A stretch of 64,000 nucleotides of DNA. Origin: Bacteroidetes bacterium GWF2_40_14. Lineage in GTDB: Bacteria; Bacteroidota; Bacteroidia; Bacteroidales; UBA932. The notes under the pieces were generated by a model. The model did not search any database. It was not told the DNA's origin and was given only the letters and a program-made list of their open reading frames with translations. A program made the translations under genes and the position numbers. This document shows, piece after piece, positions 1 to 64,000 of the stretch (positions are counted from its first letter, which is position 1; each line of letters starts with the position of its first letter). The DNA lies in assembly GCA_001769195.1 (NCBI GenBank), contig MEOK01000026.1:1-64000 (forward strand), given 5' to 3'.

Positions 1-2
1 TT

Positions 3-545
3 GCCAAACTATATAGTATCAGTGCCCTGCCTACTGTATGGCTATTGGACAAAGATGGTAAAATCGTAGATAAAAATGCACGTGACGAACGGTTGGAACC
101 GCTGATTATAAAATATCTGGGGTTAAATGAACCAATAAAAAAGTATGGACAGACTGCCAATCACGTCAAATGGAACTTTAGTGCTAAAAAGACCGGGACG
201 GATATTTATGAAATTCATTATACTGCAGAAATAGAAAAACCCTGGCATATCTATAGCCAGTTTACACCCAAAGAGGGGTCATCTCCTACAGTGATAAACA
301 TTAACAAACATAAGCAGATCAAACCGTACGGAGCAATAAAGGAGACGGGCAAGCTGATTAGCAAACACGAAGAGATACTCGATGTAACTCTGAAATATTA
401 CGAGGGTAAAGTATCATTTGTGCTAACGGTAAAAGTGACAGGCAAACTGCCGGTTAGTATCAAAGGCAATATCAATTATACCGCCTGTTCAGATAAGCAA
501 TGCCTCCCTTCTACAACTACTGATTTTACCATAATATTAGAGTAA
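3..545 (+). CDS. Thioredoxin-fold (TlpA/AhpC-like) C-terminus fused to DsbD N-terminal-like domain, 5' truncated by window edge
   Basis: Frame is open from base 3 (AKLYSISALPTVWLLDKDGKIVDKNARDERLEPLI, a typical thioredoxin-fold C-terminus), then a DsbD_N-like beta domain with 'NYTACSDKQCLPSTTTDF'. The listed TTG start at 45 is internal. Confidence 0.75.
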   Translation, partial: AKLYSISALPTVWLLDKDGKIVDKNARDERLEPLIIKYLGLNEPIKKYGQTANHVKWNFSAKKTGTDIYEIHYTAEIEKPWHIYSQFTPKEGSSPTVININKHKQIKPYGAIKETGKLISKHEEILDVTLKYYEGKVSFVLTVKVTGKLPVSIKGNINYTACSDKQCLPSTTTDFTIILE

Positions 546-559
546 TCTAATATATCAGT

Positions 560-1744
560 CTATTTTTTCACTGTTTCCCTTACCGGCTTTTTAGCCAGGT
601 CCGCTGGCCGCATCGAGTATTCTGCAACACCAGCCTTGGGTACTTCTGTAACCATTGACTCTATGGGTATTTTATTCTTGATGCAATATTCAAGTAAGAA
701 TGAATAGTTGAAATGTGCAATTGCATCGTTACGGTTGGGTGAATTGTATGCTGCAAAACGGAACAGGATAAAGTAGAGTTCTAACAGAGGTTTTTCAATA
801 GTTACTTTTCCACCATCCTTGGAAAAAGGCATTCTTATAAGGAAGTTAATATCTGAACAAAATTCCTTTAACCTTCCGTCGGGATTTTGCATAATCTCAT
901 ATGAAAGATTCTTTGCTGTTGCATAATCCTTGTTGTTCAATGCATCACTCAATCTTAATTTCTTTCTGATATATTCTTTCCCCTGGAATTCAGGTGCCTG
1001 GTCAAGCTCTTTCTCGCTTCTGACGTTTCTGAAAAGACTAAACAGCAACTCGCTGACAACATCCTTACCATAAATCTCCTCGTATTTGGATTTTTGATTC
1101 ACAAAATCCATAGCCAGTTTGTTGTTCTTGTCCTTGACAAAAATTGTAAAGTATCTCCAGATTAAAAGGTTTGAAAGTTCGTATGTCTTAATTTTCAATA
1201 ATTCAGACATGTATTTATCCGCAGCTTCCCTGTCATACTTTGAGGCTTTATAAAAAGCGTAATTATACAAAAAGAGAGGGTCTGAAGAGCCTTCGAGTGC
1301 CATCTTTTCCAGATTAACAGAATTCTTATCTTTGGTCAGGGCCGATTGTCCCGTGAATATAAAAATCTCTTCGTCCTGTCTGCTCGTAGAGGAGTGAACT
1401 TCATTTAAAGTGGCAGGGTCTACAAATACAAATGTAGGGTATACACCAACCTTGTACTTTCTGGCAATGGGTGCTCCTTCTGCCGTTTCAGCATCTATCT
1501 TGCAATTAATGAAGTTGGAATTGTAAAAATCGCCAACGGCTCTGGTTACAAATACTTCATCTGCCATATTCTTGCACGGTCCGCACCACTTTGTATAGAA
1601 ATCTATAAATATCAGCTTATTCTCCGCTTTGGCCTTTTGTACAGCCTCCTCCCAGGATCCGTGAAAGAAACGGATCCCCGGGTTTTGGGCTGTCATAGCT
1701 ACTGCAACGAGAACGAGTGTAAGCGTCAGTAGATGTTTTTTCAT
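560..1744 (-). CDS. Thioredoxin family protein, secreted
   Basis: Signal peptide; 'FIDFYTKWCGPCKNMADEVF' WCGPC active site. Confidence 0.85.
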   Translation of the reverse strand: MKKHLLTLTLVLVAVAMTAQNPGIRFFHGSWEEAVQKAKAENKLIFIDFYTKWCGPCKNMADEVFVTRAVGDFYNSNFINCKIDAETAEGAPIARKYKVGVYPTFVFVDPATLNEVHSSTSRQDEEIFIFTGQSALTKDKNSVNLEKMALEGSSDPLFLYNYAFYKASKYDREAADKYMSELLKIKTYELSNLLIWRYFTIFVKDKNNKLAMDFVNQKSKYEEIYGKDVVSELLFSLFRNVRSEKELDQAPEFQGKEYIRKKLRLSDALNNKDYATAKNLSYEIMQNPDGRLKEFCSDINFLIRMPFSKDGGKVTIEKPLLELYFILFRFAAYNSPNRNDAIAHFNYSFLLEYCIKNKIPIESMVTEVPKAGVAEYSMRPADLAKKPVRETVKK

Positions 1745-3549
1745 TTGGTCACTTTTTTAATAACTCTGGTTGTAACATAAGCAGTATCATCGGATTTGTG
1801 CGTGAGGATATACTCTCCGTGATAAGTTACATTTACATTGAAGTCAAACGTGTAGAACTTTTTGTTTGGAGCAGTTGGAGTTCCCCCATTAAAATTGGTT
1901 GAAGACAGATAGTACGAACCTGATGTAGTGATTGTCTGCAGCTGGGTCTTACCTAAAGCCTTTAATGTATTGTTTACTGCTACAAGGTTTGCATCAACAG
2001 CCTTTAATTCATTTACTGCAGGCAGGTACCATCCGGCAGTATTGCCTGGTGTAGACTTATATTCATAGGCGTACATAAATGCACTGGTTGCCGATGTCAA
2101 TGGAAGTCCGGCACTCCTTACACGGTTTACAAGGGCAAGGGTATTGGCATAACCATCATTCATGTCGGTTGTGAAGAATGTACTTCCTACAGGTCCGAAC
2201 TTACTTGTTATCTGATCGAGTGCAATAATTTTTGCCTCCTTTATGTTAGCAGGGTTTACCCAGAAAACAATTCCTTCGGGCATAAAGTTATTGTCATATA
2301 CAATGTCACCGGCTTCGAAATACAATTTTGGAGCCTTGAGTATGTATGGTATGTTTATGGTTGTATTAGTGCCATTAAGTGAGGCCTGTATTTTAATATC
2401 TCCCTTCCTGTTGAGAGTTGTGGATGCAAAATAGTCAGAGGGAGCAGTAAGTGAGAGTGTGTTATTTTCATACCTGACGTTCCATTCCGATGGAGCAGAC
2501 AAAATGCTTACCGTTGCTCCTTCTGTATACTTGATCTGACAACTTAAGCTCTGACCACACATAAGTTCTATGGACTTGTACTCAGAAGAGACAAACAGAC
2601 CCGTTGAAACTGTTCCCAGAGGATGAGTTCTCATAAAGTCCCACATCAACGGCAATATGTAATACCAGTTTACTCCGTGACCTTCATCTATTACAGAAAA
2701 GAGTTCAATATCTGCCTTGCCTCCACCCCATTTCTTTGTGAGGTATTTTTTATAGTTATCCACACTTAGTGTATCACTCAATTTTGCGTCTGAGGCAAAG
2801 TATCCTCCTACAGAAATTGCCCAGTTTGTAATGTTGTCAACAGCTGCACTGTAAAGTACTGTATTGTCCAGTGTGCCGTTAAAGGCCCTGATTGGCACGG
2901 CACGTGTTGGTATCACCTCTCCTGCAGTAAGCTTCATTTGTCCGGAAACCGGTGTAGCAGCAGCAAACACATCGGAACGATTAAATGCTAGTACATAAGA
3001 GAAAATTGCTCCGCTTGAATGGCCACAGGTGTAAATCCTGTTGTTGTCAACCGCAGGAGTGTGTGTTTTGAAATAGACTATCATTGAATCGACAAAAGGC
3101 AAATGATAGGTGGAATTCTGCCAGTTTACTGCAGTTCCTGTATCCTCTCCCGCAGGAAACACAATGATACAATTCTCCTTTATTGCCAGCTGATTCAATG
3201 GGTCACCCATAGATATCTGCTCAATCGGGTCAACTCCGGCACCATAGCTGCCGTGAAAGTTGAAAATCAGTGAAATTGGTTTGGTTTTGTCTATTGAAAT
3301 TGGCATAAAGTATTTAAACCTTCTCTCCGATTCCACCCCATTGTATATAACTTTCAGTTTGACAAGGTTGATTCCCGGCGTAAGAGCACCCTCTACGGTT
3401 GTCCCGTCGGGATTGTCGGGGGTTACCTTGTCTACAACAACCTCTCTCTTCTCCTGTGACAGGTAGGCACTTGTATCCTTCATACATGATCCTAAAATCA
3501 TTAAAGGAATAAACAGTATAATAAAATATTTTTTCATCTTTCTGATCAT
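1741..3549 (-). CDS. Lipoprotein: PHB-depolymerase/feruloyl-esterase-like alpha/beta hydrolase with C-terminal Fib_succ/DUF1566-like domain
   Basis: Lipobox 'LMILGSCMKD'; 'NFHGSYGAG', nucleophile-elbow-like 'CGHSSGAIFSY', 'DEGHGVNWY'; C-terminal 'GWYLPAVNELKAV...YLSSTNF'. Confidence 0.65.
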   Translation of the reverse strand: MIRKMKKYFIILFIPLMILGSCMKDTSAYLSQEKREVVVDKVTPDNPDGTTVEGALTPGINLVKLKVIYNGVESERRFKYFMPISIDKTKPISLIFNFHGSYGAGVDPIEQISMGDPLNQLAIKENCIIVFPAGEDTGTAVNWQNSTYHLPFVDSMIVYFKTHTPAVDNNRIYTCGHSSGAIFSYVLAFNRSDVFAAATPVSGQMKLTAGEVIPTRAVPIRAFNGTLDNTVLYSAAVDNITNWAISVGGYFASDAKLSDTLSVDNYKKYLTKKWGGGKADIELFSVIDEGHGVNWYYILPLMWDFMRTHPLGTVSTGLFVSSEYKSIELMCGQSLSCQIKYTEGATVSILSAPSEWNVRYENNTLSLTAPSDYFASTTLNRKGDIKIQASLNGTNTTINIPYILKAPKLYFEAGDIVYDNNFMPEGIVFWVNPANIKEAKIIALDQITSKFGPVGSTFFTTDMNDGYANTLALVNRVRSAGLPLTSATSAFMYAYEYKSTPGNTAGWYLPAVNELKAVDANLVAVNNTLKALGKTQLQTITTSGSYYLSSTNFNGGTPTAPNKKFYTFDFNVNVTYHGEYILTHKSDDTAYVTTRVIKKVTK

Positions 3550-3570
3550 TTTTATTTCTTATAAAAAGGA

Positions 3571-5226
3571 CTAAATATTGTCCAGTAAAGTAACACCACC
3601 GTTAGATCTTCCATCGCGCCAATGTGTCTGATATTTAATCTGGACATCAACCGGAATACCTGAAATTGACTGATGTTTCTTGTTCAGCGTAAGTTCCAGG
3701 GTTGTCTTATCCAGATTGAATACAAGGATATCTCCTTTATTCTCTGTACCCGTGCCTTGTTTGTCTGTGCCATAACGTGAGACACCAAGTATGAGGGTCA
3801 TTTCTGTCCTTGATACACAGATACTTGTAATAACAGCATCGGCAGTGTAACCATAATCCGAAAGTGATATGGCTACATTATCGTTGTTTGGCGCCCTGCT
3901 TGATTTTATATCCAGGATGTTGTACTTGTAAAGCTTGTTTCCGGAAGTGAGGAAAACATAGGGCGATGTCTTCATATTATAAAACCTTGATGCTGCATTA
4001 GCTGTACCGCCGCTTACCTCACCCGTTAATGTATACTTGTTACTGGCGAGTTTCCCGAGAAGCACCAATTTAAGTGCATCGTTGGACTCCTTAAGAACGG
4101 CAAATGATGTTCCAGCCTGGCTTGTTGCAGACCCGTAAATGAGGTCGCATCCGGGGTAGGCTTTCACATCTGTCACCGGTATGTTATAACTTGTACCATA
4201 GCTTGAGTATGCAAATCTTCCGTAAACCTTGTCAAAAACCATAAAGTTGCCGAGAGTGTATCCATGCTGGAAAAGATTGTTGTTTGCTGTCGGAATCATG
4301 TCGTCATAATATCCGAATGCAGAGAAATATCCGTTTGTCCCGTACACACTTTTCTTGTTGAAATAAAACCCTGGTGACCAAACTGAAGGGGCAAGCGTTG
4401 CAAAGTAGATTGCGCCTCCTGAAATCATATTGAAATAGTTCATCTTCTGAAATCCAGTACCATATGCGTTACTACGCCATATGTAAATTCCTTCTGAAAA
4501 AAATTCAGGTTTATAGCCGCTGATATCTGCAGGCGGATATGATGAAATCCCTGTATAAGCTTCGCCTGTAAGATATGGTGTGGCATCGGGATTTAGTGAG
4601 CTTTTATCCAGAAGTCTTACCTGATCATCGGCCAGTACCAGAATTCTCCCAAAAGAGTTGACAAAAGGATATGTCTTGGCACTTGCAGACTCAAGCAGCA
4701 TAAAACCTAGTTGCTGAGGGTTGGTGCCCAGAGGATGTCCGTATCTATCCTCAAAGTAATTTACTGCCCAGTTGGATGGCTTGTCCAGTCTGAGGTAAGA
4801 TAGTTCGGCCTTGCCCCTTGTCTTGCTGAGAACCATTATAAGGTTTCCTGCTGTTGAAGAGGAGACATTGACATCAAATCTGAAATATTTCTTTATTCCG
4901 TTCTCCTTATCTTTAACGATAAATCTTGAAACTTTGTTTCCCGGAAGGAAATCAATAAGGATGCCTAGATTAATCTTTGTTGAGACTATCTTGTTGTCAA
5001 TCTCCCATTCGTAGGTGAATTTTGAAGTGTCACTATACTGGGTTCCTGTGAGCTTAGGGGTGATTTTAAGGCTGTCGTCTACATCTTTTAAATAAATTGT
5101 TTCAATTCCTTCTATATTGAGCTCATTAATCTCCTTGTAATCTTTTTCGCTGGTACCCAGATCCTTGTAGCAAGAGCATATTAAAAGTGCCCCGGTTATC
5201 AATAAAATTATATTCTTGAATTTCAT
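3571..5226 (-). CDS. PKD-like family lipoprotein of a Sus-like locus
   Basis: Lipobox 'LLICSCYKD'; 'YEWEIDNK' PKD-like segment; lies in SusC/SusD operon. Confidence 0.65.
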   Translation of the reverse strand: MKFKNIILLITGALLICSCYKDLGTSEKDYKEINELNIEGIETIYLKDVDDSLKITPKLTGTQYSDTSKFTYEWEIDNKIVSTKINLGILIDFLPGNKVSRFIVKDKENGIKKYFRFDVNVSSSTAGNLIMVLSKTRGKAELSYLRLDKPSNWAVNYFEDRYGHPLGTNPQQLGFMLLESASAKTYPFVNSFGRILVLADDQVRLLDKSSLNPDATPYLTGEAYTGISSYPPADISGYKPEFFSEGIYIWRSNAYGTGFQKMNYFNMISGGAIYFATLAPSVWSPGFYFNKKSVYGTNGYFSAFGYYDDMIPTANNNLFQHGYTLGNFMVFDKVYGRFAYSSYGTSYNIPVTDVKAYPGCDLIYGSATSQAGTSFAVLKESNDALKLVLLGKLASNKYTLTGEVSGGTANAASRFYNMKTSPYVFLTSGNKLYKYNILDIKSSRAPNNDNVAISLSDYGYTADAVITSICVSRTEMTLILGVSRYGTDKQGTGTENKGDILVFNLDKTTLELTLNKKHQSISGIPVDVQIKYQTHWRDGRSNGGVTLLDNI

Positions 5227-5250
5227 AACTGATTCTTATTAATAGATTGT

Positions 5251-6015
5251 CTAATTGCCCGGCATTACCATCCGGTCAATATATATTCTTGCACCTGTCT
5301 CATCATCGAATGTCGGTATTGCATTCAGATAATTTGCCAGTCCTGTAAAGTACGACCTGCCTTCATTATTCACATCAAATGGACAAGTTTCCACATTGGC
5401 GAACTTGCTGTTGAACGATATAAGAATCTTCCATTTTTTTGGATGATAGAATCCTATATAATCGTATCTTAATGATGATGACCACCATACAGGCTCCGAC
5501 AAATAGTTGTTGATATGCAGTGTCGCTCTCAGGCCATCTCTCATTCCCAGGTCAAAATCTTCACTGGCTTCAAGTTCAAGACCTAACAGAACATCCTGCG
5601 GGTTAGTAAAGCTTGCGCTCAGATCCTTTCTGTAGACAAGAATTTTTAATGTATCTCTTAATTTTCCTGCCTTGAAGATCTGTTTTTTCTCAAATTTCTT
5701 ATAGTGAGTACCCTCGACTGCTGTTGTTGAGTCTTTAAAAATATTCACATTGTAAAATCTGTCTACATCTGAGGGTGTTCCCAGAAATTCAACGATAATT
5801 TTTGCTGTGTCTGCCTCAACATTGTCGGGACGCATTCCAAATGAGAATGTCTGCTTATTGATAGGAACCATCTTTTTATTATAGTCAAGTGTGTAGTACA
5901 TAAACTGTATCCTTGACTTCCCTTCATACATGTTGTCTATCTTCTGGTCACACGAATATGTAATCAGCAAGAGAACAAGAAAGGTTGTATAGTATAGAAT
6001 TTTTTTCATTTTCAT
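5251..6015 (-). CDS. DUF4843-like lipoprotein of a Sus-like locus
   Basis: Lipobox 'LITYSCDQK'; 'SRIQFMYY..' start and position directly after SusD typical of DUF4843 proteins. Confidence 0.65.
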   Translation of the reverse strand: MKMKKILYYTTFLVLLLITYSCDQKIDNMYEGKSRIQFMYYTLDYNKKMVPINKQTFSFGMRPDNVEADTAKIIVEFLGTPSDVDRFYNVNIFKDSTTAVEGTHYKKFEKKQIFKAGKLRDTLKILVYRKDLSASFTNPQDVLLGLELEASEDFDLGMRDGLRATLHINNYLSEPVWWSSSLRYDYIGFYHPKKWKILISFNSKFANVETCPFDVNNEGRSYFTGLANYLNAIPTFDDETGARIYIDRMVMPGN

Positions 6016-6033
6016 AATTGTTGTGAGTGGTTG

Positions 6034-7443
6034 TTAGTTTCTGTTTCCTGTCTCAATTTCTTTCAATGGTATAGGGATCACAAAAATATTATCGCCCGGA
6101 GGAACTATACCAACCACACCACTGCTGGTAGGAATGCCCAGATTGAGTCGCTTATATGAATACCACAACTGACCCTCCCCAATAAATTCTCTTTTAATCT
6201 CCTGTATTATATAATCAAGAGTGAGGAATCCCCAATGAGAATTGTTTCTGATGCGGTGGTCCCTTAATGTGTTTATGTATTCGAGAGCCTTTGTATCATC
6301 TTTACCTAAATAACTCTCAGCAAGGATAAGATACATTTCCGACAATTTTATCATAGGCATTTTAGGGAAAAACTTCTCTTTATTGTCGACATTGAATTTG
6401 ACAAAGTTACCGGTGGAAACGTTGAACCACTTGATATTGCGGATGTCGTCATTGTTGCTCTCATAGACTGTAGAGATATTTACAAATGGCAGATAGGCAA
6501 ATCTTGTTGATGTTGCAGTTTTTTCCGGGTAATGAAGCTGTATTGTATAATCCGGAAGTTTAATGTTCCTCAGTGAGAATATATGCTCGTCTGAGAAAAG
6601 AATGTCTATCTCTTTGTCGGACTTGTCTGTACTCGCAAAATCCAGAAGTCTGAATTTTCCTGAGTTGACAACCTCCTCTGCGTATTTGATTGCATTGGTC
6701 TTGTCGCCTCTCATCAGGCTTACTCGTGCAAGCATTGCTTTTACGCTGTAAAGGTTAATGCGTGCAACATATTTGTCTGCTTCGTTCTTGCTTGTCAACA
6801 GATATGGAGTTGCGTCCTTTATCGGGTCCGCTGCCAAAAGGGTTTCGGCCTCTTTTAAATCGTTATAGACCAATTGAACGTTCTCTTCTACGGTATACAT
6901 TGGGGGCAGTGAAACTCCGAACTCTGCATTGTAAGGAATGCCTTGTACCTTAGGGCTTCGCTTGACATCCTTGCAGAACATTCTTATTAGGTCGAAGTGT
7001 AAAAATGCCCTCAGGGCCAGTGCTTCTCCCTTAACGGTATTTCTCTCCTCTGGTGTAAGGACCTTAGTGTTGAGCGATACCCATTTGATTATATTGTTTG
7101 CTCCGCCTATTGCAGAATACATGTTTCTCCATATATTCAGGAATCTGGTTTGCGAAGCAGCGTCGGCATAGTCATATACCTTAAGCTTGTCGTATGTTGC
7201 AGAGACTCCGTCGTAATTATAATACTGAGCCATTACATCCATAGTCTCCATTGTAAGGTTCATTCCGTATAATGAAGAAGATGCCATCTGGCTGTAAACA
7301 CCAGCCAATGCCTCAGAATATCCCTGAGGTGTGCTGAAAAGTTTCTCTTCAGTTACCTTGTCTACTAAATCTATATCCAGCCATTTATTGCAAGACAAAA
7401 GCAAGAAAGAGAGACACAAAGCTGTAATTATCTTAATTTTCAT
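6034..7443 (-). CDS. SusD/RagB family nutrient-binding outer membrane lipoprotein
   Basis: 'LLSCNKWLDIDLVDKVTEEKLFSTPQGYSEALAGVYSQMAS' N-terminus, 'MIKLSEMYLILAESYLG' and 'IKREFIGEGQLWYSYKRL' motifs. Confidence 0.93.
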   Translation of the reverse strand: MKIKIITALCLSFLLLSCNKWLDIDLVDKVTEEKLFSTPQGYSEALAGVYSQMASSSLYGMNLTMETMDVMAQYYNYDGVSATYDKLKVYDYADAASQTRFLNIWRNMYSAIGGANNIIKWVSLNTKVLTPEERNTVKGEALALRAFLHFDLIRMFCKDVKRSPKVQGIPYNAEFGVSLPPMYTVEENVQLVYNDLKEAETLLAADPIKDATPYLLTSKNEADKYVARINLYSVKAMLARVSLMRGDKTNAIKYAEEVVNSGKFRLLDFASTDKSDKEIDILFSDEHIFSLRNIKLPDYTIQLHYPEKTATSTRFAYLPFVNISTVYESNNDDIRNIKWFNVSTGNFVKFNVDNKEKFFPKMPMIKLSEMYLILAESYLGKDDTKALEYINTLRDHRIRNNSHWGFLTLDYIIQEIKREFIGEGQLWYSYKRLNLGIPTSSGVVGIVPPGDNIFVIPIPLKEIETGNRN

Positions 7444-7457
7444 AACTTTATATTTCT

Positions 7458-10400
7458 TTAGAATGTTAAATTAACTGCTAGTGAGAATGTCTGGGCAAAT
7501 GGATACGATGTTCCTCTTTCAATCTTGACTGTTGATATTCTGAACAAATCGCTGGTAGAGAATATCATCTTTGCCCTCTCAATAAATGATTTTTCCAGGT
7601 ATTTCTTAGGCACCTCATAAGATAACGACAAAGTCTGCAATCTTACAAAATTGTTGTCCTGAACCAGTCTGGTTGTCTGATAAGGCATCGATGTATCATC
7701 TATACGTTTGAAAAGAGCAATGTCACCCGGTTGTTTCCATCTGTCATATAATACTCTCTTGTCTGCATTATACAAAGGAGACGAACCTTCGACTTTCTGT
7801 GCAAGTGTAGAGTTGTAGATCATGGCTCCATACTCATATGCAAGAATAACATAGAGGTTGAATCCCATATATGTAAGGTTCGACTGGAAGGTTCCCTGTA
7901 AAAGCGGATTGGTATCACCAACCAGAATCTTGTCCTTAGGATCATATGTAAATGTAAGGTCGCCATTCCGTTTTCTGAAAATCTCGTTACCTGTTGCAGG
8001 GTCAATGCCTAATGATTCAACTACCATAAGGGCACTTTGAGATCGGCCCGCCTGATATGTCCTCAATGGTTTTGGGCCTGTTACATTTGTCTGTGAGTTG
8101 GCTTCCAGATTCATTGCTTCCAAAGCGTTGGAGAGGTTTTTGATCCTGTTCCTGTTTGAAGAGACTCCTAAGGTAACGTTCCAGTTAAGATCTTTTTTAG
8201 TGTTCTTAAGAATATTGAATCTCAGTCGCATATCCATACCAAGGTTTTCCATTGACCCAAGGTTCTCGGTATAGCTGCTGAAGCCTGTTGATGGTGCCAC
8301 GTCTATAGGAAGAAGAAGATTCTGTGTATTCTTCATATAGGCATCTATATTCAGAACCACTAGGTTCTTAAGGAATGACAAGTCGCAACCTACGTTGTAC
8401 TGAATGGTATTCTGCCAGCGAAGGGCAGGATTTCCATAACCAAGTAATTGAGCTCCGTATATTCCGTTATACTCATAGTCGGAATTATATTGATACTTTG
8501 TAATAGCCTGGTCGGCAGAGAAATTGACAGAACCTGTACTACCTGCAGATGCTCTTAATTTCATGGTCGCATCACTTTTCCACCACGCCTCTTTATTAAG
8601 GTTCCATGCTGCTCCAAATGACCAGAACGGGGCAAAGCGTGACTCTTTACCAAAACGGCTCGAACCGTCTGTACGGAAGGAGATATCTATAAAATACCTG
8701 TTCTCGTAACCAACGTTCAAGTTTGCAAAAAATCCGACTAACCTCGATTTGTCAAATGATCCGGAAGGTTTTGAATTTTCCTTGAACTTCTGGGCATACT
8801 GGACAAATCTCATGTTGTCGCTTAAGAATCCTGTAGCAGTGTATCCGTCTCCGATTCTGTCCAATGTTGTTATATTTGCTCCAACCCCAAAGTTTGTGGA
8901 GTATTTTCCGGCAAAGGTGTTGTTGTAGGAAGCGGTTATGTTACCATCAAAGTTGAGGTCCGATTTGTTCATTGTTGTATAGCTGCCTTTGTTTGCGGCA
9001 TCGGTCTCTTTATAGAAGTATGACGATAAAGGAGAGAGGTACTTCTCTGTCTTTTCAAGCTTTTTGCTCAAAGAGGCCCTTCCTGTAACGCGGAAATTAT
9101 CATTGATCCTGTAGTCAAGATTGATATTATCCTGAAATTCGGTATATCTGTTTAAATCTGTATTTGGCAAGTTTGCATTAATGAGTGGATTAACAGAGTT
9201 GTTGAAAGCATAGGTGCCAATCATATCCCCTGTTATTCTGTCATATATCCTCTCATTAGGATTCTGCTGCGAATATGTGGCGAACGAGCCATATGGTGAG
9301 TTGTAGCCTTCTACATTGTTTACTGTCAAATCATTCTTGATGACAAACTTAGTACCTATATTGTAGTTGAAGCTTACATTTATTCCATATCTCTCTCTTC
9401 CTGAACCCTTCATGACACCCTTATCGTTGTCATAATTGAGGGTGATACCATATCTGAAACTTGCATCGCCACCCTCGATAAAAGCATTATATCTTTGATT
9501 TATGCTTGTTCTCAACGGCTTAGAGAGCCAGTATGTATCCACACCTCTTACCACCTCAGAGAGGCGGTCGTTATATTTGATATCAAGTCCTATCTGTTCC
9601 TCCCTGTTGTTTGTCCTGCTTTTATAAACTCCTGCAAGACGTTCATATTCAAGCTTTTCTGTAGCGTTCATTAGATTATAGTCTCTAAGGTCTGGTACAG
9701 AGACAGTAAAATTCTCATTTGCAGAGACCCTTATCTTGCCTTCCTTTGGGGGAATGGTAGAAATCAGAATCACACCATTTGCTCCTCTTGAGCCATACAA
9801 CGAGGTTGCTGAGGCATCCTTAAGAATTACAAATGACTCAATCCTGTTCATATCCAGGTCATAAACTCTTACCGGAGAGACCTCTATTCCGTCCAGGATA
9901 TACAGTGGTGCATTAGGGTTGGTTCTTGCATCATCTGCACTAGAACGAAGGTCAAATCCATTTTCTCCACGTATTGTTATTTCTGGGACCCTGTTTGGGT
10001 CTGAACCATATTCACTGTTTGGAACTGCCCTAACGGAAGGATCGAATGCAGAAATTGCTTGCATGAAGTTCATCGAACCTACTTGCCTTAGTTCGTCTCC
10101 CTTTACTGTAACTGTAGAACCTGTCAGACTGGATTTTGTCTTGTTGAAATAACCTGTTACAACAACATTGTTTATGCTGTTTTCAGATTCCTTCATTATC
10201 ACCTTGTTGAATGACTTCAGATTTGAAGGTTTGAACGGCATTGTCAGGTCGTTGAAACCTATATAGGAGAATCTGATATTTGCTGTTTCATAAGGTATCT
10301 TCAGCTTGTAGTTTCCGTCAAGGTCTGTTGTTATACCTTTTGTGGTTCCTACGATATGAATATTCACGCTTATTAAAGGTTCTCCCTTTTCGTCAGTAAC

Positions 10401-10778
10401 AATACCTTGAATTTCATACTCTTTCTGCTCTTTTTTAGTATTTTGGGCAGGTGTTTCTGCCGCCTGCTTTTTTGGGATAATGACAATAAGGTCCTTCTCC
10501 ACTCTGTAGGTGAGTGCCGTTGACTCAAGTAACTGGCTAATGGCAGACTCTAAGGGTTTGTTTTTAAAATCGACACTCAGTTTTTTTGATAAATCTGCCT
10601 GATTGTTGTTTTGAAAAATTGCAACATTTGTCTGTTTCGAAATTCTGTCCAAAATGGTTGTAATAGGCATATTATCAACCTTTATGGTCACAAGAACCTG
10701 CGGAAACTGTTGTGCCTGAACCGGTACAACTGCGAATGTAGCAATAATCAATAGAAATAATTGATAAAGATTTTTCAT
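7458..10778 (-). CDS. SusC/RagA TonB-linked outer membrane protein with N-terminal STN domain
   Basis: STN domain (TIKVDNMPITTILDRISKQTN), CarboxypepD_reg-like domain (GIVTDEKGEPLISVNIHIVGT), plug (ILDGIEV..., ILKDASATSLYGSRGANGVILI), C-terminal F. Confidence 0.95.
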   Translation of the reverse strand: MKNLYQLFLLIIATFAVVPVQAQQFPQVLVTIKVDNMPITTILDRISKQTNVAIFQNNNQADLSKKLSVDFKNKPLESAISQLLESTALTYRVEKDLIVIIPKKQAAETPAQNTKKEQKEYEIQGIVTDEKGEPLISVNIHIVGTTKGITTDLDGNYKLKIPYETANIRFSYIGFNDLTMPFKPSNLKSFNKVIMKESENSINNVVVTGYFNKTKSSLTGSTVTVKGDELRQVGSMNFMQAISAFDPSVRAVPNSEYGSDPNRVPEITIRGENGFDLRSSADDARTNPNAPLYILDGIEVSPVRVYDLDMNRIESFVILKDASATSLYGSRGANGVILISTIPPKEGKIRVSANENFTVSVPDLRDYNLMNATEKLEYERLAGVYKSRTNNREEQIGLDIKYNDRLSEVVRGVDTYWLSKPLRTSINQRYNAFIEGGDASFRYGITLNYDNDKGVMKGSGRERYGINVSFNYNIGTKFVIKNDLTVNNVEGYNSPYGSFATYSQQNPNERIYDRITGDMIGTYAFNNSVNPLINANLPNTDLNRYTEFQDNINLDYRINDNFRVTGRASLSKKLEKTEKYLSPLSSYFYKETDAANKGSYTTMNKSDLNFDGNITASYNNTFAGKYSTNFGVGANITTLDRIGDGYTATGFLSDNMRFVQYAQKFKENSKPSGSFDKSRLVGFFANLNVGYENRYFIDISFRTDGSSRFGKESRFAPFWSFGAAWNLNKEAWWKSDATMKLRASAGSTGSVNFSADQAITKYQYNSDYEYNGIYGAQLLGYGNPALRWQNTIQYNVGCDLSFLKNLVVLNIDAYMKNTQNLLLPIDVAPSTGFSSYTENLGSMENLGMDMRLRFNILKNTKKDLNWNVTLGVSSNRNRIKNLSNALEAMNLEANSQTNVTGPKPLRTYQAGRSQSALMVVESLGIDPATGNEIFRKRNGDLTFTYDPKDKILVGDTNPLLQGTFQSNLTYMGFNLYVILAYEYGAMIYNSTLAQKVEGSSPLYNADKRVLYDRWKQPGDIALFKRIDDTSMPYQTTRLVQDNNFVRLQTLSLSYEVPKKYLEKSFIERAKMIFSTSDLFRISTVKIERGTSYPFAQTFSLAVNLTF

Positions 10779-10807
10779 CGATAGTTTAATATTGGTTATT
10801 TATATGG

Positions 10808-11992
10808 TTAGTTTTTTTTGGATAGTACTATTGCGTCGTCGATTATGTTCCATTCCAGACCGGCACTTTCTGTAATCAGTTCAATAATCTCCTTTGGATC
10901 ATAGGATTTTAGCAATTTGCCGGAAAATCTTAAAGAGGAGAGATTTTCGTCCTGTAATACCAGTTTGAGGCCGTAAAACCTCTTTATCATTGTTGTAAGT
11001 TCATTCAGTGGAATGTTATGGAACCAGGTCTGGCCGTCTATCCATGAATTGTACTCTCTTACATCTACTTGTTGTGTTACAATTGACTGATTGCTCTGGT
11101 TATACCTTATCTGGTCACCCACGGCCAGTAATACTTGCTGGCTGTTTACTCCAACCTGTACAGATCCCTCGGATAGAGTCACATGGTGCGATGCATCATC
11201 ATCATAGCAACTTACATTGAAGTGTGTGCCCAATACCTTTGTTGTCAGCTTTTTTGTCTCAACAATAAATGGCGTTTTGTCTTTCTGTTTTGCTACTTCA
11301 AAATAGGCCTCTCCCTTGAGATAGACCCGTCTCTCCTTTCCGGTGAAGGTTACCGGATATCTTAATTCACTCTCTGCATTCAGCCATATTTTTGTGCCGT
11401 CGCTCAAAGTAATCTGGAATGTGCTTGCTATAGGAATTTTAAGGGTATTGTACTTAACCTCTGTTCCCTCTTTGGTCCCGGAATATGATAGACCGCTGGA
11501 CTCTTCGTTTTCAATCTTGACTCCTCCGTCCTCAATATTTGCCTTTAGCCCGGACAGTGCGACCTCCCTTCCATCCGAAAGCACCAGTGTTGGTGACTGA
11601 GACTTTATGACTGCCACTTTAATGTCCTTGTCGGCAAATTGTATCGGTTTATCCTTATAGTAATCATAAATGCCAAGAGTCAGCATTAGCAATGCCACGG
11701 CTGCAGCAGAGGTTATATATGTAAAGATGTTCCTCTTTCTCTTCTGTATGTGTCTTATTTTGATGCTTGCCTCTTCACCTAGGATGGTGTCAAGAATCTG
11801 CCTTGCTTCTGCCTCCTCGCATGCATTCAGTTTCCTGTTGACCTTACCGGCAACATACAACTTTTGAATACTCAGGAAGTAGCTCTTGTTTTGAGCTGAC
11901 TCTTCAATCCAATTCAATAGCTTCTGGTTTTCCTCAGTGGTGCTCTGATTGTTTAAAAACTTGACAATAATTAAATCCATTTCTATCTTCAT
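10808..11992 (-). CDS. FecR family anti-sigma regulator
   Basis: Central TM (YITSAAAVALLMLTLGIYDYY), FecR motif 'ITLSDGTKIWLNAESELRYPVTFTGKERRVYLKGEAYFEV', C-terminal DUF4974-like domain. Confidence 0.93.
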   Translation of the reverse strand: MKIEMDLIIVKFLNNQSTTEENQKLLNWIEESAQNKSYFLSIQKLYVAGKVNRKLNACEEAEARQILDTILGEEASIKIRHIQKRKRNIFTYITSAAAVALLMLTLGIYDYYKDKPIQFADKDIKVAVIKSQSPTLVLSDGREVALSGLKANIEDGGVKIENEESSGLSYSGTKEGTEVKYNTLKIPIASTFQITLSDGTKIWLNAESELRYPVTFTGKERRVYLKGEAYFEVAKQKDKTPFIVETKKLTTKVLGTHFNVSCYDDDASHHVTLSEGSVQVGVNSQQVLLAVGDQIRYNQSNQSIVTQQVDVREYNSWIDGQTWFHNIPLNELTTMIKRFYGLKLVLQDENLSSLRFSGKLLKSYDPKEIIELITESAGLEWNIIDDAIVLSKKN

Positions 11993-12012
11993 TTATATTA
12001 TAACGACATGAC

Positions 12013-12039
12013 GGGTATCATACCCTAACAAAAGGGTAT
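12013..12039. repeat. Short palindromic cluster: GGGTAT-c-ATACCC-taacaaaa-GGGTAT
   Basis: GGGTAT at 12013-12018, ATACCC at 12020-12025, GGGTAT at 12034-12039; direct copies 21 bp apart, just upstream of fecR. Confidence 0.6.
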
Positions 12040-12077
12040 TTATTTGTCAATATATCTTTTTTATTGGAATACGTGTG

Positions 12078-12203
12078 ATGGCAGGGGACATATCAACCGT
12101 AGTATTCATTAGTGGTATGAAAGTAGCACTGATCCCTATAATTTACGGTAGTCTCATTTATCTGCTCTCGCTGATTATACGGGTTATCCCGAAGCCAAGA
12201 TAG
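12078..12203 (+). pseudogene. Decayed fragment homologous to the C-terminus of the mini-ExbB-like protein at 13045-13356
   Basis: Translates as MAGDISTVVFISGMKVALIPIIYGSLIYLLSLIIRVIPKPR*, versus MVGDISSSVLAGGLKVALVPIIYGGLIYVLSLIIRITQKTKI at 13045-13356; 26 of 41 positions identical by eye. No matching N-terminal half upstream. Confidence 0.75.
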
Positions 12204-12204
12204 G

Positions 12205-12894
12205 TTATGAAAGTTTTTCTTTAACCATATCCCTGTACTTCCTGGATATTTCAATTGATTTTTCTCCAATGTTCACGATTGAAGAGTTATATGAGGTTAT
12301 ATGCTTTTTATTTAGCAGAAATGATCGGTGTACCCTTATAAAACGATGATCCAAAACATCTTCCCATTGGGTAATCTTCATTTTTGTCCTGTACGACGTT
12401 CCTGTGGTTGTTCTTATCCATACCTCATCGTCCTTTGACTCTACATAAGTAATCGAATCAATTTCAATTGATATCTTTTTCCGTTCAGATATAAATTCGA
12501 TAAACTTCTCCTCATATTCCGATGTGAACAATTTAATCGCAATAAACTTTTCAAGCGAAATAAAGGAGATAAGCAGAACCCAGATAAATATTGGATTAAT
12601 AATAATATTAGGACAATCGTCGAGTTCATATTTTAATAAATACCAATACGAGAGAAATATTCCCAGATATTCTATGAATAATGTGGATAATGCCAGATAA
12701 AGTGAATTTAGCACACCTTTTGCCCTGTTTTTAAACGAGATATCCTTTAAGAAATACTTCGCAAACAATGCTCCCGGCAAAAACATTACTGATAATAAAA
12801 GAGCATATGAAAATGACTTCAGTAAACTTACAAGAATACCACTCATAACCAGTGTCACGAGCGACCAGTATATTATGCTGAAATACTTTTTCAT
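12205..12894 (-). CDS. Membrane-anchored LytTR-domain transcriptional regulator
   Basis: Several N-terminal TM helices; C-terminal LytTR signature 'WEDVLDHRFIRVHRSFLLNKKHITSYNSSIVNIGEKSIEISRKYRDMVKEKL'. Confidence 0.85.
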   Translation of the reverse strand: MKKYFSIIYWSLVTLVMSGILVSLLKSFSYALLLSVMFLPGALFAKYFLKDISFKNRAKGVLNSLYLALSTLFIEYLGIFLSYWYLLKYELDDCPNIIINPIFIWVLLISFISLEKFIAIKLFTSEYEEKFIEFISERKKISIEIDSITYVESKDDEVWIRTTTGTSYRTKMKITQWEDVLDHRFIRVHRSFLLNKKHITSYNSSIVNIGEKSIEISRKYRDMVKEKLS

Positions 12895-13013
12895 ACAGTA
12901 AAATTAGGTATTCTTCCGTCATATGTAAATAAATCTTTGACCCTCAAAGCACAATAGGGGGATTTGACATATCCGGAACAGGTTTTTACTTAAGCAAAAA
13001 GGAGATTATGAGC

Positions 13014-13021
13014 TAATTTTG
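13014..13021 (+). promoter_or_regulatory. Candidate Bacteroidetes -7 element (TAnnTTTG) for mini-ExbB gene
   Basis: TAATTTTG 23 bp before ATG 13045. Confidence 0.45.
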
Positions 13022-13044
13022 CTGAAACATTTAAAACCAATATT

Positions 13045-13356
13045 ATGATTAATTTATTTTACATGGGAGGTCCCCTCTTTATGAGTATCCTCACAATTGA
13101 ACTGATTTTCCTGCTTGTCGCTGCTTGGAAAGCTCCCGCCTGGGTAAAGGAGATTGGTCTGATAGCGTTGATGACAGGAATTATGAGTGTATTTACAAGT
13201 TTGTATCATGCTTTTGACGCAATTCAGATGGTAGGTGATATATCCTCCTCTGTTCTAGCCGGTGGTTTAAAAGTAGCACTGGTTCCAATTATTTACGGAG
13301 GTTTGATTTATGTTTTGTCGCTTATTATCCGGATTACGCAAAAGACTAAGATTTAG
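13045..13356 (+). CDS. Small MotA/TolQ/ExbB-like integral membrane protein (103 aa)
   Basis: C-terminal half aligns to the window's own ExbB (43966-44730): 'HAFDAIQMVGDISSSVLAGGLKVALVPIIYGGLI' vs 'QAFDAIEAAGDISPNVVAGGMKVALITTVGGLVV'. Confidence 0.75.
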   Translation: MINLFYMGGPLFMSILTIELIFLLVAAWKAPAWVKEIGLIALMTGIMSVFTSLYHAFDAIQMVGDISSSVLAGGLKVALVPIIYGGLIYVLSLIIRITQKTKI

Positions 13357-13515
13357 CGGATGTGCACCAGCCAGAGGTGCTCCAGCCCTATGCTTTCATG
13401 GCATGTGCCTAATTATCAATGCATTAACATAAAAGTCAATTTTATGTAAATTACTGAATTTCAGCGTTTGGCCATGAAAGCATAGGGCTGATCATTTCAC
13501 CTCTGTACGACCGCT
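13355..13515. repeat. Long concentric palindromic element (possible MITE or structured RNA)
   Basis: Nested arms about a common centre (~13436): AGCGG 13355-13359/CCGCT 13511-13515; AGAGGTG 13373-13379/CACCTCT 13498-13504; perfect 20 bp CAGCCCTATGCTTTCATGGC 13383-13402/GCCATGAAAGCATAGGGCTG 13471-13490; ACATAAAA 13427-13434/TTTTATGT 13440-13447. Confidence 0.85.
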
Positions 13516-13593
13516 TTAGATTTTTGAAAAAATTGTGAATTGGGACACTTTTTTACTTGATTAATCATTACATTTATCCAAAATATTAATGTT

Positions 13594-14433
13594 ATGACGA
13601 AGGAAAATGCCATCAGGATTTTTGAAAAAAAGAGAGTGCGCTCTGTATGGGATAGTGATGTAGAGAAATGGTATATTTCAATAATTGATGTTATTGAGGT
13701 ATTAACAGAAAGTACAAATCCAAGACGATATTGGAGTGATTTGAAAATTAAATTATCGATTGAGGGCAGTCAGTTGTACGAAAATATCGTACAACTCAAA
13801 TTACCATCTACTGATGGCAAATCATACAAAACCGATGTTGCTGATGTTGAACAACTCTTCCGCCTAATCCAGTCTATTCCATCACCTAAAGCAGAACCCT
13901 TTAAAGTATGGCTGGCTCAGGTTGCCCGAGAACGTCTGGAAGAAATTGATGACCCGGAACAAGGTATTGACCGGCTTTTGGAATATTATCATCGAAAAGG
14001 TTATTCTGCAAGCTGGATAAATCAACGACTAAAATCTATCGAGGTCCGCAAAGACCTTACAGATGAGTGGGAAATGAGAGGTGTAAAGAAGGGGCAGGAA
14101 TTTGCCAACCTGACAGATATCATAACTAATGCATGGGCAAACATGACCACCAAGCAGTTCAAGCAGTTTAAGGGATTAAAGACAGAGGGTCTGCGCGATA
14201 ATATGACTACAATGGAATTGATATTAAATATGCTTGCAGAAGCTACTACTACAGAAATATCAAAAGAGAAAAAGCCAACAAATCTATCAGAAAATCAGAA
14301 AATTGCGCTTGAAGGGGGCACAATTGCCGGAAACACAAGAAAAGCAATTGAAGAAAAAACCGGAAAGAAAATCGTTTCCAGACTAAATGCAAAGACAATG
14401 TTGTCAATCGACACTAAATCTGAGGAAGATTAA
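13594..14433 (+). CDS. Bro-N (BRO/antirepressor-like) domain protein
   Basis: 'VRSVWDSDVEKWYISIIDVIEVLTESTNPRRYWSDLKIKL...VADVEQLFRLIQSIPSPKAEPFKVWLAQV' resembles the Bro-N family of putative DNA-binding proteins. Confidence 0.65.
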   Translation: MTKENAIRIFEKKRVRSVWDSDVEKWYISIIDVIEVLTESTNPRRYWSDLKIKLSIEGSQLYENIVQLKLPSTDGKSYKTDVADVEQLFRLIQSIPSPKAEPFKVWLAQVARERLEEIDDPEQGIDRLLEYYHRKGYSASWINQRLKSIEVRKDLTDEWEMRGVKKGQEFANLTDIITNAWANMTTKQFKQFKGLKTEGLRDNMTTMELILNMLAEATTTEISKEKKPTNLSENQKIALEGGTIAGNTRKAIEEKTGKKIVSRLNAKTMLSIDTKSEED

Positions 14434-14460
14434 TCTGGATAAATTACGCAGTTTGTTGCG

Positions 14461-14522
14461 CATAGCCCGCGATGCAACCTCAGGTTTTCGAAGAAAACTG
14501 GAAAGTTGTAGAGCGGGCTATG
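14461..14522. repeat. Concentric imperfect hairpin downstream of the Bro-N gene
   Basis: CATAGCCCGC 14461-14470 / GCGGGCTATG 14513-14522 (perfect 10 bp); inner GTTTTC 14484-14489 / GAAAAC 14493-14498; same centre ~14491. Confidence 0.75.
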
Positions 14523-14576
14523 TGGAATAAATGTGCAATGGAGAAACAGATTATGTACAACCCCAAAGCAAATTCC

Positions 14577-14584
14577 TATCTTTG
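14577..14584 (+). promoter_or_regulatory. Candidate Bacteroidetes -7 element (TATCTTTG) for ABC-F gene
   Basis: TAnnTTTG match 4 bp before ATG 14589. Confidence 0.5.
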
Positions 14585-14588
14585 CACC

Positions 14589-16469
14589 ATGGCATCAATC
14601 CTCCAGGCAGAAAACATCTCCAAATCATACGGAACAAAGGTTCTCTTCGAGAATCTGGCAATCAACATAAACGAAGGCGACAAAATAGCACTCATAGCCC
14701 CCAACGGAAGCGGGAAAAGCTCTCTTTTGAAGATACTTGCAGGCAAGGACAGCTCTGATTCCGACGGAGTAGTAAGGGTGATGAGTGGTGTCAGGGTAGC
14801 ATACCTCGAACAGGACCCGGGGTTTGACGAGAACAGAGGGGTGTTCGAAGAGGTCTTTGCTGCCTCGGACTTGTTGTCATCAACTGTTGCAGAGTATGAG
14901 AGTGCGCTCAGGGCCGACGACCACAAGCGGCTGGAGAGGGCAATTCACCAGATGGATGTTATTGACGGCTGGAAATACGAGCAAAAGGTAAAGCAGATAC
15001 TTTCGCGACTGAATATTGACAATCTCGAACAGAAAATGGGAGATCTCTCGGGAGGGCAGAAAAAGAGGGTTGCACTTGCGGGGATGATGATTCACGAGGC
15101 AGATTTCATAATCATGGACGAACCGACCAACCACCTCGACCTTGATGTTATCGAGTACCTGGAGGAGTATCTTAAACGCAGTCAGGCAACCATACTCATG
15201 GTTACACACGACCGGTATTTCCTGGACAGGGTCTGTAACCAGATACTGGAACTTGAGAACGGGAAAATGTATACATACCGTGGCAATTACTCCTATTTTC
15301 TGGAGAAGCGGGACGAGCGGATTGACAACCTCAACACAGAGACAGAGAGGGCCCGCAACCTGCTCAGGGGAGAGCTGGACTGGATGAGAAGGATGCCTCA
15401 GGCAAGGGCAACAAAGGCAAAATACAGGATAAATGCGTTTTACGACCTTAAGGAAAAAGCAGGACAACAACACCGAGAAAAGAGTATCAAGATAGACGTA
15501 AAGAGCTCCCGTCTGGGTAAGAAAATCATCAACTGCAAGGGTGTCAGCCATAATTATGACAATTTTCGTACAATTGATGATTTCACATACAATTTTGCCA
15601 GAGGCGAGAAAATTGGAATGGTCGGACCCAACGGCGTCGGAAAATCAACTTTCCTTAATGTAATTACAGGGGCCATCCCTCCCGTAAGCGGAGAGATCGA
15701 ATGGGGAGAGACCGTCGTTTTTGGATATTACCGCCAGAACGGACTCGAATTTAACCCTGATGAGACTGTAATTGATGTTGTGAGAAATATTGCTGAAGTA
15801 GTAACGCTTGGCGACGGCAATGCAATAAATGTGACCCAGTTCCTTACTCAGTTCCTTTTCCCCCCTTCAATACAAAACACAAAAGTTGAAAGACTCAGTG
15901 GTGGTGAAAGAAGAAGGCTCTATCTGGTTACAGTACTGATGAAGAACCCCAATTTCCTGATTCTTGACGAGCCCACGAACGACCTTGATATAATGAGCCT
16001 GAATGTACTGGAGGAGTATCTCAGCAACTTTCCCGGTTGTCTGCTGATTGTCTCTCACGACAGATATTTTCTGGACAAGCTTGCCGACCATCTGTTTATA
16101 TTTGAGGGAGATGGAGTGATAAAAGACTTCGTTGGCAAGTACACCGACTACCGAGAGGTAATAAAGGAGAGGGAGAGAGAAATTTCCCAGTCGGCAAAAG
16201 CAGAAAAGCAGGAGATAAGAGAGCAGGAGAAACAGGATAAAGAGGTCCCAAAACAGGTAAAACGAAAGCTTACATTTAAAGAGCAAAAAGAGCTTGAATC
16301 TCTCGAACAGACAATCGCAGAACTCGAAAAAGAAAAGAGCAGCCTTGAAGCTGCCCTTTCTTCAGGTACAATGTCACCCGAAAAGCTTATGATCTCTTCC
16401 AACAGGATTATGGAGGTAATTGCCCTTCTCGATTCCAAAAGTGAACGCTGGCTCCACCTCAGCGACTAA
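14589..16469 (+). CDS. ABC-F family ATP-binding protein (Uup-like)
   Basis: Two ATPase domains (GPNGVGKSTF, LSGGQKKRVALAGMM, LSGGERRRLYL, DEPTNHLD, DEPTNDLD) and C-terminal coiled coil; start moved to internal Met 14589 (MASILQAENISKSYG) rather than 14472. Confidence 0.92.
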   Translation: MASILQAENISKSYGTKVLFENLAININEGDKIALIAPNGSGKSSLLKILAGKDSSDSDGVVRVMSGVRVAYLEQDPGFDENRGVFEEVFAASDLLSSTVAEYESALRADDHKRLERAIHQMDVIDGWKYEQKVKQILSRLNIDNLEQKMGDLSGGQKKRVALAGMMIHEADFIIMDEPTNHLDLDVIEYLEEYLKRSQATILMVTHDRYFLDRVCNQILELENGKMYTYRGNYSYFLEKRDERIDNLNTETERARNLLRGELDWMRRMPQARATKAKYRINAFYDLKEKAGQQHREKSIKIDVKSSRLGKKIINCKGVSHNYDNFRTIDDFTYNFARGEKIGMVGPNGVGKSTFLNVITGAIPPVSGEIEWGETVVFGYYRQNGLEFNPDETVIDVVRNIAEVVTLGDGNAINVTQFLTQFLFPPSIQNTKVERLSGGERRRLYLVTVLMKNPNFLILDEPTNDLDIMSLNVLEEYLSNFPGCLLIVSHDRYFLDKLADHLFIFEGDGVIKDFVGKYTDYREVIKEREREISQSAKAEKQEIREQEKQDKEVPKQVKRKLTFKEQKELESLEQTIAELEKEKSSLEAALSSGTMSPEKLMISSNRIMEVIALLDSKSERWLHLSD

Positions 16470-16470
16470 T

Positions 16471-16526
16471 TAGCATATTAGCACATTAGCAAATTAGCAC
16501 ATTAGCAAATTAGCAAATTAGCAAAT
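16471..16526. repeat. 8-bp tandem repeat array, 7 copies (consensus TAGCAAAT)
   Basis: TAGCATAT TAGCACAT TAGCAAAT TAGCACAT TAGCAAAT TAGCAAAT TAGCAAAT, filling the gap between two convergent stop codons. Confidence 0.95.
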
Positions 16527-18202
16527 TACTCCATCAGTTTTTTATACTTGAACCTCTTAGGAGTAAGGTCACCCATCCTGCGTTTCTTGTTCTCTTCGTA
16601 CTCGCTGTATGAACCTTCAAAGAAATAGACCTTGGAGTCACCTTCAAATGCAAGTATATGAGTGGCAATCCTGTCCAGGAACCACCTGTCATGAGAGATG
16701 ATAACTGCGCATCCAGCAAAGTTTTCAAGACCCTCCTCCAGCGCACGGATTGTATTTACATCCACGTCATTGGTTGGCTCATCCAACAGAAGTACGTTCC
16801 CTTCATCCTTTAGTGTAAGTGCAAGGTGAAGACGGTTTCTCTCACCACCTGATAGTATTCCGCACATCTTCTCCTGGTCGGCACCGGAGAAGTTGAATCT
16901 GGAAACATATGCACGTGCATTTACCTCCTTGTTTCCAAGTTTCACGTATTCAGAATTCTGCGAAATTGTCTGGTATACAGTTTTGTCCGGATCTATCTGC
17001 TTATGTTGCTGGTCAATGTAAGCAATCCTTACTGTCTCGCCAACTGCGAATGATCCTGCATCTACATGCTCCAGACCCATTATAAGTCTGAAAAGTGTTG
17101 TCTTACCAGCGCCGTTAGGTCCAATTATTCCTACAATTCCTGCAGGAGGAAGCTTGAAGTTCAGATCCTCGAAAAGCACCCTGTCGCCAAAGGATTTTGT
17201 AACCCCCACGGCCTCTATGACCTTGTCCCCAAGACGCGGTCCGTTAGGAATGAATATTTCAAGTTTTTCATCTTTTACCCTTCCATCCTCGTTCAGCATC
17301 TTCTCATAAGCTCCAAGACGAGCCTTCGACTTTGCCTGACGAGCCTTTGGAGACATCCTCACCCACTCAAGCTCTCTTTCCAGAGTTTTACGTCGTTTGC
17401 TCTCCTGCTTTTCCTCTTGACCAAGACGGATCGTCTTCTGGTCCAGCCATGATGTGTAGTTGCCCTTATATGGAATACCCTCTCCTCTGTCAAGTTCAAG
17501 GATCCAGCCTGCAACATTGTCCAGGAAGTACCTGTCGTGGGTAACTGCAATTACGGTTCCCTTATACTGCTGAAGGTGTGCCTCCAGCCACTGGATACTC
17601 TCTGTATCGAGGTGATTGGTAGGCTCATCCAGAAGAAGCACATCCGGTTCCTTGAGCAACAACCTGCAAAGTGCAATTCTCCTGAGCTCTCCTCCGCTGA
17701 GGTTTTTTACCAATGCATCGGGATCGGGGCATTGAAGAGCATCCATGGCCCTTTCAAGCTTTGAATCAATATCCCATCCGTTTGCATGCTCGATTTTATC
17801 GGTCAGTTCACCCTGAAGTTCAATCAGCTTATTCATCTCATCGTCTTCCATAGGCTCTGCAAACTTTGCATTTACCTCTTCATATGCCTTCATGAGATCC
17901 ATAACCTCTTGTACACCCTCCTGAACAATTTGAAGAGCTGTCTTGCTTTCGTCAAGGTGGGGCTCCTGTTCGAGGTATCCCACAGTATAACCGGGTGCCC
18001 ACACAACATCTCCCTGAATCGCTGTTTCGATTCCCGCTATAATCTTTAAAAGTGTAGATTTACCTGAACCGTTAAGACCTATGATGCCAATCTTGGCTCC
18101 ATAGAAAAATGAGAGGTAAATGTCCTTTAATATTGCCTTGTTATTGGTTGGTAGAATCTTACCAACTCCATTCATAGAAAAAATGATCTTTTCGTCTGCC
18201 AT
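16526..18202 (-). CDS. ettA: Energy-dependent translational throttle protein EttA (ABC-F)
   Basis: Two ABC domains, 'LSGGELRRIALCRLLL', 'LSGGERNRLHLALTLK', EttA-like 'FEGSYSEYEENKKRRMGDLTPKRFKYKKL'. Confidence 0.93.
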   Translation of the reverse strand: MADEKIIFSMNGVGKILPTNNKAILKDIYLSFFYGAKIGIIGLNGSGKSTLLKIIAGIETAIQGDVVWAPGYTVGYLEQEPHLDESKTALQIVQEGVQEVMDLMKAYEEVNAKFAEPMEDDEMNKLIELQGELTDKIEHANGWDIDSKLERAMDALQCPDPDALVKNLSGGELRRIALCRLLLKEPDVLLLDEPTNHLDTESIQWLEAHLQQYKGTVIAVTHDRYFLDNVAGWILELDRGEGIPYKGNYTSWLDQKTIRLGQEEKQESKRRKTLERELEWVRMSPKARQAKSKARLGAYEKMLNEDGRVKDEKLEIFIPNGPRLGDKVIEAVGVTKSFGDRVLFEDLNFKLPPAGIVGIIGPNGAGKTTLFRLIMGLEHVDAGSFAVGETVRIAYIDQQHKQIDPDKTVYQTISQNSEYVKLGNKEVNARAYVSRFNFSGADQEKMCGILSGGERNRLHLALTLKDEGNVLLLDEPTNDVDVNTIRALEEGLENFAGCAVIISHDRWFLDRIATHILAFEGDSKVYFFEGSYSEYEENKKRRMGDLTPKRFKYKKLME

Positions 18203-18234
18203 AAATTATTATTTACGGCAAAGATAACATTAGA

Positions 18235-19491
18235 TTATCTCTTTCCCAATTTGAGTATAAGAGTATCCATGTATTGCATCGTAACCAGAGAGTCCATCAT
18301 AACTTTTGCATTTTTCATCTTACCTCTGAACTCCTCTTCCTGTGATTTCTCTATTTTTTTTGCAGGTGGCGACTCCATCTTGAGAGGGTTGATAGGGGTA
18401 CCGTTCCTCCATATCCTGAAGTCGAGATGAGGTCCGGTTGAGAGTCCTGTACTGCCCACATAACCAATAACCTGACTCTGGCGGACACGAGCCCCCTTTG
18501 TTATTCCCTTGGCATATGCAGACAGATGCAGATAGGCCGATGTGTAGGTTGCATTATGCTTGATTTTTACTGTATTGCCCCCACCTCCTGCATATCCTTT
18601 CTGCACTACCACACCCTCGCCGATGCTCATTACCGGTGTCCCCTTGGGAGCCGCATAATCCACACCAGTATGGGGCCTCACAATTCTTGTAACAGGGTGT
18701 CTCCTGGAATAGGTGAATCCCGATGATACCCTTGTAAAGCTAAGAGGAGCCTTTAAAAATGCCTTCTTCAGATTTTCCCCCAATGAGTTGAAATACTGCA
18801 CAGAACCTGTGTCATTCTGTTTATACCTGTATGCATCGTACACCTTGCCACCATGTGTGAAATAGGCTGCGTATATTGTCCCTATCTCCACCACCTCGTC
18901 GTCTATCACTACCTCATCATAAATAACTTTAAAAGAATCACCCTTCTGCAGTCCAAAGAAGTCTATGGACCAGGCATAGATATCTTCCAGTCTTGAGGCC
19001 AGATTTATATTCAGACCAGCCCTGTCTACATCGTCCCAGAGTGATGTGGTTATTTTTGCCTCCCCCAGCCTTGTCCTGGTGGTCACCTCTTTTTCGTAAA
19101 CCTTTACAAATATTGAATCGTGCAGGCCAAAAACAACGAAAGAGGTCTTGCTCTCTTTATATATCAGATAGGCCAGCCCCGGATTTTCGCCCGAAGTGAA
19201 AAATGCTCTGTAATTATTGCCAACCCTGAGTTTCTTCAGATCAAACACATTTCTGGAAGCCTGTGTCAGAGAATATATATCTGCGTTGGGGACTCCCAGT
19301 TCATTCATTAAATTGGTGAAAAACTGCCCTCTCTTTATCTGTCCCTCCCGCACATTGAATTCCGATACCGGTATTCCAAATTCTGTAACATCATTTGCTG
19401 GGTTTGTGTTTTCGTTTTTGTCATTTTTCACCCCTCTCTCTGAACAAGATAGAGTTAAAAAAAGTGCTAAAAGGAGTATCAGTTTCTGCAT
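18235..19491 (-). CDS. M23 family metallopeptidase lipoprotein
   Basis: Lipobox 'LFLTLSCSERG'; 'RPHTGVDYAAPKGTPVMSIGEGVVVQKGYAGGGGNTVKIKH...YLHLSAYA...STGLSTGPHLDFRIW'. Start placed at MQKLILL; the longer ORF to 19770 would run into mraZ. Confidence 0.9.
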   Translation of the reverse strand: MQKLILLLALFLTLSCSERGVKNDKNENTNPANDVTEFGIPVSEFNVREGQIKRGQFFTNLMNELGVPNADIYSLTQASRNVFDLKKLRVGNNYRAFFTSGENPGLAYLIYKESKTSFVVFGLHDSIFVKVYEKEVTTRTRLGEAKITTSLWDDVDRAGLNINLASRLEDIYAWSIDFFGLQKGDSFKVIYDEVVIDDEVVEIGTIYAAYFTHGGKVYDAYRYKQNDTGSVQYFNSLGENLKKAFLKAPLSFTRVSSGFTYSRRHPVTRIVRPHTGVDYAAPKGTPVMSIGEGVVVQKGYAGGGGNTVKIKHNATYTSAYLHLSAYAKGITKGARVRQSQVIGYVGSTGLSTGPHLDFRIWRNGTPINPLKMESPPAKKIEKSQEEEFRGKMKNAKVMMDSLVTMQYMDTLILKLGKR

Positions 19492-19581
19492 ATCGGTTTT
19501 TTTACAATTCGAAGTTAGGAATTTGTTGATAATATTGTGGAAAAAATTGTAAATAAATGTAAGAAAATGGAAAACATTACT

Positions 19582-19589
19582 TATTTTTG
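19582..19589 (+). promoter_or_regulatory. Candidate Bacteroidetes -7 element (TATTTTTG) for the dcw cluster
   Basis: TAnnTTTG match 32 bp before mraZ ATG. Confidence 0.5.
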
Positions 19590-19621
19590 CATAAGACAAA
19601 AAACAGATAAAAAAATCTAAA

Positions 19622-20065
19622 ATGGTCAAATTTATAGGAGAATACACGGTTAAAGTAGATGATAAAGGTAGGTTGATACTCCCTTCATCATTTAAGTCCG
19701 TGGTTTCCGTTGATGACCTTCGTCTGGTAGTAAAAAAGGATTTATTCTCCAACTGTCTGGAAATGTTCACATATGAAGAGTGGGCAAAGGAGTCTGAGAA
19801 GGTAAAATCCCGTCTGAACTTTTTTAATCGTGAACACAGTCAGTTTTGGAGAGAATACATGAGAGACCGGGCAGTAGTAGAACCCGATGAAAAGCTCGGC
19901 AGAATTTCAATCCCCAAAAGGTTACTTGAGCAAATTGGTGTAGAGAGAGAGGTAGTCTTTGCCGGAAACGATCATAAGATTGAGATCTGGGCAAAAGAGA
20001 ACTTCCAGAACACCAAATTACCGGAGAGCGACTATCTCGCATTAGCAGAAAAAATTTTAGGATAA
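19622..20065 (+). CDS. mraZ: Transcriptional regulator MraZ
   Basis: 'GEYTVKVDDKGRLILPSSFK' and 'DEKLGRISIPKRLLEQIGVEREVVFAGNDHKIEIW' SpoVT/AbrB-like repeats; heads dcw cluster. Confidence 0.95.
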   Translation: MVKFIGEYTVKVDDKGRLILPSSFKSVVSVDDLRLVVKKDLFSNCLEMFTYEEWAKESEKVKSRLNFFNREHSQFWREYMRDRAVVEPDEKLGRISIPKRLLEQIGVEREVVFAGNDHKIEIWAKENFQNTKLPESDYLALAEKILG

Positions 20066-20081
20066 GGAAAGGAGTTGTTTT

Positions 20082-20984
20082 ATGAGTGCTTATCATACAC
20101 CCGTCCTGCTTGATGAAAGTGTATCAGCTTTAGCAATAGTACCATCCGGTATATATCTGGATGCTACTTTCGGAGGGGGCGGACACAGCAGGGAGATACT
20201 GTCAAGGATGGATCAAAACTCAAGATTGCTTGCGTTTGACCGGGATTCCGATGCTCTCGGCAATGCTCCCGATGACAGCAGGCTCATCCTTATTCATAAC
20301 AATTTCAGATTTATTCAGAATTATGTCCACTATCATGGATTTGAACATGTAGACGGAATTCTGGCCGACCTTGGGGTCTCATCTCACCAGTTTGACACAG
20401 AGGAGAGAGGTTTTTCGTTCCGGTTCGATGCCCTGCTCGATATGCGAATGAACCGTTCGGCCCGGATAACAGCGGCAGACATAGTAAACAGTTATGCACC
20501 GGAGAGACTCATGTGGGTTATGAGCAACTACGGAGAGGTAGAAAACAGCAAAAGGGTTGCCCAACTGATATGCAAATACAGGGAGGAGGCAGCAATTAAA
20601 ACGACAACAGACCTCAACAAAGCTCTTGAACCTGTGCTTCCAAAGTTCGCAGAACACAAATACCTGGCTAAAGTATACCAGGCACTTAGGATTGAAGTAA
20701 ATGGAGAGATGAAGGCCCTGGAAGGTTTTTTAGATGACACAATAAAGGTGCTAAGACCCGGAGGCAGATTGGTAGTCATTACATACCACTCCCTGGAAGA
20801 CCGTATGGTTAAGAATTTTATGCGTTCAGGAACTATAGACGGTGTTGTCGAAAAAGATTTTTATGGCAATATCTCAAGCCCTTTCAAGGCTGTTACAAAG
20901 AAACCTCTTGTGCCGGGAGAAGATGAAATATCAGGTAACACAAGGGCAAGAAGCGCAAAACTAAGGGTTGTAGAAAAAAAATAG
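20082..20984 (+). CDS. rsmH: 16S rRNA (cytosine1402-N4)-methyltransferase
   Basis: 'YHTPVLLDESVSAL', 'DATFGGGGHSREIL', 'YHSLEDRMVKNFM'. Confidence 0.96.
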   Translation: MSAYHTPVLLDESVSALAIVPSGIYLDATFGGGGHSREILSRMDQNSRLLAFDRDSDALGNAPDDSRLILIHNNFRFIQNYVHYHGFEHVDGILADLGVSSHQFDTEERGFSFRFDALLDMRMNRSARITAADIVNSYAPERLMWVMSNYGEVENSKRVAQLICKYREEAAIKTTTDLNKALEPVLPKFAEHKYLAKVYQALRIEVNGEMKALEGFLDDTIKVLRPGGRLVVITYHSLEDRMVKNFMRSGTIDGVVEKDFYGNISSPFKAVTKKPLVPGEDEISGNTRARSAKLRVVEKK

Positions 20985-20990
20985 GGACTT

Positions 20991-21314
20991 ATGGCAAAAC
21001 GTAATTGGATATCGGAGATAATGGGTGGACAGATTCTGTTGCACAGCGGCATTTTGCAGCAGGCCAGATTTGTACTCTACATCTTCGTTCTTATTATCCT
21101 GTACATAAGTATAAATTTTGGCATTGAGAAGAGCATGCTCACCGAGCGGAGAAATCAGAAGGAGCTGAAAAACCTCAAGGCTGACTATACAAGCAAGTCA
21201 TCAAAGTTAATGTACCAAAGCAAAAGGGCAGAAGTTGAAAAACGTCTTTTTGAGAAGAATTCAGGACTGATAGTGCCAACCGAACCACCTAGAAGGATAC
21301 TAATAGAGAGGTAA
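20991..21314 (+). CDS. ftsL: FtsL-like cell division protein
   Basis: Small single-TM protein with a short coiled-coil between rsmH and ftsI. Confidence 0.75.
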   Translation: MAKRNWISEIMGGQILLHSGILQQARFVLYIFVLIILYISINFGIEKSMLTERRNQKELKNLKADYTSKSSKLMYQSKRAEVEKRLFEKNSGLIVPTEPPRRILIER

Positions 21315-21315
21315 C

Positions 21316-23442
21316 ATGAAGGAGATAGTTCAAAGGGTAAGCATAATATACTTTTTAATCGTCATACTAAGTCTGATGGTTGTCGGCCGTATTATACAGT
21401 TGCAGTACTTCACAACACTCAAGGTAAGTTCAGACGACATCTCTTTTCGTATAGAAGAAATTGAGGCCACAAGAGGAAGCATCCTTGCCCACGATGGCAG
21501 GTCACTTTCTGCCTCTGTCCCATATTATCAGGTAAGAATGGACTGTCTTGTTCCGGGTGATACAACTTTCAACAACAATGTTGATGCACTGGCTGCTGCT
21601 CTGAGCGGATTCTTCATGGACAAGACCCCGCTTGCATACAGGACAGATATTGTTCTGGCAAGAAAGCAAAACAAACGATACAAGGCAATAGGAAACCGGC
21701 TGGTAGACTATTCTGAGTTGATGACAATAAAAAAGTTCCCTCTTTTCAACCTTGGAGCAAACAGAGGTGGTATAATAGCCGAACAAAAAAACAAGAGGAA
21801 CAACCCATATGGCAGACTGGCATACAGAACCATAGGGTTCATCAATTCTCAGGGAACTGGTGTTGGTATTGAGGGTAGCTACGATTTCTACCTCAAAGGT
21901 ATTCCGGGCAAGCAGACTGTCCAGAGAATGCTTGGGGGAGAGTGGAAGCCTATAGACAACGAAGCCCTGGTTCTTCCAAAAGACGGCTACGACGTTCAGA
22001 CAACACTGGACATAGATATTCAGGAAGCTGCCGAGAATGCACTTAAGAGCCAACTTGCGCTCTCCGATGTGTTTGAAGGGGCAACTGCAATAGTAATGGA
22101 GGTAAAGACAGGAGCTATACTGGCAATAGCCAATATGAAAAAAAATGCAGATGGCGAATTTGACGAATCTTTCAACTATGCGATAGGACAGGCAACTGAA
22201 CCGGGGTCAACCTTCAAGCTAGCAACACTGGTTGCACTTATCGAGGATGGGTATGTGACACTCGACACCCCTGTTGATGCAGGAGATGGAAAATGGACAT
22301 ACAGCACCAAGACCTTTACAGATGTAACCCATGGTGGATATGGCCTTATAAATGTCTTAAAAGCATTTGAGAAATCGTCTAACGTGGCTTTTGCCAAACT
22401 AGCTGTAGAGTACTATTCAAATAATGAGAAAAAGTATGTCGACAGGCTTAATAATATGAAACTGAACGAGAAGTTCAACCTTGACATAATGGGAGAAGGG
22501 CGCGCGGTAATTCACTCACCCGGCGATGCAATGTGGTCCAAACTTACCCTGCCTATGATGGCAATGGGTTATGCTTCTCTTCTCACCCCTCTTCATACGT
22601 TAACGTTTTACAACGCTATAGCTAATGGAGGAAAGATGATGAAGCCATACTTTGTACAGAATCTCCAAAGATCGGGTGTAATAGAGAAGGAGTTTCAGCC
22701 ACAGGAGCTGAGCGGCTCCATCTGCTCAAAATCCACTATAGAAGCTGTCCACAAAGCTTTAAGGGGAGTTGTTGTAGAAGGAACAGCAAAAGCTTTCAAC
22801 GATGAGCGTTATTCAATCTCAGGAAAGACAGGAACTGCCCAGATTGCATTTGACGGCAGGTATATAGACGCACAAGGATATCGCAAGCATCAGGCATCTT
22901 TTGCCGGATTTTTCCCTTCTGACAATCCGCAGTATTCCGCAATCGTGGTTCTTTATACAAACAAGACCAGGGCAAATTTCTACGGAGGTGCATGGGCCGC
23001 CCCGGTTTTCAAGCAAGTATCAGATAAAATATATGCATCTAGTCCGGACTGGAAGGAACCAGTAAAAGGAAAAGGCACGGAACCAAAAATAAAACCTTCT
23101 ATACTGTCGGGCAGAAGCAACACTACAAACAAGCTCCTTGCACTTTTGCCCGTTGGAGAGAAAATCATTCCACCTGACACTGAGTGGCTGCAGTTCTCTA
23201 AAGACAGCAACATAGTTACTGTAAAGGAGTGTCAGATTGTCACCGATTCATTACCCAGTGTAATGAATATGGGTTTAAGAGATGCAATCTACCTGTTGGA
23301 AAACCAAGGGTACAGAGTACAATTTACTGGCAGGGGAAGAGTTGTGAGTCAAATTCCTGCACCTGGCTCCGTTGCCGAAAAAAAGAGCATTATCCAAATT
23401 CAACTATCAGAAGAATATGAAATTAAGCAAGTTATTAAATAG
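21316..23442 (+). CDS. ftsI: Penicillin-binding protein 2/3 (FtsI) with C-terminal PASTA domain
   Basis: 'ATEPGSTFKLATL', 'KSSNVAFAKLA', 'SGKTGTAQ'; C-terminal 'NMGLRDAIYLLENQGYRVQFTGRGRVVSQIPAPGS' PASTA. Confidence 0.95.
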   Translation: MKEIVQRVSIIYFLIVILSLMVVGRIIQLQYFTTLKVSSDDISFRIEEIEATRGSILAHDGRSLSASVPYYQVRMDCLVPGDTTFNNNVDALAAALSGFFMDKTPLAYRTDIVLARKQNKRYKAIGNRLVDYSELMTIKKFPLFNLGANRGGIIAEQKNKRNNPYGRLAYRTIGFINSQGTGVGIEGSYDFYLKGIPGKQTVQRMLGGEWKPIDNEALVLPKDGYDVQTTLDIDIQEAAENALKSQLALSDVFEGATAIVMEVKTGAILAIANMKKNADGEFDESFNYAIGQATEPGSTFKLATLVALIEDGYVTLDTPVDAGDGKWTYSTKTFTDVTHGGYGLINVLKAFEKSSNVAFAKLAVEYYSNNEKKYVDRLNNMKLNEKFNLDIMGEGRAVIHSPGDAMWSKLTLPMMAMGYASLLTPLHTLTFYNAIANGGKMMKPYFVQNLQRSGVIEKEFQPQELSGSICSKSTIEAVHKALRGVVVEGTAKAFNDERYSISGKTGTAQIAFDGRYIDAQGYRKHQASFAGFFPSDNPQYSAIVVLYTNKTRANFYGGAWAAPVFKQVSDKIYASSPDWKEPVKGKGTEPKIKPSILSGRSNTTNKLLALLPVGEKIIPPDTEWLQFSKDSNIVTVKECQIVTDSLPSVMNMGLRDAIYLLENQGYRVQFTGRGRVVSQIPAPGSVAEKKSIIQIQLSEEYEIKQVIK

Positions 23443-24871
23443 CGTTATGGTGTTGTCGGTATCAGGCAACAGAGAAGTGGATATTCTATCTGTCTGTTTC
23501 GACTCCAGAGAGGTTAAGGATGGTTCTCTCTTTGTTGCTGTCAAAGGAGGAACATCAGATGGTCACGATTATATCGGGAAAGCAGTTGAAGCAGGAGCAG
23601 CAGCGGTAATATGTGAGGTTGCACCATCATTTTCACTTCCGGTAACAGTAGTATGTGTTGAGGACAGTCACAAGGCACTTGGATTCGTCGCTTCGTCGTT
23701 TTATGACAATCCTTCGGATAAACTTAAACTTGTAGGCATTACTGGCACTAACGGCAAAACAACAACAGTTACATTGCTGTATCAGCTTTTCTCTGGTCTG
23801 GGTTATAAATGCGGCCTTCTGTCAACAATTGCCAACTATGTATATGACAAAAGAACAGAAGCAACCCATACCACACCTGATCCTATAGAAACAAATGCAT
23901 TGCTTGCCGGGATGGCTGCTGCAGGATGTGAATATTGCTTCATGGAGGTCAGTTCTCATTCGCTTGATCAAAGCAGGGTATGCGGGCTGAACTTTACCGG
24001 TGCCATTTTTTCTAACATTACCCACGACCATCTTGATTACCACAAAACTTTTCAGGAGTATATCAGAGTAAAAAAGAGGTTTTTTGACAATCTGCCGCCA
24101 ACTGCGTTTGCACTTACAAACATAGATGATAAAAACGGTCTTGTGATGCTTCAGAACACTCTTGCTCACAAGTACACATATTCATGTACCTCCCCTGCTG
24201 ATTTCAACTGCAGGATTATTGAAAAGGGTCTCGATGGGATGCTTGTAAGGATAGACAGTCGCGAAGTCTGGACCAGGTTCATAGGAGAGCACAATGCCTA
24301 TAACCTTCTGTCTGTTTACTCCTCTGCAATTCTGCTTGGTGCAGACAAAGAGGAAGTTCTGGTACAGCTTAGTTCCTTGACTTCTGTTTCAGGCAGGCTT
24401 GAATATCTGAAAGGTCTTAATAACCTTACAGCAGTGGTTGATTATGCACATACGCCTGATGCATTGGAAAATGTATTGAAAACACTCAAAGACTGTGCCG
24501 GTGAAAGTGAAATAGTGGCAGTATTCGGATGTGGCGGGAACCGCGATAAAAGTAAAAGACCTGAAATGGCACAGATTGCTGCAAGGTATTCAGATAAGAT
24601 AATTGTTACCTCAGACAATCCCAGATTCGAAGAACCGGAGTCAATTATAGAAGACATAAAGGCAGGCTTCACACCAAAGGAGTGTGCAGGAGTCTTGTTT
24701 ATAACAGACAGGCGGGAAGCGATAAAGACTGCCCTGCTTATGTCTAAGGAGGGCTCCATCATTCTGGTTGCCGGAAAAGGACACGAAAATTATCAGGATG
24801 TGAAAGGTGTGAAACACCACTTCGATGATAAAGAGGTGATATCAGAGGTATTTAACCAAAACCAAGAGTAA
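23417..24871 (+). CDS. murE: UDP-N-acetylmuramyl-tripeptide synthetase
   Basis: '[20 protein letters not shown]', '[14 protein letters not shown]', '[16 protein letters not shown]'. Start moved to MKLSKLL because the 23372 start lies inside ftsI. Confidence 0.95.
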
Positions 24872-24873
24872 TT

Positions 24874-26154
24874 ATGCTATACAATCTTTTCGATTACTTA
24901 AAGGACACAATTGACTTTCCTGGTATTGGACTGCTCAAATACATATCTTTCAGGGCATTTTCGGCATTGATTCTCTCTATGCTCATCGCTCTGTTTGTCG
25001 GTAAGAAAATGATCGGAAGGCTGGCGAAAATGCAGATTGGCGAAGAGATACGTGATCTCGGTCTTGAGGGTCAGATGCAAAAGAAGGGAACTCCTACAAT
25101 GGGAGGAATAATAATAATCGTATCACTGCTCATTCCTGCCGTACTGTTGGGTGACCTCACCAATATTTATGTACAGCTTATGATTGTTACAACTATCTGG
25201 TTAGGATTTATCGGCTTTGCAGACGACTATATTAAGGTGTTCAAGAAGAATAAGGAAGGCCTTAAAGGTAAGTTCAAAATTGTAGGACAGGTTGGCCTTG
25301 GTCTCATTGTAGGATTAAGTCTTTATTTGAGTGACCAGGCTGTTGTCCGTGTTCCTTCAACTCAGATGACAAAAGAGGCAAGAGCAGAGATTGTCTCTCA
25401 GGAGGGATTTTCAGACAAGGTAAGTTACTTCAAGGAGGAGAAAAGTACTAAAACCACTATCCCTTTTGTAAAGGGCAATGAATTTGATTACTCATGGCTT
25501 TCACCGGTAAAAGGAGAGGCAGGGGAGAAAGTAACATGGATAATCTACATTCTTGTTATAATATTCATTGTGACTGCTGTCTCAAACGGGACAAACATAA
25601 CAGACGGAATGGATGGACTCACAACCGGAGTATCTGCAATAGTAGGAATCACGCTTGCCATACTTGCATATGTTTCAGGTAATATAATCTATTCCAACTA
25701 TCTGAACATAATGTATATACCAAACACCGGAGAACTTGTGATTGTTCTTGCTGCATTCATTGGGGCACTGGTGGGCTTTCTCTGGTACAACTCTTATCCG
25801 GCACAGGTATTTATGGGAGATACCGGAAGTCTGGCAATAGGAGGAATAATAGCAGTTGCAGCAATTATAATAAAGAAGGAGCTATTGATTCCTATCCTTT
25901 GCGGAATTTTCTTCGTTGAACTTCTGTCGGTAATGATGCAGCGGATATATTTCAAGTATACTAAGAAACGATATGGAGCAGGTGTAAGGATATTCAAAAT
26001 GGCTCCGCTTCACCATCATTTTCAGAAGGAAGGTATAGCGGCTCTCATTCAGCGACCAAAAAGAGCAATTCCCGAGGCCAAGATAGTGGCCAGATTCTGG
26101 ATAATTGCAATACTGCTTGCAGGTTTAACAATAATAACATTAAAAATAAGATAA
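24874..26154 (+). CDS. mraY: Phospho-N-acetylmuramoyl-pentapeptide-transferase
   Basis: '[13 protein letters not shown]', '[12 protein letters not shown]', '[12 protein letters not shown]', '[12 protein letters not shown]'. Confidence 0.96.
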
Positions 26155-26155
26155 T

Positions 26156-27490
26156 ATGTCAAGAGTAGTAATTCTTGGAGGTGGAGAAAGTGGAGTAGGA
26201 TCGGCAGTACTCTCTGTTATAAAGGGTAATGACACCTTTTTGTCCGACAGCAACATGCTTACAGGCGAAGCTAAGGCAATGCTTGAAAAATTTGGTGTTG
26301 CCTATGAAGAGGGAGGACACAGTAAAGATCAAATTCTTAATGCTGACGAGGTTATTAAAAGCCCCGGAATTCCGGATACTGTCCCCATAGTGGAGGAGAT
26401 TACAGCAAAAGGTATACCTGTAATTTCTGAAATAGAGTTTGCCGGCCGATATGACAACGCAAAAAAAATTTGTATCACAGGAAGCAACGGCAAGACAACA
26501 ACAACATCTATAATCTATTTTCTATTGAAGAATGCAGGTTTGAATGTTGGCCTTGCAGGAAATATCGGGCAATCTTATGCATATCAGGTAGCCACACAGA
26601 ACTTCGATTACTATGTACTGGAACTTAGTAGTTTCCAGCTGGACGGAATGTACGATTTCAAAGCCGATATTGCTGTTCTTCTGAACATAACCCCCGACCA
26701 TCTGGACAGATACAACTACGAGATGGAAAATTACATAAAGGCCAAGTTCCGTGTTACTCAGAATATGTCGAGTGAAGATTGTTTTATATTTTGCGCCGAT
26801 GACGAGATAAGCATTTCACATCTGAACAAGATTGTCCTGCAGGCAAAGAAACTTCCTTTCAGCCAGACAAAAATTGTTGAAGAGGGCGCTTTTCTCGAAA
26901 ACGATCAGATGCATGTTCACTATGACGATAGAGATTACCGTATGTTCATAAACGAACTCTCACTGCAGGGAAAACACAACATTTATAACTCAATGGCAGC
27001 AGCTATAACAGGGAAAGTGCTGAATGTCAAAAATGAGGTCCTTCGCGACAGCCTCTCAAGTTTTAAAGGTGTAGAACATCGTCTGGAGAAGGTGCTTAAA
27101 GTAAGAAACGTGTTATATATTAACGACTCCAAAGCCACAAATGTAAATTCGACCTGGTATGCCCTTGAAAGTATGACTACCCCTGTCATATGGATAGCCG
27201 GAGGTAAGGATAAAGGAAATGACTATGCCCCGCTTTACGAACTTGTAAAGGAGAGGGTGACTGCAATAATATGTCTGGGTGTGGACAATGCCAAGCTGCA
27301 TGAACACTTCCAGGACAAGGTAGAAGCTATGTACGACGTACTCTCAGCTGAGGAGGCTGTGAGAACAGCATATTCAATTGCAAAACCGGGCGACACCGTT
27401 TTATTGTCGCCTGCATGTGCAAGCTTTGACCTTTTCAAAAATTATGAAGACAGAGGGAAACAATTTAAAGAAGCTGTTCAAAATTTATAA
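26156..27490 (+). CDS. murD: UDP-N-acetylmuramoylalanine-D-glutamate ligase
   Basis: 'ITGSNGKTTTTSIIYFLL', 'LNITPDHLDRY', 'NDSKATNVNSTWYAL'. Confidence 0.95.
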   Translation: MSRVVILGGGESGVGSAVLSVIKGNDTFLSDSNMLTGEAKAMLEKFGVAYEEGGHSKDQILNADEVIKSPGIPDTVPIVEEITAKGIPVISEIEFAGRYDNAKKICITGSNGKTTTTSIIYFLLKNAGLNVGLAGNIGQSYAYQVATQNFDYYVLELSSFQLDGMYDFKADIAVLLNITPDHLDRYNYEMENYIKAKFRVTQNMSSEDCFIFCADDEISISHLNKIVLQAKKLPFSQTKIVEEGAFLENDQMHVHYDDRDYRMFINELSLQGKHNIYNSMAAAITGKVLNVKNEVLRDSLSSFKGVEHRLEKVLKVRNVLYINDSKATNVNSTWYALESMTTPVIWIAGGKDKGNDYAPLYELVKERVTAIICLGVDNAKLHEHFQDKVEAMYDVLSAEEAVRTAYSIAKPGDTVLLSPACASFDLFKNYEDRGKQFKEAVQNL

Positions 27491-27493
27491 AAA

Positions 27494-28714
27494 ATGAGCG
27501 ATTCTGATTCTATAATATACAGACTAAAGGGAGATAAGGTAATCTGGATTATCGTGTTTCTGCTTTCACTTATCTCTATTGCTGCAGTCTACTCTTCAAG
27601 CAGCTCTCTGGCTTTCAAGGAGGGTAAGAGTACCCTGGACTTTCTTCTTAAGCAGATGAGATTTGTATTGTTCGGATTAACAGCTCTCTATATCTGTTAC
27701 AAGATTCCTCTTGGTTGGTACAGGATGCTCTCATATCTGGGAATTATAATCAGTATAGCTCTGTTAGTTGCAACAATTGCAATTGGAAAAAACATAAATG
27801 GAGCCGACAGGTGGATCAGTATTTTCGGATTATCATTTCAACCCGCAGAGATTGCCAAGATAGCCACAGTTATCTATCTGGCTAAAATATTGGAAGAAAG
27901 GAGATTTGAAAGTTTTAAGGAGTTCCTTTTCTGGGTTTTGGTGCCTTTAGGCATAATTTGTCTTCTTATACTCAATGGTAGTGCCTCTACTGCAATTATC
28001 CTTGCAGGAATACTTTTTATGATTCTGTTTATTGCAGGAGTTAAGTGGAGCCATCTGTTCAAAAGCGCAGGAATAGCAGCGGGTACGCTGGTTATTGTTA
28101 TAATTCTCAATCAGGCATTTGGCCTGTTTCCAAGAGTAGAAACTGCCGTTAATCGTGTCAAGAATTTCGCCGTAGAGAAGTCGATTGACAAAAAACTATC
28201 TCCCGAGGAGAAACAGAGGGAGATGGACAAGACGTTTCAGGCAGATATGGCCAAGGCAGCAATTGCCTCTGTTGGCGTTTTTGGCAAAGGGCCGGGCAAT
28301 AGCACACAAAGATATGTGCTCCCTCACCCCTACTCAGATTTTATATATACAATTATTGTGGAGGAGTGGGGCTTTCTCGGAGGATTTCTGGTGCTAATGC
28401 TATATCTGTGGTTCTTGTTCAGATGCATTGTTCTTGCAAGGTCATGCTCAAAGGTCTTTACATCTGTGCTTGTAATAGGACTTGGTTTACTTATAACATC
28501 TCAGGCCATGCTACATATTCTGGTTAATGTCGGGATACTTCCAGTAACAGGACATACTCTTCCGTTAATAAGTCTGGGGGGCACATCACTTGTAATAATG
28601 AGTGCTGCATTCGGAATAATTCTCTCTGTGAGCAGGACTATTGAGATAGACAAAGTTATTGAGAATGAGAAGAAGGAAAATGCGGACAATAATGTAGAGG
28701 AGGTAGTCTTATGA
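27494..28714 (+). CDS. ftsW: SEDS peptidoglycan polymerase FtsW
   Basis: Multi-TM; 'NGADRWISIFGLSFQPAEIAK', 'GPGNSTQRYVLPHPYSDFIYTIIVEEWGFLGG', 'TGHTLPLISLGGTS'. Confidence 0.95.
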   Translation: MSDSDSIIYRLKGDKVIWIIVFLLSLISIAAVYSSSSSLAFKEGKSTLDFLLKQMRFVLFGLTALYICYKIPLGWYRMLSYLGIIISIALLVATIAIGKNINGADRWISIFGLSFQPAEIAKIATVIYLAKILEERRFESFKEFLFWVLVPLGIICLLILNGSASTAIILAGILFMILFIAGVKWSHLFKSAGIAAGTLVIVIILNQAFGLFPRVETAVNRVKNFAVEKSIDKKLSPEEKQREMDKTFQADMAKAAIASVGVFGKGPGNSTQRYVLPHPYSDFIYTIIVEEWGFLGGFLVLMLYLWFLFRCIVLARSCSKVFTSVLVIGLGLLITSQAMLHILVNVGILPVTGHTLPLISLGGTSLVIMSAAFGIILSVSRTIEIDKVIENEKKENADNNVEEVVL

Positions 28715-29826
28715 GAGGGCATTTTAGAGTGATTATCAGCGGAGGAGGAACCGGTGGACACATTTTCCCGGCAATCTCAATTGCTGATGCAATAAAGAGT
28801 TTATATCCGGACAGTGAGATACTGTTTGTTGGTGCTCTTGGCAAAATGGAAATGGAGAGAGTTCCTGCAGCAGGTTATAAGATTATCGGGTTACCTGTTG
28901 CTGGTCTGAAAAGAAAACTTGATGCAGACAACTTCAAACTTCCTTTTAAAATTTTGAAGAGTTTGAAGATGGCTGGAAAAATAATTGACGAATTCAAACC
29001 CGATGCAGTTGTCGGAGTAGGCGGATATGCAAGCGGTCCTATGCTCTGGATGGCGGGGCAAAAAGGAGTACCGTATCTTATTCAGGAGCAAAACTCATTC
29101 GCCGGTCTTACAAACAGGATACTGGGCCGTAGGGCAAAAAAAATATGTGTTGCTTATGAAGGGATGGAGCGGTTTTTTTCCGGCACAAAGATACTCATTA
29201 CCGGGAATCCTGTAAGAGAAGGGATTGTCGAAACTACCCCGGAGATGAAACAAGCTGCCAATGAGTTTTTTGGACTCGACTCTCTTAAAAGAACAATCCT
29301 GGTCGTGGGCGGAAGCCTGGGGGCAAGAACACTTAACAATTGCGTAAAAAACTGGATAACAAATAATAAAGAAAGTAAAATACAGATAATCTGGCAATAT
29401 GGCAAGTTTTACAAAGGAGAGATAGACGCATTCATGGAGAAAAACAGAAGAGACTATGTGAAGGAGAGTGAGTTCATCAAGAGGATGGACCATGCATTTG
29501 CTGCTGCCGATGTAGTAATAACAAGGGCAGGTGCCGGAACAATTTCTGAGCTATGCATTGCAAAAAAGGCATGTATTTTTGTCCCATCCCCAAATGTGAC
29601 CGAGGACCATCAGACCCACAACGCAATGGCTCTTGTAGATAAAAAGGCAGCTCTGCTTGTAGAAGATGCAGATGCCGGGAAAAGGTTGATGGATATTGCA
29701 GTGACGCTGGCAGAGGACCCTAAAAGAGTTGCAGAGATGGAAAACAACATCTCAAGTCTGGCTTACAGGAACTCTGCAGAGATTATCGCAAAAGAGGTTA
29801 TTAAATTAATTGAAAAGCAGTTATGA
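28711..29826 (+). CDS. murG: UDP-GlcNAc:undecaprenyl-PP-MurNAc-pentapeptide GlcNAc transferase
   Basis: 'SGGGTGGHIFPAISIAD', 'GGYASGPMLW', 'ITRAGAGTISEL'; ATGA overlap with ftsW. Confidence 0.95.
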   Translation: MRGHFRVIISGGGTGGHIFPAISIADAIKSLYPDSEILFVGALGKMEMERVPAAGYKIIGLPVAGLKRKLDADNFKLPFKILKSLKMAGKIIDEFKPDAVVGVGGYASGPMLWMAGQKGVPYLIQEQNSFAGLTNRILGRRAKKICVAYEGMERFFSGTKILITGNPVREGIVETTPEMKQAANEFFGLDSLKRTILVVGGSLGARTLNNCVKNWITNNKESKIQIIWQYGKFYKGEIDAFMEKNRRDYVKESEFIKRMDHAFAAADVVITRAGAGTISELCIAKKACIFVPSPNVTEDHQTHNAMALVDKKAALLVEDADAGKRLMDIAVTLAEDPKRVAEMENNISSLAYRNSAEIIAKEVIKLIEKQL

Positions 29827-31196
29827 AACGTGTGTATCTTTTGGGAATAGGTGGCATAGGCATGAGTGCACTGGCACGGTATTATAACCATGCAGGTTGC
29901 ATGGTGGCCGGTTATGACCGTACACCAAGCAAACTGACATCGGAACTGGAAGAAGAGGGAATATCCGTTCACTTTGAGGACGATCCTGCCAATATCCCTT
30001 CTGATATAAAAGAAAATATTGAGGATACCCTTATTATATATACTCCTGCAATCCCCGGGGACTTGAAAGAGTACAATTATCTTGCAGATAAAGGGCACAA
30101 GATTATCAAACGTTCAGCTGCACTGGGTTTTATTGCTTCTTCAAAAACTACACTGGCTGTAGCTGGTACACATGGCAAGACCACTACTTCCACACTTCTT
30201 GCTCACATACTCAAAGCATCAGGAACCGGTTGTACCGCATTCCTTGGAGGCATATCAAAGAACTATCATACCAATCTTCTGTTGGACAGAGGTGAGTTTC
30301 TTGTAGCAGAGGCAGATGAATTTGACCGCTCGTTCCTTCAGCTTTTCCCGGAAATCGCTGTAATTACATCGGCCGATGCCGACCATCTTGATATTTATAC
30401 AAACCACCGTAATATCCAGGATGCCTTTCAGGAGTTTGCCGGACAGGTTAAGAAAACCGGGATTCTTATAGTAAAGAAAGGTCTCGGACTTGATCTTTCC
30501 AAAGTGCAGGCAAAACAGGTTTTTGAATACTCATTCGAAACTCCGGCGGATTTTTATGCCTCTCACATAGAGGTTACAAACGGGGGCTTCTTTACATTTG
30601 ACCTGAATTATCACGGTGGAGTGATAAAAAACTGTACCTTGGGAGTGCCTGGATGGGTTAATGTGGAGAATGCCGTGGCCGCCTCAGCAGTGGCACTGAT
30701 GGCAGGAGTCGACGTTGAATCCGTTAAGGGAGCACTCGTCTCATTCACCGGAGTGGAACGGAGGTTTGACATCCGTCTGAATACTCCTCTCTGTGCATAT
30801 ATAGACGATTACGCCCATCATCCTAAAGAGATATCGGCAGCCATAAGCTCAATGAGGAATATCTTCCCAGGGAGAAAGCTGACCGCAATTTTTCAGCCGC
30901 ATCTGTACACAAGAACACGAGATTTCGCTGCAGAGTTTGCAGAAAGCCTTAGCAAGCTTGATGCACTGATTCTTCTGGACATATACCCGGCCAGAGAGCT
31001 TCCTATAGAGGGTGTTACATCAAAGATAATTTTTGACTCTGTAAAGCTTGATGACAAGATATTGATTGATAAAAGTGAGTTAATGGCCACGCTTGCAGAC
31101 AGGGATATAGATACACTTATAAGTTTCGGGGCCGGCGACATAGACCGTTTTATAGAACCTATAACCGCGTATTTGAAAAAAAGATACAATGTTTAA
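29823..31196 (+). CDS. murC: UDP-N-acetylmuramate-L-alanine ligase
   Basis: 'GIGGIGMSALARYY', 'VAGTHGKTTTSTLLAHIL', 'DDYAHHPKEISAAI'. Confidence 0.95.
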   Translation: MKRVYLLGIGGIGMSALARYYNHAGCMVAGYDRTPSKLTSELEEEGISVHFEDDPANIPSDIKENIEDTLIIYTPAIPGDLKEYNYLADKGHKIIKRSAALGFIASSKTTLAVAGTHGKTTTSTLLAHILKASGTGCTAFLGGISKNYHTNLLLDRGEFLVAEADEFDRSFLQLFPEIAVITSADADHLDIYTNHRNIQDAFQEFAGQVKKTGILIVKKGLGLDLSKVQAKQVFEYSFETPADFYASHIEVTNGGFFTFDLNYHGGVIKNCTLGVPGWVNVENAVAASAVALMAGVDVESVKGALVSFTGVERRFDIRLNTPLCAYIDDYAHHPKEISAAISSMRNIFPGRKLTAIFQPHLYTRTRDFAAEFAESLSKLDALILLDIYPARELPIEGVTSKIIFDSVKLDDKILIDKSELMATLADRDIDTLISFGAGDIDRFIEPITAYLKKRYNV

Positions 31197-32001
31197 AAAA
31201 ATACTTATATACTTTGGTTATACTCTGCTGTTTGCATCAATAGCAGCCTACCTTTTCTTCTCAACGGTTCTCACAAAAGAACACGAGGCGAAACAGGTAT
31301 GCAAATCCATCAAGGTCTCCATACTGGATAGTGCAGACAACCGATTCGTAACAAAGGATGAGATAATTGAATTGCTCAAGGTAGAAGGAATAACTCCGAA
31401 TGAAAGTAAGCTTAAGCATATTAATCAGCATTTTCTGGAGTGCATACTGAACAACCGAAATGCAATCAAAAGAACTGAGGTGAGCTATACAAGGGAGGGT
31501 GTATTAAGAGTGGATATCAGGCAACGGAGGCCTATACTCAGGATCGAGACTGCAAACGGAGGTTTCTATATGGATGAGACCGCATATATTTTCCCTCTCG
31601 TAAAGACCTATACCTCTTATGTACCGGTGGTTTCAGGCAACGTTCCCCTTACTCTGGTTCAAGGGCAAAGAGGAATGGCAAAGAAGAACGCAGATTGGGC
31701 AGAGGAGCTCAAGGAGCTAGGGCTTTATCTGTACCGGGAAGAGTTTTGGAACTCTATGATAGAACAGATATATATCGACGAAAAGGGCATTCTTCATCTT
31801 ACACCTCGCATAGGCGAACAAGAGATAATATTCGGACATCTGGACAACATTGACTATAAGTTCAAAAAACTTTATGTCTTTTATCAGGAGGTAATTCCCG
31901 CAGAAGGCTGGGAAAAGTATAAGACAATTGATCTGCAGTTTGGCAATCAGATAGTTTGTAAAAAAAGAGAAAATAAAACAAATAATAACTTAAACATATG
32001 A
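31189..32001 (+). CDS. ftsQ: Cell division protein FtsQ
   Basis: Single N-terminal TM, POTRA-like region, positioned between murC and ftsA. Confidence 0.85.
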   Translation: MFKKILIYFGYTLLFASIAAYLFFSTVLTKEHEAKQVCKSIKVSILDSADNRFVTKDEIIELLKVEGITPNESKLKHINQHFLECILNNRNAIKRTEVSYTREGVLRVDIRQRRPILRIETANGGFYMDETAYIFPLVKTYTSYVPVVSGNVPLTLVQGQRGMAKKNADWAEELKELGLYLYREEFWNSMIEQIYIDEKGILHLTPRIGEQEIIFGHLDNIDYKFKKLYVFYQEVIPAEGWEKYKTIDLQFGNQIVCKKRENKTNNNLNI

Positions 32002-33335
32002 AAAGGTACATTGCAGCTATTGACCTTGGAACAACAAAGGTTGTGTCCCTGGTTGGAGAAAAGACAGATTCGGGCTATAAGATTGTATCATTCCGCGAAG
32101 CCCCTTCCAAAGGAGTCATGCGTGGTGAGGTCGTGAACATCCAGAATGTTCTGGACTCACTTATTCCTACAATAAAAGAGATAAAACAGGAAGACGGCAT
32201 AGAGATTAGTGAAGTATATGTTGGCATAGCCGGACAGAACATCAAATGTAACACTGCCAGACATAGCAGGAACAGAGGGAAATCCGACGAACTCATATCT
32301 GAAAAGGAGATAGAGGAGATGGAACAGGATATGTTCAACTCAAGGGTTTCCGCAGGTGAGAAGATTTTACATGTGATGCCACAGTCTTACAATGTAGATG
32401 ATCATATTGGTGTAAAGGACCCTGTAGGTATGACAGGAACCCAGATAGAGGGTGACTATAAAATCTTTATTGGCAAAATCAACTCTGTGGAACATAGCAA
32501 GCTGGTAATCAACAGAGCAGGTCTTATTCTAAAAGATCTTATCCTGGAACCTGTTGCATCTGCACGTGCAGTGCTTTCGGAAGATGAAATGGAGCTTGGC
32601 GTAGCAATGGTAGACATGGGTGGTGGCACAACCGATCTTCTGATTTACGAGGACAACATAGTACGACATACAGCTGTTATTCCCTTTGGTGGGAATTCCA
32701 TTACCGAGGACCTTCGTCAGGGTTGTGGCGTGTCGTCCAGAAATGCCGAACAGATGAAGATCCAGTACGGATCTTGCTACAGCGAGTATGCACCAGAAAA
32801 TAAAACAGTGATAATTCCCGGAATAGGTGGCCGAGAGTCAAGAGAGGTATCATTCAGGGTTATAGCAGGCATTATTGAAGCCCGTGTAGAGGAGATTATA
32901 GAAGCGATAATGTATGAAATCGAGAATTCAGGTTATCAGGATAAGATTCGTGCAGGTATAGTTATAACAGGTGGCGGCTCACAACTCACAAACCTTTGTC
33001 AGTTTGTAAAATTCAAAACCGGTTTCGATACAAGGATTGCCTCTCCCAATAATAGTATTACCTTTGACTCGTGTGAAGGAGTCTGCAAACCAAGTTCTTC
33101 AACTGCAGTTGGCCTTATAATCAAAGGCTTTGAAAGCGAGAAGAGTGCTAAACAGATAGCAGAACAGGAGCAACACGTTGCAACATTGTTCCCAAAGGAA
33201 CAACTACCAGAGGTAATCTCAGACAAAGGTCATAAAGGGCAATCCGACAGAAGGGAAAAGAGACACGGAAGCTTTATCAACCAGACTCTTGGGGTACTTG
33301 GAGGCATATTTGACAACTCAGATAACGAAGCTTAA
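31998..33335 (+). CDS. ftsA: Cell division protein FtsA
   Basis: 'AAIDLGTTKVVSLVGE', 'VDMGGGTTDLLIYEDN', 'GIVITGGGSQLTNL'. Confidence 0.95.
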   Translation: MKRYIAAIDLGTTKVVSLVGEKTDSGYKIVSFREAPSKGVMRGEVVNIQNVLDSLIPTIKEIKQEDGIEISEVYVGIAGQNIKCNTARHSRNRGKSDELISEKEIEEMEQDMFNSRVSAGEKILHVMPQSYNVDDHIGVKDPVGMTGTQIEGDYKIFIGKINSVEHSKLVINRAGLILKDLILEPVASARAVLSEDEMELGVAMVDMGGGTTDLLIYEDNIVRHTAVIPFGGNSITEDLRQGCGVSSRNAEQMKIQYGSCYSEYAPENKTVIIPGIGGRESREVSFRVIAGIIEARVEEIIEAIMYEIENSGYQDKIRAGIVITGGGSQLTNLCQFVKFKTGFDTRIASPNNSITFDSCEGVCKPSSSTAVGLIIKGFESEKSAKQIAEQEQHVATLFPKEQLPEVISDKGHKGQSDRREKRHGSFINQTLGVLGGIFDNSDNEA

Positions 33336-33340
33336 CTAGT

Positions 33341-34726
33341 ATGAAAGAATATTTACCTGTAGACTGGGAGGCAAACCGGTCAATAATTAAGGTTATCGGC
33401 GTAGGCGGTGGCGGCGGCAACGCTGTCAATCAGATGTTCCGGCAGGGTATTCAGAATGTCGACTTCATGATTTGCAACACCGATACCCAGGCATTGGCTT
33501 CTAGTCCCATTCCTGAGAAGTTGCAACTAGGCAATGTCCTTACCCGAGGGCTTGGTGCCGGCTGTAATCCCGAGCAAGGTAAAAAAGCAGCAGTTGAGAC
33601 AATCGACAAAATCAGGGAGATGCTTCAGGGTACAACCGAGATGGTATTCATAACAGCTGGTATGGGTGGAGGTACAGGAACAGGTGCTGCCCCTGTAATA
33701 GCCAAGGTTGCCAAGGAACTTGGACTTCTTACTGTAGGTGTAGTAACCTTACCTTTCCGCGATGAGGGAAGCGAGTTTCTGAAAAGAGCCGTCTTAGGAA
33801 TAAAAGAACTCGAGAAATATGTAGACAGCCTGCTGATAATAGACAATCAGAAATTATACAAAATATTCGGCGACCTGACCATTTTCGATGCCTTTCCAAA
33901 GGCAGACTCAGTCTTAAGCACTGCTGTAAAAGGAATAGCAGAAATCATCACCCGCCCCGGATTCATAAATGTAGACTTCGCAGATGTGAGAATGGTTATG
34001 AACAACAGCGGGATGGCTCTTATGGGAAGTGGAACTGCCAGTGGCGACAACAGGGCAATACGGGCAGTAGAAGAGGCCTTCTCCTCTCCTTTGCTCAATG
34101 ACTTCGACCTTACAACTGCAAAGAGTGTACTTGTAAATATAACATCCAGCAAGGACCATGGTCTTACAATGGCCGAATTGTCCCAGATTATGGACTACAT
34201 AAAGGAATTTACCGGCAACAATCCGGAGAATTTCAAGCGTGGTGTAGTTTGTGACCCCTCTATCGAGGATGCCATCAGCGTAACGGTTGTTGCAACCGGC
34301 TTTGACATGAACTCTCTGCCGCAAATCTCCTCATCGGGAGGTAAGATTGTTGAATCGGTGGTACTTGGGAGCGAAGGAAGCGGAAATCATTCAGGCTCAT
34401 CATCATCTTATTCAGAAGAGTTGTTCTCTTCATCAGCCGGGCTTCCTGTAAACCGCACCCCTGCTCCTGTTACTCGCAAAGAGCAGATTACCGCACCTGC
34501 TGTCAAGAAAAACAAACCGGCCTTGATTATTGAATCCGGCGAAAATATCTCTGACCTTGAATCTCAACCTGCATATATCCGCAAACAAATGAAAATCAAT
34601 CAAAACAGCGGCATTGCGGGTAGACAGGCAGACGCAAGAGAGAGCAGCACATTCCGTTTGGAAGAGGTAGATGGCAAACAACATCTGCTTTCGGACAATT
34701 CATATATACATCAAACACAAGATTAA
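33341..34726 (+). CDS. ftsZ: Cell division protein FtsZ
   Basis: 'IKVIGVGGGGGNAVNQM', 'ITAGMGGGTGTGAAPVIA', 'NVDFADVRMVMNNSG'. Confidence 0.97.
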   Translation: MKEYLPVDWEANRSIIKVIGVGGGGGNAVNQMFRQGIQNVDFMICNTDTQALASSPIPEKLQLGNVLTRGLGAGCNPEQGKKAAVETIDKIREMLQGTTEMVFITAGMGGGTGTGAAPVIAKVAKELGLLTVGVVTLPFRDEGSEFLKRAVLGIKELEKYVDSLLIIDNQKLYKIFGDLTIFDAFPKADSVLSTAVKGIAEIITRPGFINVDFADVRMVMNNSGMALMGSGTASGDNRAIRAVEEAFSSPLLNDFDLTTAKSVLVNITSSKDHGLTMAELSQIMDYIKEFTGNNPENFKRGVVCDPSIEDAISVTVVATGFDMNSLPQISSSGGKIVESVVLGSEGSGNHSGSSSSYSEELFSSSAGLPVNRTPAPVTRKEQITAPAVKKNKPALIIESGENISDLESQPAYIRKQMKINQNSGIAGRQADARESSTFRLEEVDGKQHLLSDNSYIHQTQD

Positions 34727-34732
34727 GTTATT

Positions 34733-36277
34733 ATGATCAGAAAGACAAGGGTCCGTTTCGCTCCAAGTCCAACCGGACCTCTGCATATCGGGGGTGTAAG
34801 GACAGCATTGTACAACTACCTTTATGCAAAACAAAATGGTGGAGATTTTCTTCTAAGAATAGAAGATACAGACTCTCAAAGGTTTGTTCCCGGAGCAGAA
34901 GAGTATATAATTGAAGCATTGGCATGGTGTGGTATCTCGCCCGACGAAGGTGTGGAAGATGGCAAGATTGTAGAAGTTGCATCAGAAAAACATTCTCACG
35001 CACCATACCGGCAGTCTCAGAGGAAGCATCTGTATCGCAAATACGCAGAAGAACTAGTAAATAAAGGATATGCCTACTATTCATTTGACTCTTCGGAAGA
35101 TCTGGAGGCATTGAGAAAAGAGGCAGAGGCAAAGGGAGATACATTTATATACAACCATACTACAAGGGACACTCTTTCCAATTCGCTGAGATTCTCTCAG
35201 GACGAGACACTCAGAAGATTAAACGGAACAAACGAATGGGTTGTCCGTTTCAAGATGCCTGAAAACCGTATTGTTAAGATGAAGGACCTTATCCGTGGAG
35301 ATATTGAGGTCAATTCCGGCACGCTGGACGACAAGGTACTCTGGAAAGCTATTGACGAACTTCCAACATATCACCTTGCAAACATAGTTGACGATCACCT
35401 TATGGAGATAACCGAGGTTATCCGTGGAGAGGAGTGGTTGCCTTCATTACCACTGCACTATCTTTTATATGAGGCATTTGGATGGCAGGATTCACAACCT
35501 AAGTTTGCACATCTTTCTCTTCTTCTTAAGCCCGACGGTAAAGGAAAGCTCAGCAAAAGAGACGGCGACCGTTTAGGTTTTCCGGTTTTCCCGCTTCAAT
35601 GGACAAATGAACAGGGGGAGACATCGAGGGGATACCGCGAGGATGGATACTATCCCGAGGCCTTCATAAACCTTCTTGCCTTCCTTGGATGGAACCCAGG
35701 TACAGAAAAGGAGATATTCTCACTTAAAGAGCTGGTTGAGGCATTTTCACTTGAGAGGGTAGTGAAATCAGGGGCAAAGTTCAATCCCGACAAGGCCAGA
35801 TGGTTTAATCAGGAATATCTGAGAAAAGAGAGTACTCTGTCACTTGTTGACAGCTTCAAACCTGTACTGCTGAGTAAGGGGATAGACAAAAATGATGCAT
35901 ATATAGCCAAAGTGATAGACCTTATTAAGGAGAGGGCGGTTTTTGTAAATGATTTCTGGTCCCTGTCAGACTATCTTTTTGTTGCACCATCATCTTATGA
36001 CCAGGCAGTAAGGACAAAATTCTGGAAAGAGGATACCCCTGCAGTTCTTAAAGAAATTATCGGAATGCTGGAAGGCTTTGAGCCTTTTACAAAGGAGGCC
36101 CTTGAACCGGCACTATCATCTTTCATAAAAGAGAAAGGATATCAGATGGGATCGGTGATGAATATCCTTAGGTTGCTTCTGGTTGGCGAGTCTAAAGGTG
36201 CAGGTATTGCAGATATTATGTCACTTATAGGAAAGCAAGAGACTATTTCAAGAATTGAAAGAGGTTTGTCTGACTAG
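34733..36277 (+). CDS. gltX: Glutamate-tRNA ligase
   Basis: 'VRFAPSPTGPLHIGGVRTALYNYLYA', 'KPDGKGKLSKRDGDRLG'. Confidence 0.96.
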   Translation: MIRKTRVRFAPSPTGPLHIGGVRTALYNYLYAKQNGGDFLLRIEDTDSQRFVPGAEEYIIEALAWCGISPDEGVEDGKIVEVASEKHSHAPYRQSQRKHLYRKYAEELVNKGYAYYSFDSSEDLEALRKEAEAKGDTFIYNHTTRDTLSNSLRFSQDETLRRLNGTNEWVVRFKMPENRIVKMKDLIRGDIEVNSGTLDDKVLWKAIDELPTYHLANIVDDHLMEITEVIRGEEWLPSLPLHYLLYEAFGWQDSQPKFAHLSLLLKPDGKGKLSKRDGDRLGFPVFPLQWTNEQGETSRGYREDGYYPEAFINLLAFLGWNPGTEKEIFSLKELVEAFSLERVVKSGAKFNPDKARWFNQEYLRKESTLSLVDSFKPVLLSKGIDKNDAYIAKVIDLIKERAVFVNDFWSLSDYLFVAPSSYDQAVRTKFWKEDTPAVLKEIIGMLEGFEPFTKEALEPALSSFIKEKGYQMGSVMNILRLLLVGESKGAGIADIMSLIGKQETISRIERGLSD

Positions 36278-37320
36278 TTTATCCCTCTTAGCTTTTTCTC
36301 CCATTTCCAGGCAGAGGCAAGAACTTCCTCAACAGGTGTTGTTGCTCTCCAGCCCAGAACCTCGTTTGCCAGTGTAGGATCTGCCCAGACTTGTTCCACA
36401 TCCCCTGCCCTGCGGCCGGTTATTCTGTATGGAACATCAACTCCGGTAGATTTTTTGAAAAGGTCAATCAGTTCGAGAACAGAGAGTCCTTTTCCTGTCC
36501 CAAGGTTAAAATACTCAATGTTGTCTTTCATTTCTTCTGATTTTTCCAGTAGTCTTTCCATTGCAGCAACGTGTGCCTTGGCAAGATCACAAACATATAT
36601 GTAATCACGTATGCATGAGCCGTCTGGTGTTGAATAGTCGTTACCGTAAACACTAAGGAAATCACGAAGTCCAGCGGCCGTCTGTGTTATATACGGCAGG
36701 AGATTCTGTGGCACACCCCTTGGAAGCTCTCCAATAAATGCAGATGGATGGGCACCGATTGGATTAAAGTATCTCAGCAGTATCACGTTCAGTTTATCTC
36801 TGTAGGCCATTGCACTGTCTTTCAGAATATCTTCGCAAATCTGCTTTGTCCTTCCATAAGGAGATGTTGCAGGCTGTAGCGGAGCATTCTCGCTAACCGG
36901 CAGATTTTCCTTTGCTGGTTGACCATATACAGTACATGATGAGGAAAAGACTATTGAGGACCTGTTCTGCCTATTCATCAGCTCAATAAGGTTAATGAGT
37001 GAAAAAAGGTTGTTCCTGTAATACATAACCGGCTTTTCAACGCTCTCTCCCACTGCTTTGTAAGCAGCAAAGTGAATTGCAGCGCGAATATCCGGGTGTT
37101 TTTCAAAAAGGAGGCCGAAAGCATTAATGTCCGAACAGTCAACTTCTTCAAAAAGGGGTTTTTCACCCGTTATTTTCTCAATTCCGTCCAGAACATCAGG
37201 TGATGAGTTAGAGAAATTGTCTGCAAGTAAAACCTCATATCCCGCATTGAACAATTCAACAGCAGTATGGGCCCCGATATACCCGGTTCCCCCTGTTACC
37301 AACACCTTTGCTTTTTTCAT
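36274..37320 (-). CDS. galE: UDP-glucose 4-epimerase
   Basis: 'VLVTGGTGYIGAHTAVEL', 'SSSCTVYG', 'SPYGRTKQICEDIL'. Confidence 0.94.
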   Translation of the reverse strand: MKKAKVLVTGGTGYIGAHTAVELFNAGYEVLLADNFSNSSPDVLDGIEKITGEKPLFEEVDCSDINAFGLLFEKHPDIRAAIHFAAYKAVGESVEKPVMYYRNNLFSLINLIELMNRQNRSSIVFSSSCTVYGQPAKENLPVSENAPLQPATSPYGRTKQICEDILKDSAMAYRDKLNVILLRYFNPIGAHPSAFIGELPRGVPQNLLPYITQTAAGLRDFLSVYGNDYSTPDGSCIRDYIYVCDLAKAHVAAMERLLEKSEEMKDNIEYFNLGTGKGLSVLELIDLFKKSTGVDVPYRITGRRAGDVEQVWADPTLANEVLGWRATTPVEEVLASAWKWEKKLRGIN

Positions 37321-37337
37321 AATTGTACTTTTTGATA

Positions 37338-38459
37338 TTATTTGCAGAAGTCAGATATAGCCTTGCAGATTGTAATCTGGTCCTCATCCTTAAGTTCAGT
37401 ATGCATTGGCAGTGACAGAACCTGGTCCGCAAGATATTCCGAATTGTCAAGTGACACCCTTATTTCTGAAATTTTCCCGAAAGCCTTCTGATTATTTAGA
37501 GACATGGGATAATATATCATAGATGTTATACCTTTTTCTGTAAGATATTGTCTGAGCTCATCCCTGCGACCCTTAACCAGAATTGTAAACTGATGATATA
37601 CATGTGTCGAGTTTCCTGACTCTTCCGGCACTATAATGCCATCCACTCCTTTAAGAAGCTGCTTGTATCTTTGTGCAAAGCGGTATCTTGCAACAGAATA
37701 CTCATCCAAATGGCTGAGTTTTATGTTCAATACTGCTGCCTGTATGGTATCTAGCCTTGAGTTACAGCCTATTATATCGTGAAAATACTTAACCTTCTGA
37801 CCATGGTCTGTAACCATTCTAATTTTAGAGGCAAGCTCTTTGTCCTGAGTAAAAATTGCTCCTCCGTCTCCGTAGCAGCCAAGGTTTTTTGTAGGGAAGA
37901 AAGAGGTGCATCCAATATGCCCGATAGTTCCCGCATAAACCTCTCTGCCGTCACTATACGTATATTTTGCTCCGAGCGCCTGTGCGTTGTCTTCAATAAC
38001 AAAGAGGTTGTGCCTGCCGGCAATCTCCATTATACGTTCCATATCGCATGTCTGTCCAAAAAGATGGACAGGAACAATGGCTTTTGTTTTATTGGATATC
38101 GAAGGTTCAATGTCCTCAATTTTTATATTGAATGTTCCGGGATCTACATCAACAAGAACCGGCACCAGACCCAATAATCCAACAACCTCTGCAGTAGCAG
38201 CATATGTGAAGGCCGGGACAATTACTTCATCTCCCGGTTTCAGCTCCAGAGCCATCATTGCAATCTGCAGTGCATCTGTACCGTTGGCACATGCTATCAC
38301 ATATCTGGAATTAAGATATTCCGCAAGATTGATTTCAAATTCGTTTACTTCACTTCCATTTATAAAGTTTGAATTATCCAGTACCTGCTGTATCGCCGCA
38401 TCTATCTCAGGTTTTATTTTTTTGTACTGACCCTTAAGGTCTAACATTGGAATTGCCAT
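37338..38459 (-). CDS. DegT/DnrJ/EryC1/StrS family aminotransferase
   Basis: 'PMLDLKGQYKKIKPEID', 'CANGTDALQIAMMAL', 'VIEDNAQALGA', 'SFFPTKNLGCYGDGGAIFT'. Confidence 0.94.
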   Translation of the reverse strand: MAIPMLDLKGQYKKIKPEIDAAIQQVLDNSNFINGSEVNEFEINLAEYLNSRYVIACANGTDALQIAMMALELKPGDEVIVPAFTYAATAEVVGLLGLVPVLVDVDPGTFNIKIEDIEPSISNKTKAIVPVHLFGQTCDMERIMEIAGRHNLFVIEDNAQALGAKYTYSDGREVYAGTIGHIGCTSFFPTKNLGCYGDGGAIFTQDKELASKIRMVTDHGQKVKYFHDIIGCNSRLDTIQAAVLNIKLSHLDEYSVARYRFAQRYKQLLKGVDGIIVPEESGNSTHVYHQFTILVKGRRDELRQYLTEKGITSMIYYPMSLNNQKAFGKISEIRVSLDNSEYLADQVLSLPMHTELKDEDQITICKAISDFCK

Positions 38460-38484
38460 GTGTTTATTAAAGATTTTACTTTTG

Positions 38485-38492
38485 CAAATGTA
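38485..38492 (-). promoter_or_regulatory. Candidate -7 element (TACATTTG on minus) for DegT-type gene
   Basis: CAAATGTA on plus, about 26 bp before the minus-strand ATG. Confidence 0.45.
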
Positions 38493-38522
38493 TAAATATT
38501 CTTTCCTACTACAATAAATAAC

Positions 38523-38530
38523 TACCTTTG
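38523..38530 (+). promoter_or_regulatory. Candidate -7 element (TACCTTTG) for rpiB
   Basis: TAnnTTTG match 6 bp before ATG 38537. Confidence 0.5.
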
Positions 38531-38536
38531 CACAAT

Positions 38537-39001
38537 ATGATTACTAACGACAGATATATTGGAATAGCTTCCGATCATGCCGGATTCGAACTCAAGGAGA
38601 CACTTAAAAAGGAACTCTCTGTAATGGGTTATCAGACAAAGGATTTTGGCACATACTCCTCAGAAAGCATGGATTATCCCGATGTCGCCCATCCACTGGC
38701 AGAGGCAGTTGTAAAAGGAGACGTTGCAGCCGGAATAGCCATCTGCGGTTCCGGAAATGGAATAAGCATGACTCTCAACAAACATCAGGGAATAAGGGCC
38801 GCTCTTTGCTGGACAAAAGAAATCACGTCTCTTGCCAGACAACACAACAATGCAAATATTTGCTCCCTGCCAGCCAGGTTCGTCTCTGTTGAACTAGCAA
38901 AAGAGATTGTTCATACATTTCTTTCAACAGGTTTTGAAGGAGGAAGGCACCTTGCCAGAATTAATAAAATCAACTGTCAGGATGTCGCTCCACACAATTG
39001 A
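38537..39001 (+). CDS. rpiB: Ribose 5-phosphate isomerase B
   Basis: 'IGIASDHAGFELKETLK', 'GIAICGSGNGISMTLNKHQGIRAALCW'. Start set at ATG 38537 rather than TTG 38528. Confidence 0.94.
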   Translation: MITNDRYIGIASDHAGFELKETLKKELSVMGYQTKDFGTYSSESMDYPDVAHPLAEAVVKGDVAAGIAICGSGNGISMTLNKHQGIRAALCWTKEITSLARQHNNANICSLPARFVSVELAKEIVHTFLSTGFEGGRHLARINKINCQDVAPHN

Positions 39002-39722
39002 AAAAGAAAATTGCAGTAAGGCTCTTGTACGGAATATTGAAGAATACCCAGATGGTATTGTAATTTCCGTAAACAAACCCTATGGCTGGACATCCTCAGA
39101 TGTTGTCAGAAAAATCAAGTTCAGGACCCAACGCTTTTTCGGAGTTAAAAATATTAAGGTAGGACATGCCGGAACTCTTGATCCTCTGGCAACCGGAGTT
39201 TTGATAATTTGCCTGGGCAAGGCAACAAAGCTTGCTGAGATGCTTCAGGCGCAGGAGAAAGAGTATGTTGCAGGAATTACATTTGGTTGCACGACACCAT
39301 CCTTCGATCTCGAAAAGGAGATTGACGCATATTATCCCTTTGAGCACATAACAATGGATTCAATAAAATCCCGCCTTCCCGGTTTTTTGGGAGAACTGGA
39401 CCAGATTCCACCTGTGTTTTCCGCAAAACTTGTCGACGGCAACAGGTCATATGATCTAGCAAGAGCAGGTGTCCAAAAAGAGTTGAAACCTTCAAGGGTT
39501 ACAATATATTCTCTCGAGGCAATCTCTTACATATCACCGGTATTAACACTAAAAATAAGTTGCAGTAAAGGGACATATATAAGGTCCATTGCAAGAGACC
39601 TGGGTGTAGCTATGGAAAGCGGTGCGCACCTTTCCGATCTTGTAAGAACATCATCAGGAGGCTTTTCAGTAAAAAACAGCGTTACAATAGAGGATCTTGA
39701 AAATCTAATGAAAACAGATTAA
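38982..39722 (+). CDS. truB: tRNA pseudouridine(55) synthase
   Basis: 'NKPYGWTSSDVVRKIK', 'VGHAGTLDPLATGVLIICLGKATK', 'CSKGTYIRSIARDLG'. Start at MSLHTIEK. Confidence 0.95.
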   Translation: MSLHTIEKENCSKALVRNIEEYPDGIVISVNKPYGWTSSDVVRKIKFRTQRFFGVKNIKVGHAGTLDPLATGVLIICLGKATKLAEMLQAQEKEYVAGITFGCTTPSFDLEKEIDAYYPFEHITMDSIKSRLPGFLGELDQIPPVFSAKLVDGNRSYDLARAGVQKELKPSRVTIYSLEAISYISPVLTLKISCSKGTYIRSIARDLGVAMESGAHLSDLVRTSSGGFSVKNSVTIEDLENLMKTD

Positions 39723-39767
39723 ATTCTCACTAAGACGAAACATTTTCCTTATCCATACGTATAATAA

Positions 39768-39775
39768 TAAGTTTG
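39768..39775 (+). promoter_or_regulatory. Candidate -7 element (TAAGTTTG) for queA
   Basis: TAnnTTTG match 13 bp before ATG 39789. Confidence 0.45.
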
Positions 39776-39788
39776 TCAAATTTTATAT

Positions 39789-40838
39789 ATGAAATTATCA
39801 CAGTTTAATTACCCGCTTACCCCCGATCATATTGCAAAATATCCGGCCAAGTATCGCGATGAATCCAGATTATTAGTGCTTCACAAAAAAAGTGGAGAAA
39901 TTGAGCATAAAACCTTTAAGGACCTGTTGGAATACTGTTCCATAGACGATGTCTTCATTTTCAACAACACCAAGGTTTTCCCTGCCAGATTAAATGGGAA
40001 CAAGGAGAAGACAGGAGCTGAAATTGAGGTATTCCTGTTGAGGGAGTTAAACAGCGAACAGAAGTTGTGGGATGTCCTGGTGGACCCTGCAAGAAAGATA
40101 AGGATAGGCAACAAACTCTATTTCGGCGACAACGACAACCTTGTTGCAGAGGTAATTGACAATACAACATCACGTGGCAGAACATTAAGGTTCCTTTTTG
40201 ACGGTACCCATGACGAGTTTAAGGCTACCTTGTTCAAACTTGGAGAGATGCCTGTACCAAAATGGATAAGAAGCAAGGCAGAAAGCATTGACAATGAACG
40301 TTACCAGACAATATATGCAGAACATGAAGGTGCAGTTGCAGTACCTGCTGCAGGTTTACATTTTAGCAGGGAGCTTCTTAAAAGAATGGAGATAATGGGC
40401 GTTAACTCTACCAGCATCATACTTCATATGGGCCTTGGCCACTTCCGTACAGTTGATGTAGAGGATCTTTCTAAACACAAGATGGATTCGGAGCAGGTAA
40501 TAATTACCGAGGAGTCAGCTAACCTTATTAACAACACAAAGGCAAGCGGGAAAAAAGTTTTTGCCGTTGGTGTCACTGTTTTACGAGCAATTGAGACTTC
40601 TGTCACTACCCATGGTCAGCTTAAGCCATATAACGGATGGACCAATAAATTCATATTCCCTCCATACAGCTTCTCTATACCCGATGCTCTCATTTCAAAT
40701 TTTCAACTGCCTCAGTCAACAATGCTTATGTCAGTAGCGGCATTTGGTGGCTTTGACACCGTAATGCGTGCATACAATCTTGCATTAAAAGAGGGCTATA
40801 AGTTTGGCACATACGGAGATGCAATGTTGATAATATAG
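39789..40838 (+). CDS. queA: S-adenosylmethionine:tRNA ribosyltransferase-isomerase
   Basis: '[14 protein letters not shown]', '[15 protein letters not shown]', '[14 protein letters not shown]', '[24 protein letters not shown]'. Confidence 0.95.
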
Positions 40839-40933
40839 CAGGTTTCTCTTTCTGAAATTTAATTATTCTTTTGTAGAATAAATTTTTCCGGTTTTACACA
40901 AGCAGCTGATGAATACTCATCAGCTTTGCTTTT

Positions 40934-42043
40934 ATGTACACAGATGAATTAGTCTATATCGTTGCGCTGAATAAAGTATTCAGATACAATCCAAAGATCT
41001 CAAATTTCCTGCTTAAAGAGTTCGGGACAGCAGAAACCATATTCAGACTTGACCAGTCGGTGCTGATGGGAATCTTCAACAATAGATACAGTTTTTTGGA
41101 TCAGCTTTCTGACAGAAGTATATTAACATGGGCAAAAGAGGAGATATGCTGGGCAGAATCAAAAGGGGTCAGGCTCATAAATATCAACGACAGTGAATAT
41201 CCTGCCTCGTTAAAGGAGTGTTTTGATCCTCCGCTAGTACTTTATATTTATGGAGAGGCAGACCTCAATCAGGAGAAAATCATCTCAATTGTAGGAACCA
41301 GGATGTCCACCAGATACGGAACCGAGTGTTGCAGGAAGATAATCAGGGAACTGCTTGATTCAGGCTGTACGCCTGTCGTAGTAAGTGGCCTGGCATATGG
41401 AGTTGATGTAGCGGCACACAAGGCAGCCCTTGAGTCCGGGTTAAAGACTGTAGCAGTTCTTCCAAATGGCCTTGATCGCATATATCCGTCTGCCCACCAT
41501 GAAATTGCAAAAAAAATATCAAGACAAGGCGCAGTAATTTCTGAATTTCCCAGAGCAACTGAATCACTTAAGATTAATTTTATACAGCGAAACCGGCTTA
41601 TTGCAGCTCTCTCAAAAGCGACAATAGTAATTGAGTCGAGAAGTAAGGGTGGAGCTCTTATAACTGCAGAACTGGCACAGTCTTACTCACGGGAAGTTTT
41701 TGCAATACCCGGACGTCTCTCCGATCCAATTTCTTCTGGGTGCAACAATCTAATTTTCCGTAACATTGCAAATATATTCAGCTCAACAAGAGATTTCATG
41801 ACAGTTATGAATTGGGGATCTGAAAATAAAGACATCCCACATAAAGAGAAGGAATTGTTTTATTCCGGAAGTCCTGAAAAAGAAAAAATATTAGTAGCTT
41901 TACGCATCAATTCCGAGCTCAATATGGATGAGTTACTCTTGATAACCGGTGCCGGGATGCAAAGTCTTTGCGAGAGCCTTCTGGAACTGGAATTGGAAGG
42001 ATACATTCACTCATTGGCCGGTAAAAGATACAGTTTAGCATAA
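40934..42043 (+). CDS. dprA: DNA-processing protein DprA
   Basis: 'ISIVGTRMSTRYG', 'VVSGLAYGVDVAAHKAAL', 'FIQRNRLIAALSKATIVIESRSKGGALITAELA'. Confidence 0.95.
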   Translation: MYTDELVYIVALNKVFRYNPKISNFLLKEFGTAETIFRLDQSVLMGIFNNRYSFLDQLSDRSILTWAKEEICWAESKGVRLININDSEYPASLKECFDPPLVLYIYGEADLNQEKIISIVGTRMSTRYGTECCRKIIRELLDSGCTPVVVSGLAYGVDVAAHKAALESGLKTVAVLPNGLDRIYPSAHHEIAKKISRQGAVISEFPRATESLKINFIQRNRLIAALSKATIVIESRSKGGALITAELAQSYSREVFAIPGRLSDPISSGCNNLIFRNIANIFSSTRDFMTVMNWGSENKDIPHKEKELFYSGSPEKEKILVALRINSELNMDELLLITGAGMQSLCESLLELELEGYIHSLAGKRYSLA

Positions 42044-42049
42044 TTTTTA

Positions 42050-42823
42050 ATGAATCAATTCATTGACTCTCACATTCATCTTTACGATCCGGAGTATGAT
42101 GCAGATTTAGGGGAAGTAATCTCACGCGCAAAGGCAGAAGGTGTAAGCAGATGCATTTTGCCTGCAATAGACTCGGGTACTCACGATAAGATGGTTAATC
42201 TCGCAAAACTCCACCCCGGATTTGCATTTCCTTCAATTGGATTACATCCGACTTCGGTGAAATCTGACTGGGAAAAAGAGCTGTCTCTTGTTTTTGACAA
42301 TATTGACAAAAATAAATTTCATGCCATTGGTGAAATTGGCATTGACGGCTACTGGTCAAAGGAGTTCCTGAATGAACAATCATTTGTCTTCGAAAAGCAG
42401 ATTGAACTTGCTGTTCAAAAAGGACTTGCAGTAATTATTCATTCGCGTGATGCCACAGAAGAGGTTTTCAAGGTTCTTGAAAAAACCGGACATCTTGGGC
42501 TATCAGGTGTATTTCATGCATTTTCGGGCAGTTTTGAGACCTACAGACGCCTTTCCGGAATGGGTAACTTTATGTTCGGCATCGGAGGTGTTATAACATT
42601 TAAAAACGCATCATTGGCAAAAGTTGCAGCAAAAATGGATTTAAAGGAGATTATACTCGAAACCGATGGTCCATGGCTCACACCTGCTCCTTTCCGGGGA
42701 AAAAGAAATGAGCCCTCATATATCTCCCTGATTGCAGAAAAACTTGCTGAAATAAAAGGTTGTTCAATTGAGGAGGTAGCAGCCACAACAACAAAAAACG
42801 CAGAAAAATTATTTAATATCTGA
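42050..42823 (+). CDS. tatD: TatD family metal-dependent hydrolase
   Basis: 'FIDSHIHLYDPEY', 'IGLHPTSVK', 'AIGEIGIDGYW', 'HSRDATEEV', 'LETDGPWLTP'. Confidence 0.93.
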   Translation: MNQFIDSHIHLYDPEYDADLGEVISRAKAEGVSRCILPAIDSGTHDKMVNLAKLHPGFAFPSIGLHPTSVKSDWEKELSLVFDNIDKNKFHAIGEIGIDGYWSKEFLNEQSFVFEKQIELAVQKGLAVIIHSRDATEEVFKVLEKTGHLGLSGVFHAFSGSFETYRRLSGMGNFMFGIGGVITFKNASLAKVAAKMDLKEIILETDGPWLTPAPFRGKRNEPSYISLIAEKLAEIKGCSIEEVAATTTKNAEKLFNI

Positions 42824-42826
42824 AAA

Positions 42827-43861
42827 ATGAACTCATCCATACTTCTAATATACACCGGCGGTACAATCGGCATGAAACAAGACCCAGAGAGCATGGCTTT
42901 GGTTCCCTTTAATTTTAACCAGATAATGGAAGAGGTGCCTGAACTGAAAAAATTCGGGTTCAGAATAGATTCCCATTCATTTGATCCTCCGGTAGACTCC
43001 TCTGAGATTCAAACTGATTTTTGGGTTGATCTTGCAAATCTCATAAAAGAGAATTATATCAATTATGATGGATTTGTGATCCTGCATGGTACCGACACAA
43101 TGTCTTTTTCCGCATCAGCATTAAGTTTTATGCTTGAGAATCTTGAGAAGCCCGTAATATTCACCGGGAGTCAGCTTCCTATTGGAATGTTAAGAACTGA
43201 CGGTAAAGAGAATCTTATCTCCTCTATAGAAATTGCTGCTGCCAAAGATGAAAACGGACATGCAATGGTACCAGAGGTATGTATATACTTTGAAAGCCAG
43301 CTATATCGAGGTAATCGTACCACAAAATACAATGCAGAGAATTTCCGTGCTTTCAAATCGGCAAACTATCCATGTCTGGCAGAGGTTGGAATTCACATAA
43401 AATACAATAAAGGATACATTTCATATCCCAATGTATGGGACAAGGAACTATCTGTAAACACAAAACTGAATACCGATGTTGCAATTCTTAAGATATTTCC
43501 CGGCATATCCCGGAATGTTATTGAAACCTTCCTTAATATCATGGGTTTACGGGCCATAATAATTGAGACTTATGGCTCAGGGAATGCCCCAACCAAAAAA
43601 TGGCTGATTGATCTCCTTGAGGGAGCAATAAAGAGAGGATTGATTATACTCAACATTTCTCAGTGTCATGCTGGCAGGGTAGATATGGATGCATATTCCA
43701 CCGGAATTTTACTAAAAAAAATCGGTGTCATAACAGGTAACGACAGTACAACAGAAGCAGCAATTACCAAACTATTTTTTTTACTTGGACAAAGCAGTGA
43801 TATTCTTTATATTAATGCCTTTCTAACCAAAAATATGCGAGGAGAAATTACAATCAGTTAG
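42827..43861 (+). CDS. ansA: Type I asparaginase
   Basis: 'LLIYTGGTIGMKQDPE', 'FVILHGTDTMSFSASALSFML', 'GSQLPIG'. Confidence 0.92.
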   Translation: MNSSILLIYTGGTIGMKQDPESMALVPFNFNQIMEEVPELKKFGFRIDSHSFDPPVDSSEIQTDFWVDLANLIKENYINYDGFVILHGTDTMSFSASALSFMLENLEKPVIFTGSQLPIGMLRTDGKENLISSIEIAAAKDENGHAMVPEVCIYFESQLYRGNRTTKYNAENFRAFKSANYPCLAEVGIHIKYNKGYISYPNVWDKELSVNTKLNTDVAILKIFPGISRNVIETFLNIMGLRAIIIETYGSGNAPTKKWLIDLLEGAIKRGLIILNISQCHAGRVDMDAYSTGILLKKIGVITGNDSTTEAAITKLFFLLGQSSDILYINAFLTKNMRGEITIS

Positions 43862-43965
43862 TGAATATTAAATATTCTTTTTAAATTGCACGATAATTAA
43901 CGATAGTTTAGAAACAAATAACTATTTAAAATACATTGTTTAATACTTTAATCATTCAAAAATTT

Positions 43966-44730
43966 ATGAAAAAATTTTTCATGTTTTTGGCAGTAATGGG
44001 TTTTATGGCCATTTCTGCTCAGTATGCTGCTGCTCAGACACAGGAACCTGCTGCTGCTGCCACAACAACTACTGTTGCTGACCAAACTGTTCAACAGGAC
44101 ATTCCCATTCACCAACAGCTAAAAGCCAAATTTATCGAGGGTGGTGCAGGCTTCATGGCATCAATCCTTATAGTTTTTATTCTTGGCCTTGCAATTGCAA
44201 TTGAAAGGATTATTTACCTTAACCTTTCGACTACCAACACTGAGAAGTTGCTATTAGGTATTGAAGAGGCTCTTGCTTCAGGCGGAAAAGAAAAAGCACT
44301 TGAAGTTTGCCGTAATACAAAAGGGCCGGTTGCTTCAATTTTCTACCAGGGTATCTCTCGTATGGACGAAGGTGTTGAAGTTGTTGAAAAATCAGTTGTT
44401 TCTTACGGTGGAGTACAAATGAGTCAAATGGAAAGTGGTCTTACATGGATCTCTCTTTTTATTGCTACTGCTCCCATGCTAGGATTCCTCGGTACAGTTA
44501 TAGGTCTTATTCAGGCATTTGACGCTATCGAAGCAGCAGGTGACATTTCCCCTAACGTTGTAGCAGGTGGTATGAAAGTAGCGTTGATTACAACTGTAGG
44601 CGGTCTTGTAGTAGGTATTATACTTCAGATTCTTTACAACTACATCGTATCTAAGATTGACTCTATCGTTATATCAATGGAAGATGCATCTATTTCGCTT
44701 ATCGATATCCTCGTAAAAGCTAAAAAATAA
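43966..44730 (+). CDS. exbB: MotA/TolQ/ExbB proton channel family protein
   Basis: Signal peptide and A/T/Q-rich linker, then 'LGFLGTVIGLIQAFDAIEAAGDISPNVVAGGMKVALITTVGGLVVGII'. Start at MKKFFMF. Confidence 0.93.
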   Translation: MKKFFMFLAVMGFMAISAQYAAAQTQEPAAAATTTTVADQTVQQDIPIHQQLKAKFIEGGAGFMASILIVFILGLAIAIERIIYLNLSTTNTEKLLLGIEEALASGGKEKALEVCRNTKGPVASIFYQGISRMDEGVEVVEKSVVSYGGVQMSQMESGLTWISLFIATAPMLGFLGTVIGLIQAFDAIEAAGDISPNVVAGGMKVALITTVGGLVVGIILQILYNYIVSKIDSIVISMEDASISLIDILVKAKK

Positions 44731-44735
44731 CAACT

Positions 44736-45146
44736 ATGTCAAAATTATATAAATACTTACTATATATACTATTTGCAATATCGATTGTATTTATCATAGG
44801 CTTCTTCGTTGATCAGGATGTTATGCTCGATCCATTTCTATATTACACATATGTGCTTGTAGGAATATCTTTTCTGGCAATCATTATTCTCCCTCTGATC
44901 AATCTGGCAAAAAACCCTAAAGGGTTTAAGAAAATGCTTATGACACTTGTTATTGCTGTAGTATTTGTCGGAATTGCATATTTGCTCTCTTCCGGTGATC
45001 CCCTGCTGGTGAAAATAAATGTTGAAGCGTCAGAAAACGTACTTAAGCTAACAGATACAGGCCTTATTCTTACGTATATCCTTTCTGCCGGTGCCTGTCT
45101 GGCAATTATTTTCGGCGGGGTTGTTAAAATAGCAAGAAACCGCTAG
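44736..45146 (+). CDS. Hypothetical multi-TM membrane protein within exb operon
   Basis: Four hydrophobic helices, no assignable motif; 5 bp after exbB. Confidence 0.8.
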   Translation: MSKLYKYLLYILFAISIVFIIGFFVDQDVMLDPFLYYTYVLVGISFLAIIILPLINLAKNPKGFKKMLMTLVIAVVFVGIAYLLSSGDPLLVKINVEASENVLKLTDTGLILTYILSAGACLAIIFGGVVKIARNR

Positions 45147-45177
45147 TATTAATTGAATAAATAATAATAATAAAGAT

Positions 45178-45756
45178 ATGGCTAGACCAGCACAGCAACT
45201 CCCATCGTCCTCATTGGCCGATATTGCATTCATGGTTCTCATATTCTTTCTTTTGGTATCCACTATGGATCAGGATCTTGGACTGCAGCGTCGTCTGCCA
45301 CCCATGCCTGACCCTAACCAGAAAGCTGACGACGTACAGATTAAACGTCGTAATATGATGATTGTCAGACTAAACGAAAATGATCGCCTGCTAGCAGGTG
45401 GGTCGCAGATTGATGTCAGCATGCTCAAGGATAAGGCAATGGAATTCCTTCTCAATAATGGGAATGATGAAAATTTGCCTGAAAGGGAGGTAAAGACAAT
45501 TGAAGGTTTTGGGTCCTATCCTGTTTCAAAAGGTGTAATTTCTCTTCAGAATCATCGTGGTACAAGTTATGATGCTTATCTTAAGGTTCAGAACGAACTT
45601 GTAAAGGCAGTTAACATAATTCGCGATGAATTTGCTATGACTAACTTCGGGAAAATTTACATTAACCTTGACGAAGAGAAACAACGTATAGTAAGAGACG
45701 CAATACCTCAGAATATTTCTGAGGCAGAACCAAAAGATACAGGTAGAAAGAAATAA
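45178..45756 (+). CDS. exbD: ExbD/TolR family biopolymer transporter
   Basis: 'LPSSSLADIAFMVLIFFLLVSTMDQD' N-terminal TM with conserved Asp. Confidence 0.92.
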   Translation: MARPAQQLPSSSLADIAFMVLIFFLLVSTMDQDLGLQRRLPPMPDPNQKADDVQIKRRNMMIVRLNENDRLLAGGSQIDVSMLKDKAMEFLLNNGNDENLPEREVKTIEGFGSYPVSKGVISLQNHRGTSYDAYLKVQNELVKAVNIIRDEFAMTNFGKIYINLDEEKQRIVRDAIPQNISEAEPKDTGRKK

Positions 45757-45768
45757 AAAAACAGAAAA

Positions 45769-46242
45769 ATGGCAAAATTTTCAAGAAAAGGTAAAGGAGG
45801 AACTCCGGAACTGAGTACCTCGTCACTTGCGGATATTGTGTTCATGATACTGCTGTTTTTTATGGTTACTACCAGTATGAGACAGACAGAAAGAATGGTT
45901 GTTATAAAGATGCCTGAAGCCTCTGAAATAGCAAAGCTTGAAAGAAAGGACCTTTCTGCGTATATATTTGTCGGTACCCCAATGCCTAATTTACAGGCAC
46001 AATATGGTAACGACTCTCGTATCCAGTTAAACGATTCATTCAAGACCATTGACGACATCCGCGACTTTATAGCTGCTGAACGTGAAAACCTCAGTGAAGC
46101 TGACCGTCAATATATGACCGTATCCATCAAGGCAGACGAAACTGTCCGTATGGGTATTATTTCAGATATCAAACAAGAGTTAAGAAGAACTTCTGCTCTT
46201 AAGATAATGTATGCGGCCAGAAGGTCGGCCCCCGTACAATAG
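45769..46242 (+). CDS. exbD: ExbD/TolR family biopolymer transporter
   Basis: 'ELSTSSLADIVFMILLFFMVTTSMRQTE', C-terminal 'VSIKADETVRMGIISDIKQELRR'. Confidence 0.92.
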   Translation: MAKFSRKGKGGTPELSTSSLADIVFMILLFFMVTTSMRQTERMVVIKMPEASEIAKLERKDLSAYIFVGTPMPNLQAQYGNDSRIQLNDSFKTIDDIRDFIAAERENLSEADRQYMTVSIKADETVRMGIISDIKQELRRTSALKIMYAARRSAPVQ

Positions 46243-46265
46243 CGGTTTTAATCGAAATTTCATGT

Positions 46266-46300
46266 AAAGGGTGTCTTCTATAAACAATAGGGCACCCTTT
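46266..46300 (+). terminator. Candidate terminator hairpin after exbD operon
   Basis: AAAGGGTG 46266-46273 / CACCCTTT 46293-46300; only a weak T-rich tail. Confidence 0.5.
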
Positions 46301-46330
46301 CTTGTATATATAGGATAAATAACTTTTAAC

Positions 46331-47566
46331 ATGAAGAAAAGCTATCTCATCATTTCTATCGTTGTGTTTTTTTCAGTAGTCAGTTCTGTTACATATGCCC
46401 AAAGAGAACATCAGGAAAAACCTAAATATGTTTTTCTGTTTATAGGCGATGGCATGGGATTTTCGCAAATCTCTTTAACTGAAGCTTACTTAGCCACCCA
46501 AAAGGGAAAAATAGGGAGTGATCCCATCTCCTTTACTAAATTCCCTGTTATGGGAATGGTTACAACTCATTCTGCCAACTCTTTCATTACATGTTCATCA
46601 GCTGCAGGAACGGCAATATCTACCGGATTTAAGACAAATAATCTTATGTTGGGAGTAGATCCTGACACAAATAAGCTGACGAGCATCACTTACAAGATAC
46701 ATGACAAAGGTATACAGATAGGCATATTAAGTACAGTCACTATCGACCACGCTACTCCGGGAGCCTTCTATGCAAATAGTACTGCACGAAGCAGTTACTA
46801 CGACATAGCAACACAAATCCCTGCAAGCGGTTTTGAATTCTTTGGCGGAGGTGGATTTCTCAAACCCGACGGAGATAAAGGAGATAAAACAAATATTTAC
46901 AATGTCCTTGAAAACAACGGCTATGCTGTAGTAAGAGGCTTAAGAAACCTTTCTTCTAAGAAAACATCTGAAAAAGTTGCGCTTTTTCAGGAAGTGGGCA
47001 AAGAAAAAGATTTGCCATTTGCCATTGACAGAAAAGACGGGGATCTTGCATTGAAAGATATCGTAGCTGCTGCAATTGATCATCTCTACACAAAGAAAGG
47101 GTTTTTCATTATGGCAGAAGGAGGAAAGATAGACTGGGCAGCACACAGCAACGACGCAAAGTCAACAATTCTGGAGATTCTGGATTTTGCCGATGCTATT
47201 GAAATCGCATATCAATTTTATCTCAAACATCCAAAAGAGACCCTAATAATCGTCACTTCTGACCATGATACCGGAGGAGCCAGTCTTGGCAGGGACAAAG
47301 GGGACCAGCTTAAACTGAACGAATTGAATAATCAGACCGGTTCGTTTGCCGAATATAAAAGTGACACCGAAAAATTCAATCAGGAGAAGTATGAAGCCTT
47401 CATGGGTTTAAGTAGAACAGCAAAAGTTGGTTGGACAACAACATCTCATCTTGGCAACGCAGTGCCCATTTTTTCTATCGGTGCAGGTAGCAGAAGCTTT
47501 TCCGGAAGAATGGACAATACAGAAATTCCAAGAAAAATTCTTAATCTAATGAATATTGAGTTTTAA
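46331..47566 (+). CDS. Alkaline phosphatase
   Basis: 'FLFIGDGMGFSQISL', 'FITCSSAAGTAISTG', 'EGGKIDWAAHSND', 'IVTSDHDTGG'. Confidence 0.93.
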   Translation: MKKSYLIISIVVFFSVVSSVTYAQREHQEKPKYVFLFIGDGMGFSQISLTEAYLATQKGKIGSDPISFTKFPVMGMVTTHSANSFITCSSAAGTAISTGFKTNNLMLGVDPDTNKLTSITYKIHDKGIQIGILSTVTIDHATPGAFYANSTARSSYYDIATQIPASGFEFFGGGGFLKPDGDKGDKTNIYNVLENNGYAVVRGLRNLSSKKTSEKVALFQEVGKEKDLPFAIDRKDGDLALKDIVAAAIDHLYTKKGFFIMAEGGKIDWAAHSNDAKSTILEILDFADAIEIAYQFYLKHPKETLIIVTSDHDTGGASLGRDKGDQLKLNELNNQTGSFAEYKSDTEKFNQEKYEAFMGLSRTAKVGWTTTSHLGNAVPIFSIGAGSRSFSGRMDNTEIPRKILNLMNIEF

Positions 47567-47584
47567 TTAAACAAAACAATAATT

Positions 47585-49087
47585 ATGAGAGTAATTACCT
47601 GTCTGTTATTATCTCTGTTAGCTGTCTCCGTTTCATATTCACAGAGTTCTCCTAAAAGAGAGTTCCGCGGTGCATGGATACACACCGTAGGAAATGAAAA
47701 GTTCAAAACTATGAGTTCCGACTCAGTAAAGCAATTGTTCATAAACACATTGGACAATTTTGAAAAAGCTGGTATTAATGCCGTTATTTTTCAGGTAAGG
47801 CCACAGGCCGATGCATTTTACATGTCCAATTTTGAGCCATGGAGCAGATTTCTTGCCGGAGAACAGGGAAAAGCACCATATCCGCTCTGGGATCCGCTTC
47901 AGTTCATGATTGAAGAGGCTCATAAAAGAGGGATGGAACTTCATGCGTGGTGTAATCCATACAGAGTCACATCAAACGATAAAGAGCAGTTGAATCCGGA
48001 TCATTTGTACTTTAAAAGACCGGAACTATTTAAAAAGTACGGGCAACAACTCTATTTCGATCCGGGAGAGCCTGAAGCCATAAAGCATACAGTAACTGTA
48101 ATAGCAGATATTGTTGCTCGTTATGATGTCGATGCTATCCATTTCGACGATTATTTTTACCCCTATCCTATTGTTTTTGAAGAGTTTCATGATGACGCAT
48201 CATTTGTAAAATACGCTAAATCGCAAGGTTTTGAATACTGGCAAAAGGCCGACTGGCGAAGAAACAACGTAGCTACCCTAATCAAGGCTCTTAACGATAC
48301 CATCAAAGCCCTGAAACCCTGGGTGAGGTTCGGAATAAGCCCCTTTGGAATTCACAGAAATTTAAAAGACACACCTGATAGAAGTGGAAGTCAGACAAAC
48401 GGACTGTCAAACTACGAACAACTATATGCCGATGTACCATTATGGATACAAAAAGGCTGGATCGATTATAATGTACCTCAGATATACTGGAAAATCGGTC
48501 ACCCAGCTGCAGATTACAAAACACTTATAGAGTGGTGGAGCCGTTCAAATTTTGGTGGGCAATTATATATAGGACAGAATATAAGTACATTCAGCGAAAA
48601 GGACCTGGACAACCCATTTAGAACCCAGTTTGAGGCAAAAATGAAAATGGTACGGGAACTTCCTAATGTAGATGGAAATGTGTGGTGGCCTGGATGGAGT
48701 CTCAACAACAATCCGTTTGGTTTTACTGACAGTCTTATAAACAAGTATCAGAAACATCCTGCATTGATACCATCTTACAGAACCTTGGACAGTATCGCTC
48801 CTGCTCCGGTAACTAAAATTTCCAAAAAGGGAAAAATCCTCGTATGGAACCATAATTCCGGTGGAGATAAAATGCAAGAGGCAGCTTTCTACGCAATATA
48901 CAGGTTTCCAAAAGGAGTCACCGCTGATCTTGACAATAGCGAATACCTTGTCAAACTTGTTGCAGAACCAAAGTATCTGCTGCATCAGGGTAAAGGAAAG
49001 AAGGACCGTTATCTGTACATAATAACTGCCATAGACAGGTGCTGGAACGAAAGCTCTCCATCGAAGGGGGTTGAGGTTAGTGAATAG
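47585..49087 (+). CDS. Glycoside hydrolase family 10-like (DUF187/YngK-type) secreted protein
   Basis: 'REFRGAWIHTVGNEKF', 'AVIFQVRPQADAFY', 'ELHAWCNPYRV', 'IHFDDYFYPYP', C-terminal FN3-like region. Confidence 0.88.
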   Translation: MRVITCLLLSLLAVSVSYSQSSPKREFRGAWIHTVGNEKFKTMSSDSVKQLFINTLDNFEKAGINAVIFQVRPQADAFYMSNFEPWSRFLAGEQGKAPYPLWDPLQFMIEEAHKRGMELHAWCNPYRVTSNDKEQLNPDHLYFKRPELFKKYGQQLYFDPGEPEAIKHTVTVIADIVARYDVDAIHFDDYFYPYPIVFEEFHDDASFVKYAKSQGFEYWQKADWRRNNVATLIKALNDTIKALKPWVRFGISPFGIHRNLKDTPDRSGSQTNGLSNYEQLYADVPLWIQKGWIDYNVPQIYWKIGHPAADYKTLIEWWSRSNFGGQLYIGQNISTFSEKDLDNPFRTQFEAKMKMVRELPNVDGNVWWPGWSLNNNPFGFTDSLINKYQKHPALIPSYRTLDSIAPAPVTKISKKGKILVWNHNSGGDKMQEAAFYAIYRFPKGVTADLDNSEYLVKLVAEPKYLLHQGKGKKDRYLYIITAIDRCWNESSPSKGVEVSE

Positions 49088-49121
49088 CCACTTTTATTAT
49101 TGTCATTTCTTATCATTTGAG

Positions 49122-49129
49122 TAACTTTG
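49122..49129 (+). promoter_or_regulatory. Candidate Bacteroidetes promoter TTG-N19-TAACTTTG for asnS
   Basis: TTG at 49100-49102, 19-bp spacer, TAACTTTG; matches the Bacteroidetes -33/-7 layout. Confidence 0.6.
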
Positions 49130-49157
49130 TCTAGTTAAATTATTATTTGGGATTAAA

Positions 49158-50552
49158 ATGGAAAGCAAAAAAAGAGTCAAAATCTCCGAATTACTGAAAA
49201 GAGAGGCCGGTACCGATGTACTGGTAAAGGGATGGGTAAGAACCAAACGTGGAAATAAAAACATCTCCTTTGTTGCACTTAACGATGGATCGACAGTAAA
49301 CAATATTCAGATTGTATTTGATATGAGTAAGTTTACAGAGGAGCAATTAAAAGGGGTCAATACAGGTGCATGCCTGGCTGTTGAAGGTTCTTTGGTTTCA
49401 TCTGTAGGGAGTGGGCAAAGTGTGGAAATACAGGCACATCTGCTTGAAATTTATGGGTCGGCAGATCCTGAGACATATCCCCTTCAGAAAAAAGGACACA
49501 GTATGGAGTTTCTCAGGGAGATTGGTCATCTTCGTCCCAGAACCAATACATTCGGTTGCATTTTCCGCATAAGACATGCCATGGCTTTTGCAATTCACAA
49601 GTTTTTCAATGATAAAGGGTTCTTCTATCTTCACACCCCAATCATTACAGCATCAGACGCAGAGGGAGCAGGAGCAATGTTCCAGGTTACAACTCTTGAC
49701 CTAAACAATATTCCTAAGAATCCAGAAGGTGGAGTTAACTTCTCTGACGACTTTTTCGGAAAAGCTGCAAACCTTACAGTAAGTGGACAGCTTGAAGGTG
49801 AACTTGGAGCATTGGCATTAGGTGAAATCTATACATTTGGTCCTACATTCAGAGCAGAAAACTCCAATACACCCAGACATCTGTCAGAATTCTGGATGAT
49901 TGAACCAGAGATTGCATTCTATGATATCAAGGACAATATGGACCTCGCAGAGGAGTTTATCAAATATCTTGTTAAGTACTCACTTGATAATTGCACTGAC
50001 GACCTTAAGTTCCTGAATGACATGTTCGACAAGGAGCTAATTGAAAGACTCCAAAGTGTCATTGACACTGAGTTCGTCCGGCTCAGCTATACAGATGGGG
50101 TAGAAATACTTATGAAGTCTGGGCAGAAATTTGAGTACCCTGTGTCATGGGGAACCGACCTTCAAAGCGAGCATGAGAGATACCTTGTGGAGAAACATTT
50201 CAAAAAGCCTGTCATTCTTACAGATTACCCTAAGGAGATTAAGGCATTCTACATGAAGCAAAACGATGACAACAAAACTGTGAGAGCTATGGATGTGTTG
50301 TTCCCGAAAATTGGAGAGATCATTGGAGGCTCCCAGAGGGAGGAATCATTAGAGAAACTTGAAGGGAGAATAAAGGAACTTGAGATGGGCACTGAATCTC
50401 TCTGGTGGTACATAGAGACCCGTAAATTTGGCACCGCTCCCCATTCAGGATTTGGTCTTGGTTTTGAAAGACTTCTTCTATTTGTAACCGGCATGTCAAA
50501 TATTCGTGACGTAATACCTTTCCCAAGATCACCTAAAAACGCAGAATTTTAA
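49158..50552 (+). CDS. asnS: Asparagine-tRNA ligase
   Basis: '[25 protein letters not shown]', '[29 protein letters not shown]', '[29 protein letters not shown]'. Confidence 0.96.
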
Positions 50553-50558
50553 AACTTT

Positions 50559-51176
50559 ATGCTGATAATTGGAATTGCCGGTGGTACCGGATCCGGAAAA
50601 ACAACGGTTGTAAATGAGATAACCAAACTACTGTCAAACAGTCAGGTGGTGGTGATACCCCAAGATTCTTACTATAAAGATAACAGTCACCTGCCTCTTG
50701 AGGAACGGCTGGAACTTAATTTTGACCATCCAGAATCTATTGATTTTAAGCTTCTTGTAAAACATCTCCGCGAACTTAGGGCAGGCAAGGGGGTAGATCA
50801 GCCAGTCTATTCCTATCTTACCTGCTTAAGGTCAACAACAGAGACGGTAAGAGTTGAGCCGGCACAGGTTATCATTGTTGAAGGAATCCTGATATATACC
50901 TGTCCCGAGCTCAGAAGTTGCATGGATATAAAAGTATATGTAGATGCCGATGCCGATGATCGCCTTTGCAGGGTTATCACCAGGGATTGCCTTGAAAGAG
51001 GCAGAACTGTGGGCAAAGTGTTGGAAAGATACGAAAAAACCGTAAAACCAATGCACCTTCAATTCATAGAACCAAGCAAGCGATATGCCGATATCATTAT
51101 TCCTCAGGGAGGACACAATCAGGTTGCGATAGATATTCTTCTTGCAAGCATAGAGAAAGTGCTACACAGAAAATAA
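50559..51176 (+). CDS. udk: Uridine kinase
   Basis: 'IGIAGGTGSGKTTVVNEI', 'QDSYYKDNSHLP', 'FDHPESIDFKLL'. Confidence 0.94.
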   Translation: MLIIGIAGGTGSGKTTVVNEITKLLSNSQVVVIPQDSYYKDNSHLPLEERLELNFDHPESIDFKLLVKHLRELRAGKGVDQPVYSYLTCLRSTTETVRVEPAQVIIVEGILIYTCPELRSCMDIKVYVDADADDRLCRVITRDCLERGRTVGKVLERYEKTVKPMHLQFIEPSKRYADIIIPQGGHNQVAIDILLASIEKVLHRK

Positions 51177-51880
51177 TGTTTAACAAAGAGAAAAATGTTG
51201 GTCTGTATCTTACCATAGCCGTTCATCTGCTGGTAATCATCATACTGTTGGCTACCCGCATAGGTTTTGTACTAAGCGAAGAAAACTCATTTATTCTCGA
51301 TTTCACACAACAGGAGACTGCTGAAAAACAGGCACAGGAGGCTCAGTTGAAAGAGGATGTCAGTAATGAACTTGACGGTTTACTCTCAAGAAGCACAAGC
51401 ATAAGGAACGTTGCAGTTGATGCCAGCCAAAAAGGAAAAGCCCTTAAAGATGACCGCTTTAAAAATCCTAATCAAGTTTATGAAGAGGCAAAGAAACTGC
51501 AGGATAAGCTAAATGCTTCCAAAAAGGAGGCCGAAGCATATCAGGGAAGTGACGATGTTGCAGAACCTGCCCAGGAACAGAAAAAGAGTGAGACTTACAA
51601 AGGGCCTTCTGTCATCTCTTATTCACTGGAAGGACGCAAGGCTATGAGCCTTCCCATTCCTGTCTATAAATGCATTGGTGGAGGTGATGTAAGTGTGGCT
51701 ATAAGCGTCAACAGAAAGGGTTATGTAATTGCAGCATCGGTCATCACCAACGCCTCATCAGCAGATAGATGTCTGCAGGATTATGCAATTAAAGCTGCAA
51801 AATCGTCACGTTTCACAGCTTCTCCCAATGCACCGGAACGTCAGGTTGGTAAAATTGTCTACAGGTTCATTGCCCAGTAG
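51176..51880 (+). CDS. TonB/TolA-like energy transducer-type protein
   Basis: Single N-terminal TM, charged coiled linker, TonB-C-like 'GGGDVSVAISVNRKGYVIAASVI...AIKAAKSSRF'. Confidence 0.7.
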   Translation: MFNKEKNVGLYLTIAVHLLVIIILLATRIGFVLSEENSFILDFTQQETAEKQAQEAQLKEDVSNELDGLLSRSTSIRNVAVDASQKGKALKDDRFKNPNQVYEEAKKLQDKLNASKKEAEAYQGSDDVAEPAQEQKKSETYKGPSVISYSLEGRKAMSLPIPVYKCIGGGDVSVAISVNRKGYVIAASVITNASSADRCLQDYAIKAAKSSRFTASPNAPERQVGKIVYRFIAQ

Positions 51881-53459
51881 CAACCTTCATTACATTATCA
51901 ATCTCTGCCATAATAGGATAAAAGGCAAGGTCATCTAATGGAGAATACCTCCCAACCAAAGCCTTTATCTGAGTTATAATTATATCTTTACATCTGGCCC
52001 ACTCGTCATTTTTTGGCACAAGCTTATTGATTTCTGCATATTTAAGGAATCTTTGCTCAAAGTTAACTGTCGCAAAGAAATTATTCAGGCTCTTTATATC
52101 CTTGATATTCTTTAACACAGGTCGGTAAATATCTGCCATCTGGGAGCTGAACCTGAACGCCAGACCCTGATTGCTTGCCTTTACAAAGAAATCGTTAACC
52201 CCTATTGTATCTATCGGAACAAAAATGTCCGGAGTTATTCCTCCTCCTCCATATACAATTTTTCCTTTTGGAGTAGTGAATTTCAATGAGTCGTTCTTTC
52301 GTATACTGTCTGCCGATGACATCTCTCCATGTTTGAATCTCTCATAGATATCATATTGATAATCTTTTGAGTATGGCTTTTGGATTGATCTGCCCGTTGG
52401 TGTATAAAATCTGGCAACTGTAAGTCTTATTCCGGATTTATCTGTGAAATATATTGGCTCCTGAACGAGTCCCTTACCAAATGACCTTCTGCCTATTACG
52501 ACTCCCCTGTCATTATCCTGAATGGCTCCGGCAAATATTTCGCTGGACGAAGCAGACCCTTCGTCAATTAGCACCTTAAGTCCAATACCATTGCAAGTAC
52601 CACTGTTATCGGCAAAAAAGTCCTGTCTTTTGCGGTGCATACCCTCCATATATACAATAAGTTCTCCTTTTTTCAAAAATTCATTTGCCAGAAGGAAAGC
52701 CTGGTCAAAATAACCGCCGCTGTTACTCCTTAAGTCAAATATCAGATCTTTCATCCCCTCGCTTTTCAGCTGTTTTACAGCTTCAAGAAACTCCTTGTGA
52801 CTTGTTCTGGAAAATTTGGAAAGTTTGATGTAGCCGATGTTCTGCCCGGTCATATATGCAACATCTATACTTTTAACCGGAATCTTGTCTCTCTTTATAT
52901 CAAAATAGACAAGCTTTGCCGATATCCCTCGCTTTACTCCTATATTGACCATTGATCCGGACTTTCCCCTCAATCGTTTAACCAGACTATCCTGAGCCAT
53001 CTTAACCCCTGCCACGATCTCCTTGTTTACCTGAACTATCCTGTCTCCGGATATAAGCCCTGCCCTTTCCGAAGGACCTCCGGTTATAACATTTATTACT
53101 ATTGCCGTGTCGTTTGGAACATTGAACTCAATTCCAATGCCGTCGAAATTTCCTTCCAGAACCTCGTCAGCATCTTTTAATTCCTGAGGAGGAAGATAGA
53201 CCGAATGAGGGTCGAGAGTCTCCAGAATATGCGGGATGACCTTCTCTGTTATATCACTCTTATCAATAGAATCTACATAGTTTTTATCTATCTGGCTCAA
53301 TACCAGCATGAGTTTGTCCCAGTTTTGAGCCTTTACCGACAGCTCCTTTCTATTACTGCTCACCGTGCTAAGAATTTTAAAAACCAGTAGAATTGCCAGG
53401 GCCAATATTATTATTGTGGGCCAGGGGTTGTTCTTAATGCGCTCTTTTATGCTGCTCAT
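51867..53459 (-). CDS. S41 family C-terminal processing peptidase with PDZ domain
   Basis: PDZ 'GGPSERAGLISGDRIVQVN', 'DLRSNSGGYFDQA', 'LIDEGSASSSEIFAGAIQDNDRGVVIGRRSFGKGLVQ'. Confidence 0.95.
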   Translation of the reverse strand: MSSIKERIKNNPWPTIIILALAILLVFKILSTVSSNRKELSVKAQNWDKLMLVLSQIDKNYVDSIDKSDITEKVIPHILETLDPHSVYLPPQELKDADEVLEGNFDGIGIEFNVPNDTAIVINVITGGPSERAGLISGDRIVQVNKEIVAGVKMAQDSLVKRLRGKSGSMVNIGVKRGISAKLVYFDIKRDKIPVKSIDVAYMTGQNIGYIKLSKFSRTSHKEFLEAVKQLKSEGMKDLIFDLRSNSGGYFDQAFLLANEFLKKGELIVYMEGMHRKRQDFFADNSGTCNGIGLKVLIDEGSASSSEIFAGAIQDNDRGVVIGRRSFGKGLVQEPIYFTDKSGIRLTVARFYTPTGRSIQKPYSKDYQYDIYERFKHGEMSSADSIRKNDSLKFTTPKGKIVYGGGGITPDIFVPIDTIGVNDFFVKASNQGLAFRFSSQMADIYRPVLKNIKDIKSLNNFFATVNFEQRFLKYAEINKLVPKNDEWARCKDIIITQIKALVGRYSPLDDLAFYPIMAEIDNVMKVATGQ

Positions 53460-53468
53460 ATATATATA

Positions 53469-53888
53469 TTATTCACTAAGGTTAACAATTTCTATTCCAA
53501 CTCTGGCAAGGAGGTCTATCCCGTCAGTAATCCGGTAGTTGTCCCGGTAAACAAGTCTCTTTATTCCTGCCTGAATGATAAGCTTGGAACACTCAAGACA
53601 TGGTGCTGTTGTTACATACATGGTTGCCCCCTCGCTACTGTTGCTCGATTTCGCAACTTTGGTTATAGCATTTGCTTCTGCATGGAGAACATACGCCTTT
53701 GTACGGCCATCTTCATCTTCACAAATATTCTCAAACCCGGAAGGTGTCCCATTATATCCGTCAGATATAATCATTCTGTCCTTAACCAGCAGTGCACCAA
53801 CCTGCCTTCTCTTGCAATAAGAATTTTTTGCCCAGACTGCAGCCATCTCCAGATAGCTCTTGTCAAACTGAATTTGTTTTTCCGACAT
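53469..53888 (-). CDS. dCMP/CMP deaminase family protein
   Basis: 'LHAEANAITKVAKS', 'APCLECSKLIIQAGIKRLVY' zinc-binding motifs. Confidence 0.93.
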   Translation of the reverse strand: MSEKQIQFDKSYLEMAAVWAKNSYCKRRQVGALLVKDRMIISDGYNGTPSGFENICEDEDGRTKAYVLHAEANAITKVAKSSNSSEGATMYVTTAPCLECSKLIIQAGIKRLVYRDNYRITDGIDLLARVGIEIVNLSE

Positions 53889-53889
53889 A

Positions 53890-55551
53890 TTAGCCTTGTA
53901 ATCTTTGATATAGAAATCTTTTTATACTCCTTTTTGGAGTTTTTTCAAACTCTTCCGGGAAAATTTTTACTGTCTGAATCTTACAAAAGTTTGGAAGATC
54001 ATCATTTACGGCAACCCTGTTTTCCTCCATCTTTTTTTCAAGATCTATGGTGGATAGTCCATGCTGCTCCGCCAGTTCAAAATCAGGGTAGATAAGCACA
54101 GTCAGTGACCCTTGTTCTTCTATAACCAGCGATTCATTTACATACTGCATATTATTCAACAGACTCTCAATCTCCTCGGGGTATATATTCTGCCCGTTAG
54201 GACCCAGAATCATGCTTTTTGAACGCCCCCTGATATAGAGGAAACCCTCATCATCTATGACTCCCATGTCACCTGTCCTCAACCATCCATCCTCTTTCAA
54301 AACACTATCTGTGGCCTCCTGATTCTTGAAGTATCCCAACATCATGTTTGTTCCTTTGCACATTATCTCTCCGGGAATATTCTTTGGGTCGTCTGAGTCA
54401 ATTTTTATCGACATTCTGGGAACTGCTTTCCCGCAGGAGTACAATCTGGTGTTGTCCCAAGGGGCATATGTTATTATTGGTCCACACTCTGTCATTCCGT
54501 AACCAACTGTAAAGGGAAAGCCAATCTTGCGGAAGAAAACCTCAGCCTCCTTGTTGAAAGCGGCTCCCCCCACAATAACTTCCCTGAACCTCCCACCAAA
54601 GGTTTTTACAAGCTCTTGCTGTATTTTCCTTTGAATCTTCTGGTCAATGACCGGCACTCTCAGAAGCACCCTCATAGATGTCTTACTTATAATTGGCTGA
54701 AGCTTTTTTTTGTATATCTTTTCTATAATCAATGGTACCGATACAACAATGTGTGGCTTTATTTCGGCAAAAGCCTCCATTATTATTTTGGGACTCGGAA
54801 TTCGCGTAAGGAAGTATACGTGTGCACCCACTGTCATTTCGAACAGAAATTCAAACATCATACCATACATGTGCGCTGTTGGCAACATGGCAACAACCCT
54901 TGATGTATTGTTCAGTTGGGGTTGTACCTCCATTCCAAATTCCACATTTGATATCAGACTCCTGAAGGGTAGCATAACACCCTTGGAAAAGCCTGTTGTT
55001 CCCGATGTGTAGTTTATCAATGCAAGCTCTTCGTGAGAATCTTCGAAATATGATATATGTTCAGGTCTGAAATATTTTGGATACTTCTTTCCAAAAAGTT
55101 CGTTAAGGTGCTCTCTGGTTTCATAAACAAGCTGGGCCTTGGCAAATAATACCGAAAAATCCGAAATTTGAATCACTACCTCAAGGTTGGGCATCTCTGT
55201 TTCACTTAGAAGTTCCCAGTTCTGGTCACCAATAAATAATATTCTTGAATCTGAATGGTTTACAATATGATGAATATTGCCGGGTTTAAATTCATGAAGA
55301 ATGGGAACAGCAACTGCACCGTAAGTTATTGTAGCGAGAAATACCACTCCCCAGTTAGCCTGATTTTTTGAACAGATGGAGACCTTATCTCCCTTTTTCA
55401 AACCACATATTTCAAATACTATATGAAGTTTCTCAATTCTTCTGGCAACATCCCTGTAGTGAAGCGTTACCCCTTTGTAGTCGGATAGAGCAGGATTGTT
55501 CCAATTTTCTTTGAAACTCCTTTCCAACATCAGGTTAAGTGATTTTTCCAT
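53890..55551 (-). CDS. AMP-binding long-chain acyl-CoA synthetase family protein
   Basis: 'ALINYTSGTTGFSKGVMLP', 'GYGMTECGPIITY', 'GWLRTGDMGVIDDEGFLYIRGRSK'. Confidence 0.93.
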   Translation of the reverse strand: MEKSLNLMLERSFKENWNNPALSDYKGVTLHYRDVARRIEKLHIVFEICGLKKGDKVSICSKNQANWGVVFLATITYGAVAVPILHEFKPGNIHHIVNHSDSRILFIGDQNWELLSETEMPNLEVVIQISDFSVLFAKAQLVYETREHLNELFGKKYPKYFRPEHISYFEDSHEELALINYTSGTTGFSKGVMLPFRSLISNVEFGMEVQPQLNNTSRVVAMLPTAHMYGMMFEFLFEMTVGAHVYFLTRIPSPKIIMEAFAEIKPHIVVSVPLIIEKIYKKKLQPIISKTSMRVLLRVPVIDQKIQRKIQQELVKTFGGRFREVIVGGAAFNKEAEVFFRKIGFPFTVGYGMTECGPIITYAPWDNTRLYSCGKAVPRMSIKIDSDDPKNIPGEIMCKGTNMMLGYFKNQEATDSVLKEDGWLRTGDMGVIDDEGFLYIRGRSKSMILGPNGQNIYPEEIESLLNNMQYVNESLVIEEQGSLTVLIYPDFELAEQHGLSTIDLEKKMEENRVAVNDDLPNFCKIQTVKIFPEEFEKTPKRSIKRFLYQRLQG

Positions 55552-55566
55552 CTATTCTAGTAGTCA

Positions 55567-57393
55567 TTAAGCAAATGTCTGCAGATCACATAAATGAGAA
55601 TACAATCCCTTCTGCATGATCAGCTCGTTATGGGTTCCCCTTTCTACGACTGTGCCCTCTTTAAGAACGATTATCTCATCGGCATGCTGAATGGTTGATA
55701 GCCTGTGAGCTATAACAACAGATGTTCGGTTTCTCATCAGGTTGATGAGTGCCTCCTGAACTAGTCTTTCGCTCTCTGTATCTAATGCAGATGTAGCTTC
55801 GTCAAGAATCAGTATTGGTGGATTCTTAAGCACAGCTCTTGCTATTGCGAGTCTCTGTCTCTGACCTCCGGAGAGCTTTAGCCCTCTGTCCCCGATATTG
55901 GCCTGATATCCAAATTCCATTTGTGATATGAATTCGTGTGCATTGGCAATTTTTGCAGCAGTTATAACGTCCTCCTCTCTTACCTCTTCCATTCCAAAAG
56001 CAATATTGTTAAAGACAGTATCATTAAATAGTATCGCCTCCTGAGTAACTATGCCCATAAGGTTGATGAGTTCCTTAGGTTCGTAGTCTCTTATATCAAT
56101 GCCATCCAGAGTAATAGAACCTGATGTAACATCATAAAATCTTGGCAAAAGGTCGGCAAGTGTTGTTTTACCTGCACCCGATGGCCCTACAAGGGCTATC
56201 ATTTTACCTTTGTTTATCTTAATATTTATGTTTTTGAGTATCGGTTCGCTTGCATATTTGAACCCTACCCCATTAAAAGCGATTTCATTCTTAAATTCCT
56301 TGACTGAAACAGGATTTGGAGACTTCTTTATTATTGTCTCTTCATCCAGGATTGCAAAAATACGCTCGCCTGAAACCAACCCCCTTTGCAGATTTGCAAA
56401 TGCATTGGAAATAGACTTTGAGGGCTCAAGTACCTTGTAGTAGAAAGTCATGTAAATGAATAATTCCGGAAGGTCCATTCCCAGTTTCCCTCGCAGTTGA
56501 AGAAAACCCGCATATAGCAATACTATTCCCACTACCGTTACACCAAGAAATTCCGATAATGGCGATGCCATCTCCTGACGGTTAAACATTTTCTTACTGG
56601 CTCTTCTGTGTCTATAGTTAGTCTGGTCAAAACGCTCATTTGTATATCTCTGCGCATTGAAGGCCTTAATTATCCTTGCTCCTGATATTGATTCTTCAAA
56701 GTGGCTGACAATTTTCCCCATAAGGGACTGTGTGTCTGTTGCCCCTTTTTTCAACGATCTTACAACACGACCTATAACAAAAGCAGTTATAGGTAAGGCA
56801 ACAAGTGTAACTGAAGTAAGTTGGGGAGACATATAGAAAAGCATCGACAAGAAACCTATTATCATAAGAGGGTCCCTGAAAAGAATAGCGAAAGAGTTAG
56901 CTACACTGTTCTGAACCTCAGTTACATCGTTTGAAATACTCGATAGAATGTCTCCTTTCCTTTTTTCATGAAAATACCCTATGTGCAGCCTGGATATCTT
57001 AAGAAACAGCGATTTGCGAATATTGTACATGAGCCGGGTTCTCATGCTTACTAAAATTCGCTGTGACAGATATCTTGTAAGGTTTGAGAAAAAGGATGCT
57101 ATCAGAAATATTATACATACAAACAACAAACCGTCCTGACGTGCAGATTCACCCATGAACTTTGTCAGGTAGTAATTGAAAATCTGCTTGAAATAATCTA
57201 CACTTACAGAAAAATCCGGAAGGAGTGTCTGCTGGGTTATGCTGGCAGGGTCAAATATTATTCTGGTGAGCGGATCGATCAGTGCAAAATATATTACTCC
57301 GAAAAAAACAGAGAGAATAGACAACAAAAGGTATGAAGGCCAATATCTTCCGTATGGCTTTGCGAATGACAGCAGTCTTAAAAATGTCTTCAT
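55567..57393 (-). CDS. ABC transporter, fused permease/ATPase (MsbA-like)
   Basis: Six-TM exporter domain; 'ALVGPSGAGKTTLADLLPRFYD', 'LSGGQRQRLAIARAVLKNPPILILDEATSALD'. Confidence 0.94.
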   Translation of the reverse strand: MKTFLRLLSFAKPYGRYWPSYLLLSILSVFFGVIYFALIDPLTRIIFDPASITQQTLLPDFSVSVDYFKQIFNYYLTKFMGESARQDGLLFVCIIFLIASFFSNLTRYLSQRILVSMRTRLMYNIRKSLFLKISRLHIGYFHEKRKGDILSSISNDVTEVQNSVANSFAILFRDPLMIIGFLSMLFYMSPQLTSVTLVALPITAFVIGRVVRSLKKGATDTQSLMGKIVSHFEESISGARIIKAFNAQRYTNERFDQTNYRHRRASKKMFNRQEMASPLSEFLGVTVVGIVLLYAGFLQLRGKLGMDLPELFIYMTFYYKVLEPSKSISNAFANLQRGLVSGERIFAILDEETIIKKSPNPVSVKEFKNEIAFNGVGFKYASEPILKNINIKINKGKMIALVGPSGAGKTTLADLLPRFYDVTSGSITLDGIDIRDYEPKELINLMGIVTQEAILFNDTVFNNIAFGMEEVREEDVITAAKIANAHEFISQMEFGYQANIGDRGLKLSGGQRQRLAIARAVLKNPPILILDEATSALDTESERLVQEALINLMRNRTSVVIAHRLSTIQHADEIIVLKEGTVVERGTHNELIMQKGLYSHLCDLQTFA

Positions 57394-57671
57394 GCCTCTT
57401 TGTTCTCCTCTTTAGTTTCCTCTTTGGTTTCTTCGTAATCTACATACTCTCCCACGTTCCTGTCAACGACTTTATTCAGGGACGGGTTACTGTTGTTTAC
57501 AATTGTCTCCCCCTCCCGGTAATTGTCTTCTCCTTTTGAATACATCCTGTTTTCATTGGCAAATTTCCCCATTTTTTTCTTTATCCACCAAGCAAGAAGC
57601 AACGGGCCGAAACGAGCAACCAGCCAAAAAAATAAGAATAGTATAATTAAAAATGTCAAAAATCCTTCCAT
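57390..57671 (-). CDS. DUF4834-like small membrane protein
   Basis: One N-terminal TM plus charged tail; overlaps the start of the ABC exporter. Confidence 0.6.
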   Translation of the reverse strand: MEGFLTFLIILFLFFWLVARFGPLLLAWWIKKKMGKFANENRMYSKGEDNYREGETIVNNSNPSLNKVVDRNVGEYVDYEETKEETKEENKEA

Positions 57672-57673
57672 CG

Positions 57674-59941
57674 TTATTTCATTCTTTTTACCTTTCCGTT
57701 CTCCAGATTCAAAATTAAATTTCTCCCCTCTTTTGTAGTAACTATGACCTCACTTCCAGAGGTGATTTTAACTTCTGTTCCTGGCATCAGTGAATTTTTG
57801 CCAGTGAATTTTGTAACAGGATTTCCGTTTATAGTATATATTGTTGTCTCAAGTTGTGTCCTTAGCACCCAGTATTTGTTTTTGCCTACTTTAACAAGTT
57901 CCGGGAACTTCTTTATAGTCTCTTCTCTGCTTATGTTGTTCCATGCCGGATAATGATTGCAATCCCTGTCATAAAGACGTAATGTATTGTCGGTATGTAG
58001 CAACATAATTGCAAAATCACCATCACCTTTGATATCATAAATTTTTGGGCCAAGCATTATAAGCGAATCAACCCTTTTTGGGTAATTTCCGGCAAACCTT
58101 CCCTTTCTGTCCAGCAAATATAGCTCGTTTCCACTTGCAAAAAGCATTTGCAGCTTTTTATTACGGAGATAGTCTACCTGAACTACAAATCCCCTTAGAG
58201 GTGTCTGGAATGGCACCGTCCAGATTCCCTTTTTCTCCTTGTCCAGCAATCTAAGATTGAAATTGGAAAGTTGCTCCAGATATTCTGTCTCACCATTGTT
58301 AAAATTCACTAATTTAAAGGGTCCTTTATCTATCTGCACTATTGTATCAAGCTCCCATCCAGGTGTCTTGTTCTCTCTTACTCTCTCGGGTTCCGGCAGT
58401 TGCTTCATTTGCTCGGCGTAGAAGAGAAGATTCAACCCGATACCAGATTCAGACTGATTAAGCTGATAGACAATTGCTTCAAAGTTTTTATCTTTCAGTC
58501 TTTCTCTTACAGGCTCTTTGACAGATTTTTTAAATAATGCAGCAACTGAATCCGTTTGTGCAGAAACATTCACAATCGCGGAAAGAAGAGAATTCTCCTT
58601 TGATATCTTACTATACAAATCTGTTTGACTAAAGTACTCCTCCATTGTGAAATCTGAAAATGTTCCTGCTGCAAATTCCTTAATTAGTTTATTTTCACCA
58701 ATAATTACCCACTCACCACTCCTGCAATATGACTCCTCTTTTGTATAAGAAAAAACCTTGCCAAAAAGATCGGCAATAGCACCTTTATGTTTAAAAGTTT
58801 CTACAACACCCTCCTTGTCCCTCTCCTTAACACCTGTCCTGATTAGAGTGACCCATTTCTGTATGCCTTCAAATGGTAATAGTGCAGTAGCAATTTCCTT
58901 AGTTTCCAGCGATATAAACCAGTTTTTATTCTCCTCTGTCCTTGCAGAATTAGGTTTTTTATATAACTCCTTGTACTCGCGGTATCTGCCTGAGAAGATT
59001 GAGAAGTCCTTAAGTGGAAGGGCAAGTAATACATGTGTATTATACGGAAGTACTTTCCACGATTTCATCTCTCCTCCGGCACAATTTTTAAATACTTCAG
59101 AATAGTTTCCTACACCTTTCATATTAATGAAATCCCCCTGATAAATTTGACAGGTATTGTTGAATTTGCCGCTGAGAGTGGTCCAGGAGCTGAACTTTGA
59201 AATAAAATCGGAATAACCCCAATATTTCCATTCAGCTATACCTGAGAAAATTTTCCCAATATTCTGATGATTGATAAAAAGAAGGTTATCCCTGTTGATA
59301 GTCTCTTTCAATATCCGTGCTAACTCATGATTGTCGAGTATCGAAGTTTTAGATTTAAGATGCCTTATAGATGACTCCAAAACTATAGGAGACGTGCTTG
59401 CGATGAACGTATTTCTGTAAACTGCAAACTGAACCCCTTTTGACTCATGGATATCAACCCCGTTAAATATTCTTTTTGCACCTCCGGTCTGTGCAGAGGA
59501 GAGCTCCTTTATCAGCAACTCCTTATCTATCGTATTATTTGAAAGATCAGAGCAATATAATAGTGATAGTTCGTTTTTTGCTGAATAGTGTACAGAAAAC
59601 AATATTTCAGAACCGGATAACTCCTTTAAAGACGGATGGTCACTGCATATTTTGTCCAAAGACAGCAGTAGCCTCAGCAGTTCATTGTTCTTGTTCAGGT
59701 AGTGAGAAAAGATGCTAATTGAATCTACAAATGCCTTTTTAAGAACTGCGCTGTTTCTGAAACTGAAAATTGCTATAGCATCAACAGGTACGGCAACAGC
59801 ATTCTTTAAAACCACACCTCTCCTCTCTTCGCCGGGATTTTCCTTATTCCGGTTAATAAATAAAAGTGCTATCCCACAACCCAAAAGTAATATAACTAAG
59901 GGCAGTACTATGAAAATATATCTCTTGTTTGTGATTATCAT
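57674..59941 (-). CDS. Hypothetical membrane-anchored protein (755 aa)
   Basis: Single N-terminal TM, long extracytoplasmic domain; C-terminal beta-propeller-like segments (LYDRDCNHYPAWN, YTINGNPVTKFTGKNSLMPG). Confidence 0.7.
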   Translation of the reverse strand: MIITNKRYIFIVLPLVILLLGCGIALLFINRNKENPGEERRGVVLKNAVAVPVDAIAIFSFRNSAVLKKAFVDSISIFSHYLNKNNELLRLLLSLDKICSDHPSLKELSGSEILFSVHYSAKNELSLLYCSDLSNNTIDKELLIKELSSAQTGGAKRIFNGVDIHESKGVQFAVYRNTFIASTSPIVLESSIRHLKSKTSILDNHELARILKETINRDNLLFINHQNIGKIFSGIAEWKYWGYSDFISKFSSWTTLSGKFNNTCQIYQGDFINMKGVGNYSEVFKNCAGGEMKSWKVLPYNTHVLLALPLKDFSIFSGRYREYKELYKKPNSARTEENKNWFISLETKEIATALLPFEGIQKWVTLIRTGVKERDKEGVVETFKHKGAIADLFGKVFSYTKEESYCRSGEWVIIGENKLIKEFAAGTFSDFTMEEYFSQTDLYSKISKENSLLSAIVNVSAQTDSVAALFKKSVKEPVRERLKDKNFEAIVYQLNQSESGIGLNLLFYAEQMKQLPEPERVRENKTPGWELDTIVQIDKGPFKLVNFNNGETEYLEQLSNFNLRLLDKEKKGIWTVPFQTPLRGFVVQVDYLRNKKLQMLFASGNELYLLDRKGRFAGNYPKRVDSLIMLGPKIYDIKGDGDFAIMLLHTDNTLRLYDRDCNHYPAWNNISREETIKKFPELVKVGKNKYWVLRTQLETTIYTINGNPVTKFTGKNSLMPGTEVKITSGSEVIVTTKEGRNLILNLENGKVKRMK

Positions 59942-59993
59942 AAGCTCACAAAGTTATTAAAAAATAAAAAAAGGAACAAACTAAAAAAAAATG

Positions 59994-60001
59994 TACTTTT
60001 G
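59994..60001 (+). promoter_or_regulatory. Candidate -7 element (TACTTTTG) for glutamine synthetase
   Basis: TAnnTTTG match 44 bp before ATG 60046. Confidence 0.45.
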
Positions 60002-60045
60002 CAAACATTTTATTAAAATATCCAACAAAACATTCACAAATCATA

Positions 60046-61554
60046 ATGCATATGGACTCTTTTCTTAATTATAATATAAATCCGGTATTGGTTCACTTAC
60101 AAAAATATCCTACAGATTATACCAAAAAGGATATAATTAAATTTATTATTGACAAAGGAGTCAGAATCCTGAATTTCAGATATGTTGCAGCTGACGGGAG
60201 GTTAAAGACACTCAATTTCCCAGTTACCAGTTACCAGTATCTGGACAGTGTTTTATCATATGGAGAGAGAGTAGATGGATCTAGTCTCTTCCCATATATA
60301 GAGGCCGGCTCAAGTGATTTGTACATAATCCCTAGATTTTCAACAGCATACCTCGATCCTTTTGCAAAAATACCAACCTTGGGACTTCTCTGTTCATACT
60401 TTACAAAAGACGGCTTACCATTAGATACTGCTCCTGAGAACACACTCCTGAAAGCATCAAGGTCCTTCACAAAAAGAACAGGCTATTCATTTGAAGCAAT
60501 GGGAGAACTTGAATTTTACATTGTAGATGACAAACGCAATGACTATCTGATCCCCGATCAGAAGGGGTATCACGAATCTGAGCCATTCACAAAGTTCGAG
60601 CAATTCCGTTGTGATCTAATGAATCATATTGCACAGACAGGAGGACAGATTAAATACGGTCACTCGGAGGTGGGAAATTTCACACTCGACAAAAAAACAT
60701 ACGAGCAGAACGAGATAGAGTTTCTTGTATCTCCTGTTGAACAGGCTGCTGATCAACTTGTAATGGCAAAATGGATAATTCGTAACCTGGCATATAGATA
60801 TGGCCTCAACATAACATTTGCACCAAAAATCACAGCAGGAAAGGCAGGAAGCGGACTTCACTTTCACACCAGAATGGTCAAAGATGGAACTTCCTTAATG
60901 ATTAAGGATGGCAAACTGTCAAATGATGCTCTGGCAGCCATTGCTGGATACATGAAGTGCGCCTCTTCTCTTACAGCTTTCGGCAATACAAATCCAACAT
61001 CATATTTCCGGCTTGTTCCTCATCAGGAGGCACCTACAAGTATATGCTGGGGAGACAGAAACAGATCTGTACTTGTAAGGGTTCCTCTTGGATGGACAGG
61101 CAAAAACGATATGCTTGCAATTGCCAATCCTCTTGAAGATTCGTCCAACAGAAAAATTTCCGACAAACAGACAGTGGAGATGCGTTCACCCGATGGTTCC
61201 GCTGATATTTATCAGATGCTTGCCGGTTTGACCGTTGCTGCCAGAACAGGTTTTGAGATGGAAGATGCTCTGGCGGTTGCTGAGAGAACATATGTAGACG
61301 TAAACATACATGACCATGTTAATGAATCCAGGTTAAACTCACTGGAGCAGCTTCCATCTTCATGCTTCGAGTCTGCACAGGAGTTGTCGGCAAAAAGGGC
61401 ACTTTATGAAAAAGACGGAGTATTCAGCCCTAAACTGACCGATGGTATCATCAGGAAGCTAAATTCATATAACGACATCGATATTCGTAACGATATCGAG
61501 AAATCCCCCGAAAAAATGATGGAGTTGCTGGAGATGTACTACCACTGCGGCTAG
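60046..61554 (+). CDS. Glutamine synthetase family protein
   Basis: 'MGELEFYIVD', 'GSGLHFHTRM', 'VPHQEAPTSICWGDRNRSVLVRVPLGW', 'VEMRSPDGSADIY'. Confidence 0.92.
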   Translation: MHMDSFLNYNINPVLVHLQKYPTDYTKKDIIKFIIDKGVRILNFRYVAADGRLKTLNFPVTSYQYLDSVLSYGERVDGSSLFPYIEAGSSDLYIIPRFSTAYLDPFAKIPTLGLLCSYFTKDGLPLDTAPENTLLKASRSFTKRTGYSFEAMGELEFYIVDDKRNDYLIPDQKGYHESEPFTKFEQFRCDLMNHIAQTGGQIKYGHSEVGNFTLDKKTYEQNEIEFLVSPVEQAADQLVMAKWIIRNLAYRYGLNITFAPKITAGKAGSGLHFHTRMVKDGTSLMIKDGKLSNDALAAIAGYMKCASSLTAFGNTNPTSYFRLVPHQEAPTSICWGDRNRSVLVRVPLGWTGKNDMLAIANPLEDSSNRKISDKQTVEMRSPDGSADIYQMLAGLTVAARTGFEMEDALAVAERTYVDVNIHDHVNESRLNSLEQLPSSCFESAQELSAKRALYEKDGVFSPKLTDGIIRKLNSYNDIDIRNDIEKSPEKMMELLEMYYHCG

Positions 61555-63752
61555 TTGCCAATTTCTGAAAGGAACTTTATTCTGACGAGCCGTATCTCCT
61601 CTTCTGTATATCCTCTGCCAAGTTCATCCACTGCCTCCTTCAAAGAGTCAGTTGATGCTTCAGTCTTGAAATAATCATATACATCCTCAACCTTATCGTC
61701 ATCAACAGTTTGTCTGATGTAGTAGTCAATATTGAGTTTTGTCCCTGAATTGACAATCGATTCTATTTCATCTAAAAGGTCACCCATCTCCATACCCTTG
61801 GCTTCGGCAATGTCCTCCAACGGAAGTTTTCTGTCTATGCTTGTAATAATGTAAACCTTGTTCAGCGATTTATTTACAACAGATTTGACAACAAGGTCCA
61901 GCGGCCTTTCGATTTCATTTTCTGACACATACTTGTCAATAAGGTCAATAAAGTCCTTGCCGAATTTTTTTGCTTTCCCCTCTCCTACTCCCTGACAGTT
62001 TTTCAGCTCGTCGAGGGTAACCGGGTATTGCAACGACATGTCCTCCAGAGATGGATCGTGGAAAATTACAAATGGAGGCAGATTGAGCCGTTTTGACATT
62101 GAATGACGCAGGTCCTTAAGCATGGCCAGCAGGACAGCATCTCCTCCGCCACCTCCTGCCTTACTGCCACCTGTTGCAACTATATCATCTTCTTCGTCTG
62201 ACTCAATAAATTCTTTGTCTTCGGTAAGCATTATTGATTGCGGGTTTTCGAGAAATTTCAACCCTTCCGGTGTACAATCAAGAAGACCATACTTCTCAAT
62301 GTCCTTTTCAAGCAGATGATGTATGAGAGCCTGTCTAATAACTGCCATCCAGAATCGGGTACCTTTTGTCCTTCCAATGCCAAAAAGTTCATGTTTATGA
62401 TGGTTATATGACTTTATGATTGAATTGTTAACCCCGGAGAGTATATTTGCAATATGTTCAGCTTTAAACTGTTCCTTCATGCCTGATATAAGCTCAAGAA
62501 TAAGAGCAACATCATCTTTACCTTCAAATTGTTTTTTCGGGAAAAGACAATTGTCGCAAGATCCGCAGTTATCCTGCATATAACTCTCTCCAAAATAGTT
62601 GAGAAGAACTTTCCTTCTGCATACATTCGACTCTGCATACGATACTGTTTCCATAAGCAGCTGCCTGCCTATCTCCTGTTCAGATATCGGTTTCCCCTGC
62701 ATGAACTTCTCAAGCTTCTGAATATCTTTATAAGAATAGAAAGTTATGCACTGTCCTTCTCCTCCGTCTCTTCCGGAACGACCTGTCTCCTGATAGTATC
62801 CCTCAAGACTTTTCGGAATGTCATAGTGTATCACAAACCGCACATCCGGTTTGTCTATGCCCATTCCAAATGCTATTGTTGCCACAATGACATCAATCTC
62901 CTCCATCAGAAATTTATCCTGAGTAAGGGCTCGCGTCCCGGCATCTAGTCCTGCATGATACGGGAGGGCCCTTATTCCGTTAACCGACAATAACTCTGCA
63001 ACATCCTCAACCTTTTTTCTGCTGAGACAATATATTATGCCTGTTTTACCTGCATTAATTTTGATGAATTTAATTATCTCTCTGTCTATATTGATTTTGG
63101 GTCTTATCTCGTAATACAGGTTGGGCCTGTTGAATGACGATTTGAATACACTCGCATTCTGCATCCCCAGGTTTTTCTGAATATCGCTCTGTACTTTTGG
63201 TGTAGCGGTGGCGGTAAGTGCAATTACCGGTGCCTTGCCTATCTCCTGGACTATAGGATATATTCTCCTGTACTCCGGTCTGAAATCATGACCCCATTCA
63301 GATATACAATGCGCCTCATCAACTGCATAGAAAGAGATTTTTATCTGTTTAAGTAATTGAATGTTCTCCTCCTTTGTAAGGGATTCTGGTGCAACATACA
63401 ATAATTTTGTCAGCCCGGATAGAAGGTCGTCCCGTACCTCCTGAATCTGACCCTTGTTAAGAGATGAATTCAGGAAGTGTGCTATACCGTCTTTCTCTTC
63501 TACAAAACCGCGGATTGCATCCACCTGATTTTTCATCAAGGCAATAAGAGGAGAGATAATGATTGCTGTTCCCTCCATCAAAAGAGCCGGAAGCTGATAA
63601 CAAAGAGATTTCCCACCACCTGTAGGCATGAGGACAAAGGCATCATTTCCATCAATAAGATGCTTGATAATCTCCTCCTGATCTCCCTTAAATGCGCCGA
63701 AGCCAAAGAAAACCTTTAGCTGTTCATGTAGAAATTCAGAAGTTATCATCAT
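61551..63752 (-). CDS. recQ: ATP-dependent DNA helicase RecQ
   Basis: 'LMPTGGGKSLCYQLPALL', 'AVDEAHCISEWGHDFRPEYR', 'ATIAFGMGIDKPDVRFVIHYDIPKSLEGYYQETGRSGRDG', Zn-binding Cys cluster, HRDC-like region. Confidence 0.96.
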   Translation of the reverse strand: MMITSEFLHEQLKVFFGFGAFKGDQEEIIKHLIDGNDAFVLMPTGGGKSLCYQLPALLMEGTAIIISPLIALMKNQVDAIRGFVEEKDGIAHFLNSSLNKGQIQEVRDDLLSGLTKLLYVAPESLTKEENIQLLKQIKISFYAVDEAHCISEWGHDFRPEYRRIYPIVQEIGKAPVIALTATATPKVQSDIQKNLGMQNASVFKSSFNRPNLYYEIRPKINIDREIIKFIKINAGKTGIIYCLSRKKVEDVAELLSVNGIRALPYHAGLDAGTRALTQDKFLMEEIDVIVATIAFGMGIDKPDVRFVIHYDIPKSLEGYYQETGRSGRDGGEGQCITFYSYKDIQKLEKFMQGKPISEQEIGRQLLMETVSYAESNVCRRKVLLNYFGESYMQDNCGSCDNCLFPKKQFEGKDDVALILELISGMKEQFKAEHIANILSGVNNSIIKSYNHHKHELFGIGRTKGTRFWMAVIRQALIHHLLEKDIEKYGLLDCTPEGLKFLENPQSIMLTEDKEFIESDEEDDIVATGGSKAGGGGGDAVLLAMLKDLRHSMSKRLNLPPFVIFHDPSLEDMSLQYPVTLDELKNCQGVGEGKAKKFGKDFIDLIDKYVSENEIERPLDLVVKSVVNKSLNKVYIITSIDRKLPLEDIAEAKGMEMGDLLDEIESIVNSGTKLNIDYYIRQTVDDDKVEDVYDYFKTEASTDSLKEAVDELGRGYTEEEIRLVRIKFLSEIGN

Positions 63753-63773
63753 ATGATTTTTGGAAAAATAAGT

Positions 63774-63781
63774 TACCTTTG
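63774..63781 (+). promoter_or_regulatory. Candidate -7 element (TACCTTTG) for kdsD
   Basis: TAnnTTTG match 43 bp before ATG 63825. Confidence 0.45.
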
Positions 63782-63824
63782 TAAATCTAAGTTATCTATT
63801 TGTTTTCTCATCACAAAATTTTTT

Positions 63825-64000
63825 ATGAATATTTCAAAGAGAGACCTGATAAATATCGCACAAGGAGTCGTTGAAAAGGAGGCTGCTGCAGTTGCAAGAC
63901 TTAAGGGCTACATAGATGAACAATTTATTGATGTTCTTAACATAATCTATAATAGCAAGGGCCGTCTCATAGTTACAGGTATTGGTAAAAGTGCAATTAT
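63825..64000 (+). CDS. kdsD: KpsF/GutQ family arabinose-5-phosphate isomerase, 3' truncated by window edge
   Basis: MNISKRDLINIAQGVVEKEAAAVARLKGYIDEQFIDVLNIIYNSKGRLIVTGIGKSAI; 'GIGKSA' SIS-domain motif. Confidence 0.85.
   Translation, partial: MNISKRDLINIAQGVVEKEAAAVARLKGYIDEQFIDVLNIIYNSKGRLIVTGIGKSAI

Follow-up and report, generated by a model that had tools for sequence, protein, structure and literature searches.

Two genes lie head-to-head in the window, the whole 64,000-nucleotide stretch of DNA that was analysed, which comes from contig C26 of a 3.36 Mb Bacteroidales genome. Their start codons are separated by an intergenic region of 150 bp (12895-13044). The minus-strand gene (12205..12894) encodes a 229-residue LytTR one-component regulator that is predicted to be tethered to the membrane. 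Residues 141-228 (12211..12474, minus strand) match the Pfam LytTR DNA-binding domain (E=2e-16, 60.4 bits), and the best PDB matches of the structure model are LytTR domains, including those of AgrA and ComE (Foldseek, E=1e-7). The N-terminal part, residues ~1-127 (12514..12894, minus strand), is a putative sensor domain with four TM helices, identified from the model helices and from homology to LytS-type kinases. In the AlphaFold model (pLDDT 87.8) the helices span residues 2-22, 28-49, 57-87 and 101-123 and are followed by the LytTR beta fold. Pfam finds neither a receiver nor a kinase domain in the 229-residue protein.

The plus-strand gene (13045..13356) encodes a membrane protein of 103 residues with three predicted TM helices (model pLDDT 87.0), referred to here as mini-ExbB on the basis of Pfam, the structure model, Foldseek and hhalign. 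The original prediction had described a minus-strand gene that joins a multi-TM region to a LytTR domain, lacks a receiver and is divergent from its neighbor across about 150 bp. Pfam and the model bear out this domain layout, and the measured gap agrees.

The intergenic region contains a candidate operator formed by two boxes, GGGGATTTGAC (box 1, 12958..12968, plus strand) and, 21 bp downstream, CAGGTTTTTAC (box 2, 12979..12989, plus strand). Both were identified by the two-box motif, and box 2 also by a pattern search of the window's own genome. The putative -7 box of the mini-ExbB promoter, TAATTTTG (13014..13021, plus strand), follows the Bacteroidota pattern TAnnTTTG and was assigned from its register, 24 bp after box 2. 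On the opposite strand, a putative -7 box of the LytTR gene, TAATTTTA (12899..12906, minus strand), is located 51 bp from box 1, as judged from the sequence and the register classes described below. It lies close to the start codon in a leaderless-like arrangement. A generic sigma-70 promoter scan performed no better than chance, and the Bacteroidota -7 boxes were used instead. The search for Rfam RNA families in 11900-13700 found none, and PADLOC reported no defence families.

Recurrence of the pair and its operator

The LytTR/mini-ExbB pairing extends well beyond this locus. Among 200 genomes from the same family, both genes are present in 46 and neither in 149, while mini-ExbB occurs alone in 2 and the regulator alone in 3 (Fisher p=4e-39); regulator relatives (E<1e-20) are found in 49 of the 200. 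Of the three regulator-only cases, L050 is a contig-edge artefact that holds a cut mini-ExbB, G194 is a fragment at a contig edge, and in L188 the regulator is truncated. Mini-ExbB without a regulator occurs once as an intact gene (L186) and once as a pseudogene (L187). A scan of 84,980 species returned 242 relatives, and among the best 80 loci nearly all have the regulator as a direct neighbor. The loci retrieved contain 99 distinct mini-ExbBs that are head-to-head with the regulator and 3 in tandem with it, the latter with mini-ExbB upstream and 22-44 bp between the genes. Genome-neighborhood search, one of the checks put forward with the original prediction, thus finds strong recurrence of the adjacency. 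That prediction had also named a candidate undescribed two-gene system; the module is recurrent, and we found no description of LytTR and ExbB as one system in the literature searched, which lay largely outside subscription journals.

No third gene is conserved next to the pair in the 80 loci, and the flanks vary. At one locus (L258:1663-3185), a thioredoxin-like gene (DUF4369 and AhpC-TSA) separates the operator from mini-ExbB and apparently shares one operon with it, indicating that the cargo can vary. Mini-ExbB and regulator diverge in parallel (Mantel r=0.80), mostly as a result of species history. Because nearest-neighbor concordance between the two is only 51%, we do not claim fine co-evolution.

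A 21-bp pitch between repeats is a hallmark of LytTR binding sites. Two GGGG[AT]TT[TC]GAC boxes, separated by 10 bp and with an exact 21-bp pitch, are present in 72 of 76 non-redundant intergenic regions. The operator scores 25.5 bits on average, compared with -1.9 bits in shuffled sequences (99th percentile 11.5), a score that is optimistic since the matrix was trained on the same sequences; the spacer was left free, with 8-15 bp allowed. The window operator itself reaches 27.1 bits, and the next best site in the window 14.3. In all three tandem loci the operator is positioned upstream of the mini-regulator operon (27-30 bits). It is gone where the regulator has been lost (L186, 2.3 bits) and at the regulator-less pseudogene (L187, -2.0 bits).

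The position of the operator relative to the promoters is also constrained. In 60 of 69 loci (87%, chance 0.3%), the -7 box of mini-ExbB follows box 2 at a distance of either 23-25 bp (42 loci) or 34-36 bp (18 loci), counts that are inflated by shared descent. The two classes differ by one helical turn. Toward the regulator, box 1 is 39-42, 51-52 or 61-63 bp from the -7 box (17 bp in 2 loci), and an 11-bp period fits these distances best. The existence of separate register classes argues for a dependence on the face of the helix, despite shared descent.

The window's own genome contains one exact operator site, which remains single with up to 2 mismatches; the sole site with 3 mismatches lies inside an ORF. 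This search used a consensus pattern with at most 3 mismatches rather than a weight matrix, and diverged sites may escape it. The result suggests that, in the window's own lineage, the regulator controls mini-ExbB and little else. Since the operator is conserved at the mini-ExbB promoter and is the single site in its own genome, the regulator probably has mini-ExbB as its dedicated target and not only as its partner. With 2 mismatches, the family-wide pattern gives scattered matches in genomes that lack the pair, and it was not used to define regulons. In one genome (G156), contigs C107, C158 and C162 carry tandem arrays of an operator-like 21-bp unit, GGGTTTCAACAATCGATAGAT, close to the contig starts.

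ExbB ancestry and a shared sensor domain

MotA_ExbB is the sole informative Pfam match for mini-ExbB, and the window protein falls below its threshold (19.5 vs 22.9 bits). Longer relatives pass in 6 of 7 tested cases with 23-45 bits (maximum 44.9). The best 26 Foldseek matches of mini-ExbB are all ExbB, TolQ, MotA, PomA or ZorA chains, with probabilities of 0.60-1.00 but E > 0.1. Direct sequence search of the PDB returned no matches for the profile of the short minis; the long-mini profile matched TolQ chains at E=1.3e-4 and ExbB chains at E=0.003. In profile-profile comparison by hhalign against 28 full-length ExbB proteins from the same phylum, short minis match with a probability of 98.5% and long minis with 99.6%. 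The match spans the TM core, and the cytoplasmic loop is absent. In its place mini-ExbB has a short loop, WKAPAWVKEIG, which by its likeness to ExbB is predicted to be cytoplasmic. On these profile matches, mini-ExbB corresponds to a Bacteroidota ExbB minus its cytoplasmic loop, and we accept its ExbB ancestry. The ExbB/TolQ-like core that had been predicted for the 103-residue protein is thereby upheld.

A role as a proton channel is doubtful. The threonines in TM2 and TM3, which we take to be the pore residues of ExbB and TolQ, are each present in 28 of 28 full-length ExbB proteins. Neither is kept in the minis: the TM2 threonine is found in 20 of 34 short minis and in 0 of 19 sequences of the long-mini alignment, where it is mostly Gln, and the TM3 threonine in 7 of 34 and 7 of 19, respectively. 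This weakens the earlier proposal of a proton-channel-derived protein that reports envelope energisation. No gene resembling ExbD, TolR or MotB recurs beside the minis in the 80 loci, and no dedicated ExbD was found there. The full-length ExbB of the window, by contrast, precedes two ORFs resembling ExbD (45178-46242).

Long minis of ~119-145 residues are spread across the phylum. A LytTR domain or a LytS-type kinase is encoded within ~1.5 kb at 29 of 34 short-ExbB loci, which derive from order- and phylum-level searches outside the family set, compared with 0 of 28 loci for full-length ExbB. The partner is a 4-TM LytTR regulator at L145-L149, L166, L223-L225, L227, L228, L232, L241 and others, and a kinase with a LytTR response regulator at, for example, L174-L180, L183 and L229-L231. 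The operator boxes were not found at the kinase-linked mini promoters. A few minis have other partners, namely a GntR-family regulator with an SPFH/Band-7 gene (L182:3983-5708, L174, L181) and a PadR regulator with a membrane protein, located upstream of mini-ExbB (L237:1468-2986). The window's own genome contains a second mini-ExbB of 129 residues (L064:4881-5270, contig C4) between two LytS/LytTR two-component systems; the stop codon of this mini-ExbB has a 4-bp overlap with the stop codon of a LytTR response regulator. A plasmid search gave one true mini only, on a Persicobacter megaplasmid; Persicobacter psychrovividus plasmid pPP1 (L256) is a cultured example of the one-component wiring. 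At L225:602-1416, the regulator adjoining a long mini appears to be split by a frameshift.

The sensor domains of these systems are related. The 4-TM domain of the window type matches that of LytS-type histidine kinases with an hhalign probability of 90.7% and that of the long-type regulators, which lie beside long minis, with 95.8%. Long-type regulators and kinases match with 99.9%, and reversed, shuffled and unrelated controls all remain below 1%. By this homology, the 4-TM sensor domain is common to the one-component LytTR regulators and the LytS-type kinases, and a single sensor domain is thus connected with one type of gene by two routes, a two-component system or a fused one-component regulator. 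As the regulator has a kinase-type sensor domain of its own, mini-ExbB need not be the sensor.

A proposed regulator/target circuit and its alternatives

We consider it fairly likely that the two genes form a self-contained circuit of regulator and target. The 4-TM domain of the regulator would sense a membrane or envelope condition, and the LytTR domain, tethered at the membrane beside its own gene, would bind the two direct repeats 21 bp apart. The bound regulator would activate mini-ExbB, a direction of control suggested by the promoter register, and probably acts on its own divergent promoter as well. The position of box 2, which abuts the -33 region in the commoner register class, speaks against activation; the kinase-linked promoters, at which these boxes were not found, speak against the circuit more broadly. 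Mini-ExbB would be the output of the circuit, our best guess being a small non-motor ExbB in the inner membrane. It might join or cap ExbB/TolQ-type assemblies, or feed back on the regulator. An output role is favored because an intact mini-ExbB persists without a regulator (L186) and because minis also pair with complete kinase systems and with the GntR/SPFH and PadR genes.

The circuit would tie the membrane LytTR regulators of Bacteroidota, a large and mostly unstudied class, to a defined operator and target, and make each of these testable. It would place a stator-type protein, cut down to its TM core, under dedicated control. The loci also form a natural series: two-component wiring in some, and a fused one-component protein in others, link one sensor domain to one type of gene. 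Should mini-ExbB act on Ton/Tol motors, it would represent control of envelope energy use by a small protein in gut and environmental Bacteroidota.

Similar arrangements are known from the LytTR Regulatory Systems (LRS) HdrRM and BrsRM, in which direct repeats of 9+12 bp are located upstream of the promoter driving the membrane gene (Zou et al. 2018, PMC6193735). Both kinds of system combine a LytTR regulator lacking receiver and kinase with an adjoining gene for a small membrane protein, and both have paired direct repeats with a pitch of ~21 bp upstream of the membrane-gene promoter (21 bp here, 9+12 in LRS). It is conceivable, if rather unlikely, that mini-ExbB serves mainly to inhibit the regulator or to sense alongside it, keeping it inactive in the manner of HdrM and BrsM, with feedback through the operator refilling the inhibitor. 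Such a role would fit the LRS-style direct repeats ahead of the membrane gene (PMC6193735), the operator preceding both genes in tandem loci, and the strict pairing with parallel divergence. The highly conserved loop WKAPAWVKEIG and the tail RIIQKPRI could contact a partner. Against it, the regulator already carries a kinase-type sensor domain, mini relatives are also found beside complete kinase/response-regulator pairs and non-LytTR regulators, and the parallel divergence mostly reflects species history. Inhibition by the membrane protein, a feature of LRS, may by analogy extend to mini-ExbB; restraint of this type would fit the gene arrangement and could add feedback to the circuit.

The S. 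mutans-type LRS have a soluble regulator, a regulator-first operon and a DUF3021/DUF2154 membrane protein; the regulator described here has four TM helices, the genes are usually divergent, with mini-ExbB first when tandem, and the membrane protein is ExbB-derived (MotA_ExbB). Comparable, too, are the LRS-like operons of Bacteroides, which encode a TM-LytTR protein and an NfeD/DUF2154 protein, and beyond which further varieties are considered likely (Zou et al., PMC6193735). They share the Bacteroidia origin, the multi-TM LytTR regulator, the membrane partner and direct repeats of 11 bp close to a TAnnTTTG promoter, and differ in having the NfeD/DUF2154 partner within the operon and another repeat sequence. 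The passages of PMC6193735 consulted do not mention an ExbB-type partner among the LRS varieties. The original prediction of an LRS analogue is partly supported: the recurrent pair and the direct repeats upstream of the membrane-gene promoter agree with it, and the operator modifies it by indicating that mini-ExbB is a target of the regulator.

A single target is also characteristic of BtsSR-btsT and YpdAB-yhjX, LytS/LytTR two-component systems with one target each, in which BtsR and YpdB are single-target regulators (PMC5552118). The likeness lies in a LytTR protein devoted to one membrane-protein gene and in the mini relatives beside LytS-type kinase/LytTR pairs. The difference is that sensor and LytTR domain are fused here and that the target is an ExbB fragment instead of a transporter. 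In sequence terms, the pair is LRS-like in layout and operator and BtsSR/YpdAB-like in its single target, and is not an LRS of the S. mutans type.

ExbB, TolQ, MotA and ZorA are the A-subunits of 5:2 rotary motors (PMC9389320). Mini-ExbB shares their TM core, sequence profile and fold, and differs from them in lacking the cytoplasmic domain, a dedicated ExbD-like gene and conserved pore threonines. In a broader reading, mini-ExbB would be a motor subunit put to new use, one that responds to LytTR sensors and in turn gates them; it would join ExbB/TolQ complexes or the 4-TM sensor to report or adjust envelope energisation, as a phylum-wide module with kinase-pair or fused wiring. Taken as a whole, we regard this as unlikely.

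Repression in place of activation appears improbable. The operator would then block the -33 region until a signal lifts the block, as for CoxC, a characterised membrane LytTR protein (MHYT-LytTR) that represses the cox genes from an operator overlapping the -35 (PMC11347149). CoxC resembles the regulator in its N-terminal TM sensor fused to LytTR and in its direct-repeat operator, but its sensor is a seven-TM MHYT domain, it acts as a repressor of cox genes, and it lacks an ExbB partner. Box 2 does abut the -33 region in the 24-bp class. In 18 of 61 loci with a located -7 box (~30%), however, the operator is one full helical turn further upstream with the register kept, which a roadblock does not need, and LytTR proteins that bind upstream of the -35 mostly activate (PMC11347149).

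Adjacency as inherited synteny without function, which the relatedness of many genomes and a largely inherited orientation would allow, is refuted in practice by the varying flanking genes, the tandem rearrangements that retain both genes and the operator, the coordinated loss of genes, and the pairing of minis with kinases elsewhere while full-length ExbB scores 0 of 28 as a control.

Second-copy remnant and flanking repeat

Tail-to-tail with the LytTR gene, and ending one base before it, lies a 3' remnant of a second mini-ExbB (12078..12203, plus strand). Its 42 codons, including the stop, have the translation MAGDISTVVFISGMKVALIPIIYGSLIYLLSLIIRVIPKPR and correspond to the last 41 mini-ExbB residues (58% identity). 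At the C-terminus, IPKPR of the remnant is closer to the family consensus IQKPRI than TQKTKI of the intact copy. The partial second copy reported in the original prediction is real, and the duplication of the pair that it was taken to suggest is plausible, as double pairs occur in relatives in both tandem and inverted form (L100, L061). The remnant may be what is left of a decayed pair, originally the first of two in tandem, since such decay would leave exactly this fragment and L100 is a relative that has two tandem pairs.

Downstream of mini-ExbB, before the gene that follows, is a palindromic element (13383-13490) with perfect 20-bp terminal arms. It is probably a MITE-like repeat, given its ~20 related copies in the window's own genome (34 matches over both orientations). 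Positions 13594-14433 encode a protein with a Bro-N domain (Pfam E=3.6e-9), the C-terminal part of which matches DdrC weakly.
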